Shown: positions 1 through 64,000 of the stretch, piece after piece
How the letters are laid out: the number at the start of each line of letters is the position of its first letter
Numbering within the stretch: the first letter of the stretch is position 1
Source: Yersinia canariae
GTDB lineage: Bacteria > Pseudomonadota > Gammaproteobacteria > Enterobacterales > Enterobacteriaceae
Assembly: GCF_009831415.1 (NCBI RefSeq)
Contig: NZ_CP043727.1
Location: forward strand, 434,001 to 498,000
DNA: 64,000 bases
Direction: 5' to 3'
The notes under the pieces: generated by a model
Databases searched by the model: none
What the model saw: only the letters and a program-made list of their open reading frames with translations
What the model was told of the DNA's origin: nothing
Made by a program: the position numbers and the translations under genes

Positions 1-1
1 G

Positions 2-439
2 ACGGTTCAATCCGCCAAGTCATTAAAGACCTGGCGGCAGGCATTAAATAAAGGGGATGAGCGTATACGGATTGTATTCGGCACCAAAGGTGGACGCCCG
101 AGGGATACCACGGTTGTAGATCGCGAAACGGTTATTCGTGCAGTCAATGAGGCGATAAAATATGTTGATAAACACAATGGGAAATTAATAGATAAGCCTA
201 ATTTGCACTCTGCTATTGATCGATATAGAAATACGCTCAAAGAGGCCGGGTTAACGGGGAAGGAGTCTCCGCATAGTCTGCGCTATGCCTATTCCAGAGA
301 AGCGACGGAATATCATATGAATAAAGGATTGAGCCGAAAAGAGGCGGAAGCAATGGTCTCAATGGATTTAGGGCATGGGGACGGGCGCGGGCATTATGTT
401 GCCAGAGTTTATAATAGAGTGGGTGATGATGAATTTTGA
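2..439 (+). CDS. Integrase-domain protein (Integrase_1 type), 5' part cut by window edge
   Basis: The reading frame is open from position 2, so the start lies outside the window. The C-terminal 145 residues carry tyrosine-recombinase-like signatures: an H-x-x-R motif in HSLRYAY, an LGHG motif, and a Tyr in the VARVY segment. This matches the 'integrase domain-containing protein' family (Integrase_1) that often sits in plasmid and ICE accessory regions, distinct from the element integrase at 33886. It probably acts on DNA, but its recombination activity and substrate are unknown. It is the first of a run of same-strand genes ending at 6009. Confidence 0.7.
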   Translation, partial: TVQSAKSLKTWRQALNKGDERIRIVFGTKGGRPRDTTVVDRETVIRAVNEAIKYVDKHNGKLIDKPNLHSAIDRYRNTLKEAGLTGKESPHSLRYAYSREATEYHMNKGLSRKEAEAMVSMDLGHGDGRGHYVARVYNRVGDDEF

Positions 440-812
440 TTGGCAGTGATAATTGGAGTCGGGTGTCCCTAGGATAGTTGTATTTCTTGCAGGAATGGAC
501 TTGTCGAATACGTTTGAATTGTGTACGATTTTATATGCTAACCCGTTGTCTCTGACAACAGCCAATGTCCTGGTGATTTGAGAAGGACGCCTTCGGGCAA
601 TCACAAGCCAAAGCGACCACAACCTGAGAGGACGCGCTTTAGAGCGGTAACCCCCCTGAACCTTTGAAAGCGGGGATCGCAGTTCACTGCGATGAAGGTG
701 CACTTATCCAACATGCCTTGATTGGCATCCTATCTGATTGACTCACCCTCAAGGGAACACGCTTCCCTCCTGGGGATAGGTGTTCCCTTATTTTTTGCGT
801 AAGGAAACATCT
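440..812 (+). other. Non-coding stretch before the first small gene
   Basis: No credible gene. It holds a short hairpin (GTTGTC / GACAAC, 545-559), a near-perfect 18-bp palindrome ATCGCAGTTCACTGCGAT (676-693), and at its right end the first three-arm element (751-815). The palindrome could be an operator or an RNA hairpin; no T run follows it. Confidence 0.5.
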
Positions 813-815
813 ATG
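751..815 (+). promoter_or_regulatory. Three-arm switch element 1
   Basis: Arm X AAGGGAACAC (751-760) is perfectly complementary to X' GTGTTCCCTT (780-789), followed by a run of T (788-796), like an intrinsic terminator. X' also pairs, with one wobble and one mismatch, with TAAGGAAACAT (800-810), which contains the AAGGA ribosome-binding site for the ATG at 813. The two pairings exclude each other. Function inferred, pairing seen directly. Confidence 0.6.
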
Positions 816-1100
816 GACTCACACAAAGACAAAGAACTGGCTTTTTTACCAGTATCTATCACGTTATCGGCCTGGGATCGCGCCGTAGACCGCTTCAGCA
901 TCGCTGAGTGGGAACGTCGGCAACTTGCGCTGATAAAAACAGCGCAGGATGCCTGGAGTAAGCGGGCAGTTCCTTCCGATACGGAAGTGACATTTTCGTT
1001 AACCCTGTTTGTTCGTCTGGGGGAGGAATCTGTCGAACTGACAGAGAGCTTCCTGGTGAAATATGACGATTACAAACTGATAATTACTTCAGCAAGCTAA
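813..1100 (+). CDS. Hypothetical 95-aa protein
   Basis: I do not recognise this protein. It is small and soluble-looking, with no signal peptide or membrane segment, and rich in charged residues (SIAEWERRQLALIK). The ATG at 813 is chosen over an upstream GTG at 780 because AAGGA precedes it and the three-arm element ends there. A strong hairpin (1111-1140) follows, so it is probably its own transcription unit or sits between attenuators. Placement among antirestriction genes suggests an early-establishment or anti-defence role, but that is context only. Confidence 0.65.
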   Translation: MDSHKDKELAFLPVSITLSAWDRAVDRFSIAEWERRQLALIKTAQDAWSKRAVPSDTEVTFSLTLFVRLGEESVELTESFLVKYDDYKLIITSAS

Positions 1101-1110
1101 TGGCTCTTGT

Positions 1111-1145
1111 CTCTGCCGGGAAGCTTTTCCCCTGGCAGAGATTTT
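1111..1145 (+). terminator. Hairpin terminator after the 95-aa gene
   Basis: CTCTGCC (1111-1117) pairs with GGCAGAG (1134-1140), extended inward by GGG/CCC with one bulge, and is followed by ATTTTC. Orientation fits the upstream gene. Confidence 0.6.
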
Positions 1146-1155
1146 CATTCTCACT

Positions 1156-1219
1156 TTTACGGGAGCCGATCCCCGTAAAGGGATGACTCCCTGTCATATT
1201 TGATACGGAGTGACTTATG
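1156..1219 (+). promoter_or_regulatory. Three-arm switch element 2
   Basis: TTTACGGG (1156-1163) pairs with CCCGTAAA (1172-1179); GGGAG (1161-1165) can pair with CTCCC (1187-1191), and the same CTCCC can pair with GGAGT (1208-1212), the ribosome-binding site for the ATG at 1217. This is a less regular member of the group, with a small ATGAC/GTCAT hairpin (1183-1197) in the middle. Confidence 0.45.
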
Positions 1220-1498
1220 ACAACCTTTGTTCTTGTCGCGGAATACCGGAATGCAACGGACCGACTGTTTACCCTGGCGAATGCCCATTTCTGCGCCTGT
1301 GTTGGGAATGATGAGCGGCATTCATGGCGGGGTAGTGCGCAACGTCATCTTGCAGAACTGGAAAATCTGAGCTGTAAGCGAGCGAGTGAGCGTGACCGGC
1401 GATGTTTTAGCCATGCCAGTCGTTTATTGCGTGAATGTATAGCGATGGTGAATGAGCACGGCGAGATGTTGTTACCCACTTCGGTGGTGAACCGTTAA
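1217..1498 (+). CDS. Hypothetical 93-aa protein, His/Cys/Arg-rich
   Basis: Unrecognised. The 93 residues include four Cys (CACVG, LSCKR, RCFSH, RECIA) and many Arg and His, which would be compatible with metal or nucleic-acid binding, but no family motif is clear. No signal peptide. GGAG (1208-1211) precedes the ATG. The 3' end of the gene contains a CCAC-TTCG-GTGG hairpin that recurs after radC. Confidence 0.6.
1476..1487 (+). repeat. TTCG-tetraloop hairpin, copy 1
   Basis: CCAC-TTCG-GTGG inside a longer repeated stretch CACTTCGGTGGTGAAC (from 1477). The same stretch recurs at 2077. TTCG (UUCG) loops make very stable RNA hairpins; here each copy sits at the 3' end of a gene, just ahead of the next three-arm element. 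Confidence 0.55.
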
Positions 1499-1536
1499 CT
1501 CGGAACATCATACATTTTACACGATCCATGATCTTC

Positions 1537-1601
1537 ACCTGGTCAGGCTGAGCACTGCCCGACTGGGGTGGTGTATGCCGATTTTTCGGGAGTACCCCAT
1601 G
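1537..1601 (+). promoter_or_regulatory. Three-arm switch element 3 (before radC)
   Basis: CACC...GTC-A-GGC (1537-1549) can fold on GCC-C-GAC...GGTG (1557-1570). The TGGGGT part (1564-1569) can instead pair with ACCCCA (1594-1599), which includes the first base of the radC start codon; a T run (1582-1586) lies between. Same layout as the other elements, with different arm sequences. Confidence 0.5.
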
Positions 1602-2063
1602 CAATATGAAACTCATGAGCAACATATCATTACCCAGGCTATCGGTTTGCTGGCGCGCGAGTTACAAGCCCGCACGGTAGTGATCACCGAACCAGATGCT
1701 GCACGCAACTATCTGCGCCTGCAATTGGAAAGACAGCAGCGTGAGGTGTTTATGGTGATGTACCTGGATACTCAGCACCGCCTGATCGCCAGTGAGACGG
1801 TATTTACCGGCACGTTGGCCTCGGTCACTGTTCATCCCAGGGAAATTGTCAAGCAGGCTCTGGCCTACAATGCTGGCGCGGTGATCCTGGCGCACAATCA
1901 TCCCTCGGGCATGGCTGAACCCAGCCAAGCGGATCGGCTTATAACTGGCACCTTGATCACCGCACTGGCATTAATTGACGTGCGGGTACTTGATCATCTG
2001 GTGATTGGCCATGGAGAAGTCGTCTCGTTTGCCGAGCGTGGCTGGCTCAACGCGCCCCACTGA
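1599..2063 (+). CDS. RadC/YeeS-family JAB-domain protein
   Basis: A 154-residue protein with the RadC/YeeS MPN (JAB) fold signature: the metal-binding HNHPSG motif at residues 99-104 followed by D112, and a conserved ETVFTGT segment near residue 66. Despite the name, the family's role in DNA repair is not established; YeeS-like members sit in prophages and islands beside cbtA toxins and antirestriction genes, as here. The ATG at 1599 is preferred over 1575 because CGGGAG lies just before it and because the upstream element ends at it. No membrane segment or signal peptide. Confidence 0.9.
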
Positions 2064-2075
2064 TTTGCATCTTCG

Positions 2076-2087
2076 CCACTTCGGTGG
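2076..2087 (+). repeat. TTCG-tetraloop hairpin, copy 2
   Basis: CCAC-TTCG-GTGG just after the radC stop codon, within the same 16-base stretch found at the end of the 93-aa gene (1477). Confidence 0.55.
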
Positions 2088-2119
2088 TGAACGGCACAGA
2101 ACCTTATTTTTACTCAATC

Positions 2120-2181
2120 CTTTGTGGGACGTGTCCCCCAAAGGGCAGGTTCCGCTCTTTTTTTGGAGAAAACCTGGAATG
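2120..2181 (+). promoter_or_regulatory. Three-arm switch element 4 (before ardB)
   Basis: CTTTGTGGGAC (2120-2130) pairs with GTCCCCCAAAG (2133-2143) with a single mismatch. Downstream CAGGTT (2146-2151) pairs with AACCTG (2171-2176), bracketing a T run (2158-2164) and the GGAGA ribosome-binding site of the ATG at 2179. Confidence 0.5.
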
Positions 2182-2637
2182 ACACAGATGACAAAAACAC
2201 CCGCCGTAACGGCGGAGAACACGGACTGGATGACCGGTTTCTACAAGCTGGTTTCGGTACTCGTCCAACAGGAGTTTTCCCAGGACAGTGCCACGCTCCA
2301 TGTGGTCAGCTTTACTCAGATGTGCTACGCCTATGCCCGTAGGTTCAGTCAGGACTATGGCGAGGACTATGGCAGTGATTTCTGGCACTGGTATACCCAA
2401 TCCGATGGCGGGTTCTTTGTCTGTCCGCAGACGGAGAAAACCTATCGGGTTGAGGTGCACTCAAACTATTACCGAGGTGAGATGAGTGCCCAGGCGTTGG
2501 GAATGACGGTGTCATTGTATGCCCTGTGCGTCCTGGCAGAATCGGGTCATGACTTTCTTATCGAGAGCTACCACCGACTGCGTGATTTTGCAGTGCGGCA
2601 TCCTGAATGGGCTGCTATTGGCGGGGCGATTGACTGA
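2179..2637 (+). CDS. ardB: ArdB/KlcA-family antirestriction protein
   Basis: A 152-residue protein matching the ArdB/KlcA family: the segments YAYARRFSQDY, FWHWYTQSDGGFF, YRGEMSAQALGM and YHRLRDFAVRHPE line up with KlcA. Family members carried by plasmids and islands inhibit type I restriction without imitating DNA and so protect incoming DNA in a new host. The ATG at 2179 is used because GGAGA stands before it; the longer frame from 2005 overlaps radC. It overlaps the next gene by one base (TGATG), implying translational coupling. Confidence 0.88.
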   Translation: MTQMTKTPAVTAENTDWMTGFYKLVSVLVQQEFSQDSATLHVVSFTQMCYAYARRFSQDYGEDYGSDFWHWYTQSDGGFFVCPQTEKTYRVEVHSNYYRGEMSAQALGMTVSLYALCVLAESGHDFLIESYHRLRDFAVRHPEWAAIGGAID

Positions 2638-2879
2638 TGGCCGCTATCTTAACCGTGGCTGAAGCCATTCAGAAACTTCAACGACATGCGGATCAGGACG
2701 AAGTGATCCTGCTGGATCTGTGGTACGCCGAAGATGTTCAGTCTCAGGACGAGACGGCGACCCCTGGCGAAGCCATAGCAGCCCTTGAACAGGCTGTTCA
2801 TGATTTCGATGCCAACACAGGGATCTGCTGGTTAACGCTTGAGGCCGCATTGGAGGTTGTTCGAACCCAGGGCCGATAA
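2637..2879 (+). CDS. Hypothetical 80-aa acidic protein coupled to ardB
   Basis: Unrecognised. The start overlaps the ardB stop (TGATG), so it is translated with ardB. The 80 residues are acidic and hydrophilic, with a central VILLDLWYAEDVQ segment that faintly recalls DUF1380-type plasmid proteins, not enough for a call. A small acidic partner of an antirestriction gene may be an accessory anti-defence protein; this is inference from position and composition only. Confidence 0.65.
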   Translation: MAAILTVAEAIQKLQRHADQDEVILLDLWYAEDVQSQDETATPGEAIAALEQAVHDFDANTGICWLTLEAALEVVRTQGR

Positions 2880-2896
2880 ATCGTTGTTTTTATTTT

Positions 2897-2966
2897 ACTT
2901 ACCAATAGGGACTGACTTCCCTATCGGGGGTAAGTCCCATTTTTAATTATAAAGGAACTTACCATG
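2897..2966 (+). promoter_or_regulatory. Three-arm switch element 5
   Basis: ACTTACC occurs at 2897-2903 and again at 2957-2963, directly before the ATG at 2964; between them GGTAAGT (2929-2935) is complementary to both. The upstream pairing is reinforced by ATAGGGA/TCCCTAT (2905-2911/2918-2924). The downstream pairing (GGTAAGTCCC with GGAACTTACC) covers the ribosome-binding site, with a T run at 2940-2944 between. One of the clearest cases. Confidence 0.7.
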
Positions 2967-3305
2967 ATGACGACAAATCAGGCCAACGGCCCCTTTTCTC
3001 TCGATGACTTGTGCGAACTGGCAAACCTTGAAGGCGATTTGCGGGTGATTGCCGCGCATGAGCAATTGGATATTGGCACACAACCGGATGAAGACGGCTT
3101 TACCGATAATGTCTGGGAGATTGCCAATCTGGCACAAACGTTTGCTAGAAAATGTGGGTTGGATCCACTCCGTTATACCCATCCGTCCTGCAAAGTTTTG
3201 TTCGATGATGTCATTGCTCTGGGCAGAATGGTTTGCCCTGGAGCCTGGGACCACTTCTTTGAAGCGGGGCTAGAGGAATCAAGAGCAATTTTGGAGGGAT
3301 GGTAA
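2964..3305 (+). CDS. Hypothetical 113-aa protein
   Basis: Unrecognised. 113 residues, acidic, predicted soluble, with helices rich in Leu/Ala (LDDLCELANLEGDLRVIAAHEQ). AAGGAA precedes the ATG and is part of the downstream arm of the preceding switch element. The stop codon overlaps the start of the next gene (TAATG), so the two are translationally coupled. Confidence 0.65.
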   Translation: MMTTNQANGPFSLDDLCELANLEGDLRVIAAHEQLDIGTQPDEDGFTDNVWEIANLAQTFARKCGLDPLRYTHPSCKVLFDDVIALGRMVCPGAWDHFFEAGLEESRAILEGW

Positions 3306-3799
3306 TGCGTCGATGTTACTTCTTCACCCCTATCCAGACGGTTCCCCATGAGGCCTGGAGTGAGCTGTGCCGTGCAATAACCCGAGTGCATCATCGGGTT
3401 CGCAACGAGTCGGTTTTTTGCTGGCTGGGTAAACCCCTGACTGTCTATGACCACAGTGGAACGCAACCACTGAGGTATGACGACAGTATGGTGGGGCTGG
3501 GCGTTATCTCCTTTAACGGTGATTTTGGCGCAGGCCTGTCAGGTGACCCTCTTTGCCTGGTTCGGTTGTGTTCTTCCGAACGGCGGCAAAGTCAGTGCAA
3601 TACCTTCCATCACCCTTACGATTTTCTGGTGATGGCGGTACTGCTGCTGGTCAGCCATTACTGCCCGACGTGCTACGCCCTTCATTCGACGGTCGGACGT
3701 ACCGAGTGGCAACAGGTGACTGACTGGTTAAACACCCACTTACATCTGGCAGTGACGTTACCTCCAGGACTTCAACACACTGACGCTATTATCGGTTAA
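3305..3799 (+). CDS. Hypothetical 164-aa protein
   Basis: Unrecognised. An ATG at 3299 is also in frame, but GGAGGG (3293-3298) touches it, while the ATG at 3305 has proper spacing and overlaps the preceding stop. It contains several Cys and His (HYCPTCYALHS near residue 120) and a short hydrophobic segment (FLVMAVLLLVSHYC) that could be a buried strand/helix or a single membrane segment. No known domain could be assigned. Confidence 0.65.
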   Translation: MRRCYFFTPIQTVPHEAWSELCRAITRVHHRVRNESVFCWLGKPLTVYDHSGTQPLRYDDSMVGLGVISFNGDFGAGLSGDPLCLVRLCSSERRQSQCNTFHHPYDFLVMAVLLLVSHYCPTCYALHSTVGRTEWQQVTDWLNTHLHLAVTLPPGLQHTDAIIG

Positions 3800-3820
3800 T
3801 ACGATTTTAGCACTGACAAC

Positions 3821-3884
3821 CCTTGCGGGGATTTATTCCCGCAAGGGGGTAAGTCCCCGTTTTTTATGGAGAGGACTTACCATG
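3821..3884 (+). promoter_or_regulatory. Three-arm switch element 6 (before ardC)
   Basis: CCTTGCGGG (3821-3829) pairs perfectly with CCCGCAAGG (3838-3846), and GGGGATTTA (3827-3835) nearly pairs with TAAGTCCCC (3850-3858). GGTAAGTCC (3848-3856) is also perfectly complementary to GGACTTACC (3873-3881), which abuts the ardC ATG; a T run (3860-3865) lies between. The downstream arm pair resembles that of element 5. Confidence 0.7.
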
Positions 3885-4880
3885 ACAACGAAACAAACCA
3901 GGAAAAAGGCAGCATCACGTCACCAGGATAAAGTGGACCTGTTCCAGGTCGTGACGGATAAAATCGTCGCGGCGCTGGAAAAGGGCACGTCTCCGTGGCG
4001 CAAACCGTGGCGTACTGTTGCCGGTGGCCGTTCGGTCAGCATGAGCGGGTTACCGGCCAACGCCATTACTGGGCGGGCCTACAGCGGTATCAATGTGTTG
4101 CTGCTGTGGATTGATGCAGCGGAGAAGGGGTTTACCTCACACCGCTGGCTGACGTTCAAACAGGCACTGGATGTGGGCGGTAACGTGCGTAAAGGCGAAA
4201 AATCCACACTGGTGACCCTGTTCAAGCCGTTTGAGAAAAAAGAGACGGACGAGCAAGGCAAGCCTCTTTTTGATGAACAGGGTAACGCCGTGGTCTCCAG
4301 GCGAAATTTCATGACCAGTTTTCACCTGTTCAACGTTGAGCAGTGTGATAATTTACCCGAGAAACTGCTGACGCCGGTGAGTGTGGCCGGTGACGCTGAG
4401 GAAACACCCGAGCGACATGATATTGAGCGTATCCAGCGGGCAGAACAGGTGGTTGTCTGCAGTGGCGTACCGGTGGTACACCGGCATCAGGATCAGGCGT
4501 TCTACAGCCCTGGAGCCGACCGTATCACGATGCCGGAAGCGGTGCAGTTCCATCGCCCGGCAGATTACTACAGTACGCTGTTGCATGAGCTGGTGCATTC
4601 TACCGGCCATGTCTCCCGATTGGCGCGAGAAGGCATCACGTCTTCTTCACGCCGGTTTGGGGACCCGGTGTACGCGTTCGAGGAACTTGTCGCGGAAATC
4701 GGTTCGGCATTCCTGTGCGCCGAAGTGGGTATCCAGGGTGATGTTCAGCATGAGAGCTATATTGCCTCATGGCTGAAGGCACTGAAAGAAGACAAAAAGG
4801 CCATCTTCCAGGCAAGCCGTTTTGCCCGTGAAGCCTTTGAATACCTTATTTTACGTGAACAAGCCCTGGCTGCCGCCTGA
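3882..4880 (+). CDS. ardC: ArdC-like antirestriction protein (ssDNA-binding domain plus zincin)
   Basis: A 332-residue protein of the ArdC family. The N-terminal part (residues 15-160; PWRKPW, GRAYSGIN, VRKGEKST) matches the ArdC N-terminal ssDNA-binding domain. The C-terminal part is a zincin-like metalloprotease domain with HELVHSTGH at 235-243 and glutamates in EELVAEIG near 267-272. Family members travel with conjugative elements, and some protect incoming DNA from restriction. GAGAGGACT precedes the ATG within the downstream arm of element 6. The CbtA-like gene follows 22 bp later, probably in one transcript. Confidence 0.9.
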   Translation: MTTKQTRKKAASRHQDKVDLFQVVTDKIVAALEKGTSPWRKPWRTVAGGRSVSMSGLPANAITGRAYSGINVLLLWIDAAEKGFTSHRWLTFKQALDVGGNVRKGEKSTLVTLFKPFEKKETDEQGKPLFDEQGNAVVSRRNFMTSFHLFNVEQCDNLPEKLLTPVSVAGDAEETPERHDIERIQRAEQVVVCSGVPVVHRHQDQAFYSPGADRITMPEAVQFHRPADYYSTLLHELVHSTGHVSRLAREGITSSSRRFGDPVYAFEELVAEIGSAFLCAEVGIQGDVQHESYIASWLKALKEDKKAIFQASRFAREAFEYLILREQALAAA

Positions 4881-4902
4881 GCCGCTATTGGAGGAAGACA
4901 CG

Positions 4903-5223
4903 ATGGACACCACTGCAATTCGCGAATACCAAAAGATAGCGGCGTTCCTTCTGGAGAAACACTTTGGGCTGACGTTGAACGATACCAACTTTCATGATGA
5001 CGATGTCGTTATGGGATTGGTTGGGCTCAACATTCCTGTTTATGAAGCGATCAACCACTTGGTAGAAAAATACCAATTGGACCGGATAGACCAGAACGAC
5101 TGGTCTCCCCGAAGTCCGCTGTTAACCCCAAGCAACTTTATGGTTGCCGTATTGGAGCTTGTACCAGAGAAAGTCCAGCTTGTCCGTATCGATGAAACGG
5201 ATGAGAAACTGATGCAGCACTGA
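4903..5223 (+). CDS. CbtA/YeeV-family toxin-like protein, no antitoxin seen
   Basis: A 106-residue protein whose core (FLLEKHFGLTLNDTNF, followed by EAINHLVEKYQLDRIDQ) lines up closely with E. coli YeeV/CbtA, a toxin that blocks MreB and FtsZ assembly and is countered by CbeA/YeeU. The usual CbeA gene just upstream is absent; ardC sits there instead. An upstream ATG at 4822 lies inside ardC and lacks a ribosome-binding site; GGAGGAAG precedes the ATG at 4903. It may be an orphan toxin, a toxin with an unrelated antidote, or a repurposed factor acting on the recipient cell. Confidence 0.78.
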   Translation: MDTTAIREYQKIAAFLLEKHFGLTLNDTNFHDDDVVMGLVGLNIPVYEAINHLVEKYQLDRIDQNDWSPRSPLLTPSNFMVAVLELVPEKVQLVRIDETDEKLMQH

Positions 5224-5262
5224 CTTTTCACCCAAGGTTAGCCAATAACCTGCCACTCCCCA

Positions 5263-5319
5263 GGGGAAACATTTCCCTTGGGGGATGTTTCCCCTTTTAT
5301 TTCAGGAAACATCCCTATG
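5263..5319 (+). promoter_or_regulatory. Three-arm switch element 7 (before the methylase)
   Basis: GGGGAAACAT (5263-5272) is perfectly complementary to ATGTTTCCCC (5285-5294), followed by TTTT. GGGATGTTTCC (5282-5292) is perfectly complementary to GGAAACATCCC (5305-5315), which carries the ribosome-binding site and ends one base before the ATG at 5317. Two perfect, mutually exclusive stems of 10 and 11 bp: the best example of the group. Confidence 0.75.
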
Positions 5320-6009
5320 GCAAATCCCAATCCGCATGTTGCGGAATTTATTTCATTATTTAACCAGACGGCCCGTTATCATCATCGTTATGAGGTTTTC
5401 CGGGATTTTGTACAGATGGCTGCGTGCGCAGTCCACAATCAGGTCGCATTTTCGCGGCAGCTTGAGGACGAGTACCTTAGCCTGGTCAAACAGTATGAAC
5501 GTGAAGACGTCAATCGCATGGGAAAGTTGTTGGGTATTCTCCGGTGTGGCCTGGGCCTGCAGCAGCCGATTTACGATGATGTTCTCGGCAGGATATTCAT
5601 GAACCTTGAACTGGGTGATGCAAGACGTGGGCAATTTTTCACGCCGTTTGATATTTCCCGGATGATGGCAAAGATGGTGGTTCATGACCTGGACAGTGAG
5701 TTGAAGCGAAAGCCGTTCCTGACCGTGGGTGAACCAGCCTGTGGTGCCGGTGGGATGATTATCGCGGTGGCCGAGCAGTTTAGCCAGGCGGGATACCCTC
5801 CACAGCGATGGATGTTTGCAAGCTGTGTTGATATTGATCCGGTCGCAACTGCGATGTGCTATCTGCAGTTGTCTTTGTTGCAGATCCCGGCAGAAATTAT
5901 CACCGCCAACTCGCTAACGATGCAATGCTGTCGCGTTATGCGAACACCTGCTTACTATCTTCATGGCTGGTCGGTACGCTTGGATAGCAACGAAAAATCA
6001 GTAGCATGA
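5317..6009 (+). CDS. N6-adenine DNA methylase-like protein (motif IV not seen)
   Basis: A 230-residue protein resembling the plasmid/ICE N-6 DNA methylases. It shows the GQFFTP segment (105-110) typical of type I HsdM-like enzymes and the SAM-binding motif EPACGAGGM (139-147). The catalytic NPP(Y/F) motif expected downstream is not found: the sequence ends in YLHGWSVRLDSNEKSVA. It may be naturally short, C-terminally altered, or act without methylation, for example as a decoy. No restriction partner lies nearby. The ATG at 5317 sits at the end of element 7; the frame from 5278 is unlikely. Confidence 0.75.
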   Translation: MANPNPHVAEFISLFNQTARYHHRYEVFRDFVQMAACAVHNQVAFSRQLEDEYLSLVKQYEREDVNRMGKLLGILRCGLGLQQPIYDDVLGRIFMNLELGDARRGQFFTPFDISRMMAKMVVHDLDSELKRKPFLTVGEPACGAGGMIIAVAEQFSQAGYPPQRWMFASCVDIDPVATAMCYLQLSLLQIPAEIITANSLTMQCCRVMRTPAYYLHGWSVRLDSNEKSVA

Positions 6010-6021
6010 TCTTAAGTTCAA

Positions 6022-6046
6022 CGCCCCGGTATCGGGGCGTTTTTTT
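6022..6046 (+). terminator. Intrinsic terminator closing the anti-defence cluster
   Basis: CGCCCCG (6022-6028) and CGGGGCG (6033-6039) with loop GTAT, followed by seven T. It ends the run of + strand genes and separates it from the metal-resistance cargo. Confidence 0.85.
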
Positions 6047-6248
6047 AAAGATTACTCTTCGGTTTCATCGAGGATATGTAGAGTGTGAGAAAGGAGGCAA
6101 CAGGGCTGCGGTTTAATACTGCCGTGGGGCGTTGATCTTACCGCTGAATATCAATACGGCGTTGTCTGTGCGCTTACGACAAATCGGCCAGAATTGCAGA
6201 TAACAGCTATACTTTCTAGCGAACTAATTAACTTGAAAGGGTAGTAAA

Positions 6249-6608
6249 ATGAATAAGAAAATGTTGTTCCTAACAGTGTTGTTAATGTCACCTATGGCGG
6301 TCTTCGCCGCCAACCAGACCATGCAAATGGGGGCGCATGGATCACTGTCTCCTGCATCTCAAGAGTTGATGGCTGGGATGAAGACTATGCATGATGACAT
6401 GATGGCGGGAGTAATGTCATCGGATCCAGATGTAGCCTTTGCTAAAGGGATGATTGCTCATCATCAGGGTGCCATTAAAATGTCGGAAACACAGCTTAAA
6501 TTTGGCAAAGATCCCGAAATGAGAAAGCTGGCAGAAGAAATTATAAAAGCCCAGCAACCAGAAATCGACCAGATGCAGGGGTGGCTAAAAAACCACGAAA
6601 AACAATAA
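6249..6608 (+). CDS. DUF305 (CopM-like) periplasmic protein
   Basis: A 119-residue protein with a signal peptide (MNKKMLFLTVLLMSPMAVFA, cleavage after AVFA). The mature part is Met- and His-rich and carries the DUF305 signature GMIAHHQGAIKMSE near residues 73-86. DUF305/CopM proteins bind copper or silver outside the cytoplasm and are common in metal islands, so a copper-binding role next to cueO is likely. GAAAGGG precedes the ATG. This gene lies outside the sil/pco core and is probably an added module together with cueO. Confidence 0.85.
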   Translation: MNKKMLFLTVLLMSPMAVFAANQTMQMGAHGSLSPASQELMAGMKTMHDDMMAGVMSSDPDVAFAKGMIAHHQGAIKMSETQLKFGKDPEMRKLAEEIIKAQQPEIDQMQGWLKNHEKQ

Positions 6609-7028
6609 AGTGGCTTTACGTCATCGCTGCAACCAGCCGTGGATTTCTCATAAAGAAGTGAGAAGGTGAAATTTGGTTGAGGAGGCGGAAGACCTCATTG
6701 CATTGTCCGCGTTTTTTGTTCTAAATCATAAGGTTTATCAATGGCAATAGAAAAATACATACCATAATCGGAATGGACCCAAAATGATGGCGGTGGTCGC
6801 TACAGGTAAACCCTACATCATATGGAAACGATACTGCTAAAAGGTGATGCAGTGGGTAACTGCATCACTAACAGGTGGTATCTGATGGCACAATGATATC
6901 TTTGTTGATGTTACCCATGAAATTTATCGGGTTACTCGGCGTAAATGTTAAGTCATTTCATTAAAATCAATGTTTTCTGAAAGATATCAAGAAGCCATGT
7001 AATTAACCCTGAAACTCAGGAGTTGAAT
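6609..7028 (+). other. Non-coding stretch between the DUF305 gene and cueO
   Basis: No gene seen. It contains a perfect 10-bp inverted repeat with a 5-base loop, GTGATGCAGT/ACTGCATCAC (6844-6853/6859-6868), not followed by a T run. No CueR-like box (ACCTTCC...GGAAGGT) was recognised. The cueO ribosome-binding site CAGGAG lies at the right end. Confidence 0.5.
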
Positions 7029-8624
7029 ATGCAACGTCGCGATTTTATTAAGTTAAGTGCGGCATTGGGTGCTGCCACTACGTTACCTTTGTGGAGTTCT
7101 CGTGTTTTTGCAGCGGACTATCCTGCTCTACCAATCCCTCCTTTGTTAGAACCTGATGCCCAAGGTCAGATCGCATTAACCATTCAATCAGGGAAAACCC
7201 TTTTCCGAGGGACAACCGCTACTACAACATGGGGTTATAACGGTGCACTACTGGGACCTGCTTTACGTTTAAAAAAAGATAGTGATATTACTTTGTTAAT
7301 TAAAAATCAATTAGCAGAAGCCACAACAGTTCATCTGCATGGTTTGGAGGTTCCTGGAAGTGCTGATGGCGGACCACAAGCAATCATTGAACCGGGCAAG
7401 AGCAGGAAAACACAATTCAAGGTTGATCAACAAGCAGCAACCTGTTGGTTCCACCCACATCCTCATCATATTAGTGGGTACCATGTTGCCATGGGATTAG
7501 GCGGGCTTATCCTTATTGAGGACAAGGAAAGTAGTGCTTTAACCCTACCTAAAAATTGGGGGGTAGATGATATTCCAGTCATTTTACAAGACAAAAGGCT
7601 TAATAGTGAAGGGCAGGTTGATTACAAAATGGATGTGATGACCGCCGCTATTGGCTGGTTTGGCGATCTGATGCTGACAAATGGCGCTGTGTACCCTCAG
7701 CATGTTTCACCCCGAGGTTGGTTACGCCTACGTTTTCTTAACGGTTGTAATGCGCGTTCCTTAAGATTGGCCACCAGTGATAAACGTGCCATGTATGTGA
7801 TTGCCAGCGATGGAGGCTACCTTTCTGAGCCGGTAAAAGTGACAGAGCTACCCATTTTAATGGGGGAAAGATTCGAAGTCTTGGTTGATACGTCTGATGG
7901 AAAACCTTTTGATATTAATACCTTACCCGTGCGCCAAATAGGGATGACATTAGCACCATTTGATGAAGCTTTACCGGTTTTACATATAGAAACCACGCTA
8001 AGGCCCGGAGAGAGAAAGCTTCCAGACAATTTGGTGACACTCCCTGCTATTCCTTCAACTGAGGGGATTACACAGCGTTCACTGCTGCTGTCCATGGATC
8101 CCCAAGTTGATATGCAAGGCATGCAAGCTTTAATGGATAGGTACGGTGAGAAAGCTATGGCTGGAATGAGTATGGAGGACCATGGAAAAATGAAAATGGA
8201 TCCTGCAATGTCAATGCACGGCAACATGATGCAAGGTATGGATCATGGTGATGTGCCGACAGATGGCAAAATTGATTTGTTTAATGCCAACTTCATTAAT
8301 GGTTTACCATTCAACATGATGAAACCGATGTTTGATGCAAAAAAAGGTCAATATGAGAAATGGACTATTTCGGGAGTGGGGGACATGATGCTACATCCTT
8401 TCCATATCCATGGTACTCAATTCAGGATCCTCTCTGAGAATGGGCAACCACCGGCGGCACATCGTCGTGGCTGGAAAGACACTGTTCATGTTGAAGGTGC
8501 AGTCAGTGAAGTCTTGGTGCAATTTAATCATCTGGCCCCTCCAGAAAAAGCCTTTATGGCACATTGCCATCTGTTAGAACATGAAGATACAGGAATGATG
8601 ATGTCATTCACGGTTAGCGCATAA
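7029..8624 (+). CDS. cueO: Multicopper oxidase CueO
   Basis: A 531-residue periplasmic cuprous oxidase that converts Cu(I) to the less toxic Cu(II). The N-terminus has a Tat signal ([13 protein letters not shown]). Copper-binding motifs are visible: HLHG near residue 101, WFHPHPHH near 140, HPFHIHG near 456 and [13 protein letters not shown] near the C-terminus, giving one type 1 and a trinuclear centre. A Met-rich insert (about residues 375-405; [25 protein letters not shown]) is typical of CueO. The ATG at 7029 follows CAGGAGT; a TTG two codons earlier is unlikely. It is separate from the second oxidase PcoA at 15523-17319. Confidence 0.95.
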
Positions 8625-9052
8625 TTTTACCCATGGCGCTCTCCATGGTGGAGCGCCATTAGTCTCGTATTACTGCATTTGACTAAAGCAATTATAAGGG
8701 TAATCGCCTGTAGCTCCGAAACATTTTAGGCAGCGTCGAAATGTCAGGGCGAAATTAGGCAAACGTGGCCAGTTTCGAGGGAGGCTAGAGACTATCCTTG
8801 CACTTCAATCAGACTTTAGCGAAAGTTTCCGCTTAGCACTATCACACCCCAGCCCATCATGATGACCATATGTGGTAAAATTTTCAAGGAAGGTTCGCAA
8901 TTGGGAGCCAATTTGGTTGTGGCTGTTATCACCCAGACTAGCCTAGACTATGCAGCGGGATATCACGTTCAGTCGTCAACCTGATTCGTTCTGCCATCTT
9001 AAAAAAGGTAGAGATCATCAATAGTTATCATGTTTTTTTCAAAGGTTCTTCA
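8625..9052 (+). other. Non-coding stretch after cueO
   Basis: Begins with a perfect hairpin ATGGCGCTC/GAGCGCCAT (8633-8641/8651-8659), likely the cueO terminator although the T run is poor. The rest (8670-9052) shows no gene, repeat or insertion-sequence end that I can recognise. Confidence 0.5.
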
Positions 9053-10345
9053 ATGGAGATGAATCACCAGAAACATATTCGTCATTTAATTGAACAATGG
9101 CGGCATGATCCTCAGGCCACTTATCACACATGGTTCTTATGGGATAAGCGCTTGAAGAATTTTCGGTCGATCCGGAACGGCATCAACGTTGTTGTGGATG
9201 AGATAGAACAGGGAACATTTGGGGTGGCATACCGCGGTTCATCTCTTGAGACTATAGTGCATTCAGTTGCTGAACAAAAACAAATATTCAAAGGGGCGGA
9301 TCACGCATTTCTTTGGAAACCCAAACTTCGCATTCCTGATATCTATGAAAATCCGCATAATCAGAAAGCTTTCGGTCGTCTGCTTCAGGCGTGTTCGTGT
9401 TCCGGGCAGGCTGATGAGATTATCCGCCATATTCAGGCCATTGATAATGTGAAGATAAAGGGGCTTGGGCCCGCAGTCGCAAACCTCCTTTACTTCTTGC
9501 ACCCTACCCATGTACCGCCTTTTAACACCGCGATAGTCAAAGGATTCAACGCACTTACCGGGGCCCGGGTCAAACTGGGAAGTTGGGCGCACTTTCTTGC
9601 AATGAGGGAAGGTGTTCTTACATTGAATGCCCGTTATCGTGATTTACTTTCTAACGATCTGGGTGCTATTGCTGGGCTTCTTTTTGATATTGGTTCAGGC
9701 CGTTACCCGGCCCCTCCTCTGGAAGATTCGAGTTCCGCTGTTGAAGACTGGAATACACATCTGCAGGAAGCCATTAATGCAAAAGAACTGAGCAAGGCGA
9801 TGCGTCAGGAGGGCGAAAACGAACGGACACACAGCGAAATACAGGCATGGTTGCGAGATATCGGTAAAGGACTTGGGTATGATGTCTGGATTGCGTCTAA
9901 TGACCGAGGACGTCAGCATGAGGGCATGCCTCTTGCCGAGGGGTGCCTTGAGTGCCTACCTGAATCGGTTAAAACTGCGAAGGGGGCCGAAGCAACAAAG
10001 CTAATTGATGTGCTCTGGTTTGATCCTGCAGGGGATAAGGTTATTGCAGCATTCGAAGTGGAGCATTCAACGTCAATTTATTCGGGCATTGTCCGTATGC
10101 TGGATTTGGCGTTGAACGGAAATGATTTCTCTGCCTCAACAGCTTTATTTCTGGTTGCTCCCGATGCACGCGAAAAAGATGTTAGAAATCAACTACAGCG
10201 CCCTGCCTTCAGTAGGATCACGGATTTAAACATTTCCTATCTGCCTTACAGTGAGCTTGAAAAGAACAGGGATGCCATCGTACGTTTTGGTTCGGGTCTG
10301 AAAGCTATTAAAGCGATATCTCATTCGCTTACGTTTTCGTCATAG
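9053..10345 (+). CDS. Putative HhH plus PD-(D/E)xK-type nuclease
   Basis: A 430-residue protein that I cannot name. Residues 134-165 (KIKGLGPAVANLLYF, then PPFNTAIVKGFN) resemble a helix-hairpin-helix DNA-binding segment. Residues 317-337 hold IDVLWF...FEVE, where D319, E335 and E337 are spaced like the D...ExE active site of some PD-(D/E)xK restriction enzymes such as BamHI, followed by a conserved-looking STSIYSGIVRMLDL. I infer a DNA-cutting or DNA-recognising enzyme, perhaps a solitary restriction or defence nuclease. No methylase partner adjoins it. It is the only non-metal gene between cueO and pco, so it looks like separate cargo. Start: ATG 9053, alternative 9059. Confidence 0.55.
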   Translation: MEMNHQKHIRHLIEQWRHDPQATYHTWFLWDKRLKNFRSIRNGINVVVDEIEQGTFGVAYRGSSLETIVHSVAEQKQIFKGADHAFLWKPKLRIPDIYENPHNQKAFGRLLQACSCSGQADEIIRHIQAIDNVKIKGLGPAVANLLYFLHPTHVPPFNTAIVKGFNALTGARVKLGSWAHFLAMREGVLTLNARYRDLLSNDLGAIAGLLFDIGSGRYPAPPLEDSSSAVEDWNTHLQEAINAKELSKAMRQEGENERTHSEIQAWLRDIGKGLGYDVWIASNDRGRQHEGMPLAEGCLECLPESVKTAKGAEATKLIDVLWFDPAGDKVIAAFEVEHSTSIYSGIVRMLDLALNGNDFSASTALFLVAPDAREKDVRNQLQRPAFSRITDLNISYLPYSELEKNRDAIVRFGSGLKAIKAISHSLTFSS

Positions 10346-10374
10346 TAAATCTGAGAAACAGGGCAACTGGCTAT

Positions 10375-10399
10375 AAAAAAGTCCCCACTGGCGGGGGAC
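10375..10399 (-). terminator. Intrinsic terminator for the PcoE-like gene
   Basis: GTCCCC...GGGGGAC (10381-10399), followed on the minus strand by TTTTTT. A second hairpin GCCCC/GGGGC (10414-10430) lies between it and the gene. Confidence 0.75.
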
Positions 10400-10482
10400 G
10401 AAGTCAAAACAAAGCCCCTGCAGTTGGGGCAAATGCCATCATAAAGCGGCATTAACATGGGGACACACAGTTAGGGGCAGGA

Positions 10483-10917
10483 TCAGTTAGTCTTAACTTG
10501 GCTACGATGTCTTTCGGCCTGTTGCTGATGAATTGCGGATGATTGCCCATTATTGGCTTTCTCATGGACGACGGCCGCTTTTTCATGCTCGTCCATTTCT
10601 GCGAATGTTTTTGATTTAGCTTTGTCATTCGGTGTCATATCGTCCATCATTTTCTTGTGCATTTCTGCCATATCCTGGTGCGCAGGTGCACTGCCATTTT
10701 TCATGGTTTCATGCGACATAGCAGCTTTGCCATGTTCATCCATATCCGCCATTTTCACACCAGAACCCTGCACGGCAGAACCCTGTGTGGTTGACATATT
10801 TTGGTGTGCCATCGCTTGGGCATTCTTGACCTGGTCATGGGCATTCACGGTTTCGGCGGCCCAGGCTGAGGAAAAAAAGGTCAAGGCAACAGCGGCAGCA
10901 ATAATAATTTTCTTCAT
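10483..10917 (-). CDS. pcoE: PcoE/SilE-like periplasmic metal-binding protein
   Basis: A 144-residue secreted protein: signal peptide MKKIIIAAAVALTFFSSAWA, then AETVNAHDQVKNAQA as in PcoE and SilE. The mature chain repeats Met/His modules (MDEHGKAAMSHETM, MDEHEKAAVVHEK), which in this family bind several Cu(I) or Ag(I) ions in the periplasm. The ATG at 10917 starts the signal peptide; the frame extended to 10962 adds an unlikely leader. It has its own promoter region with a TGACA-TTTT-TGTCA box at 11102-11115. One of three such paralogues here. Confidence 0.88.
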   Translation of the reverse strand: MKKIIIAAAVALTFFSSAWAAETVNAHDQVKNAQAMAHQNMSTTQGSAVQGSGVKMADMDEHGKAAMSHETMKNGSAPAHQDMAEMHKKMMDDMTPNDKAKSKTFAEMDEHEKAAVVHEKANNGQSSAIHQQQAERHRSQVKTN

Positions 10918-11101
10918 GGTGTAAACTCTCCAGTAATCAGCAGTAGGTGGTTCGCATTCCATTTATCCAACGTTGATTTATGGCGCGCTACCCTCAGTTT
11001 CTTTCTCAGTTCAGGTCTGAAGCGAAACATCATATTCCGCTGTTATCCTGATTTGCTGTTGAGTATAAACACTCGGTTCTGTTTAACGCGTGACGCGATG
11101 A

Positions 11102-11115
11102 TGACATTTTTGTCA
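11102..11115 (-). promoter_or_regulatory. SilR/PcoR-type box before the PcoE-like gene
   Basis: TGACA-TTTT-TGTCA inverted repeat, with another TGAC(G) half-site 11 bp away (11091). It resembles the CusR/SilR box (TGACA...TGTCA) seen at 29054-29071. It lies about 185 bp upstream of the gene start. Confidence 0.5.
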
Positions 11116-11156
11116 CTCATCAAGGACACATTTCGTCCCTCTTGTTTTCTGGGGTT

Positions 11157-12575
11157 TTATTGTTTCTTCAGTTTACTTTGTCGAAATAAACAGACCCTGA
11201 ATAATATTTCTCTTCCCTGCTGCTCCACTGATAAATCTCCGCCATGCGTATTGATTATGGAACGTGTTATCGACAGCCCAAGACCTGTGCCTTCCGTGTT
11301 GTGAACCCTTGAAGAGTCTGCTCTGTAAAAACGGTCAAACAACCGGTCAATATTCGCGGCGGAAATGCCTGAAGCAGTATTAATGAAGCTAATGATCGTC
11401 TGTTCTTCGTCCCCTTCAATCTTGACAGTAATATCCGACTTATCAGGTGAATATTTAATCGCATTCGACAGCAGATTGCTGAACGCCCGGCGAAGCATGT
11501 CTGGATCTGCTTGAGCTATTCCTGAGCCACTCAGGGTCATTTCTTTCTCAGTTTCCGTTGCCAGTGGTTCGAACAGCTCAATGAGGTCTTTTAGTTCCCT
11601 GGCTAGATCAACATTCTTTTTATCCAGTTGCAGAAGGCCATGTTCTGACCTGGCCAGAAAAAGCATGTCACTGCTCATCCGGGACAAACGTTTGAGTTCA
11701 TCCAGATTAGAAAAAAGGATCTCGCGATAATGTTCTGCATCCCTTTCTTTCGCAAGTGCAAACTGAGTCTGCATCATCAGATTACTGACAGGTGTACGCA
11801 GTTCGTGAGCAATGTCAGAAGAAAAGTCTGACAATCGTCGGAATGACCCCTCTAACCTGTCCAGCATGTTGTTAAATTCTCGCATTGTTCCGGCTATTTC
11901 AGACGGTGCAGAATCAGGATCCAGGCGCTGATCAAGATTATTAATGGTGATCCCGGATGCCAGACGTGTCATTTCCCTCAGCGGTTTCAGACCAAGCCGT
12001 GTGGTAAGCCAGCCAAGGAAAACTGAAATAAATAGCAACCCAAAATTAAACCAGAACAGCCAGTTTCCCAGCTTATCCATAAACTGGGAGTGAAAACCGG
12101 TATCCGTGGCGACGGTAATGATGAAATGCTTATCTTGCCCAGTAGACTGAGGTAGGCTAACACGCTGAGAAATACTCCGGTATATCGTCCCGTTCTCTCT
12201 ATTTTGCAGCATATTATTCAGAGTGCCCCCTGAATTATTTAACAGATTTTCTGGAATTGGGGTATTCTTCGAATATGCATCAATAATCTTTTCATTATCT
12301 GAATTTCTTATTGAAATAAACAAGCCTGCATGACCAATCATTGCGTCATTAATTTTATCATAAAGAGGGTTTATATTGTCGTGAGAGCTAATAGTTTCGG
12401 ATTTCAATAACTCTTCAGTGAGTTGTAATTTTCCGAGAATAAATTCCTTATCTTGGTTATCAAAGTAACTATTAAGTGCAGTAATCAGCAAAAAACTTGA
12501 TAACCACCATACCGAAAGCATGAAAATGGAAAAAACAAGGCTCAATCGTGTTGTTAGGGAGAACTTTTTTTTCAC
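11157..12575 (-). CDS. pcoS: Copper-responsive sensor histidine kinase PcoS
   Basis: A 472-residue membrane sensor kinase of the CusS/PcoS/SilS type. A first membrane segment (about residues 13-33) and a second (about 170-190) enclose a periplasmic sensor domain; then a HAMP region, the H-box [15 protein letters not shown] and ATP-binding motifs ([18 protein letters not shown]). It should phosphorylate PcoR in response to periplasmic copper. It overlaps pcoR by 4 bp (ATGA), so the pair is coupled. Confidence 0.93.
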
Positions 12576-13252
12576 TCTTCTTTTATCTCCAAGACATAAC
12601 CAGTACCCCGTACGGTATGTATTAATTTAGGTTCAAAATCATCATCAATTTTGCTTCGCAAACGACGCACTGCGACATCTATCACGTTCGTGTCACTGTC
12701 GAAATTCATGTTCCATACCAGCGACGATATCAGGCTCCGGGGGAGGACCTCTCCCGTTCTCTGTAATAATAATTCCAGCAGAATATATTCTTTTGACGTC
12801 AGATGAATTCGTTTTCCAGAGCGCATTACTGTCCGGCGTACCATATCCACCGTCAAGTCAGCCAGACTGCATACTGTCGGGCCAAGGGCACGAGTTCTGC
12901 GCAGCAGTGTTCGTACCCGGGCGACCAGTTCCGCAAAATCAAAGGGTTTGATCAGATAATCATCCGCGCCCAGTTCCAGTCCCTTCACTTTATCCTGGAC
13001 ATTATCTTTCGCAGTGAGAAACAAAACGGGTTCTTCATGGCCGGATTGACGCATCTCGTCGATGATTTGCCAACCATTTAGGCTCGGCAGCATGACGTCC
13101 AGAATAATCAACTCATAGTGGCCTTTCAGTAAGGCATTCAAACCTTCACGGCCATCGTGAAAGAGATCCACCTGATAGCCGACCTCTTCCAGTCCCTGCT
13201 GCAGGTAACTGCCTGTTTTTATTTCATCTTCCACAATGAGGATATGCTGCAT
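12572..13252 (-). CDS. pcoR: Copper-responsive response regulator PcoR
   Basis: A 226-residue OmpR-family regulator: receiver domain with the phospho-acceptor Asp in [13 protein letters not shown], Lys in [10 protein letters not shown], and a winged-helix C-terminal domain ending in [15 protein letters not shown]. The length equals PcoR when the internal start at 13252 ([10 protein letters not shown]) is used rather than 13270. It probably activates pcoA and pcoE promoters through the CATTAC-type boxes at 17417-17472 and the box at 11102. Confidence 0.93.
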
Positions 13253-13279
13253 TATGTACTTGTTCTCCAAGCTGTTTCT

Positions 13280-14212
13280 TTATTCGCCCATGGAGGAAGG
13301 AGACAACATTCCCAGCCAGGCCACCGCTGCAAGGATAATTATGGCAATAAAGAATTCTGTCAGAATACTTCGACGCATTAAAGAGATACTTTTACTGTAT
13401 TCTCCCATACTGACAGTTCGTTCCAATCGTGGGCCAAGGTGAAACCTGTTTGCTGCTGCCAGCAACAGCATTAGGCCAAAGAGCCCGGTTTTCGCAAGCA
13501 GCAATAGCCCCCAAGAGCTGTTTACAAGGACGGAAAGAACGCCTTCGGTAATATACACATAGTTGACTGCGGCACTGAGGCTCAATGCCACGACAATAAT
13601 CGTCCCTGCTGTAGCAAATCCGGCCAGCGACTCCGAGACAACCTCAACAAACAGCTTGTTATGGTTACCTTTACGTAGCAACAGTATGGCAAAGGCTGCC
13701 AGAGCTCCTACCCATGTCCCTGCGGCGACAAGATGAACAAGATCGCTGAATAAATGAAGGTAGTAGTGTATGCCGTCGTGCATTACCGCATGCCCTCCCC
13801 ACGCGAGTGTAGCCAAGGCTACTGTGCCCGCCAGGGTGGTTATCCAGCGTGAAACCTGCTGGTTACGCTCATACAGTAAAATACCTGAGAGCGCGATAAA
13901 AAGTGCAATCAGGCGAATAACCCAACTGACACCCACTTCTGTTTCCTCAATAACCATTTCTATAATATGTATTGATAACTCTCTGAAGTCCGTCACACCA
14001 CTCATGGCATTTGAGACGAGAAGCATATTGAAAAATGTCAGCACAATACCTGAAATGACCGCAAAGAATATGAACGACCTGAAATGAATGACTGATCCTG
14101 TTTCACGTCGTGTTTTATTTATTCCGTATATCTCGAAAAAAGGCAGCCCAAAAATAAGCATCAAATCGAGATACAGGAAAAATCGAACTATAATCATTAT
14201 TTGGTCGTTCAT
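13280..14212 (-). CDS. pcoD: Copper resistance inner-membrane protein PcoD
   Basis: A 310-residue polytopic membrane protein with about eight hydrophobic segments, of the CopD/PcoD family thought to move copper across the inner membrane together with PcoC. Conserved His and Met sit in and near the membrane ([24 protein letters not shown]). The ATG at 14212 gives the usual PcoD length; the ORF extends to 14281, but that would overlap pcoC heavily. It follows pcoC by 5 bp in the pcoABCD operon. Confidence 0.92.
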
Positions 14213-14217
14213 ATCGA

Positions 14218-14598
14218 TTACTTCACAGAGAAGGAGTAGTTTCCGGTAATAGGATGGGTATCGGAGGATACCGCACGCCAATCAACACGGTATGTTCCTG
14301 CCGGTAACGGTTCACGAGGGGTGACAACCATGGATTTAGGGTTGCTACCCGGTGATACTTTGGCAGCCATGGACATAGGTGAATGAGAGGCCATGCCTTT
14401 CATTCCTGTCATGGTTAATTTTGCTCCCGAAAATTTAGTGGCCAGATTTTCTGTAAAATTCAGTTCGATTTTTGTAGGTGATGAAACCGTGGCATTCGCC
14501 TGTGGTTCGGAACTTTTTAATTCAGGATGTGCCATTGCAGAAAAAACAAGACCAACAGTTAACCCTGAAGCCAGTACAGCCTGATGAAATAAACGCAT
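14218..14598 (-). CDS. pcoC: Periplasmic copper chaperone PcoC
   Basis: A 126-residue exported protein with signal peptide ending in SAMA, mature start [10 protein letters not shown]. The Met-rich loop ([15 protein letters not shown]) binds Cu(I) and the N-terminal His binds Cu(II) in this family. PcoC passes copper to PcoA or PcoD. It sits between pcoB and pcoD in the standard operon order. Confidence 0.94.
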
Positions 14599-14626
14599 AC
14601 ACTTTCCCCTTAAATGATTCAGTTAA

Positions 14627-15526
14627 TTAAAACCACACTCTGACACCTGCCAGAAAGACAAACTCGCTGTCCTTCTCGCCGTCATTTTTTGCAAAATCTG
14701 ATGAATTTCCATAACGCTGATCCCATGAAACACCGATGTAGGGTGCAAATTCACGGCGAACCTCATAACGCAATCTGAGGCCGAGTTCGGTATCGGACAG
14801 TCCACTGCCTGTTCCTCGTGATTCATCATTCTGACTGTAGAAGTTGACCTCGTAAGAGGGTTGGAGAATAAGTCGGTTGGTGAATAAAATATCGTACTCT
14901 CCCCCCAGGCGAAGGGCTGCTTTACCGCCGCTCCCCACGAAGGCAGTGATCTCCGATTCAAAGTTATAGAGGGCCAGTCCCTGGAAGCCTATTGCGCCCC
15001 ATGTCTGTGGTGATGAGGGGCGAAAATCCTGCCGGATCCCCGCGACCAGATCCCACCAAGGACCGATGGCATGCCCCCATAATAACTGGGCTTCTGCACT
15101 TTCTGTTTTACCGCTGACGCGTTTACCTTCACTTTTAATCCATAGCCGATCGATATCTCCGCCAACCCAACTGTTGACACTCCAACTGAAAATATTGTCG
15201 GTATTGCTTCTTTGCCATTCCAACTGGTCAAGCAGAATGAAATAATTGATGCCGCTGTCATGAACTTTGTGTCCCTGAAGATCGTTGAATGCGGCTTTCC
15301 TGTCCTCATCTGTAATGGGGCGGATAGGTGTGCGACTCTCCGTTATCACCGGCTCCATGGCGGTCATACCCATGTCTTCTGTATCGGTCGGTTGCTGCAT
15401 GGCGGACATATCATGACCCGCATGAGAGGAGACTGAAGTATGCTGCCCTGCATATGCTAGGGGAGAGAACAACATCCCAACCATGAGGTGTTTAAAATTC
15501 CACGTATTCACATTCATTCTCCTCAT
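14627..15526 (-). CDS. pcoB: Outer-membrane copper resistance protein PcoB
   Basis: A 299-residue protein with a signal peptide (to about SPLAYA), a short Met/His-rich segment ([11 protein letters not shown]) and a C-terminal beta-barrel pattern of alternating residues ending in Trp-Phe (AGVRVWF), typical of outer-membrane proteins. PcoB works with the oxidase PcoA. The ATG at 15526 overlaps the pcoA stop (ATGA), supporting it, although ATG 15517 cannot be excluded. Confidence 0.92.
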
Positions 15527-17319
15527 TCATCAACCCGAACTTCACGAAACATTCCCATTTCCATGTGATAAAGAAGATGGCAGTGATAAGCCCAACGACC
15601 CAGTGCGTCAGCCGTGACCCTGTAGCTGCGTTTAGTGCCTGGTGGCATATCAATCGTGTGTTTACGGACTAAAAAATTACCGTTTTCATCTTCAAGATCG
15701 CTCCACATGCCGTGCAGATGGATTGGGTGAGTCATCATGGTGTCGTTGACAAGGACGATCCTGATGCGTTCGCCGTATTTAAGCATTAGAGGCCCTGCAT
15801 CGGAGAACTTGATGCCGTTAAATGACCAGGCAAATTTTTCCATATGGCCTGTCAGATGAAGTTCTATGGTTCGTGTGGGCTCCCGGCCATCGGGATCTTC
15901 AAACGTACTTTTAAGATCGGAATAGGTGAGCACTTTACGGCCATTGTTTCTGAGCCCGAGACCCGGATCGTTCAGCTTGGGAGACACACTCATAGCCTGC
16001 ATATCGACGAGAGGATTATTATCCTCAGACGCCGGGTGGCTCTGCATGCCTGGCATACCCGCCATCTGGGAATGGTCCATTCCGGCCATGTTACTGTGGT
16101 CCATCGGTGACGACGATGACTCTGGCTGCGCCATATCAGCACCATCCATGCTCATCATCTGATCACCCCCCGCCATTCCTGCCATCTGGCTATGATCCAT
16201 CCCTCCCATCCCCATGTCATCCATGGTTAAAACGGGCCGGGGATCCAGAGGGGGTATGCGTGCACTGAGCCCTTCACGTATAGCGAGTGTTCCACGGGCG
16301 TAACCCGTGCGATCCATGGACTGCGCAAAAATGGTGCAGGCATCTTCGGTTGGCTCGACGATGACATCGTACGTTTCAGCAACAGCAATTCTGAACTCGT
16401 CAACGCTGACGGGTTCTACATACTGGCCGTCCGCAGCGACAATGGTCATCTTCAGGCCCGGAATGCGCACGTCAAAATAGGTCATTGCGGAGCCATTAAT
16501 AAATCTGAGGCGAATTTTCTCTCCTCGCGTGAACAGCCCCGTCCAGTTATTCAGGGGGGTTTGCCCATTCATCAGATAGGTGTAGGTATACCCACTGACG
16601 TCAGCCAGGTCCGTTGGGTTCATTTTCATCTGCGCCCACATTTTGCGATCGGCAATCGTGGCAGAGAGCCCTTTGGTGTTGACATCCTTGAAAAAGGAAC
16701 CCACCGTGGGTTTATTGAAGTTGTAATAATCAGACTGCTTTTTGAGCTTGCTCAGCAGGCGTTGAGGGTTTTCATCCGTCCAGTCGGTCAGCATGACAAC
16801 ATGCTCACGGTCATACTGAAACGGTTCTGGCTCACGGGCATCAATGATGATGGCACCATAAACGCCTTCCTGTTCTTGCAAACCTGAATGACTGTGGTAC
16901 CAGTAAGTGCCGTTTTGATTGACCTGGAAGGTATAGACATAGGTCTCGTCTGGCTCGATACCCGCAAAACTGAGTCCTGGTACGCCATCCATGTTGGCGG
17001 GCAGAATAATGCCGTGCCAGTGAATGGACGTGTGCTCATCCAGTTTGTTCTTGACCCTGAGAGTGACTTTGTCACCTTCCCTCCACCGCAATGTTGGCCC
17101 GGGCAGGCCACCATTAATGGTTTTGGCCTGCCGGTTGCTTCCCGTGATGTTGACCGGGGTTTCACTGATCGTCAGATCAAAACGGGTGCCCCGTAGTGTC
17201 TGTGGCAGAGGAAGGTTTAGGTTTGATCGTGCATTAAAACTCCACACGCCGAGGCTGCTGGTAACTCCGGTGACAGTGAGTCCTTTGATGAAAGTGCGTC
17301 GTGAAGTTTTTAACTGCAT
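15523..17319 (-). CDS. pcoA: Multicopper oxidase PcoA
   Basis: A 598-residue periplasmic multicopper oxidase, first gene of the pcoABCDRS unit. It has a Tat signal ([13 protein letters not shown]), copper motifs HWHG (near 100), WYHSHSG (near 140), HPIHLHG and [13 protein letters not shown] at the C-terminus, and a long Met-rich region ([14 protein letters not shown] and repeats, about residues 368-430). It oxidises Cu(I) and possibly loads other Pco proteins. GAGAAAG precedes the ATG. Two CATTAC boxes lie upstream. Confidence 0.95.
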
Positions 17320-17416
17320 TAACTTTCTCCTTTTGAGAGTGATACGAGCAATTCGTGAGCTGCCCTCTGTATTTTGAAAACTGAAAATGAAGCTAACATA
17401 AAAAAAACAACATAAT

Positions 17417-17472
17417 CATTACAATCGCGTAATGTTGAAGGGTTTAATTATCTTCATTACATTTACGTCATT
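17417..17472 (-). promoter_or_regulatory. Two tandem PcoR-type boxes between pcoA and the divergent pcoE-like gene
   Basis: CATTACAATCGCGTAATG (17417-17434) and CATTACATTTACGTCATT (17455-17472) share the pattern CATTACA-T---CGT-AT-, 38 bp apart. The first is a CATTAC/GTAATG inverted repeat. Placement between two divergent copper genes suits a shared PcoR operator. The link to PcoR is inference. Confidence 0.6.
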
Positions 17473-17550
17473 TTTCGCACAGTCTTTATAAATGAAGTAT
17501 TATTTTAATTACACCCTGATTACTAATATAAATAATGAAGGAAAAGTCTC

Positions 17551-17991
17551 ATGAATAGAATAATTCTTATTACCGTGCTTTCTACACTTTCCATAGGTAC
17601 TTCTTTTGCTAATACCAGTGAACAGGCATTAAATGCTCATAAGTTCGTTAATAACGCGTCTGCGGTTTCACATGTTAATGCCTCAGTTCATAAAGAGGAT
17701 TCAGTAAGTGTAAATAAAAGTAGGGCAAAGTCATTTTCTGAAATGAATGAACATGAGCGAGCTATCGTTGCACATTCATTTATGAATAACAGTAACTCAT
17801 ATGCCCACCAGAAAATAATTGAGTCTCATAAGAAAATGTTAGCGCAGGAAGAAAATAAACCAGATCCGGTTTCCTATTCTGATTTAAATGCAGCCGATCG
17901 GGCTGCACTTGTGCATGAACAAGTCAATAATGCTGCTGCCCCGGCTCATCAGATGCAGGCAGAAAAAATTCGGGCTGCTTATGCAGAATGA
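17551..17991 (+). CDS. SilE/PcoE-like periplasmic metal-binding protein (second copy)
   Basis: A 146-residue secreted protein (signal peptide ending in SFA) with three Met/His-type modules of the SilE family (MNEHERAIVAHSFMNN, LNAADRAALVHEQVNN, AHQKIIESHKKM). It diverges from the other two copies (10483 and 31613): fewer Met and a longer Asn-rich N-terminal part. It is transcribed away from pcoA, with the shared box region between. GAAGGAAAAG precedes the ATG. Confidence 0.82.
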   Translation: MNRIILITVLSTLSIGTSFANTSEQALNAHKFVNNASAVSHVNASVHKEDSVSVNKSRAKSFSEMNEHERAIVAHSFMNNSNSYAHQKIIESHKKMLAQEENKPDPVSYSDLNAADRAALVHEQVNNAAAPAHQMQAEKIRAAYAE

Positions 17992-18111
17992 ATTGCCTCT
18001 CTAGCTTTACGTGCTGATTTTCGATGAGGTGTTAATGCGTATTTCTTCTGAATTTACCTGGTGTCTTCAGCGCGGACTTGCGAAATAATATTGATTTGAA
18101 AGGAATTTCAT

Positions 18112-18309
18112 ATGAAAATCGATGAATTGTTAAATGTAAGAGTCAGCGATGGTCTAGCCAGACTTTTTGCCGCCTCTGAAGCACTTTCTGACGCTGAACG
18201 GGTAAAACTGGCAGATAAAGCCAGACAGAATGCGGCTCTAAATCGAGAGGGCATGAGTCCTCCGAGCCGCGACAAGCGCAAAAATCAATCGTCATCCGGC
18301 TTGTCGTAG
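18112..18309 (+). CDS. Hypothetical 65-aa protein
   Basis: Unrecognised. A short, charged, cytoplasmic-looking protein (MKIDELLNVRVSDGLARLF) with a basic C-terminal tail (SRDKRKNQSSS). AAAGGAA precedes the ATG. It lies between the PcoE-like gene and the MepM-like gene, on the same strand. No metal-binding pattern is visible; the basic tail could suggest nucleic-acid contact, but this is weak. Confidence 0.55.
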   Translation: MKIDELLNVRVSDGLARLFAASEALSDAERVKLADKARQNAALNREGMSPPSRDKRKNQSSSGLS

Positions 18310-18460
18310 AGGGTCAGGACTTTTTGCAAGATAACGTATAAAAGATATGTTACAAATATTATGACCATCTGTGGTTCCATTTCCTGTAATTAATGATGAC
18401 AGATGACACTATCCCCCTTAGAATAGCGAGGAGCGATTATATTACCAGAGAATCTAGTGC

Positions 18461-19198
18461 ATGTATTCTACTGATGTTATTAAGGATGACTTTTATATCA
18501 CTGCTGCCCGCTCCAGTCTTGGAGCGGGTGAAATAGCTGCACTCAAGAGATCTATTCCAGACGCCATCAATTTAAAACAACTTAAAAAAAACGAAACTAT
18601 AAGACTTGTGGTCGGAGAAAAATCCGGAAAATCTCGAGTGGTAGCCTATAAATTATCTTCAGGGAAAGAAGAATATATTGCGTACCGAATTTCAGATGCT
18701 GATTTTTATAAATTAGGGCGCGACCTCCAATTAACAAACCTGGCTTATCCTAAACCGCCTTCCGCCCGTCTTAGTTCTTCTTTCAACCCAGCCCGTGTTA
18801 ATCCTGTATCGGGTAAAATCAGTCCACATAATGGTATCGATTACTCTATGCCGATGAACACAAAAGTCGTCAGTGTCATTAGCGGAACCGTGATGAAAGC
18901 AGAGTATCACAGCTCAATGGGGTACTATGTGGAAGTGGCAGGCAAGTCTGGGGTTAAGACCCGATACCTCCATCTCAATAAAATCTTGGTAAAAAAAGGT
19001 CAACGTGTTAATAGCGGTTCGAAGATCGCTTTGTCAGGAAACAGTGGTCGCTCTTCCGGACCCCATTTGCATTATGAATTACTGGTTCAGGATAACCCCG
19101 TTGATTCTCTGGCCTTTCGTCCACAGAAACCGAAACTCGGTCCACTGGAGAAACATGTATACGCTCACATACAGCAGTATGAGCGATTTCTGGATTAA
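18461..19198 (+). CDS. MepM/YebA-like M23 peptidase, N-terminus missing
   Basis: A 245-residue protein matching the C-terminal half of the murein DD-endopeptidase MepM: a LytM domain with H123/D127 in HNGID and H202/H204 in GPHLHYE, plus the preceding OapA/LysM-like region (LGAGEIAALKRSI). The membrane anchor and LysM domain of full-length MepM are absent, and no signal peptide is visible, so export is unclear. An in-frame TAG lies just upstream at 18455 and the best ribosome-binding site (GAGGAG, 18429-18434) is too far from the ATG, suggesting 5' truncation. Similar peptidase genes are known to accompany pco/sil clusters. Confidence 0.75.
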   Translation: MYSTDVIKDDFYITAARSSLGAGEIAALKRSIPDAINLKQLKKNETIRLVVGEKSGKSRVVAYKLSSGKEEYIAYRISDADFYKLGRDLQLTNLAYPKPPSARLSSSFNPARVNPVSGKISPHNGIDYSMPMNTKVVSVISGTVMKAEYHSSMGYYVEVAGKSGVKTRYLHLNKILVKKGQRVNSGSKIALSGNSGRSSGPHLHYELLVQDNPVDSLAFRPQKPKLGPLEKHVYAHIQQYERFLD

Positions 19199-19230
19199 TG
19201 TTCGGGGGCAATGGCTGACCCCGAACGTCT

Positions 19231-19422
19231 TTATTTTTTGTCGGAAGGGTTCTTCTCTTGATGGCTATGCCCATTTCCGTGCCCATGGAAAAAGTGCATG
19301 AGCGGACACAAAAGCAGGATCAGATAGGGCCAGTAGCCAGCGACATGCTCCCAGTGCTCCCTGATAACGGCAAATACCAATATAGCGATCAGGGCAATAA
19401 GAGCCAGTGTGCCATTTTTCAT
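19231..19422 (-). CDS. Small membrane protein (DUF2933-like)
   Basis: A 63-residue protein with two closely spaced hydrophobic segments (LALIALIAILVFAVI and YLILLLCPLMHFF) followed by a His-rich tail (HGHGNGHSHQ), which could bind metal. It resembles the DUF2933 proteins that accompany silP-type P-type ATPase genes. AGGAGG precedes the ATG at 19422. It lies 42 bp downstream of silP on the same strand, probably co-transcribed. Confidence 0.75.
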   Translation of the reverse strand: MKNGTLALIALIAILVFAVIREHWEHVAGYWPYLILLLCPLMHFFHGHGNGHSHQEKNPSDKK

Positions 19423-19464
19423 GATTTTCCTCCTAATCATCCGGGTTTATTCCCAGGATAATAC

Positions 19465-21909
19465 TCAGTTATCGAGATCGGTCCCTTTTAACCTAAGCGA
19501 GTTGGCGATCACACTTACGGATGACAACGCCATTGCTGCAGCGGCGATTATCGGGGAGAGCAATACACCATAAAATGGGTATAGCAGTCCTGCTGCCACA
19601 GGTACGCCCAGTGCGTTGTAGATAAATGCAAAGAACAGGTTCTGACGAATATTAACCATGGTCGCTTCAGATAGCCGTCGAGCTTTCAGAATCCCCGAGA
19701 GATCCCCTTTGAGAAGCGTTATGCCAGCACTTTCTATGGCAACATCAGTACCTGTCCCCATTGCAATCCCTACATCTGCAGCAGCCAGAGCGGGTGCATC
19801 ATTGACCCCATCACCGGCCATCGCAACGATTTTACCTTCCTGTCTGAGGCGAGCCACAATGGCACTTTTTCCCTCAGGAAGTACATCAGCCTCCACGTCG
19901 TCAATACCTAACTTTCGGGCAACAGCTTCAGCAGTCAGTCTGTTATCCCCCGTTAACATCACTATCCGGATCCCCTCTTTCTGAAGAGATTTTAGTGCAC
20001 CATATGTGGACTTTTTGATGGGATCGGCAATAGCCATCATTCCTGCTAAAATCCCCTCGATAGCCACATAAATGACCGTTGCGCCCTCCCTGCGCAAGGA
20101 GTCTGCCACTTCTAGTTGGTTTTCAGTTGAAATACCATTTTCATGCATTGCCACCGCATTACCAATCACCACCACTTTGCCCTCGACCTTTCCGAGGACA
20201 CCCTTTCCGGTAGGCGCATCAAAATCGCTGACGTCAGGAATTTCAATGCCTTTTTTTATGGCTGCCGCGACGATAGCCTGACCTAATGGGTGCTGAGACG
20301 ACTTTTCGACAGCCGCACTGATCCTGAGAAGTGCATCTTCTCCACCACGCGTTAAAGAAATGATAGCGGTGACTGAGGGCGCACCTTCTGTCAGTGTTCC
20401 TGTCTTATCAACAACTAGTGTGTCAATCTTTTCCATATGCTCGAGTGCTTCTGCATTTTTGATGAGCACACCAGATTGCGCACCTTTACCAACACCCACC
20501 ATAATAGACATTGGGGTAGCCAATCCCAGCGCACAGGGACAGGCGATGATTAATACCGAAACAGCAGCGATCAATCCATGAGCGAATCTGGGCTCGGGCC
20601 CCCATATCCCCCAGATGATGAATGACAGAATGGCAATAGCAATCACCAAGGGGACAAACCATCCAGACACTTTGTCTGCCATACGCTGAATAGGCGCGCG
20701 CGAACGCTGGGCGTCAGCCACCATCTGGACTATTCTGGCAAGCATCGTCTCGCTGCCCACCTTTTCCGCACGAATAACCAAACTTCCCGTCTGGTTAATG
20801 GTCCCGCCAATGACATTGTCCTCAACCCTTCTTGTGACAGGCATCGATTCACCGGTCACCATGGACTCATCAATGGAGGAGTTGCCATTCTCGACAACAC
20901 CATCAACAGGCACACTTTCTCCGGGTCTTACCCTGAGCCGATCCCCCCGAAGCACGTCATCAATACTGATGTCTTCTTCCTGGCCATCTGGCTTAATTCG
21001 TCTGGCTGTTTTGGGGGAAAGGTTCAGTAGGGCTTTGATTGCCCCAGAGGTCTGCTCTCTGGCCCGAAGTTCCAGGACTTGCCCCAGTAGAACGAGCACG
21101 GTAATGACAGCCGCGGCCTCGAAATAAACAGCAACCACGCCCACACTGTCTGTATTTCTGAAGGAGGGAGGGAATAAGGTCGGGAAAATAGTCGCAATGA
21201 CGCTATAAAGCCAGGCCACACCAGTCCCCATAGCTACAAGGGTGAACATATTCAGTGAACGGTTTTGTATAGATGACCAGGCACGCTCAAAAAAAGGCCA
21301 ACCACACCACAGAACAACCGGAGTGGCAAGAACGAGTTGGATCCAGACTGATAATATTGGCGGGATAAGCCGGGATAGAATTTCTGATAAATGGACACCC
21401 ATCTCCAGAACAAGGATAGGGAGAGACAATAATACACCGATCCAAAAACGCCTCGTCATATCTCGGAATTCGTCACTCGGACCTGCATCAGCAGCGACAA
21501 TCAGAGGTTCGAGTGCCATCCCACAAATAGGGCAACCTCCGGGCTTGTTGCGCCTGATTTCCGGATGCATGGGACAGGTCCAGACGGCACCGCTGGTATG
21601 ACTGACATCTGGTTTAGGCATACTGTTCGGCGAGTGATGATGTTGGGAATGTTTTTGCTCTGGAGAGGGGGCTGAGTTAGCGTGGATGTAATGTTCAGGA
21701 TCTGTTTTGAACTTTAATTCACATGAAGCAGAACAAAAGAAAAACTGTCTATCCTGATAGGATATGCTGAACCCGGATTTTTCAGGATCTACAGGCATAC
21801 CGCAAACAGGATCCTGGACAGTTTTCGCAGCCCGGAGTTGTTCGGGTCGCGGGTGAGCAAGCCCAGAAGTCTCAACGGCATCAGGGACTTCGTACCCTTT
21901 TTTATTCAC
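19465..21909 (-). CDS. silP: Silver/copper P1B-type ATPase SilP
   Basis: An 814-residue metal-exporting ATPase. The N-terminus has a YHS-type domain ([12 protein letters not shown], residues 31-42, with CSASC at 59-63), a His stretch, and a heavy-metal-binding domain ([19 protein letters not shown], 110-131). The ion-binding CPC is at 457-459 in the sixth membrane helix and the phosphorylated Asp at 501 in DKTGTLT. It pumps Ag(I)/Cu(I) from cytoplasm to periplasm, where SilCFBA takes over. It uses a YHS domain instead of classic CxxC domains, as in SilP. Confidence 0.95.
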
Positions 21910-22078
21910 GGTACTTCTCCTTACGTTTACTTGACCTGTTTGACATGCAAAGACAACTCTCTTCAGGATATGTCACTGCCACTGATACCACGAATGTCTC
22001 TGTGATTTAGTTGTAATTCTCTTTACGGTATTCAGCCAGACTGGAATATAAGGCTGGCTGAAAATTCCAGGTACCGGG

Positions 22079-22519
22079 TTATTCAATGCGCTGGTATATC
22101 CGCTGTGAACCATTCTTTTCAAACGCAATGACGTTATAGGGATCTTTTTTATCTCCCATTTCCATGCCCGGACTTCCGGCTGGCATCCCTGGTGTTGCAA
22201 GGCCATAGATACCAGAACCTGGAATTAAGGCTTTACTGACAGCCTCCGCAGGCACATGCCCCTCAATGATTAAATTGCCTGAAGTGGCCATATGGCAGCT
22301 TCTTAAGTCCGTAGGAACTGTATATTTATCCTTTAATGCGGTGAGGGCGCTCTCGTTCAAAACGTGAGTGTTAACTTGGTAGCCCTGTTTTTCCATAACT
22401 TGACCCCATTGCGTACAGCAGCCACAACTTTCAGACTTGTATAAGTCGATGACTTTTTCACCCGCGAATACTGGCAGGGAGGACGCGAACATGATGGCCA
22501 TTAATAACACTTTTTTCAT
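22079..22519 (-). CDS. DUF411 periplasmic metal-binding protein
   Basis: A 146-residue exported protein (signal peptide ending in PVFA) of the DUF411 family, with the YKSESCGCCTQWGQVM segment holding three Cys and a later Cys-His pair (LRSCHMATS). It ends with a Met-rich tail (GMPAGSPGMEMG). Such proteins are regular members of sil clusters and probably bind copper or silver in the periplasm; their exact role is unsettled. Confidence 0.87.
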   Translation of the reverse strand: MKKVLLMAIMFASSLPVFAGEKVIDLYKSESCGCCTQWGQVMEKQGYQVNTHVLNESALTALKDKYTVPTDLRSCHMATSGNLIIEGHVPAEAVSKALIPGSGIYGLATPGMPAGSPGMEMGDKKDPYNVIAFEKNGSQRIYQRIE

Positions 22520-22621
22520 ACTATCCTCTGTATGTTATCCGCACGGATTTTATTCTCCGGACAGAGAAGGGTGATGGCGGGAGCTCGGCTCTGAAGCCGA
22601 TATTCCCGCTGATTTACATGA

Positions 22622-25600
22622 TTAATTTTTATGCCGACGCAGCCAGATTAATTTATAGGCTGCCGGAATGATAAACATGGACAGCAAAGGGGCCGTGATC
22701 ATCCCTCCAATCATCGGGGCAGCAATGCGACTCATGACTTCTGAACCTGCCCCAGTCCCCCACAGGATCGGTAACAGTCCAGCAATGATGACCGCGACCG
22801 TCATGGCTTTCGGACGAACACGCAGTACAGCACCGTGATAAAGCGCGTTATCAAGACCTTCACGCGTGAATGTTTCTGGCTTGGACAATTTAGGGTCTGC
22901 TTCAATAGCCTGACGTAAATACATCAGCATCACTACGCCAAACTCTGCAGCTACCCCAGTCAGTGCGATAAACCCCGTACCCGTTGCAACGGACATATGG
23001 AATCCCTGCCAGTACAGGAACCAGATACCGCCAATCAGCGCAAACGGCAGGCTCATCAGGATCAACAACGCTTCATCAACGCGACGGAATGCCAGGTAAA
23101 GCAGAATGAAGATAATCATTACGGTCATGGGCACCATTAACTTCAATTTCTTGTTGGCATGCTCCAGTAATTCGAACTGTCCCGAGAACGAGACGCTGGT
23201 ACCCGGTTTAAGTTTGACCTTTTCGCTGATAACCGTTTTAAGGTCGTTAACAACGGATACCATGTCACGGCCACGGGCATCGATATAAATCCAGCTTGAA
23301 GGACGGGCATTTTCTGTTTTCAGCATGGTCGGACCTGAAATGATCTTCACATCAGCCACGTCACCCAAGGTGATTTGCTGCTTCGTCGGCGTCAATATCG
23401 GTAATTGTTTCAATGCGCCAGGCCCATCACGGAACCCCTGAGGGTAGCGAATGTTGATCGGATAACGAGCCACTCCTTCCACTGTTTCGCCGACCATGGC
23501 ACCCCCGATGGCAGACGAGACAAACAACTGCACGTCTCCGACCGTCATGCCATATCTGGCCGCTTTTTCCCGGTTAATATCGATATCGAGATAGCGTCCA
23601 CCTTCCAGGCGTTCTGCCAGGGCGGACACCACGCCAGGAACGGTCTTCGCCGCTTCTTCTATACTCTGAGCCGTGACATCAATATCGGAGAGCACCGTGC
23701 CTGATACTTTAATACCTATCGGGCTCTTGATACCGGTGGACAACATATCAATGCGGTTACGGATAGGTGGAACCCAGAGGTTGGCCAGACCCGGTAGTCG
23801 AACCGTTTCATCGAGCTCTTCAATAATCTTGTCAAGCGTCATCCCCGGTCGCCACTGGTCCTGAGGTTTCAGTTGGATCGTGGTTTCCACCATTTCAAGT
23901 GGTGCAGAGTCTGTTGCCGTTTCTGCTTTACCCGTTTTACCAAAAACAGAAGCCACTTCAGGCACTGTTTTGATCAGTTTATCCGTCGTCTGCAACAGGG
24001 CTGCAGCCTGACCAGGCGATACACCGGGTAGCGTTGAAGGCATGTACAGCAAATCGCCTTCGTTGATTTTAGGCAGGAATTCTCCCCCCATTTTACTGAG
24101 TGGCCATATCACGGTAAAAATTGACAGGGCAGCCACCAGAAGCGTCATTTTTGGCCAGTGAAGAACCTTGAGCAACAAAGGATGATAAATTTTTATCAGA
24201 AAACGGTTCAGTGGGTTACTGGTTTCTGCCGGTATTTTTCCTCTGATCCAATACCCCATCAGGATAGGAATGACCACAATCGCCAGTAATGCAGACCCCG
24301 CCATGGCATAGGTTTTTGTGAAGGCCAGAGGCCCAAACAAACGCCCTTCTTGTCCTTCAAGGGTAAAAATAGGAATGAATGAAAGGGTGATGATCAACAG
24401 GCTGATAAACAGGGCCGGTCCAACTTCAACAGAAGCATTGGTGATCACTTTCCAGCGAGTTTCATTGTCAATTTGTTGATCAGGGTGACTATGGTCCCAT
24501 TCTTCAAGCCGTTTGTGCGCATTTTCAATCATGACGATGGCGGCATCCACCATGGCCCCAACAGCAATCGCAATTCCCCCCAGAGACATGATATTGGCAT
24601 TTAGCCCCTGGAAACGCATGATGATAAAGGCAATACACAGCCCCAGAGGAAGCGAAATAATGGCAACCAATGCAGAACGAACGTGCCAAAGGAACAGGCC
24701 ACATACGATGGCAACCACAATAAATTCTTCCAGAAGTTTATAGCTCAGGTTATCAATCGCACGGTCAATCAGTTGACTACGATCGTAAGTGGTCACCACT
24801 TCCACACCTTCTGGTAGGCTGCTTTTCAGTGTTTCCAGTTTATCCTTTACTGCAGAAATGACTTCACGCGCATTCTTGCCTGAACGCAGAATAACCACAC
24901 CGCCCGCAACCTCACCCTCACCATTCAGCTCCGCGATCCCGCGACGCATTTCTGGTCCAATCTGAACACGCGCAACATCCCTTAAGTAAACAGGGACACT
25001 GTTCTCACCCGTCTTGAGGACAATATTGTTAAAGTCATCAATGCTTTCCAGATAACCGCTGGCTCGTACCATGTACTCGGCTTCGGCGATCTCAACGGAA
25101 GCACCGCCTGCTTCCTGGTTAGAGGAGTCCAGGGCCTGTTTAACTTCTGGCAGGCTTACACCAAACTGGGCCAGTTTCATCGGATCAACGAGGATCTGGT
25201 ATTGTTTGACAACGCCGCCCACAGAGGCAACTTCTGCCACATTCGGAATATTTTTCAGCTCATATTTCAGGAACCAATCCTGCAGAGAACGTAATTCCGA
25301 GAGGTCATGCTTACCGCTGTGATCCACCAAAGCATATTCGAAAATCCAGCCCACTCCAGTGGCATCCGGCCCTATCGCGGAACTGACCCCTGAAGGTAAC
25401 TTACCCTGAACCTGATTAAGGTATTCCAATACGCGGGATCTTGCCCAGTACAGGTCAGTGCCGTCTTCGAAAATCACATAAACGTATGAGTCACCGAATT
25501 GTGAAAACCCTCGGACGGTCTTTGCTCCGGGTACAGAAAGCATGGTGGTCGTTAGGGGATAGGTAACCTGGTTTTCTACAATCTGTGGGGCTTGTCCCGG

Positions 25601-25759
25601 GTAACTGGTTTTAATAATAACCTGAACATCAGAGAGATCAGGCAGGGCATCTACTGGTGTATTGATGATAGTCCAGGTTCCCCAGATGCTCAGAAACAGG
25701 GCTCCCATCATGACCAGAAAGCGGTTGGCGACCGAACGCCTGATAATCCATTCAATCAT
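22622..25759 (-). CDS. silA: Silver/copper RND efflux pump SilA (CusA family)
   Basis: A 1045-residue heavy-metal RND transporter that drives Ag(I)/Cu(I) from the periplasm out through SilC using the proton gradient. It has twelve expected membrane helices, two large periplasmic loops, and family segments such as [20 protein letters not shown] in the helix-4 region. Met residues form the transport relay in CusA; several are visible, as in [11 protein letters not shown]. It lies 10 bp downstream of silB. Confidence 0.96.
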
Positions 25760-25769
25760 CTTCGTCTCC

Positions 25770-27053
25770 TCAGTGACCTGAATGTGCGTTGGCTGAAGGG
25801 GCCGTTATTTCGGGTGCTGTAGTCGCGTGATCCTCTGGATGACGCATACGCTCCAGCGCACCGGAAATGTTCGCTTCAGAGTCAATGAGGAAGAGGCCGC
25901 TGACGACAATCGATTCACCCTCGGTCAAGCCAGAACCAATCCCGGCCTGGCGCTGGGATTCATGCAGAACCTTGATGACTTTAGGAACGAACCGGCCCTC
26001 GTTGTCAACAGTTATCACACGTTGTTCTTTGCCGGTATCGATGACCGCCTGAGAAGGAATAAGCAACATATCCTGGCTCTGAGTGTTGAGTTTCAAGTAG
26101 GCATTCATTCCTGGTTTCAGTAACTCATCTTTATTGTCTACCTGCAGGCGAAGCTGAAGAGTTCGGGTGGCTTGGTCAACGCTGGGAAGAATATTCCATT
26201 TCTCGATGTTGAACGTTCTATCAGGATAAGCCGGGACAGAAATTTCAAACTGAGAGGTCTCTTTCAGCAAATATGCGATAGACTCCGGTAGCGAGGCGCT
26301 AATCCAGACCGGATCCATCCCCTGTATCTGGGCAACAACCTTATCTTTTGAAATGTTCATCCCCGTTCTCAAATCAAATGCGGTGATCACACCATCAATA
26401 GGTGCTTTAATCGTGAAGCGCGTCTGAATGTTCCGCGTATTGCGTAAGCGCTGGATGTCGTCTTCTGGCATCCCGGCAAGGCGAAGGCGTTCCAGCACCC
26501 CTTTAAGTTGCGTTGCTGAACCGCCAGTACCTGACAGCAAAAGGTACTCGCTCTGAGCCTCGACCCACTCAGGGATCGTGATGTCAATCAGGGGCGTGCC
26601 TTTTTTGACTTTATCCCCGATAGTGAGCGGATACACTTTTTCAATGAAACCTTCCGATCTGGCCTGGACAATAACAAACTGATATTCGTTGAAACTGACA
26701 GTGGCAGGGATCGTCTGAGAGTAAGTCAGGCGCCCTGTGCGGACTTTTTCTGTTTTAAGACCCAGGTTTTGTACTTGAGTAGGATCGATACGGATGCCGT
26801 TACTGTTTCCGGATCCACCTTCATCCGCATATTTTGGTACCAGGTCCATGTCCATAAACGGGGACTTTCCGGGTTTATCGAACTTGGTATCGGGTTTCAT
26901 TGGGTCAAACCAGAACAGGACCTTACGCTCTGATGATTGTATTTCAGCCTTGTCTGCGGAAAAAAGATAATGGTAAGCCCCAACGGATATAAGCCCTCCC
27001 ATCACAAGACTGCTGATAATAACTGCAGTATATTTAAGTTTTATAGAAGCCAT
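25770..27053 (-). CDS. silB: SilB periplasmic adaptor protein (CusB family)
   Basis: A 427-residue membrane-fusion protein linking SilA and SilC. It has an N-terminal membrane anchor (about residues 7-25), metal-handling Met residues ([25 protein letters not shown]), a lipoyl/hairpin region and C-terminal beta domains, ending with a His-containing tail. The ATG at 27053 ([12 protein letters not shown]) matches SilB; a GTG at 27065 would add four residues. Confidence 0.94.
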
Positions 27054-27175
27054 ATTTAATTCCACTGAACATTGATAGAAGCCAAGCCTGTTAACTCGGG
27101 GGAGAACCGTAGGGGTAAATAATCAAGCCTGCCATAACAGGGGGGCAGGCAAATAAATTTTAATGAGGAAATTAA

Positions 27176-27532
27176 TTAAGACTGACTATTTTTAATTTCC
27201 TGAAGCAATGAGATATTATCCTGCTGCACAAAAGTGAAATTCACATGGTTACCTACTTTTAGCGCGCGGATGTTGTCATCCACCGCTGTAAATGTAAATC
27301 GCATGGTCATTGCAGGCCAACCAACAGTAGGTATTGCCTCGTGAGCAATGGTGATTTTCATCTCTTTCATATCAATATCCTTCACCACCCCTGTAGTGCT
27401 GATGACCTGCTGCGAAGCGGCTTCTGCCGTCGTGTTGCCTGCCGTGCTGTGATGTTGCTCGTTTGCCTGAGTTCCCGCGACCATGACAACAGAGAACATC
27501 CCAAATAAAGCCACTTTTATTGACTGACGCAT
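27176..27532 (-). CDS. silF: SilF/CusF periplasmic metallochaperone
   Basis: A 118-residue exported protein of the CusF fold. The metal site is visible: His in TIAHEAIP, Trp in VGWPAM and two Met in MTMRF, together giving the His/Met2/cation-pi site for Ag(I)/Cu(I). It hands metal to SilB. ATG 27532 begins the signal peptide MRQSIKVALFGMF; the longer frame to 27577 overlaps silC. Confidence 0.93.
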   Translation of the reverse strand: MRQSIKVALFGMFSVVMVAGTQANEQHHSTAGNTTAEAASQQVISTTGVVKDIDMKEMKITIAHEAIPTVGWPAMTMRFTFTAVDDNIRALKVGNHVNFTFVQQDNISLLQEIKNSQS

Positions 27533-27564
27533 ATTTATAACTCCATATTTTTTCAAAAATAAAT

Positions 27565-28950
27565 TCATTGTGTCCAACCACCACCCAAGGCAGTGAAAAG
27601 ATTTATTTCATTAACGTGTTGGGCATATCTCAGATCCAGAATGGCCTGCCGTGTTGAAAACAGTGTTCTCTCTGCATCAAGGACTTCGATATAACTTACG
27701 GCTCCGCTGGAATATAATCCACGCGCCCGTAGCAGCGTTATCTGAAGGGACTCCAGAAAACGTTGTTGTGCTGTTAATTGTCCGCTTATACTTTCACGAA
27801 GTGATAGTGCATCAGCAACTTCCTTAAACGCAGTCTGAATTTTTTGCTCGTAACTGACAATTGACTGTTGCTGGCGCACTTCCGCGAGTGTCAGGTTGGC
27901 TTTGTTACGTCCTGCATTGAAGATGGGAATTTCAATTTTAGGGATAAAACTCCACATTCCACTCGCGCTGTTAAACAGGCTTGAAAGATCAGTGCTGCTT
28001 CCTGAAAGGCCGCCAGTCAACGAAATTGATGGGAAGAATGCGGCTCTGGCTGCCCCAATATTGGCATCTGCCGCTTTCAGCACATGTTCAGCTTCCATAA
28101 TATCCGGTCTTTGTAACAAGATGTCGGATGACAGGTTCAAAGGCAGTTTTACCGGATTAATATCTGTTTCCGCGTTAAGTTTACCATCGGGCAGTACAGA
28201 GTATTTTCCGACCACCAGTTGGAGCGCATTGTTCGCCTGGGCGAGTTCACCTTCTCTTTTTGCAATTTCAGCACGCGTACTTTCGATGACCCCCTTGGCC
28301 TGTTCAAGTGCCAGGACGTTTGTACTGCCGGTGATAAGCTGTTGCTCCACGAAAGCATAGGATTGTTCGTAGTTCTTCAGCGTTTCTCTGGCAATCTGCA
28401 ATTGCTCATAAGCCAGCCGCTGGTTGAAATAGCTCTGCGATACGTTAGACACAAGAAGAATATGCACAGCACGCTGAGCTTCCTGACTGGCAAAAAAATT
28501 CTGGCGGTCAGCCTCACTCATGTTCTTCAGTTTGCCAAAGAAATCCAACTCAAAGCTGAGATCAAGACCCGCCGCATACTCTCGGGTAGTGGAACTTTCG
28601 TTTTTAAGCCCCCTACTGTAAGTAATACCTGAGGAGGCGTTCAGTTGCGGATATCTGTCCGAGTCTGTCACATTGTACTGGGCTCTTGCTTCCTGGACTT
28701 TGAGTGCCGCCATTTTTAGATCACGGTTGTTACGCAAAGCTTCGTCAATCAGGGTCTGTGCCTGAGGGTCGGCAAAAAACAGTCGCCAACCGACATCCTG
28801 GTAGCCTGCCGCTGCCGGAACCAGTGCGTTCCGGGAGAGCGAAAACTGTTGTGGCACTGGGAGTTCAGGGCGCTGGTAATCCGGAGCCAGTGAGGTGCAC
28901 CCTGCCAAAATGAACAATGTACTGAGAGTTAGTAGTTTTAATTTGAACAT
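27565..28950 (-). CDS. silC: SilC outer-membrane efflux channel (CusC family)
   Basis: A 461-residue TolC-like outer-membrane lipoprotein. The lipobox LAGC is at residues 14-17 of the ATG-28950 start, and the chain shows the two-fold outer-membrane factor repeats. It forms the outer gate of the SilCBA pump. It leads the silCFBA operon, divergent from silRS, with a SilR-type box between. The longer frame from 28989 would put sequence before the signal peptide. Confidence 0.94.
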   Translation of the reverse strand: MFKLKLLTLSTLFILAGCTSLAPDYQRPELPVPQQFSLSRNALVPAAAGYQDVGWRLFFADPQAQTLIDEALRNNRDLKMAALKVQEARAQYNVTDSDRYPQLNASSGITYSRGLKNESSTTREYAAGLDLSFELDFFGKLKNMSEADRQNFFASQEAQRAVHILLVSNVSQSYFNQRLAYEQLQIARETLKNYEQSYAFVEQQLITGSTNVLALEQAKGVIESTRAEIAKREGELAQANNALQLVVGKYSVLPDGKLNAETDINPVKLPLNLSSDILLQRPDIMEAEHVLKAADANIGAARAAFFPSISLTGGLSGSSTDLSSLFNSASGMWSFIPKIEIPIFNAGRNKANLTLAEVRQQQSIVSYEQKIQTAFKEVADALSLRESISGQLTAQQRFLESLQITLLRARGLYSSGAVSYIEVLDAERTLFSTRQAILDLRYAQHVNEINLFTALGGGWTQ

Positions 28951-29053
28951 ATCGCTTCTCGTCCAGGCATACCTGGTTAAATGGTTCAAATGATTTCCTG
29001 ATGATTATTGTGGATACCTTACCGGAGTGACTCTGTTTGGTGAGTGACAGAAT

Positions 29054-29071
29054 AATGACAAAGCTGTCATT
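29054..29071. promoter_or_regulatory. SilR/CusR box between silC and silR
   Basis: AATGACAAAGCTGTCATT, a 7-4-7 perfect inverted repeat closely matching the CusR box (AAAATGACA--TGTCATTTT). A further TGACA lies 11 bp upstream (29045). Its position between divergent silCFBA and silRS fits control of both by SilR. Confidence 0.75.
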
Positions 29072-29144
29072 TTCGTTTTAATTCGTTGATATCGCCCTTT
29101 TGCCCACTAGAATGACAACTCCATATCGATGTTCCGGAGGGCGC

Positions 29145-29828
29145 GTGAAAATATTGATCGTCGAAGATGAGGTTAAAACAGGTGAATATCTTAGCAAGGG
29201 GCTGACTGAGGCTGGCTTTGTTGTTGACCTGGCAAATAATGGCATGACCGGGTATCACCTGGCCATGACAGCCGATTACGACCTGATTGTTCTTGATATC
29301 ATGCTACCTGATGTGAATGGCTGGGATATCGTGAAAATGTTGCGGGCTGCAAATAAAGGAATGCCTATTTTGCTCCTGACTGCACTCGGTACAATAGAGC
29401 ATCGTGTCAAAGGCCTCGAGCTCGGCGCTGATGATTATCTGGTCAAACCCTTTGCCTTCGCTGAACTTTTGGCCCGTGTCAGAACGCTGTTACGCCGGGG
29501 CGCTGCTGTCATAGTGGAAAGCCAGTTCCAAGTGGCAGATTTAACCCTTGATCTGGTGTCGAGAAAAGTAAACCGCAAGGGAACCCGGATCACGCTGACC
29601 AGTAAGGAATTCACACTCCTTGAATTCTTCATTCGTCACCAGGGCGAGGTACTCCCGCGTTCACTGATCGCTTCACAAGTTTGGGATATGAACTTTGACA
29701 GTGATACGAATGCCATAGATGTTGCTGTTAAGCGGTTACGGGCAAAAATTGATAACGATTTCGAACCCAAATTGATTCAGACGGTACGCGGAGTAGGCTA
29801 TGTGCTTGAGGTGCCCGATGAGGATTAA
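29145..29828 (+). CDS. silR: Silver-responsive response regulator SilR
   Basis: A 227-residue OmpR-type regulator. Receiver domain with Asp in [15 protein letters not shown] and Lys in [13 protein letters not shown]; winged-helix DNA-binding domain ending in [12 protein letters not shown]. The GTG at 29145 (VKILIVEDE) is chosen because GGAGGG precedes it and the SilR family begins there; upstream in-frame starts are unlikely. It overlaps silS. Confidence 0.93.
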
Positions 29829-31266
29829 TTGCCATCACCGTCCTTTTTCTCTTGCTACCCGTCTCACCTTTTTTATCAGTCTTTCGACGACCATCGCATT
29901 TGTAGCATTTACGTGGATCATGCTGCATTCGGTGGAGAAGCATTTTGCGGAGCAGGATGTCAATGATCTGAAACAAGTCAGTATGACCTTGGAAAATATA
30001 CTTAAAAATCCTGATGGTTCGGAACGACAGAAAGTCGAACGACTCAGCACCGTATTGCAAAGTTACCGGAATATATCGGTATTACTCAGCAACGGAAATA
30101 ACCAGGTACTCTATCGTTCGCCGGATGGTCCAGATCTTCTCCCTGTATCATCCTCGCCGGATTTTTCGCAGTACCTTGGCTCTGGTGAAGTATTTCTCTG
30201 GTCAAAAGAGAAGAAAAGTAACGCAGATCACGCTGATAGCGAAATGAGGCATACAACGTACCGCCTTATTGCGTCCTCAGTGAGGACGACTGAGGGCGTC
30301 AATCCTTACACGTTGCTGATAGCACTCTCCATTGATTTTCATCTGCATTATATTGATGAGCTCAAAAACAATCTTGTCATGATCGCCTCCGTCATCAGTT
30401 TGATGATTATTTTTATTGTTTTGTTTGCGGTTCATAAAGGGCATCAACCATTAAGAAATGTCAGCCTGAAAATTAAAAATATTACGTCTGAGAATCTGGA
30501 TGTCAGACTTGAGCCTGATCGGGTTCCTATTGAACTGGAGCAACTGGTTATTTCCTTCAATCATATGATTGAACGTATCGAGGATGTTTTTACCCGGCAG
30601 GCTAATTTCTCTGCAGATATTGCACATGAGATTAGGACTCCCATTACCAATCTTGTTACTCAGACAGAAATTGTATTAAGCCAGCGTCGACCGGATAAAG
30701 AACTGGAGGATGTGCTTTACTCTAATCTTGAAGAATATAATCGTATGGCCAAGATGGTCAGTGACATGCTGTTTCTGGCTCAGGCAGACAATAACCAACT
30801 CATTCCTGAACGATCAATGATAGATCTCAGGTCAGAAACGATGAAGGTATTCGAGTTTTTTGAAGCCTGGGCTGAGGAACAGGAAGTGAGTCTCGAGTTT
30901 GAGGGGAGTCCAGCCCTAATTGGAGGGGATCCACTCATGTTGCGTCGGGTTATCAATAACCTTTTATCGAATGCCATTCGTTATACCTCCAGGGGCATGG
31001 CGGTCACCGTTCGTGTGAACGAACGGGATGAATGGGTTGATCTTATCGTTGAAAATCCTGGCGTGCCCATTTCTCAAGAGCACCTTCCACGATTGTTTGA
31101 CCGTTTTTATCGTGTTGATCCCTCGAGACAAAGAAAAAGTGAGGGAAGTGGTATCGGTCTGGCTATCGTGAAATCCATAGTGACAGTACATCAAGGTAGA
31201 ATTAGCGTTGCCTCCGATGCGGTTTCAACCCGTTTCACTCTCTCTTTTCCCCGGTTCGTCGCATGA
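29818..31266 (+). CDS. silS: Silver-responsive sensor kinase SilS
   Basis: A 482-residue CusS/SilS sensor kinase: membrane segments near residues 15-38 and 190-210, a periplasmic sensor, HAMP, H-box [18 protein letters not shown], and kinase motifs NLLSNAIRY and [11 protein letters not shown]. The ATG at 29818 overlaps silR by 11 bp. It senses periplasmic Ag(I)/Cu(I) and activates SilR. Confidence 0.93.
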
Positions 31267-31612
31267 TAAGGACGGGTATATTTTAAATAATAAATATGCC
31301 TGTCACATAACCAGTCCTAGGGTAAATCATGCATATCCGACTGAAAGCTATCAAGAAAATTTCTTAACCATCTGTTTTTAATCGTATTTAAATAAAAAAC
31401 CTTACATTACACATTTGTCATCATTCTGTCACGAGTCCAACAGAACCGCTCCCTTATAATCACTATTAACTTAGACAGGCTCAGCGAGATCCTGATATTA
31501 ACGGGATTACGTTGTGACCATTTACTACAAACCGGAACATCTCAAAGATACTCTTGTGAAAGGATGTTTCAGACGATTTGAACACTTATGATGTGAAAAC
31601 GGAGAACACACC
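31267..31612 (+). promoter_or_regulatory. silE promoter region
   Basis: No gene. TTGTCA (31415-31420) and CTGTCA (31426-31431) are tandem SilR-like half-sites 11 bp apart, followed by TATAAT (31455-31460) as a -10 element without a good -35, as expected for an activated promoter. A ribosome-binding site (GGAGA) stands before the silE ATG at 31613. Confidence 0.6.
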
Positions 31613-32050
31613 ATGAACAAAATTTTAATTGCCACTGCTTTTGCCATGACCTTTGTTTCCTCAACCTGGGCTGCAGAAACCGTGAACGTACATGATCGGG
31701 TTAATAATGCCCAGGCGCCAGTACATCAGATGATATCATCTGCACCGAAATCTGCGGTGGAGGGTGTTGGCACAAAAATGATGGACATGGATGAGCACCA
31801 GAAAGCGGTTGTGGCACATGAAACCGTGAACAACAGCAATTCTGACGCCCATAAAAAAATGGCTGAGACGCACAAGAAAATGATGGGAGAGCAGGGCGTT
31901 ACTGATGCTGAACGCAAAAATGCCAAGTCATTCTCGCAGATGGATGAGCATGAAAAAGCCGCCATCGCCCATGAAACGGTGAAAAATGCTCAGTCAAGTG
32001 CGCATAAAGAACAGGCTGAAAAGCATCGCGGTATGATGCAATCTAACTGA
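31613..32050 (+). CDS. silE: SilE periplasmic silver-binding protein
   Basis: A 145-residue secreted protein (signal peptide ending in STWA) with repeated Met/His modules (MMDMDEHQKAVVAHETV, MDEHEKAAIAHETV) that bind several Ag(I) ions. It is strongly inducible in known sil systems and acts as a periplasmic sponge. It is the closest of the three paralogues here to classical SilE/PcoE, standing beside silRS. Confidence 0.92.
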   Translation: MNKILIATAFAMTFVSSTWAAETVNVHDRVNNAQAPVHQMISSAPKSAVEGVGTKMMDMDEHQKAVVAHETVNNSNSDAHKKMAETHKKMMGEQGVTDAERKNAKSFSQMDEHEKAAIAHETVKNAQSSAHKEQAEKHRGMMQSN

Positions 32051-32415
32051 GTAAGCGTTTCCCCCGAGTAACCCACAATAAAAACACATCCTTATTGACA
32101 TTATTGCCCCGTCACCGGGGCTTTTTTGTTTTTTAGCCTCTAGAGGGAAGGTTCTGTTATGCCTTGTGAGGCTTGTAAATAAGGACTGATTGACTATAGC
32201 CATGGCAAAGGGTGAAGGTAAATAACTTTTTAAACATGCGTTATGGTTCTTTGTTGCTGAGAAAAAGCGTTCCCATAGAATGGTAGGATTTAATTATGGT
32301 AAGGCTTTGACTATGTTGATAAAAGAGGTTTTTGTAGGGAGTTACCTCATCCTAAAAGTGGTGTTTCGTCAGTTAGCTGCGGCTGTTGCTAAACAAACCT
32401 TATTGGAAATGAGCC
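32051..32415 (+). other. silE terminator and non-coding stretch before the relaxase-like gene
   Basis: GCCCCG-tcac-CGGGGC (32106-32121) followed by TTTTTT is a clear intrinsic terminator for silE. The remaining 280 bases show no gene, repeat or oriT-like structure that I can support. It is also the junction between the metal cargo and the element's integration end. Confidence 0.65.
32106..32127 (+). terminator. Intrinsic terminator of silE
   Basis: Six-bp GC stem GCCCCG/CGGGGC with tetraloop TCAC and a run of six T. Confidence 0.88.
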
Positions 32416-33867
32416 ATGTTGAAATCACTTCTTAAACTTCTACCTACGTCGATCGGAAAAAGGGAGGAGAAAGTTTCTATCTCTGCCGCTAGTGTTCCTG
32501 ATGGCTATCATGAACCTGAACAAGCTGCCAAGCTTTTGGCTTCGCCACAACGCCGTCAATGGTTGCAAACGTTGTGGGATTACTCGTCACTGCCAAAAGA
32601 CCTGTATCTGCATTATTACCTACGACCGCTTGAGCACTGCGTCACTCTGATGCAGCAGTTTCCTGCCACGGAGAGTGGGCATCATGCTTATCTGGGGGGG
32701 ATGGTGGATCATCTGCTTGAAACTGTGGCGTATGCTGCCCGTCTATCAAAAAACCACCTGCTGCCGATCGGCGCACAACCGGAAGATCAGGCCTCACAAA
32801 GCGCAGCTTGGAATGCGGTGATTGTTTACGCAGCTATGCTGCAATCGCTTGACAGGCTTTGTCAGATTGAAGTTGAGTTGGAAAGTGGGCAACGCTGGAT
32901 GCCGCTCAATGCTATGCCGAGTGAACCCTACCGTTTTCGTTTCAAGCCTGTTGTTGATGCGACACAGGCCCAGAGCCTGGGCGCGATGTTGGCCTGGAAA
33001 GTCATTCCTGATGAAGCCTTGCTCTGGTTGAGTACCTGGCCAGAGGTTCTGAAAACGTTGTCGCTGTATCTGACGGGTTTTCGAAACGAATCAGGAATAA
33101 TCAATACAATTGCTTCCGAAGCTATCTCTACATCAATAGGAAAAGAAAAAGAGGTACCTGAAATTGCCACTGCTATTTCGGCATCAATCCCACCGGTTGT
33201 ACTTGAAGCGATAATGCCATTAGAGAATTACTCTCTTCATTCAGCATCTTCCCCGGTGCTGATTTCTTCTTCCCTGCCCGGTGAGAGTTCTATATCTGAA
33301 GGGTTTTCTCTCTCTCTCGGCAGCGCGGTGCCTGATATTGAAGCTGTCGAGTCAGCTTTTCCTGAAGAAGATACTACGGGGGATTTGTTGGCTGTCATGG
33401 GGTTTTCTGCACCCATTAATTTGACGCAGGATGTGCAGGTAATATCGATGCAAACGGAGACTGTATTAAAGGAAGACATCGATTCTTCAGATTCAATGGG
33501 GATTGGAGAACGTTTTTGGCAATGGTTGAGTGAAGGATGTTGCTCAGGGACTTTTGCAGTAAATACTGCCGATGCAAGGATATATATTATTGCAGGTTAT
33601 GTCTTTATTCGTACTCCTAACATCTTTCACCAGTTTTTATCAGAAAGTTGCGAAAACTCCGAAGCTAAAACTAGCTTACAAAGTGCATTCGAGCGATTAG
33701 GGAGACATAGACAGGATAAAGGCGTGATGTATACCTGCCATGTCTATCAAGATAAGGCCAAGGAAGGGCGATTCCAGAAAATGACCGGTTATCTTATCGT
33801 TGCCAAGAAACTGTATAAAGACCATAGCATTCCAGGGGATAGCCCATTGGTGATGATAAAACCTTAG
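32416..33867 (+). CDS. TraI_2/MobH relaxase-like protein with altered HD site
   Basis: A 483-residue protein with the layout of the ICE TraI relaxases (PFGI-1 class): N-terminal LLPTSIGK...PQRRQWLQTLWDYSSLP, then H89-H90 and GGMVDHLLE with H99, then LLPIGAQPEDQA, and a C-terminal TraI_2_C-type domain (FWQWLSEGCCSGTF...). In family members recalled by me the next segment reads ALLHDIGK; here residues 141-147 are MLQSLDR, so the HD pair is lost. The central part (about 245-350) is low-complexity and Ser/Glu/Pro-rich. It may be a non-nicking relative. It lies 19 bp before the integrase. Confidence 0.65.
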   Translation: MLKSLLKLLPTSIGKREEKVSISAASVPDGYHEPEQAAKLLASPQRRQWLQTLWDYSSLPKDLYLHYYLRPLEHCVTLMQQFPATESGHHAYLGGMVDHLLETVAYAARLSKNHLLPIGAQPEDQASQSAAWNAVIVYAAMLQSLDRLCQIEVELESGQRWMPLNAMPSEPYRFRFKPVVDATQAQSLGAMLAWKVIPDEALLWLSTWPEVLKTLSLYLTGFRNESGIINTIASEAISTSIGKEKEVPEIATAISASIPPVVLEAIMPLENYSLHSASSPVLISSSLPGESSISEGFSLSLGSAVPDIEAVESAFPEEDTTGDLLAVMGFSAPINLTQDVQVISMQTETVLKEDIDSSDSMGIGERFWQWLSEGCCSGTFAVNTADARIYIIAGYVFIRTPNIFHQFLSESCENSEAKTSLQSAFERLGRHRQDKGVMYTCHVYQDKAKEGRFQKMTGYLIVAKKLYKDHSIPGDSPLVMIKP

Positions 33868-33885
33868 GAAATAGGGAGTTATGGC

Positions 33886-34869
33886 ATGATGAATGTGACG
33901 TTTGAACAGTTGATGGAGCAGTATTTTTTCAGTAATTCCATTCGGCCAGCGACGGAGTGGAGTTATCGGAAAGTTGTTCGAACTTTTCAGAAGTACGCAC
34001 AGCAATTGCCTAGTGATGTCAACAATACATTGGTACTTGAATGGCGTAGGCATGTTCTTAAAGAACTGAAACTGGAGGCTTGTACCTGGAACAATAAAGT
34101 CACACATATGCGGGCATTATTTAATTTTGGCATGAAGAAGGGGATATTACCCCATAAGGAAAATCCCTTTAATAAGGCGGTTGTTCGGGTTGGGAAAAAG
34201 AAGAAAAAAACGCTTTCAAAGGGGCAGGTGAATACAGTGTACCGATTGATGGATCAACACTATCAACAGGAGCGACTTTTTGCGCAATCTTATGCCATGA
34301 GCGCACGGGCCAATGCCTGTCATCCAGCCTGGTTTTGGCTGGCTGTACTGGATACGCTAAGCCATACCGGAATGCGTCAAAACCAACTTCTGCATGTACG
34401 GTTGTGTGATGTCAATCTGGAGGAGCGCTGGATCGATGTGATTTCTGAGGGTTCAAAAAATCATCGTGAATTTAAGGTTCCGATAACGTCTATTTTATAT
34501 CCGCGATTAGAAGTCATTCTGGAGCGTTCATTAGCGGCAGGCGCGGAATTAAGCGATCAGCTTTTCAATGTGAACCGTTTTGACCTGAGACGGAAAGCAC
34601 GGTTTGTACAAGGAAGTCATGACGTGAATATGGGGATTTACCCTATAAGGGCCTTCTTTCGGCGTATTTCCAAGGAGTGCCGGTTTGCTGTCAGCCCCCA
34701 TCGTTTTCGGCATACGGTAGCGACCAATCTGATGAAGTCCCCCGATCGCAATATTCAGGCCGTCAAACGTCTGTTGGGACACTCCAGCTTACGGTCTACG
34801 TTGGAGTACATTGATGAGGATATTGATGCTTTGCGTGAACTTCTGGAGCAGGAGTGGGGGAATGGGTGA
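33886..34869 (+). CDS. int: Tyrosine-family integrase of the element
   Basis: A 327-residue tyrosine recombinase. Catalytic residues are in place: R164 in SHTGMRQNQLL, K191, H272-R275 in HRFRH, H299 in LGHSS and Y308 in STLEYIDE; an N-terminal SAM-like DNA-binding part covers about residues 1-105. It would cut and rejoin DNA at the tRNA-Phe 3' end. Start ATG 33886 with GGGAG upstream. Together with the tRNA 240 bp downstream it defines the element's right end. Confidence 0.92.
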   Translation: MMNVTFEQLMEQYFFSNSIRPATEWSYRKVVRTFQKYAQQLPSDVNNTLVLEWRRHVLKELKLEACTWNNKVTHMRALFNFGMKKGILPHKENPFNKAVVRVGKKKKKTLSKGQVNTVYRLMDQHYQQERLFAQSYAMSARANACHPAWFWLAVLDTLSHTGMRQNQLLHVRLCDVNLEERWIDVISEGSKNHREFKVPITSILYPRLEVILERSLAAGAELSDQLFNVNRFDLRRKARFVQGSHDVNMGIYPIRAFFRRISKECRFAVSPHRFRHTVATNLMKSPDRNIQAVKRLLGHSSLRSTLEYIDEDIDALRELLEQEWGNG

Positions 34870-34944
34870 GGTACTAAATGAGAGTATCACCTTGACACAA
34901 TTTGACATTCGCATACGGAAACTGTAAAAATTGTACGCGAAAAA

Positions 34945-34967
34945 CCCCGCCTAGTGACATAGGCGGG
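34945..34967. terminator. Bidirectional hairpin between integrase and tRNA-Phe
   Basis: CCCGCCTA (34946-34953) and TAGGCGGG (34960-34967); on the minus strand the stem is followed by GTTTTTCG, so it could also end transcription coming from the tRNA side. Confidence 0.6.
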
Positions 34968-35111
34968 ATTATCGAGAGCCTTTTTACAACAACCGGGTAA
35001 TGGTATCACTGGGTGAAACCTTCCAACCACACCTTCGGTTATTGCGTGTTCTGACCCATTTCGTACCTGTCATTTTTTCATCCTGAAAGATTAACAGGCG
35101 CTTCTGAATGA

Positions 35112-35160
35112 TGGTGCCCGGACTCGGAATCGAACCAAGGACACGGGGATTTTCAATCCC
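35112..35160. other. Likely attachment site (tRNA-Phe 3' half)
   Basis: The 3' half of the tRNA is the usual crossover segment for such integrases. The matching copy at the other end of the element is not in the window, so the exact core cannot be set. Confidence 0.5.
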
Positions 35161-35187
35161 CTGCTCTACCGACTGAGCTATCCGGGC
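35112..35187 (-). tRNA. pheU: tRNA-Phe (GAA)
   Basis: The minus strand reads GCCCGGATAGCTCAGTCGGT... and ends ...GAGTCCGGGCACCA, the enterobacterial tRNA-Phe including an encoded CCA. The anticodon GAA lies at 35152-35154. It is intact; the foreign element begins at its 3' end. Confidence 0.96.
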
Positions 35188-35329
35188 AACGGGGCGCATT
35201 AAACCGTATTGGCCGCTGATCGTCAACGAATTTATAGCGTAAAACGACTAAAACTGTATTGATTGCTCTCTTTTCAGGCAAAAAACGAAAAGTCTTCACA
35301 AATTGGCCTGAAATTCAGTCCGGTACAGC

Positions 35330-35905
35330 TTAACTCAGCGCACCATTTTTTCGGCATTGAGCAACTTCCAATACATCCTCAGCCAAGCATTTGGCAACTT
35401 CAACGTCGACGAGTTGGCGTTTCACTAGCAATTTGCTCAGGCAGCCTTCTAAAATCAACTCCATTTGCTGAGCGACCATCTCGGCATCATCGGCCTCCAT
35501 TTCTCTCAACAACTCCAGCGTATAGTGCAGCGAGGCCTCTTTTTGCTGTTCAGCCAATTGGTGGATAGGGTGTTCATCATCAGGATAAAAGCTACACGCC
35601 GCAATAAACAGGCAACCGGGATAGCGCTGGTTTTGCACTTGTTCACTGAGTGTTTGGTAGCGCGCCAGTAGCTTTTGTTTCGGCGATAATGTCTCGTCCA
35701 GCTGTAATTGACGCCGCCAGGTATCGATCTGCTGACCATGGTAACGCAGGCAATCATACAGTAACGCCTCGCGGCCCGGCCAAAATCGGGTCAGATCACT
35801 GACCTCGGCTGAGACTTCTTTTGCCAGCATCTCCAGCGTGGTATTTGCCAGCCCTTTCTGCTCTAACAGATTGAGCGCGCTGCTTAAAACTTGTTCACGT
35901 TGCAC
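35330..35905 (-). CDS. yjdC: TetR-family regulator YjdC
   Basis: A 191-residue TetR-like repressor that aligns with E. coli YjdC over its whole length ([22 protein letters not shown] helix-turn-helix region, [16 protein letters not shown] core). The GTG at 35905 is used because GGAGGAGA stands 5-6 bases before it and the length then equals YjdC; the frame runs on to 35995. Its target is not known with certainty. It marks the first core gene right of the integrated element. Confidence 0.85.
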
Positions 35906-36339
35906 GTTGCTCTCCTCCGACTTCTTAACTGGCAAGTATGGTTTTCCACGGCCGATACCCTTCGTGTTTTGAGCCACGGGATTATTTAGCGACAACTCCG
36001 AGCATAGATTAATAGGTCTCGGTTGGTATCGTCACTTTCTGCCAATGGACTCTATACCTTATCACTACTGTGATGAGATCTTATGAACTCTTTGCCATTA
36101 CGGTCTTGCTTATTTCTCCGTGCTCAATGAGTAAAGCCATGTATGACAGGCCCGTACTCTGTGAGGTAGCACGCATTTTATTGTGCATCCGCCTATAACT
36201 GTTGATGAATAACTTATTATTCCTGTTCTTTTGCCCGATGGTTTATTGGAACGCGGTTTCTATAATGCTTATCGTGAATTGCATAACGTCCTGCATCGAG
36301 CTTTCGTTCGCATTGGGCGTTCTATCATAAGGATTAAAA
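35906..36339 (+). other. Intergenic stretch yjdC-garL
   Basis: Holds the yjdC and garL promoters. A short open frame around 36217-36350 (LPDGLLERGFYNAYRELHN...) looks coding-like, but lacks a start with a ribosome-binding site and ends just inside garL; I do not call it a gene. GGAT precedes the garL ATG. Confidence 0.4.
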
Positions 36340-37110
36340 ATGAGTCTCCAAAATTATCCTAATCAGTTCCGCCGCAATCTACAACAAGGGCAAACGCTGA
36401 TTGGCTGCTGGAGTGCGCTGGCCAATCATATCTCAGCTGAGGTGCTCGGGTTGGCTGGTTTTGACTGGTTGGTTTTAGATGGTGAACATGCCCCGAATGA
36501 TGTCACGACGTTTATCCCACAGTTAATGGCGTTGAAAGGCAGCCACAGCGCTGTAGTTGCGCGCGCGCCGTGTAACGAGCCGGTCATTATCAAGCGGTTA
36601 TTGGATATTGGTTTCTACAACTTTCTGATCCCTTTTGTCGAAAGTGAAGAAGAGGCTATCCGGGCAGTTGCTTCCACCCGTTATCCGCCCGCTGGTATCC
36701 GGGGCGTTTCGGTGTCTCATCGCAGTAACAACTACGGTACGGTGCCGGATTACTTCGCCACTATTAACGACAATATTACTGTATTGGTGCAGATTGAAAG
36801 CCAGCAAGGGGTCGACAATCTGGATGCTATCGCCGCTGTTGAGGGTGTTGACGGTATTTTTGTTGGGCCGGGCGATCTTTCTGCTGCACTCGGTTATCTC
36901 GGTCAACCAAACCATCCTGAAGTACAAAAAGTCATTCGCCATATTTTTGATCGCGCCAAAGCACAGGGTAAGCCGAGCGGTATTCTGGCGCCGGTTGAGG
37001 CGGATGCCCGCCGTTATCTGGAATGGGGCGCAACATTTGTGGCTGTTGGCAGTGATTTGGGCGTCTTTCGCAATGCCACCCAAGCACTGTGTGACAAATT
37101 TAAGAAATAA
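36340..37110 (+). CDS. garL: 2-dehydro-3-deoxyglucarate aldolase GarL
   Basis: A 256-residue class II (HpcH/HpaI) aldolase splitting 5-keto-4-deoxy- or 2-dehydro-3-deoxy-glucarate to pyruvate and tartronate semialdehyde. Visible active-site segments are DGEHAPND, the [10 protein letters not shown] region, IESQQGVDN and FVGPGDLS. Pathway: glucarate/galactarate use in the cytoplasm. Followed by garR. Confidence 0.94.
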
Positions 37111-37179
37111 TAAGCAGTTTATTTTACCTATTTAGCGCTGCCGTATTAACGGCCTTCCGGCCTATTCGAGGAGAGACAA

Positions 37180-38064
37180 ATGAAAATCGGCTTTATTGGT
37201 TTAGGGATTATGGGAAAACCCATGAGTAAAAATCTGCTAAAAGCGGGTTACTCATTAACAGTCCTTGATCGGAATGCGGCAGTATTGGATGAGCTGCTCA
37301 GTGCTGGTGCTAATCAGGCGTCGACACCCAAAGCGCTGGCAGCCGAGTGCGATATTATCATTACTATGTTGCCTAATTCACCGCATGTGAAAGAAGTGGT
37401 ATTAGGTGAAAATGGTGTAATTGAAGGCGCGAAACCAGGCTCGGTGCTCATTGATATGAGTTCGATTGCGCCGTTGGTTAGCCGCGAAATCAGCGAGGCG
37501 CTGGCCGCTAAACACATCGCCATGTTGGATGCGCCCGTCAGTGGTGGTGAACCTAAAGCGATTGATGGCACATTATCTGTCATGGTCGGCGGTGATAAAA
37601 CCGTCTTCGACCAGTGTTTTGATGTGATGAAAGCAATGGGCGGCTCAGTCGTGCATACCGGTGAGATTGGGGCGGGTAATGTGACAAAGTTGGCGAATCA
37701 GGTGGTCGTGGCGCTGAATATTGCCGCGATGTCTGAAGCATTGGTGCTGGCCACGAAAGCGGGCGTGAATCCGGATTTAGTATTCCAGGCGATTCGTGGT
37801 GGTCTGGCAGGCAGTGCGGTGCTGGAGGCCAAAGCCCCGATGGTGATGGATCGCAACTTCAAACCGGGCTTCCGCATTAACTTGCATATCAAAGACTTGG
37901 CTAATGCCTTAGAGACCTCGCACGGTGTGGGCGCTCAATTGCCATTGACCGCCGCAGTCATGGAGATGATGCAGGCGCTGAAAGCGGATGGGCTGGGAAC
38001 AGCAGACCACAGCGCATTGGCCTGTTATTACGAGAAGTTGGCTAAAATTGAAGTGACGCGTTAA
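37180..38064 (+). CDS. garR: Tartronate semialdehyde reductase GarR
   Basis: A 294-residue NAD-dependent beta-hydroxyacid dehydrogenase that reduces tartronate semialdehyde, the garL product, to glycerate. It starts with the nucleotide-binding GFIGLGIMGKPMSKNLL and has the substrate motif DAPVSGGEPKA and Lys in GNVTKLANQ. GAGGAGAG precedes the ATG. Confidence 0.95.
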   Translation: MKIGFIGLGIMGKPMSKNLLKAGYSLTVLDRNAAVLDELLSAGANQASTPKALAAECDIIITMLPNSPHVKEVVLGENGVIEGAKPGSVLIDMSSIAPLVSREISEALAAKHIAMLDAPVSGGEPKAIDGTLSVMVGGDKTVFDQCFDVMKAMGGSVVHTGEIGAGNVTKLANQVVVALNIAAMSEALVLATKAGVNPDLVFQAIRGGLAGSAVLEAKAPMVMDRNFKPGFRINLHIKDLANALETSHGVGAQLPLTAAVMEMMQALKADGLGTADHSALACYYEKLAKIEVTR

Positions 38065-38119
38065 TCAGTGCTAGACAAACTTTGTGTAGCAGCGGATAGC
38101 TCATGAGATTGAATTATTT

Positions 38120-39268
38120 ATGAAAATAGTCATCGCTCCGGATTCTTATAAAGAAAGTTTATCCGCGCTGGATGTTGCCGTGCAGATTGAAGCGGGTTTT
38201 CGCACCCAGTTTCCTGATGCGCAATATATCAAGTTGCCGGTTGCAGATGGCGGCGAAGGCACGGTGGAAGCCATGGTTGCGGCTACGTCAGGCAGAATTA
38301 TTAAGGTTAATGTGACCGGCCCGTTAGGTGAAGAAGTTGATGCCTTTTACGGAATTTCTGGTGATGAAAAGTGTGCATTTATTGAGATGGCTGCTGCCAG
38401 TGGGCTAGAACTTGTCCCGCCACAATTGCGCAATCCGTTAAACACCACCTCTTATGGTACGGGCGAATTGATTTGTAATGCGCTTGATCAGGGAGTGAAA
38501 CATATCATTATCGGCATCGGTGGCAGTGCGACTAATGATGGTGGGGCGGGCATGGTACAAGCTCTGGGCGTCAAACTGCTGGATAAGCAAGGAAAGCAGA
38601 TTGGTTTTGGCGGCGGTATGCTGGCTCAACTGGCTACGATTGATATTGCAGGGCTCGACTCACGTATTAAGCAGTGCCAAATCGATGTGGCCTGTGATGT
38701 CACCAATCCATTAACGGGTCGTGAAGGGGCTTCTGCGGTTTTCGGTCGACAAAAAGGTGCAACACCGGCCATGGTGACCCAACTGGATGAGGGGCTGCTG
38801 CATTATGCTCGTGTTATTAAGCATCATCTTGATATTGATGTTGATCACGTAGAGGGCGCGGGAGCTGCCGGGGGGTTAGGTGCGGCGTTGCTGGCTTTTT
38901 GCGGAGCGACTCTCAGCCCAGGTATTGATATTGTAACTGATGCATTGGGGTTGGATGCTTTAGTCCGCGATGCAACTTTTGTGATTACGGGTGAAGGGCG
39001 GATTGATAGTCAAACTATTCACGGTAAAGTACCCATTGGTGTCGCCAGAGTGGCTAAGCGTTATAACAAGCCGGTGATTGGAATTGCCGGTAGCTTGAGT
39101 GACGACGTGGATGTGGTCTATGAGCATGGTTTGGATGCAATTTTCAGTGTGATTTACAGTATATGCACTTTGGAGCAGGCGCTGGATAATGCGGCAGATA
39201 ATGTGTTCAGAACGGCGCGCAATATCGCCGCCACGTTAGCAATAGGTATGGCTGCTACTGGGTCATAA
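38120..39268 (+). CDS. garK: Glycerate 2-kinase GarK
   Basis: A 382-residue glycerate kinase of the GarK/GlxK family (IAPDSYKESLSALDVA start, GVKHIIIGIGGSATNDGGAGM, VTGEGRIDSQTIHGK). It converts glycerate to 2-phosphoglycerate, feeding the garLR product into glycolysis. No separate strong terminator precedes cdaR, so the two may be co-transcribed. Confidence 0.93.
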   Translation: MKIVIAPDSYKESLSALDVAVQIEAGFRTQFPDAQYIKLPVADGGEGTVEAMVAATSGRIIKVNVTGPLGEEVDAFYGISGDEKCAFIEMAAASGLELVPPQLRNPLNTTSYGTGELICNALDQGVKHIIIGIGGSATNDGGAGMVQALGVKLLDKQGKQIGFGGGMLAQLATIDIAGLDSRIKQCQIDVACDVTNPLTGREGASAVFGRQKGATPAMVTQLDEGLLHYARVIKHHLDIDVDHVEGAGAAGGLGAALLAFCGATLSPGIDIVTDALGLDALVRDATFVITGEGRIDSQTIHGKVPIGVARVAKRYNKPVIGIAGSLSDDVDVVYEHGLDAIFSVIYSICTLEQALDNAADNVFRTARNIAATLAIGMAATGS

Positions 39269-39312
39269 TATCTCGGTAAATCATCATCATATTTTAAACC
39301 AAGGCCTTCCTC

Positions 39313-40470
39313 ATGAGTGTATATAATCTTGATCCCCGGCTTGCTCAGGATATCGTCATCCGTACCATGAAGATTATTGACACCAATATTAATGTAATGG
39401 ATGGCAAGGGGCGGATCATTGGTAGCGGTGATGAGGAGCGCCTTGGCGAGCTGCATGAGGGTGCGCTGCTGGCGTTGTCCCATGGCCGTATTGTTGACAT
39501 TGACGATGCGGTTGCCCGCCAATTGCACGGCGTGAAGCCCGGTATCAATCTGCCATTGCGCCTTGAGGGTGAAATCGTTGGCGTGATTGGCCTGACCGGG
39601 AACCCCGGGCAATTGCGCCAATATGGCGAGCTGGTATGCATGGCAGCCGAAATGATGATGGAGCAGGCGCGGCTGGTGCACCTGTTGGCGCAGGATAGCC
39701 GCTTGCGCGAAGAGCTGGTTTTGAACTTGATCCGAACTGAAGAGATATCACCGGCACTGATTGAATGGGCGCAGCGCCTCGGAGTTGATATCAATGAACC
39801 CCGGGTGGTAGCGGTGGTGGATGTGGACAGCGGCCAACTGAGTGTCGACAGCGCCATGTCAGAATTACAAGAGTTGCAAACCCTGTTGACCACCCCAGAG
39901 CGCAACAACTTGATTGCGATTGTCTCCCTCACCGAAATGGTGGTGCTGAAACCGGCACTCAACAGCCATGGCCGTTGGGATGCGGTTGATCATCGGCGTC
40001 GGATGGAATCACTGCTTTCGCGTATGACAGAACGTGGCCGCTTGCGAGTGCGCCTCTCATTGGGGAATTTCTTTACTGGCCCCGGCAGTATTGCCCGCTC
40101 ATACCGCACCGCCCGCACCACCATGGCCGTTGGTAAACAACGGATGCCAGAGCAGCGCAGTTACTATTATCAGGATTTGGTTTTGCCCGTCTTGCTTGAC
40201 AGTTTGCGCGGTGGTTGGCAAGCCAATGAGCTGGCTTTGCCATTAGCTAAATTGCGGGCCATGGACAGCAATGGCTTACTGCGTCGTACATTGGCCTGCT
40301 GGTTTCGCAATAATGTGCAACCCACGGCGACGGCGAAAGCGCTGTTTATCCACCGTAATACATTGGAATATCGACTTAATCGTATTTCGGAATTGACCGG
40401 GCTGGATTTGGCGAATTTCGATGACCGCTTGTTACTGTATGTCGCTTTACAATTAGGCGAACAGGAATAG
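39313..40470 (+). CDS. cdaR: Sugar-diacid regulator CdaR
   Basis: A 385-residue activator of the gar/gud genes in E. coli. It has an N-terminal sugar-diacid recognition domain (residues about 1-135, LDPRLAQDIVIRTMKII) and a PucR-type C-terminal helix-turn-helix (ATAKALFIHRNTLEYRLNRI). Its place next to garLRK fits local control. No dehydratase gene (garD or gudD) is seen in the window. Confidence 0.93.
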   Translation: MSVYNLDPRLAQDIVIRTMKIIDTNINVMDGKGRIIGSGDEERLGELHEGALLALSHGRIVDIDDAVARQLHGVKPGINLPLRLEGEIVGVIGLTGNPGQLRQYGELVCMAAEMMMEQARLVHLLAQDSRLREELVLNLIRTEEISPALIEWAQRLGVDINEPRVVAVVDVDSGQLSVDSAMSELQELQTLLTTPERNNLIAIVSLTEMVVLKPALNSHGRWDAVDHRRRMESLLSRMTERGRLRVRLSLGNFFTGPGSIARSYRTARTTMAVGKQRMPEQRSYYYQDLVLPVLLDSLRGGWQANELALPLAKLRAMDSNGLLRRTLACWFRNNVQPTATAKALFIHRNTLEYRLNRISELTGLDLANFDDRLLLYVALQLGEQE

Positions 40471-40781
40471 AAATAATCTATTTTTTCTAGAGTGCATTAT
40501 CCGCACAAAAATTAATTCTCTTTATTATGAGAGTTAATTGGAATAATTCCCTGTGCTTAATCGATTCTCCCCGCAATTTATTATTCTGCTTCGTACATCT
40601 GCCTATTTTTCCCCCCTGAAATATCTGCAATAGCACAATTCTTTTGCATTAAAAATTAATTGTAATAATACAATATTATAGCCACTATATTTATAAGGTT
40701 AATTACTTGTTTGAGTTGTAAATTATTGTTGTAAATAAGAATTATTTATCCGAAAGGGTATGACTTCTGGGAAGAAATATA
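40471..40781 (+). other. A/T-rich intergenic stretch before aegA
   Basis: No gene or strong hairpin. A possible sigma-54 pattern was looked for and not found at the right spacing. It probably contains the aegA-hydN-fdhF promoter. Confidence 0.4.
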
Positions 40782-42805
40782 ATGAATTCATTTATTGTGG
40801 CTGACACCGAAAGCTGTATTGGTTGTCGGAGCTGTGAAGTCGCTTGTGTTGTTGCGCATCATGAAGGCAAATTCCCGGATAAACCGGATTATTTCACTCC
40901 ACGGGTGAAAGTCTTTAGAGATAATCAGGGCGCCACAGCTGTTTTTTGCCATCATTGTGAAGATGCTCCTTGCGCAAGTACCTGTCCGAATGGCGCTATT
41001 GTTGAAATGAATAACAGTATTCAGGTTATTCAGGAAAAATGTATTGGCTGCAAAACCTGCATGATTGCCTGCCCGTTTGGCATGATGACCGTCGTGACTG
41101 AAACCGTGCAACCCGCCAGTCACCGCCTGGCCGATGTTTATCAACGTACCGAAGCCCAGAAATGCGACCTGTGTCTTGATCAACCTGATGGCCCAGCCTG
41201 TATCAGTGTTTGTCCCACTCAAGCTCTGACTTTGGTTGATCAAAATTACCTACTGAATCAACAACGACAAAAGCGCCAGCGTACTGCATTGAATGAGCAT
41301 AATGGCCGCTTGTTTAGCTGTGCCACTTCTGCGGGCGTGACCCACTCTTTCAGTCCAGCGCGCAAAAATATCCGCGATACGGCCCCCATCAATCTGTTAT
41401 TGCGGCCACGCACTCCGCGGTTGGAAGCGAAAAAAATCCCACTGGCGGAGCGCAAAACAAGCTTTGCTGAAATCTATTTGCCTTTCACCGAAGGCCAAAT
41501 TTATGAACAAGCTGAACGTTGCTTGAATTGCGGCGACAAGACTATTTGTCAGTGGACGTGCCCACTGCATAACGCCATTCCGCAATGGATTTCATTGGCC
41601 TATCAAGGTCGTATTCATGAAGCTGCCGAATTGTCTCATCAAACCAGTAGCTTGCCAGAAATTTGCGGCCGAGTTTGCCCGCAAGACCGCTTATGTGAAC
41701 AAGCTTGTACTTTAAATGACCACGATGGCGCGGTCACCATTGGCCAGATTGAACGGCATATTACAGAAACCGCATTGGCGACTGGCTGGCGGCCTGATAT
41801 GTCACAAGTTAACCCTAGCGGAAAGCGGGTTGCCATTATTGGTGCTGGCCCGGCAGGCTTGGGCTGCGCGGATATTTTGGTCCGCAACGGCATCACGCCA
41901 GTTGTCTTTGATCGCTATCCTGAAATCGGTGGTTTGCTGACCTTCGGTATTCCGGCTTTCAAACTAGAAAAAGGTGTCATGGCGCGTCGGCGAGAAATCT
42001 TTAGCGAGATGGGTGTTGAGTTTTGCCTAAATACTGAAATTGGCCGTGATATCACCATGGAAAATCTGCTCGGCGAGTTTGATGCACTTTTCTTGGGGGT
42101 GGGGACATACCGTTCGATGCGCTCCGGGCTGGAAAATGAGGATGCGACCGGTGTTTATGATGCTTTGCCATTCTTGATTGGTAATACCCAGCACTTGATG
42201 GGCTATCCCGCCAGCGCTGCTCACCCTTATGTCAGCATGGAAAATCAGCGGGTAGTGGTATTGGGCGGTGGAGATACCGCCATGGATTGCGTGCGCACCT
42301 CATTACGTCAGGGGGCCAGCAGTGTGGTTTGTGCCTATCGCCGTGATGAAAAGAACATGCCTGGCTCCAAACGTGAGGTCAAAAATGCCCGCGAAGAAGG
42401 CGCGGAGTTTATGTTCAATCTTCAGCCGCAACAAATTGAGGTGGATGAGCAAGGGCTGGTGACTGGCATCAAAATGGTGCGTACCGAAATGGGGCAGGCC
42501 GATACCCAAGGGCGGCGGCAGGCGCGGCCTATTGCCGGTTCCGAACACATTATTCCGGCTGATGCAGTTATCATGGCATTTGGTTTTAGCCCGCATCGGA
42601 TGTCGTGGTTGGCGGAACATAATGTGGTACTGGATAAGCAGGGGCGGGTGGTTGCCCCGACGATTTCCGGTTATCCGTATCAAACCAGTAATCCTAAAAT
42701 CTTTGCCGGGGGGACATCGTGCGCGGGGCTGATTTGATTGTCACGGCCATCGCCGAGGGGCGCAAAGCGGCCGAGAGCATTGCTTATTATCTCAATGTCT
42801 TATAA
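40782..42805 (+). pseudogene. aegA: aegA, FeS/NADPH oxidoreductase, with a -1 frameshift near the 3' end
   Basis: An AegA homologue: N-terminal ferredoxin-like part with four Cys clusters (CIGCRSCEVAC, CHHCEDAPC, CIGCKTCMIAC, CDLCLDQ), then a GltD-like part with FAD (AIIGAGPAGLGC, near residue 350) and NAD(P) (VVVLGGGDTAMDC) sites. The in-frame reading ends at 42737 (GGTSCAGLI). A G run at 42708-42713 has six G; one more G would restore GDIVRGADLIVTAIAEGRKAAES and run on to 42805, giving 674 residues. So it is a 3' frameshift, a sequencing error or a slippage site. The protein is tied to formate-dependent uric acid use in E. coli. Confidence 0.82.
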
Positions 42806-42826
42806 CCCCAGCGGCGAGGAGAAAAG

Positions 42827-43348
42827 ATGAACCGATTTGTTATCGCCGATATGACCCAATGTATTGGCTGCCGCACTTGTGAAATTGCCTGTGTGGTGGC
42901 ACACAGCGCTGAGAATAAGGCCAGCGCCATCACACCTGATCAGTTTCACCCGCGCCTGAGTGTGATGAAAAGTTTTGCCGTCAGTACCCCCATTCTCTGC
43001 CATCAATGTGAGGATGCGCCATGTGAGAATTCTTGCCCCAATGGTGCAATTGTCACCGGCGACCATGGGGTGCAAGTGCTGGCATCACGTTGTATTGGCT
43101 GTAAAACCTGCATGTTGGTATGCCCGTTTGGTGCGATGAATATGATTGAGCAGATTAATCAAAACGCGACCGTGAGTGCGCAAGCGCATAAATGTGACTT
43201 ATGCCATTCCCGTGAAACTGGCCCGGCCTGTATTGAGGTCTGCCCGACGAAAGCATTGAAATTGGTGACGCCACGGGCGTTAGAAAATCTCCAGCGGGAC
43301 CGACAATTGCGGGCCGCTCGTGGCGCTGCATCAGGTATCGCCCGATAA
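42827..43348 (+). CDS. hydN: HydN-like four-cluster ferredoxin
   Basis: A 173-residue ferredoxin-type protein like HydN, with repeated CxxCxxxC clusters (CIGCRTCEIAC, CHQCEDAPCENSC, CIGCKTCMLVC, CDLCHS). It probably carries electrons between the following formate dehydrogenase and AegA. GAGGAGA precedes the ATG. It strongly resembles the N-terminal part of the upstream aegA. Confidence 0.86.
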   Translation: MNRFVIADMTQCIGCRTCEIACVVAHSAENKASAITPDQFHPRLSVMKSFAVSTPILCHQCEDAPCENSCPNGAIVTGDHGVQVLASRCIGCKTCMLVCPFGAMNMIEQINQNATVSAQAHKCDLCHSRETGPACIEVCPTKALKLVTPRALENLQRDRQLRAARGAASGIAR

Positions 43349-43372
43349 CGCCCGCGGTCATAAGGATAAAAA

Positions 43373-45517
43373 ATGGAAAAAATCCTCACGGTCTGCCCTT
43401 ATTGCGGTTCCGGATGCAAATTAAATCTATTGGTTGAGGGCGGTGAAATTGTCGGCGCACAGCCGGCGAATGGCGTCACTAATCAGGGGGAGTTGTGCCT
43501 GAAAGGTTACTATGGCTGGGATTTTCTTAATGACACTCGCCTGCTAACCCCTCGGTTAACCAGCCCATTACTGCGCCGCCAGCGCGGCGGTACATTTGAA
43601 CGCGTAAGCTGGCAAGAGGCCATTGCATTCATTACAACCAAACTTAAAGCTATCAAAAAGCGCCACGGGCCGGATGCCATCATGATGACCGGTTCATCAC
43701 GCGGGCCGGGTAATGAGGCCAATTATGTGATGCAAAAGTTTGCTCGTGCCGCCATCGGCACCAACAATATCGACTGCTGCGCCCGCTTGTGTCACGGCCC
43801 TTCAGTCGCCGGTTTACAGCAAACTCTGGGCAATGGCGCGATGAGTAATTCCATTGGCGAAATTGAGAATACCGATTGTATTTTGGTGTTCGGCTATAAC
43901 GCCGCCGACTCTCATCCTATCGTGGCGCGCCGTATTCTGAAGGCCAAGAATAAAGGTGCCAAGTTGATCGTCTGCGATCCTCGGCATATTGAGACGGCGC
44001 GTATTGCAGATCAATGGTTGCCATTGAAAAACGGTGCCAATATGGCGCTGGTGAATGCCTTTATTTATGTGTTAATTGAAGAAAAACTCTACGACGATAA
44101 TTATGTCCGCGCCCATACCCGTGGCTTTGATGAACTGAAAGCGGGAATTGCCGATTACCGCCCAGAGGATGTCGAGCATATTACCGGCCTACCTGCGCAA
44201 GCTGTCCGTCTGGCGATGCGCACTTATGCTGCCGCCCCAGCCGCCACTATTTTGTGGGGCATGGGCGTCACCCAATGGGGGCAGGCGGTGGATGTGGTGA
44301 AAGGGCTGTCTTCGCTGGCGTTATTAACTGGCAATCTCGGGCGGCCTAATGTGGGTGTCGGGCCGGTGCGCGGGCAGAATAATGTGCAGGGCGCTTGTGA
44401 TATGGGGGTCTTGCCCAATACTTTCCCCGGCTATGAGAAGGTCACGGACGAGGCGGCCCGAGGCCGTTTTGCCGCGGCTTGGGGCGTCACTGAACTACCG
44501 GCACATGTGGGTTACTCAATTACTGATGTTCCGCACAAAGTGGCGCAAGGCAAACTCAAAGCTTATTACGTGTTTGGCGAAGACCCTATCCAGACCGAGC
44601 CGGACTTGGCCGCCATGCGCGCCGCTTTTGCCGCACTGGAGCTGGTGGTGGTGCAGGATATCTTTATGACCAAAACCGCTGAACTGGCGGATGTCATCTT
44701 GCCCGCCACATCATGGGGCGAGCATGAAGGCGTTTATACCAGTGCAGATCGCGGCTTCCAGCATTTCAATAAGGCCATTGAGCCAAAAGGTGATGTGAAG
44801 CCAGATTGGGAAATTATCAGTCTGATATCCACGGCGATGGGCTACCCTATGGCCTACCAGAATACCCAGCAGATTTGGGATGAAATGCGGGGTTTGTGTC
44901 CGCCATTCTTTGGTGCAACTTACGCGAAAATGGCGGGGCTGGGATATGTGCAATGGCCTTGTCCGAGTGAAGACCACCCCGGAACACCCTATTTGTACAC
45001 CGGCAACCAATTCGCCACTGAAGATGGCAAAGGTGTTTTGAGTTGTGCGCCGTGGCAACCGCCGCATGAGCAAACTGACCGCGATTATCCGCTGGCACTT
45101 TGCACGGTGCGTGAAGTCGGGCACTACAGTTGCCGCTCAATGACCGGTAATTGCGCCACACTGAAAATTCTGGCGGATGAGCCGGGTTATGTGCAGATTC
45201 ATCCAGAAGATGCCAGTCAACTTGGCGTCGTCGATCAGGCGCTAGTTTGGATTTCCTCACGGCGTGGCAAAGTGATTGTTCGTGCCAGTGTTACCGAGCG
45301 GGCTAATTGTGGCGCGGTGTATATGACTTATCAGTGGTGGATTGGCGCGTGTAACGAATTGACGGTGGATCATGTTGATCCGGTGTCAAAAACACCGGAA
45401 TTCAAACACTGCGCGGTCAAAGTGGACGCTATTGGTGATCAAAGTGCGGCAGAGCAATATGTTGAACAGCAATATAACCAACTGAAAAAACGGCTATCAG
45501 ATGCCGCGGCTGTCTAG
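43373..45517 (+). CDS. fdhF: Formate dehydrogenase H-like enzyme, Cys form
   Basis: A 714-residue molybdopterin enzyme aligned with E. coli FdhF throughout: one 4Fe-4S site (CPYCGSGCKL, C42), the catalytic segment DCCARLCHGPS, and C-terminal cofactor segments (VREVGHYSCRSMTGNC, MTYQWWIGACNEL). Residue 140 is encoded by TGT (43790-43792), Cys, where E. coli uses TGA/selenocysteine, so no SECIS element is needed. It oxidises formate in the cytoplasm. No hydrogenase genes adjoin, so its electrons probably go to HydN and AegA. Confidence 0.93.
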   Translation: MEKILTVCPYCGSGCKLNLLVEGGEIVGAQPANGVTNQGELCLKGYYGWDFLNDTRLLTPRLTSPLLRRQRGGTFERVSWQEAIAFITTKLKAIKKRHGPDAIMMTGSSRGPGNEANYVMQKFARAAIGTNNIDCCARLCHGPSVAGLQQTLGNGAMSNSIGEIENTDCILVFGYNAADSHPIVARRILKAKNKGAKLIVCDPRHIETARIADQWLPLKNGANMALVNAFIYVLIEEKLYDDNYVRAHTRGFDELKAGIADYRPEDVEHITGLPAQAVRLAMRTYAAAPAATILWGMGVTQWGQAVDVVKGLSSLALLTGNLGRPNVGVGPVRGQNNVQGACDMGVLPNTFPGYEKVTDEAARGRFAAAWGVTELPAHVGYSITDVPHKVAQGKLKAYYVFGEDPIQTEPDLAAMRAAFAALELVVVQDIFMTKTAELADVILPATSWGEHEGVYTSADRGFQHFNKAIEPKGDVKPDWEIISLISTAMGYPMAYQNTQQIWDEMRGLCPPFFGATYAKMAGLGYVQWPCPSEDHPGTPYLYTGNQFATEDGKGVLSCAPWQPPHEQTDRDYPLALCTVREVGHYSCRSMTGNCATLKILADEPGYVQIHPEDASQLGVVDQALVWISSRRGKVIVRASVTERANCGAVYMTYQWWIGACNELTVDHVDPVSKTPEFKHCAVKVDAIGDQSAAEQYVEQQYNQLKKRLSDAAAV

Positions 45518-45544
45518 CCCACGGCGGTAGGCCACTGTCGTGGT

Positions 45545-47296
45545 TTACCGCACCTGACTTTGCAGATGTTGCAAAAATTGGCTGGCATTCATAAAACCGG
45601 TCACTCTAGCCCCGCTAATCTCATTGCCCTGCGCATCGAAAAACAGGATGGTTGGCAAGCCCAGTACATTTAGCTGTTTCAACAGCGCCGCATGCTCTGC
45701 GCTGTTCGCCGTCACGTCAGCCTGGAGCAACACCGTATTCGCTAACTGGCGCTGAACTTTTTCATCACTAAAGGTATATTTCTCAAACTCTTTGCAGGCT
45801 ACACACCAGTCGGCATATAAGTCCAGCATCACCGGCTGGCCTTTTGCTTGCGCTAATGCTGCCTGTAACTGGGGTAAATCGGCAACGTGTTTAAAGGCTA
45901 AGTGCTTAATTTCATTCTGTTGTGTGTTGCTACTGAAAACCCAGTCTTGCAGTGGGCGGGCGGCAACCAACAAGGCGGCCAGCAGCAATAACTGGCAAAC
46001 TCGCGCCCAACCGGAGTGGGCTTTCAGACTTAATACAAATGCCCAGCCGAAGAAGGCTATCGCCAACAGGCCCCATAAACGTAAGCCCCAGACATCTCCC
46101 AGAACCCTTTCCAGCAAGAACACCGGCAGAGCCAGAATGACGAAGCCGAAAGCCTCTTTGACATATTGCATCCACGGGCCACTGCGCGGGAGCAGCTTAT
46201 TGCCAAACAACGTCACAATGACCAGAGGAATCCCCATCCCTAAGGCATATAAATACAGCGTTCCTCCACCGGCCAACATATTCCCGCTTTGGGCGATATA
46301 CAGCAAAATGGCGCTGAGCGGCGCAGTCGTACAGGGCGAGCAAATGAGACCAGCCAGTGCGCCCATGGCAAAGACACCGGCCAGCGAACCCCCGCGCTGA
46401 CTGCTGCTCCATTGCACCAGCCGGGTTTGCAGTGACGACGGTAATTGCAACGAATAGAGGCCAAACATAGATAGCGCCAGCAGCACGAACAGCACCGATA
46501 ACCCAATCAATACATAGGGATGCTGTAACGCGGCTTGAAATTGTAACCCCGCCGCCGCAACCACCAGGCCGAGTAAGGTATAAGTCAGCGCCATCCCCTG
46601 CACATACACGACCGCCAATAGCAATATCCGCCGCTGACTGTGAGGTTTCTCACGCCCGAGGATAATGGCAGAAATCAGGGGGTACATCGGCAATACACAA
46701 GGTGTGAAGGCGATGCCAATCCCAATAAGTAGCGCCCACAGGGGGGAGAAGGGCAGCTCAGCCGGCTCTGGGGCCGCATTATTGGCCACCGGAGAAACAG
46801 CAGCCTTTGCATCAGCCGCAACGGATGACGCGGCGGTCACAGCGGAGAGCGGAATCACACGGGTTTCCGGCGGATAACAGAAACCGGCCTCGGCGCACCC
46901 TTGATAAGTCACACTGACACTCGCCTGCTCACCGGCCTGTGTAATAGGGATTTTCAGTGTTAACTGTTGCTTGAAAATCGAAACTTCGCCGTAGAACTCA
47001 TCATGGTGGGCAATGCCCTCCGGGAGGCTAAATGCCCCGAGAGCCGCATTTTTAGGCACAATTTTGATTTGCTGGCGGTACAGATAATAGTCAGGATGAA
47101 TCTGCCAGTTCAGGGTGAGCTGGTCACCTTGTTGGCGAAAATCAAAAGCAAACGCTTGATCGACCGGAATAAACCGGCTCTGGCTACTTTTTTGGCCAAA
47201 TGCGGCATTGTCACCAAACAGCGAGGCTTGCGCACTGTGCGGCGCGAGTAAAACGCTGCACAGCAGCAGTATCAGAGTAATGAAGCGTTGAGCCAT
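45545..47296 (-). CDS. dsbD: Thiol:disulfide interchange protein DsbD
   Basis: A 583-residue membrane protein passing electrons from cytoplasmic thioredoxin to the periplasm. It shows an N-terminal signal and domain with Cys ([11 protein letters not shown]), a central eight-helix membrane part with CTTAP-type Cys, and a C-terminal thioredoxin-like domain with WCVACK. The start overlaps the end of cutA by 25 bp, as in E. coli. Confidence 0.95.
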
Positions 47297-47595
47297 GACA
47301 GGTAATCTTTATCTCCGTCCCGTACCGGCAGCACCAGCAATTCCGGTGTCTGGTAGGGGTGATGTTGTTTGATATAGCTAAGAAGCGCTTGCTGATGAGC
47401 GGTATTGCTCTTGAACAAAAGTTGGACTTCATACTCTTGCTGGAGCTTGCCTTCCCAGTAGTAAATCGAGGTCGCGCCCGGCAACAAAGTCGCACAGGCG
47501 GCCAATTTCTCCCCGAGTACCTGCGCGGCTAAATCCTGTGCGCTGGCTTCATCAGGGGCGGTGCACAATACCACAATTGCATCACAATCAGACAT
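47272..47595 (-). CDS. cutA: Divalent-cation tolerance protein CutA
   Basis: A 107-residue ferredoxin-fold CutA1 protein ([41 protein letters not shown]). Found in most enterobacteria upstream of dsbD. Its link to copper tolerance is historic; the exact role is open. Confidence 0.94.
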
Positions 47596-47762
47596 CTTAA
47601 CCTCATTGGTAGTGCTGTTCTATGGTGGCGTGGGAAGTTGCGAGATAACGCAATGAGTGAAGTCATCGGCTTATAAAACGTACTATACCCTGAAGTTGGG
47701 GGAGGTCAGAAGATGATTTATATCACAGTGGAATAGATGCGATGAAGCTCGCAAATGAGAGT

Positions 47763-47781
47763 GGGGCGCATCGCGCGCCCC
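47763..47781 (-). terminator. Hairpin after dcuA
   Basis: GGGGCGC (47763-47769) pairs with GCGCCCC (47775-47781); the T run is weak on both sides. Confidence 0.45.
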
Positions 47782-47797
47782 ATTTACAGATGATAGA

Positions 47798-49099
47798 TTA
47801 CAGAACCAGACCGCCCATCACGAAGCCGAAACAAACGGCCAGTGCTACCCCGATAGTCCCTGGGATGAAGAACGGATGGTTGAACACAAAGCGACCAATG
47901 CGAGTGGTGCCGGTGTCATCCATTTGTACTGCGGCTACCAGTGTTGGGTAGGTAGGCAAAATGAACAGACCAGAAACCGCAGCGAAAGAAGCAATTGCCG
48001 CCAGTGGTGAAACGTTCAGCGCCATTGCCATTGGCATCAATGCCTTGGCAGTTGCGGCCTGAGAGTAAAGCAGTGCGGAACAGAAGAAGAAGATAACGGC
48101 CAGCAGCCATGAGTGAGCTTGAATCAAGCTACCCGCGGTTTCTTTAATCCATTCCAGGTTGTGTTGTACAAAAGTATCACCCAACCAGGCGACACCCAGG
48201 ATACAAATACAAGCACTCATACCTGCTTTGAATGTGCTGGAGTTCAGGATTGAATCGGTATCAACCGAACAAACCATGGTGGTGATGGTTGCCACACTCA
48301 GCATGATTATCAGGATGGCGTTAGTGGTGTTCATCAGCGGTGTTGCCACCAGACCGACACTTGGGCTGTTGATAATGGCATACGCCACAACACACAATAC
48401 GCCCGCCAGGAACAGCAATACGGAGGTTTTAGCGCGTGGTTTAATAACTTTTACTGTGTCGCCACGTAGCGTTACCAAACCTTCTTCCAAACGTTTCAGA
48501 TAGATTGGGTCATCAGACAATTTGGAGTTAAAACACCAAGATACAATCAGTGACATCACAAACACCGCCAGCAGGGTGGATGGGATGACTATCATCAATA
48601 AATGTAAGTAGCTGACGCCATGACCTTCCATTACTGAAGACATATAAACGACTGCCGCAGAAATAGGTGATGCGGTGATAGCAATCTGTGCGGAGACGAC
48701 TGCGGTTGACAGCGGGCGGCAAGGTTTGATGCCTTGTTCTTTCGCCACTTCAGCAATCACCGGCAGGGCTGATAGCGAAATGTTACCTGTCCCGGCAAAG
48801 ATGGTCAGAAAATAGGTGACCAGCGGAGCAAGGATGGTGATGTGTTTTGGGTTCTTACGCAGCAATTTTTCAGTTTGCTGTACCAGATAATCCATACCGC
48901 CCGCCACTTGCATTGCAGAGATTGCGGCGATAACAGCCATGATGATTGAAATAACGTCAAAGGGAATGCTGCCTGGTTTGACGCCAATGATCGCCAATAC
49001 CAAAACACCAATACCACCCGCAAATCCGATACCGATACCGCCTAACCTGGCCCCTAAAAAAATGGCCAGCAGAACGATGACTAATTCTACGGCTATCAT
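47798..49099 (-). CDS. dcuA: Anaerobic C4-dicarboxylate transporter DcuA
   Basis: A 433-residue Dcu-type carrier with about ten to twelve membrane segments (GFAGGIGVLVLAIIGVKPGSIP near the N-terminus), exchanging aspartate, fumarate, malate and succinate. It is downstream of aspA and probably shares its transcript in part; a terminator hairpin lies between them. Confidence 0.95.
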   Translation of the reverse strand: MIAVELVIVLLAIFLGARLGGIGIGFAGGIGVLVLAIIGVKPGSIPFDVISIIMAVIAAISAMQVAGGMDYLVQQTEKLLRKNPKHITILAPLVTYFLTIFAGTGNISLSALPVIAEVAKEQGIKPCRPLSTAVVSAQIAITASPISAAVVYMSSVMEGHGVSYLHLLMIVIPSTLLAVFVMSLIVSWCFNSKLSDDPIYLKRLEEGLVTLRGDTVKVIKPRAKTSVLLFLAGVLCVVAYAIINSPSVGLVATPLMNTTNAILIIMLSVATITTMVCSVDTDSILNSSTFKAGMSACICILGVAWLGDTFVQHNLEWIKETAGSLIQAHSWLLAVIFFFCSALLYSQAATAKALMPMAMALNVSPLAAIASFAAVSGLFILPTYPTLVAAVQMDDTGTTRIGRFVFNHPFFIPGTIGVALAVCFGFVMGGLVL

Positions 49100-49181
49100 A
49101 GTGTTTACTCCTTGTTTTTAATTGGAAACTATTTGTTTTTATTGCAAATAGAAAGTTAAAAAATTGTGTTTGCCAGAAAGT

Positions 49182-49217
49182 AAAAAGGCACGCTGTCCAG
49201 AGGAGCATGCGTGCCTT
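49182..49217 (-). terminator. Intrinsic terminator after aspA
   Basis: AAGGCACGC (49185-49193) and GCGTGCCTT (49209-49217); on the minus strand the stem is followed by TTTTTA. Confidence 0.8.
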
Positions 49218-49239
49218 ACAGGGCTACCGAATGATTATT

Positions 49240-50676
49240 TTATTGTTCATTTTCATCGGTATAACGTTTCGCCTTATAGGCAGGATGCATCAGGTTCTCG
49301 ACAGAGAAAATATCGTCTAACTCGGCTTCAGTTAGCAAGCCGCGTTCCAGAACCACTTCCCGCACATTTTTACCGGTTTCCGCACAAATCTTGCCCACAA
49401 TGTCACCATTATGGTGGCCAATGAATGGGTTCAGATAAGTGACGATACCGATAGAGTTAAAGACGTAACGCTCGCAGACCTCTTTGTTGGCCGTAATGCC
49501 ATTGATGCATTTTTCCAACAAGTTATAGCAAGCATTTGTCAGGATATGAATGGACTCAAACATAGCCTGGCCAATCACTGGCTCCATGACGTTCAACTGG
49601 AGCTGGCCTGCTTCGGCCGCCATAGTAATGCAAGTGTCGTTGCCGATCACCTTAAAACAAACCTGGTTAACAACTTCAGGAATAACCGGGTTGACTTTGG
49701 CTGGCATGATAGAGGAACCGGCCTGCAATTCTGGCAGGTTGATTTCATTCAGACCAGTACGTGGGCCAGAGGAGAGCAAACGTAAGTCATTACAGATTTT
49801 TGACATCTTAACTGCCAGACGTTTCAGCGCACTGTGCACCATCACGTAAGCACCACAGTCAGATGTTGCTTCAATCAAGTCTTCTGCTGGTACACATGCC
49901 AGCCCACTGATTTCAGACAGTTTTTGTATAGCTAACTGTGAGTAACCTTCTGGTGTATTCAGCGCAGTACCAATCGCGGTTGCACCCAGGTTAACTTCCA
50001 GTAGCAACTCTGCGGTACGTTGCAGGTTTTTGGTTTCTTCTTTTAATAGCACCGCGAAGGCTTTGAATTCCTGCCCCAGCGTCATAGGAACTGCGTCCTG
50101 CAATTGGGTTCGGCCCATCTTCAGGATTTTTTCGAATTCTTTAGATTTTCTTTCGAAACCTTCTTTTAACTGATTGATGGCGTCGATAAGCTTCATGATG
50201 GAAGCATAAACCGCAATACGGAAGCCAGTTGGATAGGCATCGTTGGTGGATTGGCACTTGTTTAGATGGTCATTAGGGTTGAGATATTGATATTCCCCTT
50301 TCTGGTGCCCCATCAGTTCCAGACCGATATTGGCCAGAACTTCGTTGGTATTCATGTTTAAAGAAGTGCCGGCGCCGCCTTGGAACACGTCAACCGGGAA
50401 CTGATCCATACATTTGCCTTTATCCAGAACTTCGTCACATGCCTGAATAATGATATCTGCAATTTTGCGTGGAATGGTGTGTAACTCTTTGTTCGCCATT
50501 GCCGCCGCTTTTTTTACCATAACCATGCCGCGTACAAATTCGGGAACATCACTGATCTTGCTGTTACTGATATAGAAGTTTTCAATCGCACGCAGGGTAT
50601 GAACACCGTAGTAAGCCTCTGCGGGGACTTCTCGTGTACCTAACAGGTCTTCTTCAATACGAATGTTATTTGACAT
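49240..50676 (-). CDS. aspA: Aspartate ammonia-lyase AspA
   Basis: A 478-residue aspartase, deaminating aspartate to fumarate. It has the superfamily signature [10 protein letters not shown] (catalytic loop) and an N-terminal [20 protein letters not shown]. It supplies fumarate to the Frd enzyme encoded downstream, with DcuA. A perfect CRP-type site lies upstream. Confidence 0.96.
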
Positions 50677-50880
50677 GAGAACCTTCTCTAATGTGCTGTC
50701 TTGTTTTGTATTTGTTAATTAAATTATGCCGCCGTGGGCAATATGATGCCGCCATGAACCTTTAGTGCGGAAAGATTAACCATTCATCATGTTGCTGACA
50801 GGATCATATGCTGCTTAACGATAAAAAGCCTTGAACTAGGATCACTATATGGTCGGAATTAATTAAGAGGATCTGATATC

Positions 50881-50896
50881 TGTGATTTCTCTCACA
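50881..50896. promoter_or_regulatory. CRP-type site upstream of aspA
   Basis: TGTGATTTCTCTCACA equals the consensus TGTGA-N6-TCACA. It lies about 205 bp before the aspA start. In E. coli aspA is a known CRP target; whether it acts on aspA or fxsA here is inferred. Confidence 0.65.
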
Positions 50897-51009
50897 GTTG
50901 CACAAATGAGTAATAAAATTATTCCCCTAACTTGAAAAGCGATTCAATCACCACCACTTTATGATTGTCGACCCACGTCGAAAAGGGGAGCTGACGCCGA
51001 AATCTAGAG

Positions 51010-51134
51010 ATACCCAAAATAATTCGAGTTGCAGGAAGGCGGCAAGCGAATGAGTCCCGATGAGCTAACTTGAGTAAGTGATTCGGGTGATTGAGTGCAG
51101 CCAACGCATATGCAGTTTGAAGTATGAAGGGTAT
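51010..51134. repeat. 125-bp enterobacterial palindromic repeat (Yersinia type)
   Basis: The ends ATACCC (51010-51015) and GGGTAT (51129-51134) are inverted, and the whole element has internal symmetry, including AATAATTCGAGTTGCAGG near the left end. I recognise it as a repeat seen many times in Yersinia and related genera (YPAL-like); the exact family name is from memory. Confidence 0.55.
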
Positions 51135-51241
51135 TAGGGGAAAGGCAGTGTCAGCACCAGCCGGGTCAAGGTTTTCATGGTATCTGTCAGGCAGGTTTAC
51201 CCTGATGAGAGGTACGGAATGATTGGAATAAGGAGAATGCG

Positions 51242-51754
51242 GTGCGTTGGTTACCGTTAGCGCTGATATTTTTATTGGCATATATAGAAATATCGATATT
51301 TATCAAGGTTGCAGCCGTGTTGGGTGTGTTGGTTACCCTGCTGCTGGTTATCCTTAGCTCCTGTGTGGGGATCTCTCTGGTGCGCAATCAGGGAATCAAA
51401 ACCTTTATGCAGATGCAGCAAAAACTGGCCGCGGGTGAAAGCCCTGCGGCAGAAATGGTTAAAAGTGTCTCGCTGGTATTGGCGGGCTTCTTGCTGCTGA
51501 TCCCAGGCTTTTTTACCGATTTCCTCGGTTTGCTGCTGTTATTGCCACCGATTCAAAAATCGTTGACCTTAAAGCTGATGCCACATCTGAACATTTACCG
51601 TGGCGGTAGTTTTGGCACTGGCAGTGGCCCAATGGGAGGCGGAAATACCTTCGATGGGGAATTTCAGCGCAAGGCCGATGACCACTTTATCGTCGAACAT
51701 CGTCCGGATGAGGATGATAAATCGACAGATAATCGCTTCAAAGATGATAAGTAA
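51242..51754 (+). CDS. fxsA: FxsA membrane protein
   Basis: A 170-residue inner-membrane protein like E. coli FxsA (MRWLPLALIFLLAYIEISIF, VRNQGIKTFMQMQQKLAAGE), with two or three hydrophobic segments and a charged tail (GGGNTFDGEFQRK). FxsA reduces phage T7 exclusion by the F plasmid in E. coli. GTG start after AGGAG. Confidence 0.9.
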   Translation: MRWLPLALIFLLAYIEISIFIKVAAVLGVLVTLLLVILSSCVGISLVRNQGIKTFMQMQQKLAAGESPAAEMVKSVSLVLAGFLLLIPGFFTDFLGLLLLLPPIQKSLTLKLMPHLNIYRGGSFGTGSGPMGGGNTFDGEFQRKADDHFIVEHRPDEDDKSTDNRFKDDK

Positions 51755-51896
51755 ATCGCCATAGTTCTAATTGATTGTTTATTAATCATAAATTCATAAA
51801 GTAAATCATAACGCTTTCTTTTATGGGCCGACGGAATGGTGGCAGAAATGAGTCACTGCTGGACAAGAAAAAACTGAATTTTTTTTTGTCCTCTCC

Positions 51897-51925
51897 CTTG
51901 AAGGGGTGTGAAGTCGCCCCCATTA
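51897..51925 (+). promoter_or_regulatory. Sigma-32 (heat-shock) promoter of groESL
   Basis: -35 CTTGAA (51897-51902) and -10 CCCCATTA (51918-51925), 15 bp apart, match the sigma-32 consensus CTTGAA...CCCCAT-T. It lies 80-110 bp upstream of groES. Confidence 0.82.
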
Positions 51926-51926
51926 A

Positions 51927-52301
<375 letters not shown>

Positions 52302-52315
52302 TTCGCGCGCTCTAA

Positions 52316-54004
<1,689 letters not shown>

Positions 54005-54386
54005 TGCCCCTAACCCTATAGCTTCATTGATTGCTGATTAAGCTATAAACCTAAAGCGAGTGGGGTAACCTACTCGCTTTTTTTATAGGAAAAAAACGGC
54101 TATATAACCAATACCTGTCATAACCTTGCCTCGCCCACGTTTTATACTCAGCCTTTTCTGATTCACATCTTGCAAACTCGCGCCCTAAAAGCAGTTTTAT
54201 TTTGCTCTGTGTGATGATTGCAGGACTTTTTATTGCCTTCATTTCTGATTTAATGTGTAAACTGTTAATTATTAACCATCAGGCTCGATATCGAGTATTT
54301 GGATAATTTCGGCAACGGATGCCTAAGCGGCAGCGGTGCTTTCTGGTAATCTTTAGCGTGATTCTCAACTTCGAATGGGGAAAAAA
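54005..54386 (+). other. groEL-yjeI intergenic stretch
   Basis: Holds the groEL terminator (54053-54084) and the yjeI promoter. No gene was found; a 63-codon minus-strand frame is a chance one. Confidence 0.5.
54053..54084 (+). terminator. Intrinsic terminator of groESL
   Basis: AAAGCGAGT (54053-54061) and ACTCGCTTT (54072-54080), followed by a run of T. Confidence 0.85.
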
Positions 54387-54725
54387 ATGCGGATTAAAGT
54401 GTTACTTGGTCTTTCAGCGGCACTGTTGCTGGCAGGCTGTAGCTCCACTAATCAATTGAGTTCAGCGGGCGAGCAAGTGAAGTTCTCTGATACCAAACCG
54501 GGTAGTGAATGCCAGTTGGTTGGACAGGTGACGGGGACTCAGAGCAATTGGATCTCAAGCGGTGAAAGCAGCTCTATGCGTGGTGCGGCAAATGACCTGC
54601 GCAATAAAGCGGCGGCAATGGGCGGCAATGTCATTTATGGCGCAACCAGCCCGAGTGAAACCTTCTTATCAAGTTTTGCACCGCTAGACAGCAAAATGGT
54701 CGGCGAAGTTTACAAGTGCCCTTGA
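54387..54725 (+). CDS. yjeI: Lipoprotein YjeI (DUF4156 family)
   Basis: A 112-residue lipoprotein with lipobox LLAGC near residue 14-18 of the ATG-54387 start (MRIKVLLGLSAALLLAGC). Mature part aligns with E. coli YjeI (SMRGAANDLRNKAAAMGGNVIYG). GGGGAAA precedes this ATG; an ATG at 54375 is less likely. Confidence 0.87.
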   Translation: MRIKVLLGLSAALLLAGCSSTNQLSSAGEQVKFSDTKPGSECQLVGQVTGTQSNWISSGESSSMRGAANDLRNKAAAMGGNVIYGATSPSETFLSSFAPLDSKMVGEVYKCP

Positions 54726-54751
54726 TATTTGAAGCGCGAACATAAATAAAT

Positions 54752-54775
54752 CAGGGGATGTCATGGCATCCCCTG
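54752..54775. terminator. Hairpin between convergent yjeI and epmB
   Basis: CAGGGGATG (54752-54760) and CATCCCCTG (54767-54775) with loop TCATGG, serving convergent genes. Confidence 0.7.
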
Positions 54776-54779
54776 TTGT

Positions 54780-55823
54780 TTATTCTTCTGATAATTTATC
54801 CTGCATCAATCGCAAATCCAGTGGTGTCTTGCTGGGTTGCCCCCCGATTTCTCGCGCCAGGCGCGGAACCAGATACCCAGATACACGGCTGAGCAGCCCT
54901 TTCATTAATTGTCGAGCTTCATCATCATCGACCATAAAATGAGCTGCGCCTTGTACTTTATCCAGCACATGGATGTAATAGGGCAGAATACCAGCATCAA
55001 ATAATGCATTACTTAATGCCGCCAAAACCTCGGCATCATTATTGACCCCTCGCAACAAAACACTCTGGTTTAAGAGAGTCACACCCGCCCGTTTTAGCTG
55101 TGCCATACTGTCCCGTAAAGACGAGTCAATTTCATTGGCGTGGTTGATGTGTGTCACCATCAACACCTGTAATCGTGAATCCCCCAGCCGTTGACAAAGT
55201 GCTGGAGTAATGCGCGCAGGAATGACGACAGGTAAGCGAGTGTGGATACGTAAGCGCTTGATGTGGTGGATACTTTCGATTTCATCCAGCAACCAGCCGA
55301 GTTCGCTGTCTTTTGCCATTAACGGATCGCCACCCGAGAAAATAATCTCGTCCAGCTCAGGATGTTGACGGACATAGTCCAGTGCCTGAAGCCAATTGGC
55401 TTTATTGCCTTGGTTATCCTGATAAGGGAAATGCCGGCGGAAACAATAGCGACAATTGACGGCACAGCCGCCCTTGACCAGCAATAACGCGCGGTTGCGG
55501 TACTTGTGCAATAGGCCGGGTACTACGCTTTGCTGTTCATCAAGTGGGTCGTTGGTAAAACCGGGGGCCGCGATAAATTCTTCCCGTGCAGTGAGCACTT
55601 GAAGCAATAAAGGGTCTAATGGATTTCCCGGTTGCATTCGCGAAACAAATGCGCGGGGCACTCGTAAAGGAAATAAACGACGTGCAGCAGTACCTTGTTG
55701 CAGGTTAGGGTGTTCATTTAACAACAGAATTCTTAGCAATTCGTCCGGATCGGTAATTACATCGGCGAGTTGTTGCAACCAATCTTCTCTAATTGGCATG
55801 TTTCGGGTTACAATACTTGCCAT
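54780..55823 (-). CDS. epmB: EF-P lysine 2,3-aminomutase EpmB
   Basis: A 347-residue radical-SAM enzyme ([13 protein letters not shown] motif) converting alpha-lysine to (R)-beta-lysine for EF-P. Aligns with E. coli EpmB ([31 protein letters not shown]). It is divergent from efp with a shared short promoter region. Confidence 0.95.
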
Positions 55824-55858
55824 TTTTTAGGCTTACTACCAGTTTCTTGAGGACCATC

Positions 55859-56425
55859 ATGGCCAGTTATTATAGCAACGATTTTCGTCCCGGTCTTAAA
55901 ATCATGTTTGAGGGCGAGCCTTACGCAGTTGAGTCCAGCGAGTTCGTAAAACCGGGCAAAGGCCAGGCTTTTGCTCGTGTTAAAATGCGCCGCCTGCTGA
56001 CCGGCGGACGTGTTGAAAAAACATTCAAATCAACAGATTCTCTGGAAGGTGCTGACGTTAATGACCTGAACCTGACTTACCTGTATAACGACGGTGAGTT
56101 CTGGCACTTCATGAATAACGAGACCTACGAACAACTGCAAGCCGATGCTAAAGCAATTGGCGAAAATGCTAAGTGGTTGATTGACCAAGCAGAATGCATC
56201 GTAACTCTGTGGAATGGTCAGCCTATCACAGTGACCCCACCAAACTTTATTGAGCTGGAAATTGTTGATACTGACCCAGGTTTGAAAGGTGATACTGCCG
56301 GTACCGGTGGTAAGCCTGCAACACTGAGCACCGGTGCTGTGGTCAAAGTGCCACTGTTCGTACAGGTTGGCGAAGTCATCAAAGTGGATACCCGCTCTGG
56401 CGAATACGTTTCTCGCGTTAAGTAA
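55859..56425 (+). CDS. efp: Translation elongation factor P
   Basis: A 188-residue EF-P with the modified-lysine loop [18 protein letters not shown] near residue 34. EF-P relieves ribosome stalling at polyproline; EpmB and EpmA (both in this window) modify its lysine. The ATG at 55859 follows GAGGACC; an upstream frame start is spurious. Confidence 0.96.
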
Positions 56426-56480
56426 ATAAGTCAGTAGGTTGCAATGTTTCAATTGTGATAAAACCTGCGCTGAGAACGAA

Positions 56481-56507
56481 AGAAAACCGCTTAATCGGCG
56501 GTTTTCT
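56481..56507 (+). terminator. Intrinsic terminator of efp
   Basis: AGAAAACCGC (56481-56490) and GCGGTTTTCT (56498-56507). Confidence 0.75.
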
Positions 56508-56622
56508 GCTATCTGGGGCTAGGGCATTGATGACAGTGATTTAAGTCAGAAAAAGTGCAATGTTGATTTTTTGACTATCCTTAAAGGGCGAATATACTCA
56601 CGCTCTATAAGGAACCTTTATA

Positions 56623-56754
56623 ATGTTGAAGAAAAGCATCGCTATTATTTTCTCATTGTTAGTTATCTCTTCATTGAGCGCCTGTAATACTACCAAAGGT
56701 GTCGGTAAAGATGTTCAAAGCGCAGGCAGCGCGATTGAACGCAGTGCGGAATAA
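56623..56754 (+). CDS. ecnB: Entericidin-like lipoprotein (43 aa)
   Basis: A small lipoprotein below the size of most gene calls. It begins MLKKSIAIIFSLL and has lipobox LSAC (C21), then NTTKGVGKDVQSAGSAIERSAE, the entericidin pattern. Family: a toxin/antidote-type lipoprotein pair linked with programmed death in E. coli; only one member is present here, so the A/B choice is uncertain. ATAAGGAACC precedes the ATG. Confidence 0.87.
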   Translation: MLKKSIAIIFSLLVISSLSACNTTKGVGKDVQSAGSAIERSAE

Positions 56755-56862
56755 ATCTCCATTCGTATTGTTCTCGGCGGCTATTGCCGCCGGATTTGTT
56801 TTTCACTGAGCATAATATTGCTGCTTATTATTTAGCGTGATAACGTATCAGTCTTACCTATC

Positions 56863-56912
56863 GGCTGTCTGGGACGACCCGGCACGCATCTGTTTTTTCG
56901 GGGACGACCCCG
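56863..56912 (+). promoter_or_regulatory. Guanidine-II riboswitch (mini-ykkC) before gdx
   Basis: Two short hairpins with ACGA loops, GGG-ACGA-CCC (56871-56880) and CGGGG-ACGA-CCCCG (56899-56912), the hallmark of mini-ykkC. The second hairpin lies a few bases before GAGGGG, the ribosome-binding site of gdx. Guanidine binding should free translation. Confidence 0.88.
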
Positions 56913-56931
56913 CCTGAGCGAGGGGTTTACC

Positions 56932-57246
56932 ATGGCTTGGATTATTCTGGTTATTGCGGGTCTATTGGAAGTTATTTGGGCTATCGGCTTAAAATATTCC
57001 CATGGTTTTACACGACTGACACCCAGTATTGTTACTTTGATAGCAATGGCGGTCAGTGTATTTCTGTTGGCTTATGCCATGAAAACGCTACCCGCGGGGA
57101 CAGCTTATGCGGTCTGGACGGGGATTGGCGCGGTGGGGACTGCTATTTTAGGCATTGTTCTGCTTGGTGAGTCGGCCAGCCTGGCGCGCGTCTTCAGCTT
57201 GGGGCTAATTTTAGCAGGAATAATAGGGCTGAAATTGGCGTCGTAA
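56932..57246 (+). CDS. gdx: Guanidinium exporter Gdx (SugE, SMR family)
   Basis: A 104-residue small multidrug resistance transporter with four helices; E13 ([15 protein letters not shown]) is the conserved proton/substrate Glu. The Gdx subtype is indicated by the riboswitch upstream and the [14 protein letters not shown] segment. It exports guanidinium. Confidence 0.94.
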
Positions 57247-57297
57247 ATGGCAAGGGGAATAGCTCCCCTCTGAGTCAATATCACAAGCGAATGTAGG

Positions 57298-57329
57298 TCA
57301 AGGTTGGGTTGTTAGGAACCCAACCTTGA
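57298..57329. terminator. 13-bp inverted repeat between gdx and blc
   Basis: TCAAGGTTGGGTT (57298-57310) is perfectly complementary to AACCCAACCTTGA (57317-57329), loop GTTAGG. No T run on either side, so its role as terminator is uncertain. A second GGGG/CCCC stem lies at 57253-57268. Confidence 0.6.
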
Positions 57330-57331
57330 GA

Positions 57332-57874
57332 TTATGGGTTTGCACTCATCTTCCCCTGCTTCACCCATATCAATTCTTCCACCGGGAAACCATAATTCTT
57401 GGCGACGGCGACCAGGCGGTCTCGAGTTTGGTTATCAATCGTCGGTGTGCGCGATAAAATCCACAGATATTCACGATTAGGGCCAGCAATCAAAGCATGC
57501 TGATATTCATCATCTAAATCAATAACGTTATAGCCACCATAGAACGGGCCAAAGAATGATACCTTCAGTGAGGCTTGCTGCGGTGAGCCAATGAAATAGG
57601 CTTTCCCGATACTTTCCTGCCACTGCTGTTTCTTCGTGTTATAACCCCGGTTAATGACTTTTACCCCGCCATCATCACGAGGTGAGTAATTAGCCGTGAC
57701 ATGGTCTAACCCGCGCTCAAAGGAATGGTCCAGCCGGGCAATTTCATACCATGTGCCAAGATAGCGGGGTAATTGGAAGTTATCGACGACTTTCACGTCT
57801 TTTGGCGGCGTTACGCTACAAGCGACCGAAAGCAAGGTGGCTGTTATTAAGGACAATTTTGACCACAGACGCAT
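57332..57874 (-). CDS. blc: Outer-membrane lipoprotein lipocalin Blc
   Basis: A 180-residue bacterial lipocalin: lipobox SVAC, the GTWYEIARLDH motif and the later SRTPTID segment. It binds lysophospholipids in E. coli. Convergent with gdx, and separated by about 160 bp from the frd terminator. Confidence 0.94.
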   Translation of the reverse strand: MRLWSKLSLITATLLSVACSVTPPKDVKVVDNFQLPRYLGTWYEIARLDHSFERGLDHVTANYSPRDDGGVKVINRGYNTKKQQWQESIGKAYFIGSPQQASLKVSFFGPFYGGYNVIDLDDEYQHALIAGPNREYLWILSRTPTIDNQTRDRLVAVAKNYGFPVEELIWVKQGKMSANP

Positions 57875-57986
57875 TTGTATTCCTTAGTATTTCAATCATT
57901 AGTTTGTGATCGAGAATAGCTATCATTCATGAAAGAGGCAAATGGATGAATCTGAGTTATTGGCGGGATGAGGGAATTCGCGGGAT

Positions 57987-58018
57987 AAAAAAACGGCCCG
58001 GCATAAGCACGGGCCGTT
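57987..58018 (-). terminator. Intrinsic terminator of frdABCD
   Basis: AACGGCCCG (57992-58000) and CGGGCCGTT (58010-58018), followed on the minus strand by a run of T. Confidence 0.88.
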
Positions 58019-58034
58019 GATAGAACATGGGCAA

Positions 58035-58391
58035 TTACAGTGTCAAAACACCGATGATAGCCACCACACTCAGAATGGCAGCCAACCCATAGAACACCCA
58101 TTTCCCTGCTGGGACGTGGATTTTCAAATCATGCATAACATGGTGAATACGGTGTAAACCGCACCACAGTGGCAGAATAATCATCAGCAGCAGGAATACC
58201 CGGCCAATGAAACTCTGGCAGAATGCCAATACGCGCTCATAGCTCAATGCTTCGCCAGGAAAGGCACCCAGAGGCAGCAAAATAGCGACCAATAGAATAA
58301 TTGCGGGTGCAATAATGGCACCCCACATGCCGCCCGCGCCGAACAGACCCCAGAAGATAGGTTCATCGGAGCGCTTAGGGACTTGATTCAT
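58035..58391 (-). CDS. frdD: Fumarate reductase membrane subunit FrdD
   Basis: A 118-residue quinone-binding membrane anchor with three helices. The ATG at 58391 ([21 protein letters not shown]) matches FrdD; the frame runs on to 58421 into frdC. Confidence 0.94.
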
Positions 58392-58407
58392 CTTGTTCTC
58401 CTCCGGG

Positions 58408-58800
58408 TTAGAGTAAGGCAACGGCCAGAATAATCGCGGTAGCCGCGATAGTCACAACCCACAGCGCCTTGATAACTGGCTCTGGACCCATTTTTTCGTC
58501 TTTAATGACAATATTGGCGGCTTTTGGTGCCAGTTCAAACCAAGTTTTGGTATGCAACACAGCGGCCAATAACGTAATAATATTGATTAATAACACCAAT
58601 GGGTTTTGCAGGAATCCAACAAAACCTTCCCACCCAGCGGGGCCACTTTTCAGTGCGAATACTCCGTAAATCAACAGAATACTGAACCACACTGTGGTCA
58701 CCGCGGTGCCTTCACGCAACATATAAAAACGATAGAAACCGAGCTGTTGCCACCAGTTCGGGGCCATGGTACGGACGTAAGCTTTACGTTTAGTAGTCAT
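58408..58800 (-). CDS. frdC: Fumarate reductase membrane subunit FrdC
   Basis: A 130-residue membrane anchor with three helices ([23 protein letters not shown]). With FrdD it holds FrdAB on the inner face of the membrane and takes electrons from menaquinol. Confidence 0.95.
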
Positions 58801-58816
58801 TGCTGTTTCCCCTCCC

Positions 58817-59551
58817 TTATTGTGGTTTCAGCATGGCGATCATGAAGTCTTTCGCACTTTCAACCTTGCCTTGCTGGATAGCGGCGGCAGGGTCAACGTG
58901 TTTAGGACAAACTTCAGAACAGTAGCCGACGAAAGTACAACTCCAGACACCATTTTTGCCGTTAAGCTGCGGCATACGCTCTTTCTTACCGTGGTCACGG
59001 TTATCCAGATTGTAGCGGTGGGCCAGAGTGATGGCTGCCGGGCCGATAAACTCAGGATTGAGGCCAAACTGTGGGCAAGCGGCATAGCACAAGCCACAGT
59101 TAATACAGCCAGAGAACTGATGGTATTTCGCCATCTGAGCCGGAGTCTGTTTATTTGGGCCGTCTTTGGGTTTGCGCTCATTACCAATAATATACGGTTT
59201 GATGGCTTCTAAACTCTCAATAAAGTGAGTCATATCAACCACTAAGTCGCGCTCAATTGGGAAGTTGCCCAGCGCCTCAACCTTCATCCCGCCGGTATAT
59301 TCGCGCAGGAAAGTCTTACAGGCGAGCTTCGGTACTTTGTTGACCATCATGCCGCACGAGCCACAAATCGCCATTCGGCAAGACCAGCGATACGACAGGT
59401 CTGGTGCCAGGTTATCTTTGATATAACCCAACGCATCCAGCAGAGAAGTCTGCTCATCGTAGGGCACTTCAAAGGTTTCGAAGTGAGGTTCGCTATCACT
59501 TTCCGGGTTATAGCGCATGACCTCCATTTTCAGGACTTTCATATCAGTCAT
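58817..59551 (-). CDS. frdB: Fumarate reductase iron-sulfur subunit FrdB
   Basis: A 244-residue subunit with 2Fe-2S ([13 protein letters not shown]) and 4Fe-4S/3Fe-4S motifs ([23 protein letters not shown]). It links FrdA to the membrane. It overlaps frdA by 8 bp. Confidence 0.96.
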
Positions 59552-61367
59552 TCGCCTGCTCCTTATCCTTTAAATCTTTCGCATCTTTTGCGTCTTTCGC
59601 ATCTTGTGCTGTGGCTTCACCACCATAAACACGTTTTGCAGGTGCCAGCTTGGTAATTTTTACGTCGCTGTATTCAAGACGTGGTGCGCCGCCTGGAGTA
59701 TGGAAAGCCAGAGTGTGTTTGAGGAAGTTAACATCATCACGCTCGGTGCAGCCTTCATCCAAACGCTGGTGCGCGCCGCGGGATTCTCTGCGATTCAGTG
59801 CTGAGTGAGCCATACATTCGGCGACATCCAGCCCATAGCCCAGTTCGATGGTGTAGAGCAGGTCGGTATTGAACACGCTGGAGTTGTCGGTGATTTTCAC
59901 GCGTTTGAAGCGTTCTTTCAGCTCAGCCAGTTTATCCACTGTTTTCTGCATCAGTTCTGGGGTGCGGTAAATGCCGCAACCTTCTTCCATTGACAGACCC
60001 ATTTCATCACGGATTTTAGACCAGTTTTCAGTCCCTTCCTGTTTCATTAGATTGCTCAGGCGGGTTTCCACATCACGCGCTTGTGCATCTAATGCACTGC
60101 CATTTGCCGGGCCACTTTCCATGGCGCGCAGAGCAGCTTGCTCACCAGCAAGACGGCCAAAGACCACCAGTTCTGCCAGTGAGTTGGAACCTAAGCGGTT
60201 TGCGCCGTGCAGACCAACAGAAGAACATTCCCCGACAGCGAATAGCCCTTTGATGCGCGTTTCACATTGCTGGTTGGTTTCGATGCCGCCCATGGTGTAA
60301 TGCGCAGTTGGGCGCACAGGAATAGGCTCTTTAACCGGGTCAACACCGACATAAGCTTTTGCCAGCTCACAGATGAATGGCAGGCGCTCAAGCAGTTTCT
60401 TCTCACCCAAGTGGCGCAAGTCCAGATAGACCACATCACCACGTGGCGTAGCGATAGTGCGTCCAGCGCGCCATTCATGCCAGAAGGCTTGCGAGACTTT
60501 ATCGCGCGGGCCTAATTCCATGTATTTGTTCTTCGGCTCTCCGAGCGGGGTTTCTGGCCCCATGCCGTAATCCTGCAAATAACGGTAGCCGTCTTTGTTG
60601 ACCAGAATACCGCCCTCACCACGACAACCTTCAGTCATCAAGATGCCCGAACCCGGTAAACCGGTTGGGTGATATTGCACAAATTCCATGTCACGCAAAG
60701 GAACACCGTGGTGGAATGCCATACCCATACCATCACCGGTAACAATACCGCCATTGGTGTTATAACGATAAACTCGGCCTGCGCCACCGGTAGCCATGAC
60801 CACGGCATTCGCGCGGATTTGTACTCGGGTACCTTCCATCATATTCATGGCAACAACACCACGAGCCTCACCATCATCGACCAGAATGTCTAGCACGAAG
60901 TGTTCATCAAATCGTTGGATTTGTGGGTATTTTAAAGAGGTTTGGAACAGGGTGTGTAGCATGTGGAAGCCGGTTTTATCGGCAGCAAACCACGTACGTT
61001 CAATTTTCATTCCGCCGAAACGACGGACGTTAACAGAACCATCCGGTTTACGGCTCCATGGACAGCCCCAAATTTCTAACTGTGCCATTTCTTCCGGGCA
61101 ACTGTGAACAAAGTGGTCTACAACATCTTGTTCGCATAACCAGTCACCACCGGCAACGGTGTCGTGAAAATGATAGTCAAAGGTATCGTGGTCCTGTGTG
61201 ACAGCAGCTGATCCCCCTTCGGCAGCCACGGTATGGCTACGCATCGGGTATACTTTCGAGATCAGAGCAATCTTCAGCTGAGGGTTGGCTTCCGCTGCGG
61301 CTATTGCTGCACGTAAACCAGCGCCTCCGGCCCCGATAATGGCAAGATCGGCGTTAAAGGTTTGCAC
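59544..61367 (-). CDS. frdA: Fumarate reductase flavoprotein FrdA
   Basis: A 607-residue flavoprotein reducing fumarate in anaerobic respiration. The covalent-FAD His lies in [11 protein letters not shown], with catalytic segments in [11 protein letters not shown] and the C-terminal [16 protein letters not shown] place the start at the GTG at 61367 ([15 protein letters not shown]) because GGAGA stands six bases upstream and it matches E. coli FrdA; the frame continues to an ATG at 61442. The C-terminus has a DAK repeat ([15 protein letters not shown]). Confidence 0.95.
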
Positions 61368-61869
61368 TGCGCTTCTCCATTGTTCAAGTGAAAATCTTAT
61401 ACCCATCGTCCTTGGTGCTGCCGCAGTATTCGCTGTGCTCATTCATCCGAATTACTGACTGGTCGGGCGCATTCGCTGGCTGTCTTGCTGCAACACCAAT
61501 GACTTTGGCTATATAAAATGAATTCCTATTCTTAATATGTTTTTTAATATTTTTATTACGCTAACTAATTAGCGGATAATGAGAATTATTCTATTAAGAA
61601 TAGCTATTTCTTACTTTTTGTATGGAATAATTATACCTAATGCAAAGTGACAGAAATTTGATGTGATCGATTGTTTTGTTTTATTTGAACCCTCTCAAGG
61701 ACATTACTAGCAAAAACGTGATCCCAAACAGGATATGCTGGGCAAAAGTCTTTTTCACAGAGTGAAATGCTGAATTTGAGGGGGAAATTTGCCAGATGAG
61801 TGACAGATTTGTCTGAGTGGATAGATGCGAGTAGACTGCATCCCCTGTTTGATTTCGGAGTTAACCACC
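61368..61869. other. frdA-epmA divergent intergenic stretch
   Basis: Holds both promoters. TTTGATGTGATCGATTG (61657-61673) resembles an FNR-type site and would fit anaerobic frd activation. GGAG (61857-61860) stands before the epmA ATG. No gene was found. Confidence 0.5.
61657..61673. promoter_or_regulatory. FNR-like site upstream of frdA
   Basis: TTTGATGTGATCGATTG, partly matching TTGAT-N4-ATCAA; spacing is imperfect. Position about 290 bp upstream of the frdA GTG. Low-level inference. Confidence 0.35.
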
Positions 61870-62847
61870 ATGAGCGAAACGGCAAGCTGGCAGCCGAGTG
61901 CACCTATCGCCAATTTGTTGAAGCGCGCAGCAATAATGGCAGAGATCCGGCGTTTTTTTACCGATCGTGGCGTATTAGAAGTTGAAACGCCTACCATGAG
62001 CCAAGCGACAGTGACGGACATTCATTTAGTCCCATTCCAAACCCGGTTTGTTGGCCCGGGCGCTGCCGATGGTTTGACGCTGTACATGATGACCAGTCCG
62101 GAATATCACATGAAGCGCCTATTGGCGGCGGGCAGTGGTTCTATCTATCAATTGGGCCGCAGTTTCCGCAATGAAGAAGCTGGCCGTTATCACAATCCTG
62201 AATTCACTATGCTGGAATGGTATCGCCCGCATTATGATATGTACCGCTTAATGAATGAGGTTGATGACCTCTTGCAGCAAATTTTGGATTGCAACAGCGC
62301 AGAAACCTTGTCTTATCAGCAGGCATTCTTGCGCCATTTGGATATTGATCCTTTGTCAGCGGATAAAGCGCAATTACGTGAAGCGGCAGCGAAACTGGAT
62401 TTAAGCAATATTGCGGATACAGAAGAAGATCGCGATACGCTGCTGCAATTGCTGTTCACCGTCGGGGTTGAACCACACATTGGCCGAGAAAAACCGGCTT
62501 TTGTTTATCATTTTCCGGCCTCTCAGGCCTCTCTCGCCGTGATAAGCACTGAAGATCATCGGGTAGCAGAACGTTTTGAGGTTTACTTCAAAGGTATTGA
62601 GCTGGCGAATGGTTTCCATGAGCTGACCGACGGTGAAGAACAACTGAAACGTTTTGAGCAAGATAATCGCAGCCGTGAAAAGCGTGGTTTGCTGCCACAT
62701 CCAATTGATATGAATCTGATTGATGCCCTGAAGCACGGTTTACCAGATTGTTCTGGTGTGGCATTAGGGGTTGATCGTCTGGTGATGTTGGCGTTGGGCG
62801 CGGAAAGGTTGAGTGATGTGATTGCGTTCCCAGTCAATATTGCTTAG
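61870..62847 (+). CDS. epmA: EF-P--(R)-beta-lysine ligase EpmA
   Basis: A 325-residue class II lysyl-tRNA-synthetase paralogue lacking the anticodon-binding domain. Catalytic motifs include [21 protein letters not shown] and [15 protein letters not shown]. It attaches beta-lysine, made by EpmB, to EF-P. ATG 61870 is chosen because GGAG precedes it and the family begins MSETASW. Confidence 0.95.
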
Positions 62848-62876
62848 CTAGCGCGCTAAACATTACATAGATAACG

Positions 62877-62911
62877 AATGGCCTGACTCTGTGAAGAATC
62901 AGGCCATTTTT
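62877..62911 (+). terminator. Intrinsic terminator of epmA
   Basis: AATGGCCTGA (62877-62886) and TCAGGCCATT (62899-62908), followed by TTTATT. Convergent with mscM. Confidence 0.82.
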
Positions 62912-62926
62912 ATTGGATGACCTACG

Positions 62927-64000
62927 TTACAAACTGCCCGGGGTGCGAGTTCGGTTTGACGAAACCACACGTCCACGCCCCAGTGTTTCCAAACGGGCCT
63001 GGAACGGTGGGAATGGCAGAGTGATGCCGTGCTCGCGGTAACCGGCCAGAATCAACTGGTGGATCTCATGGCGCAGCGGCATGCGATGGCCCATTTCGGC
63101 GGCATAGATACGCAGCTCAAAAATCTGAATCCCTTGCTGGAGATCGACCAAATAGACCTCCGGTGGCGGGTTATCCAATACCAGTGTACAGCGGCGCGCG
63201 GCGGTCAGTAAGACTTCTGTCACTTCCTCACTGCTGGTTTCTGCCGGGGCCGGTACTGTCAGTACCACACGCGTAATAGAGTCAGACAGTGACCAGTTAA
63301 TAAATTGCTCGGTAATAAAGGCCTTGTTCGGCACGATAATTTCTTTGCGGTCCCAGTCAGAGATGGTGGTTGCCCGAGTGTTTATCTTAGTGACGCTACC
63401 GGTGAGATCGCGAATTGTTACGGTATCGCCGATACGGATCGGTTTCTCGAACAAGATTATCAAGCCGGAGACGAAGTTGGCAAAAATCTCCTGCAAGCCG
63501 AAGCCCAACCCCAAACCTAATGCGGCAACCAGCCATTGGAATTTCGCCCATTCAATCCCCAACATTGAGAAGCCGAGTAAGCCGCCGAACAAAATCAACA
63601 GATACTTGGTGATAGTGGAAATGGCGTAGCCCGTTCCGGGAGTCAGATCCAGATGCTGTAACAGTGCCAGCTCCAGCAGAGCAGGCAAGTTACGCACTAA
63701 TTGGGCGGTCACAATCATCACCAGGATGGCGATCAATAAAGATCCCATGGTAATCGCCTGCACGGACTCAATGCCATTAATTGTAGATGACACATCCCAC
63801 AGACGAATATTTTCCAAGAAACCAAAAGCAGAGTGAATCTCAGACCACAGCACAATCACGGAGACCAACGCGACCATGGTCAGAATGGATCGCACCAACC
63901 GCAGAGACTGGGCGCTGATCACATCCAGATCGATAACCGGCTCTTCGACATCAATGGAGCCTTCAGTGCTGTTATTGTGCGGCGTATCATCTTCGCCACG
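62927..64000 (-). CDS. mscM: Mechanosensitive channel MscM (YjeP), C-terminal part
   Basis: The frame is open to the right edge, so the N-terminal part is outside. The 357 visible residues hold membrane helices (RSILTMVALVSVIVLW, LLIAILVMIVTAQLV) and the MscS-type pore and beta domain (ALGLGLGFGLQEIFANFVSGLIILFEKPIRIGD), then the cytoplasmic end. It matches the large MscM/YjeP channels of about 1100 residues, which open on osmotic down-shock. Convergent with epmA, as in E. coli. Confidence 0.9.
   Translation of the reverse strand, partial: RGEDDTPHNNSTEGSIDVEEPVIDLDVISAQSLRLVRSILTMVALVSVIVLWSEIHSAFGFLENIRLWDVSSTINGIESVQAITMGSLLIAILVMIVTAQLVRNLPALLELALLQHLDLTPGTGYAISTITKYLLILFGGLLGFSMLGIEWAKFQWLVAALGLGLGFGLQEIFANFVSGLIILFEKPIRIGDTVTIRDLTGSVTKINTRATTISDWDRKEIIVPNKAFITEQFINWSLSDSITRVVLTVPAPAETSSEEVTEVLLTAARRCTLVLDNPPPEVYLVDLQQGIQIFELRIYAAEMGHRMPLRHEIHQLILAGYREHGITLPFPPFQARLETLGRGRVVSSNRTRTPGSL

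Follow-up and report, generated by a model that had tools for sequence, protein, structure and literature searches.

Four-arm leaders downstream of a STAXI RNA suggest a double lock on establishment genes of a conjugative element in Yersinia canariae

Transcription attenuators of the trp kind consist of four arms that form overlapping alternative hairpins, with a T run. For conjugative elements, a 2013 study placed a 'strong translational attenuator' before the bet gene of SXT (cited through a review, PMC4542580). Antitermination is described for phage HK022, whose put RNA of about 70 nt with two stem-loops was seen bound to RNA polymerase (PMC9378689), and in Gram-positive conjugative elements for canT of Tn916 and conAn of pLS20 (PMC11658703). 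The STAXI motif (RF01728) was described in 2010 without a function, and the description, in the part drawn on here, gives neither its placement relative to promoters nor a link to leaders (PMC2864571).

Here we compare these systems with a gene cluster in a 64-kb window of Yersinia canariae DNA, that is, the whole stretch analysed (Table 1). The element carrying the cluster looks like an SPI-7-type ICE.

Table 1. Features of the gene cluster in the Yersinia canariae window
Feature	Position	Strand	Evidence or remark
sigma70-like promoter	501-529	+	TTGTCG (501-506), 17 nt spacer, TACGAT (524-529)
STAXI RNA (RF01728), 5' end of presumed transcript	544-703	+	Rfam cmscan 107.8 bits, gathering 40.5
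Leader of gene 813, predicted to fold as terminator with T run or as stem over the ribosome site	741-815	+	
Gene 813, 95 aa	813-1100	+	no Pfam/NCBIfam match
Leader of gene 1217: switching arms without T run	1160-1219	+	
Gene 1217, 93 aa	1217-1498	+	no function assigned
Leader of radC-like gene	1536-1601	+	
RadC-like JAB protein	1599-2063	+	PF04002 4.3e-45
Leader of antirestriction gene	2113-2181	+	
Antirestriction protein	2179-2637	+	PF03230
Gene after antirestriction gene	2637-2879	+	no own leader
Leader of gene 2964	2897-2966	+	
Gene 2964	2964-3305	+	no function assigned
Gene after 2964	3299-3799	+	no own leader
Leader of ardC-like gene	3815-3884	+	
Arms 1, 2 and 3 of ardC-like leader	3820-3831, 3836-3847, 3848-3860		
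T run and ribosome-site arm of ardC-like leader	3860-3865, 3873-3881		
ArdC-like protein (ArdcN + zincin)	3882-4880	+	PF08401, PF18818
CbtA-like protein	4903-5223	+	PF06755, no leader
Leader of N6-methylase-like gene	5253-5319	+	top covariance-model match in genome, E 2.6e-5
N6 DNA methylase-like protein	5317-6009	+	PF02384 4.1e-9
Plain terminator-like hairpin + T run, 3' of cluster	6021-6046	+	read from sequence

A first-pass annotation of this DNA had placed switching three-arm hairpins before seven of the genes. For six of them (813, 1599, 2179, 2964, 3882 and 5317) the full leader is predicted to fold into a first hairpin and a stem across the ribosome site, and the same leader truncated before the ribosome site into a GC hairpin followed by the T run. 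Our leader test required a T run beginning 9-48 nt ahead of the start codon; its score was the number of middle-arm bases that can pair both ways (switching bases). For these six of the seven leaders, 0 of 200 shuffles each equalled switching-base count and hairpin energy jointly. Before 1217 the arms are present and the T run is absent, and this leader failed the test; it holds nine switching bases when the T run is not required. Genes 2637, 3299 and 4903 showed no leader structure in either test, with or without T run. The competing folds were thus as annotated, but four arms describe them better than three: arms 1 and 2 form a hairpin (1:2), arms 2 and 3 with the T run a terminator (2:3), and arms 3 and 4 a cover over the ribosome site (3:4). 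Six of the seven leaders combine GC hairpin and U tract as in an intrinsic-terminator attenuator, together with a mutually exclusive alternative fold. Alternative hairpins and a T run are common to these leaders and the trp kind; unlike there, the T run follows 2:3, the ribosome site itself serves as arm 4 and no leader peptide was seen.

Seven of the ten ORFs called within the cluster score in the leader test; the scoring ORF called at 4837 is a chance match in coding DNA. The test was falsely positive for 3 of 248 ORFs on the chromosome and for 2 of 58 elsewhere in the window. A covariance model (R1; 17 seeds, no window sequence among them, E-values rough) was run on the 4.7-Mb genome, where 150 of 858 candidate places were scored. 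At E<=0.01 it recognised four places, the leaders of 813, 2179, 3882 and 5317, and nothing outside this cluster; it missed the leaders of 1599 and 2964.

A set of 121 leaders was used for further comparison. MAFFT on all of them gave no consensus fold and the ArdC leader alignment held subfamilies out of register, so swap tests and an alignment of 17 leaders were used instead. In the swap tests, which like the energy medians and ribosome-site access counts below concern leaders chosen for a stable terminator, the helix most often beating swaps was arm 2:arm 3 (own pairing at or above 95% of swaps in 90 of 121 leaders, versus 54 for arm 3:ribosome site and 48 for arm 1:arm 2). A pair count in the 17-leader alignment, whose register holds at the terminator helix alone, gave a covariation score of 0.338 versus 0.207 when shuffled (0 of 500 shuffles as high), and cells with two-sided changes exceeded all 500 shuffles. 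However, the number of pairs changed on both sides (4) was matched by 129 of 500 shuffles, and further pair types were reached by 29 of 500. Judged from these counts, the arms differ from gene to gene yet co-vary.

Median predicted energies in the 121 leaders were -20.7 for the terminator in nascent RNA and -17.2 without arm 3, the terminator being more stable in 114 of 121, partly by selection because of the choice of leaders. For full leaders the medians were -29.7 and, with the terminator kept, -22.7. As in a translational attenuator, the ribosome site is paired in the default predicted fold (less than 0.3 unpaired in 96 of 121 leaders versus 39 of 110 controls). With the terminator kept, it was more than 0.7 unpaired in just 29 of 121; the median of 0.52 makes these predicted sites no more open than those of ordinary genes (0.49). 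Since the full leader hides the ribosome site at equilibrium, an ON state requires a kinetic argument.

The leaders are linked to STAXI. At loci chosen from STAXI and ArdC matches, not at random, the leader test was positive for 119 of the 601 ORFs lying within 8 kb downstream of STAXI and for 5 of 497 ORFs upstream or on the other strand; these positives include some of another kind, namely a few chance matches in coding DNA and five mutually similar ones before an integrase-like gene (L112, L124, L143, L155, L162), probably the EFASI-side gene. Terminator-like hairpins occur at 0.714/kb on the sense strand downstream of STAXI, 3.4 times the density on the opposite strand (0.209/kb; 0.271/kb in the rest), and a terminator stands immediately before the start of 128 of 484 genes downstream of STAXI versus 4 of 307 compared. 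ArdC genes with a listed STAXI upstream have a leader in 26 of 38 cases, those without in 2 of 27; one of these two has a STAXI by Rfam and the other lies 0.75 kb from a contig end. Several of the 12 ArdC genes with STAXI that fail the test do so, by eye, through a short or missing T run. Among 93 R1 matches, 73 follow a listed STAXI at a distance of no more than 9 kb (matches to the 17 seeds being true by construction) and seven more adjoin a STAXI identified by Rfam. The remaining 13 comprise four of IncHI2 gene type, six of SXT type (two, in G322, classed by spacing) and three others (G279, G320, G410). Weak matches occurred in G004, G007 and G023.

Promoter-like sites above the shuffled 95th percentile precede 47 of 94 STAXI copies, and 39 of these sites end 13-14 nt before STAXI. 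The window promoter scores 8.3, under the shuffled 95th percentile of 9.21, and despite this weak score its position relative to STAXI agrees with the other copies. Before leaders, such sites were found in 0 of 113 cases within 60 nt, 0 of 93 within 160 nt and 1 of 91 at 60-160 nt. STAXI thus appears often to start right after a sigma70-like promoter, and leaders have no promoter excess. A structured RNA close behind a predicted promoter, as in 39 of 94 STAXI copies, with terminator-like hairpins before genes that may lie in its transcript, resembles the arrangement of HK022 put and the terminators before early genes; STAXI differs in its tandem pseudoknots. With canT and conAn the shared trait would be antitermination in a conjugative element, and their description, as far as drawn on here, mentions no double-leader array. 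The STAXI RNA of the window had been overlooked by the first-pass annotation. Its fold without pseudoknots hardly beats shuffles (z -1.49), and the structure is therefore taken from the Rfam model. No radC RNA motif (RF01754) matched at E<=5 within 400-6200, and Rfam matches in eight further loci were STAXI, EFASI and tRNA only.

We give a probability of roughly one half to the reading that the whole cluster is transcribed together within an SPI-7-type ICE and has double-lock leaders opened in cis by STAXI. The promoter would start a single transcript with STAXI at its 5' end, shared by the downstream terminators. During leader synthesis arm 3 would pair with arm 2 and transcription would end at the T run, presumably also in vivo; if polymerase escaped, arm 1 would pair with arm 2 and arm 3 would cover the ribosome site. 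This double lock of termination and ribosome-site hiding, well supported by sequence, would mean that an unmodified polymerase, or chance transcription of the integrated element, yields almost no protein. STAXI, a candidate cis-acting antitermination RNA, may act on the polymerase like put, so that terminators are passed; terminator hairpins remaining folded would leave ribosome sites open, and all establishment genes would come on together from one promoter, we infer at entry. If true, this would explain how large conjugative elements silence many genes for establishment, anti-restriction and recombination during residence and then induce them jointly; the orphan STAXI RNA would gain a testable job.

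Of the two roles suggested in the first-pass annotation, that of RNA attenuators of antirestriction or establishment genes has sequence support from the terminator, the cover over the ribosome site, co-variation and the G·U excess in the RNA sense, and that of promoters formed by hairpins on entering single-stranded DNA, as in Frpo, which we regard as very improbable, has none. The latter could draw on the orientation of the establishment-type genes towards TraI, which would suit an entering template strand if oriT adjoins traI, and on the TTCG loops of STAXI, whose reverse complements would give stable DNA loops. The template strand would, however, need to fold, and the mRNA-sense strand is the one folding and under selection: plus-strand folds gave 119 leaders among the 601 ORFs versus 70 for minus-strand folds and 59 for Watson-Crick pairs only, and G·U outnumbers A·C in the terminator helix (21 to 6), arm 1:2 (12 to 7) and STAXI helices (275 to 117). 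The ribosome-site helix alone has no G·U excess (8 G·U, 16 C·A, 0 A·C); its C·A cells may be the A of GGAG facing a C required by the terminator. Sense-strand T runs and the promoter-like sites placed before STAXI argue in the same direction, and template-strand promoters were rejected. Ordinary terminators of upstream genes could look similar, intergenic terminators being common, if every gene had its own promoter and the pairing with ribosome sites were fortuitous; we find this scarcely credible, given the near absence of promoter-like sites near leaders, own ribosome-site pairing that beats swaps and the rarity of leaders elsewhere.

Possible, though on balance unlikely, is that the leaders are translational attenuators only, with arm 3 covering the ribosome site, 1:2 and 2:3 tuning it, T runs secondary and STAXI linked otherwise (mRNA stability, small RNA). 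The hidden ribosome site at equilibrium and the SXT-type arms, mostly without T runs, fit this; the denser terminator-like hairpins downstream of STAXI and the prominence of arm 2:arm 3 in the swap tests argue against it. Quite unlikely, in our view, is that the leaders switch independently of one another in response to a protein, RNA or ligand acting in trans, STAXI or EFASI serving either as that RNA or as a sponge that binds the protein. Real-time PCR on vesicle cDNA of one E. coli strain detected STAXI and EFASI (PMC12370729), which may act as small RNAs, and a CCC-GGG hairpin 1:2 recurs among leaders by eye; but arm sequences vary between genes, likewise by eye, and both leader folds look OFF, so that a ligand choosing one would not turn the leader ON. 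A CsrA-type sponge was dropped by eye.

Opening of double locks by STAXI in cis may extend beyond SPI-7-type elements. In six of eight named Pasteurellaceae loci, STAXI-like pseudoknots precede leaders, and where such units occur leaders were found in 19 of 43 cases downstream and 3 of 133 otherwise. A strict pseudoknot search found units in 8 of 15 loci; it overlaps with these leader counts, since L233 and L250, and L237 and L247, are the same places. It found none in L239, L241, L243, SXT-type, IncHI2, L251 and L252 loci, which is weak evidence of absence because it recovers only 58 of 96 STAXI copies. Rather tentatively, STAXI and the divergent Pasteurellaceae arrays could form a new Gram-negative class of cis-acting processive antitermination RNA, a single key to double-lock arrays.

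Leaders of SXT-type and IncHI2 elements (the latter name typed from one record among 1,397 plasmid records holding most of the stretch) are weaker than those of STAXI clusters. The T-run test was positive at 0 of 16 starts (L212) and 5 of 23 (L211). Without the T-run requirement, at least five switching bases were present at 9 of 16 starts, two of these nine (22222, 26148) not leader-like by eye, and at 5 of 21, versus 17 of 188 chromosomal control genes; for 5 of 16 starts and 3 of 21, no more than 5 of 100 shuffles also reached the count. Operon 5' regions of both, in stretches picked by eye, beat shuffles (z -3.62 for the SXT-type, -3.55 for the IncHI2 operon). As T runs are mostly missing, translation control is favoured there, and since leader-like arms occur without a recognisable STAXI, STAXI is not a general key.

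The first-pass annotation knew of no described counterpart, which the SXT bet attenuator in part supplies. By the review's description (PMC4542580), that attenuator is translational and concerns one gene, whereas STAXI clusters involve many gene families, mostly with a terminator and with STAXI 5'; our leaders would extend it to a class found in elements of the SPI-7 type and of Pasteurellaceae, to which the weaker leaders of SXT/R391-type ICEs and IncHI2 plasmids would be related. Likeness to it would lie in ribosome-site cover and switching arms without T run that we found before bet (six switching bases, a count reached by 5 of 100 shuffles). These arms lie in an ICE that we take, from its gene content, to be of SXT/R391 type.

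Mutually exclusive three-arm hairpins had been described in the first-pass annotation at the starts of seven genes. We scored these leaders with a test that required a T run beginning 9–48 nt upstream of the start codon, a hairpin whose end lies close to this T run, and the same bases pairing upstream in the cut leader and with the ribosome-site region in the complete leader. For 6 of the 7 leaders, none of 200 dinucleotide shuffles each was as good (background: 3 of 248 chromosomal ORFs). The description stood only in part for the leader at 1217, which lacks the T run, yet has the switching arms. It had further been stated that arm sequences differ while pairing is kept, and this was borne out when arms were exchanged across gene families in 121 leaders chosen for a stable terminator. 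Own arms outperformed swapped ones for arm 2:arm 3 (median -21.3 versus -11.1; at least as good as 95% of swaps in 90 leaders) and for arm 3:ribosome site (-13.2 versus -8.0; 54 leaders), and the own arm 1:arm 2 pair equalled or beat 95% of swaps in 48. Among 17 leaders, 87.8% of cells were paired and the covariation score was 0.338 (0.207 when shuffled), with none of 500 shuffles as high on either measure.

Among 601 ORFs, plus-strand folding with G·U pairs found 119 leaders, minus-strand folding 70 and Watson-Crick pairing only 59. In the terminator helices of 57 leaders chosen without G·U, 21 G·U stood against 6 A·C. Since plus-strand folding finds more leaders and G·U outnumbers A·C, the folding strand is, judged from sequence, the mRNA sense.

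The window comes from the chromosome of a 4.7-Mb genome, and its first 35 kb look like one end of an SPI-7-type integrative and conjugative element. E. coli LF82 has a matching order of integrase-domain gene, antirestriction and ArdC genes, TraI, integrase and tRNA-Phe adjoining integrating-conjugative-element proteins, and a related E. coli element encodes proteins named SPI-7-type. In LF82 (L163 14062), a strong hairpin and T run stand right before the start of the integrase-domain gene, which lies behind EFASI RNA. STAXI and EFASI RNA were also detected by Rfam directly upstream of the window (L022 16617–16800, then 17307–17461).

Features of the element and its surroundings in the window
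Feature	Position	Remark
STAXI RNA	544-703	Rfam
Leader cluster	0.5-6 kb
CbtA-like gene	4903-5223	within leader cluster; without leader of its own
Metal-resistance-like cargo	6249-31266	between leader cluster and TraI-like gene; by reading: multicopper-oxidase-like protein, sensor kinases, response regulator, efflux-like proteins
TraI-like gene	32416-33867	name by reading
Integrase	33886-34869	name by reading
tRNA	35115-35187	tRNA-Phe by reading
Guanidine-II riboswitch	56866-56912	RF01068, 38.3 bits; beyond tRNA

The leaders form a class. Across 68 stretches (67 loci plus the window; 1,273 called ORFs), leader matches downstream of STAXI on its strand numbered 66/274 at 0–2 kb, 34/197 at 2–5 kb and 19/130 at 5–8 kb, falling to 4/114 past 8 kb; upstream or on the opposite strand there were 5/497, and in stretches without listed STAXI 1/61. 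A covariance model built from 17 leaders, window leaders excluded, matched in the window genome only leaders belonging to the window cluster and gave 93 matches in 45 of 384 family genomes. STAXI (E<=0.001) occurred in 40 of these 45, versus 84 of 392 genomes surveyed. ArdC genes passed the leader test in 26 of 38 cases with listed STAXI upstream and in 2 of 27 without; of these two, LF82 has STAXI by Rfam and the other is 0.75 kb away from the end of its contig. Locus L165 carries a degenerate leader (4 switching bases) and no STAXI. Model matches without STAXI in the surrounding stretch examined were seen at G410:C1:545921 and at G279:C1:2649, the latter near a contig start and 5' of a gene resembling the methylase-like one.

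Promoters before the individual leaders showed no excess: promoter-like sites above the shuffled 95th percentile occurred in the 60 nt before 0 of 113 leaders, in 160 nt before 0 of 93, and at 60–160 nt before 1 of 91. Such sites did occur in the 60 nt before 47 of 94 STAXI copies, and in 39 of them the -10 box stopped 13 or 14 nt short of STAXI. Under the promoter weights and start distance assumed here, this spacing would place the beginning of STAXI at about +7. Because promoter-like sites precede STAXI and not the leaders, leader transcription most likely starts upstream and runs through successive terminators. Sense-strand terminator-like hairpins had a density of 0.714 per kb in sequence downstream of STAXI, against 0.209 for the opposite strand and 0.271 in the rest.

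In the nascent leader, the fold with the terminator had a median of -20.7 and that without arm 3 of -17.2 (121 leaders); for the full leader the medians were -29.7 and, with the terminator kept, -22.7. These energies therefore argue for first stopping, then hiding: in nascent RNA the terminator would form and stop transcription, and in the full leader the ribosome site would be hidden. An ON state would require either that a modified polymerase pass 2:3 without heeding it, so that this hairpin stays folded, or that another factor act. We favour a modified polymerase with STAXI as the putative modifier, modelled on put RNA of HK022 and canT of Tn916 as presented in passages of PMC9378689 and PMC11658703, respectively. 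Passages of PMC2864571 call STAXI function unknown and propose action as ssDNA or RNA, and part of PMC12370729 reports STAXI and EFASI RNA in vesicles by real-time PCR. Among papers listed by searches of open-licence PMC (subscription papers being outside this scope), titles and abstracts yielded no link of STAXI to leaders or to antitermination, and in one of these searches none of the papers listed contained both STAXI and antitermination. A whole-word search of PMC11541004 (2024), on plasmid leading regions, returned no passage on ICE, terminator or attenuator.

Leaders also occur beyond the reach of the Rfam STAXI model. Among 345 order-level genomes, 29 had model matches; 23 of these 29 fall outside the window's family (8 in one family, apparently Pasteurellaceae), and STAXI was found in 7 of the 345, all in the window's family; an Rfam scan of five loci without listed STAXI returned none. 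A stringent scan for the pseudoknot topology of STAXI, which gave 3 chance units in 477 kb on both chromosome strands, detected units in 8 of 9 loci from this one family, in 6 of them 87–98 nt before the first detected leader. Of eight named Pasteurellaceae loci, six had units; all 12 of these units were on the strand of the leaders. Leaders numbered 19/43 downstream of a unit and 3/133 otherwise, these three all from two loci without units.

Weaker leader-like arms, with T runs mostly absent, precede genes of the recombination or DUF3150/VWA operons in an SXT/R391-type ICE (L212) and an IncHI2 plasmid (L211), and Rfam did not find STAXI in either. For SXT bet, a translational attenuator is described in part of PMC4542580. 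The 5' regions of the two leader operons (L212 13230–13400, L211 13990–14240) have folds much more stable than those of shuffled sequence (z about -3.6), and they may be further 5' elements whose role resembles that of STAXI.
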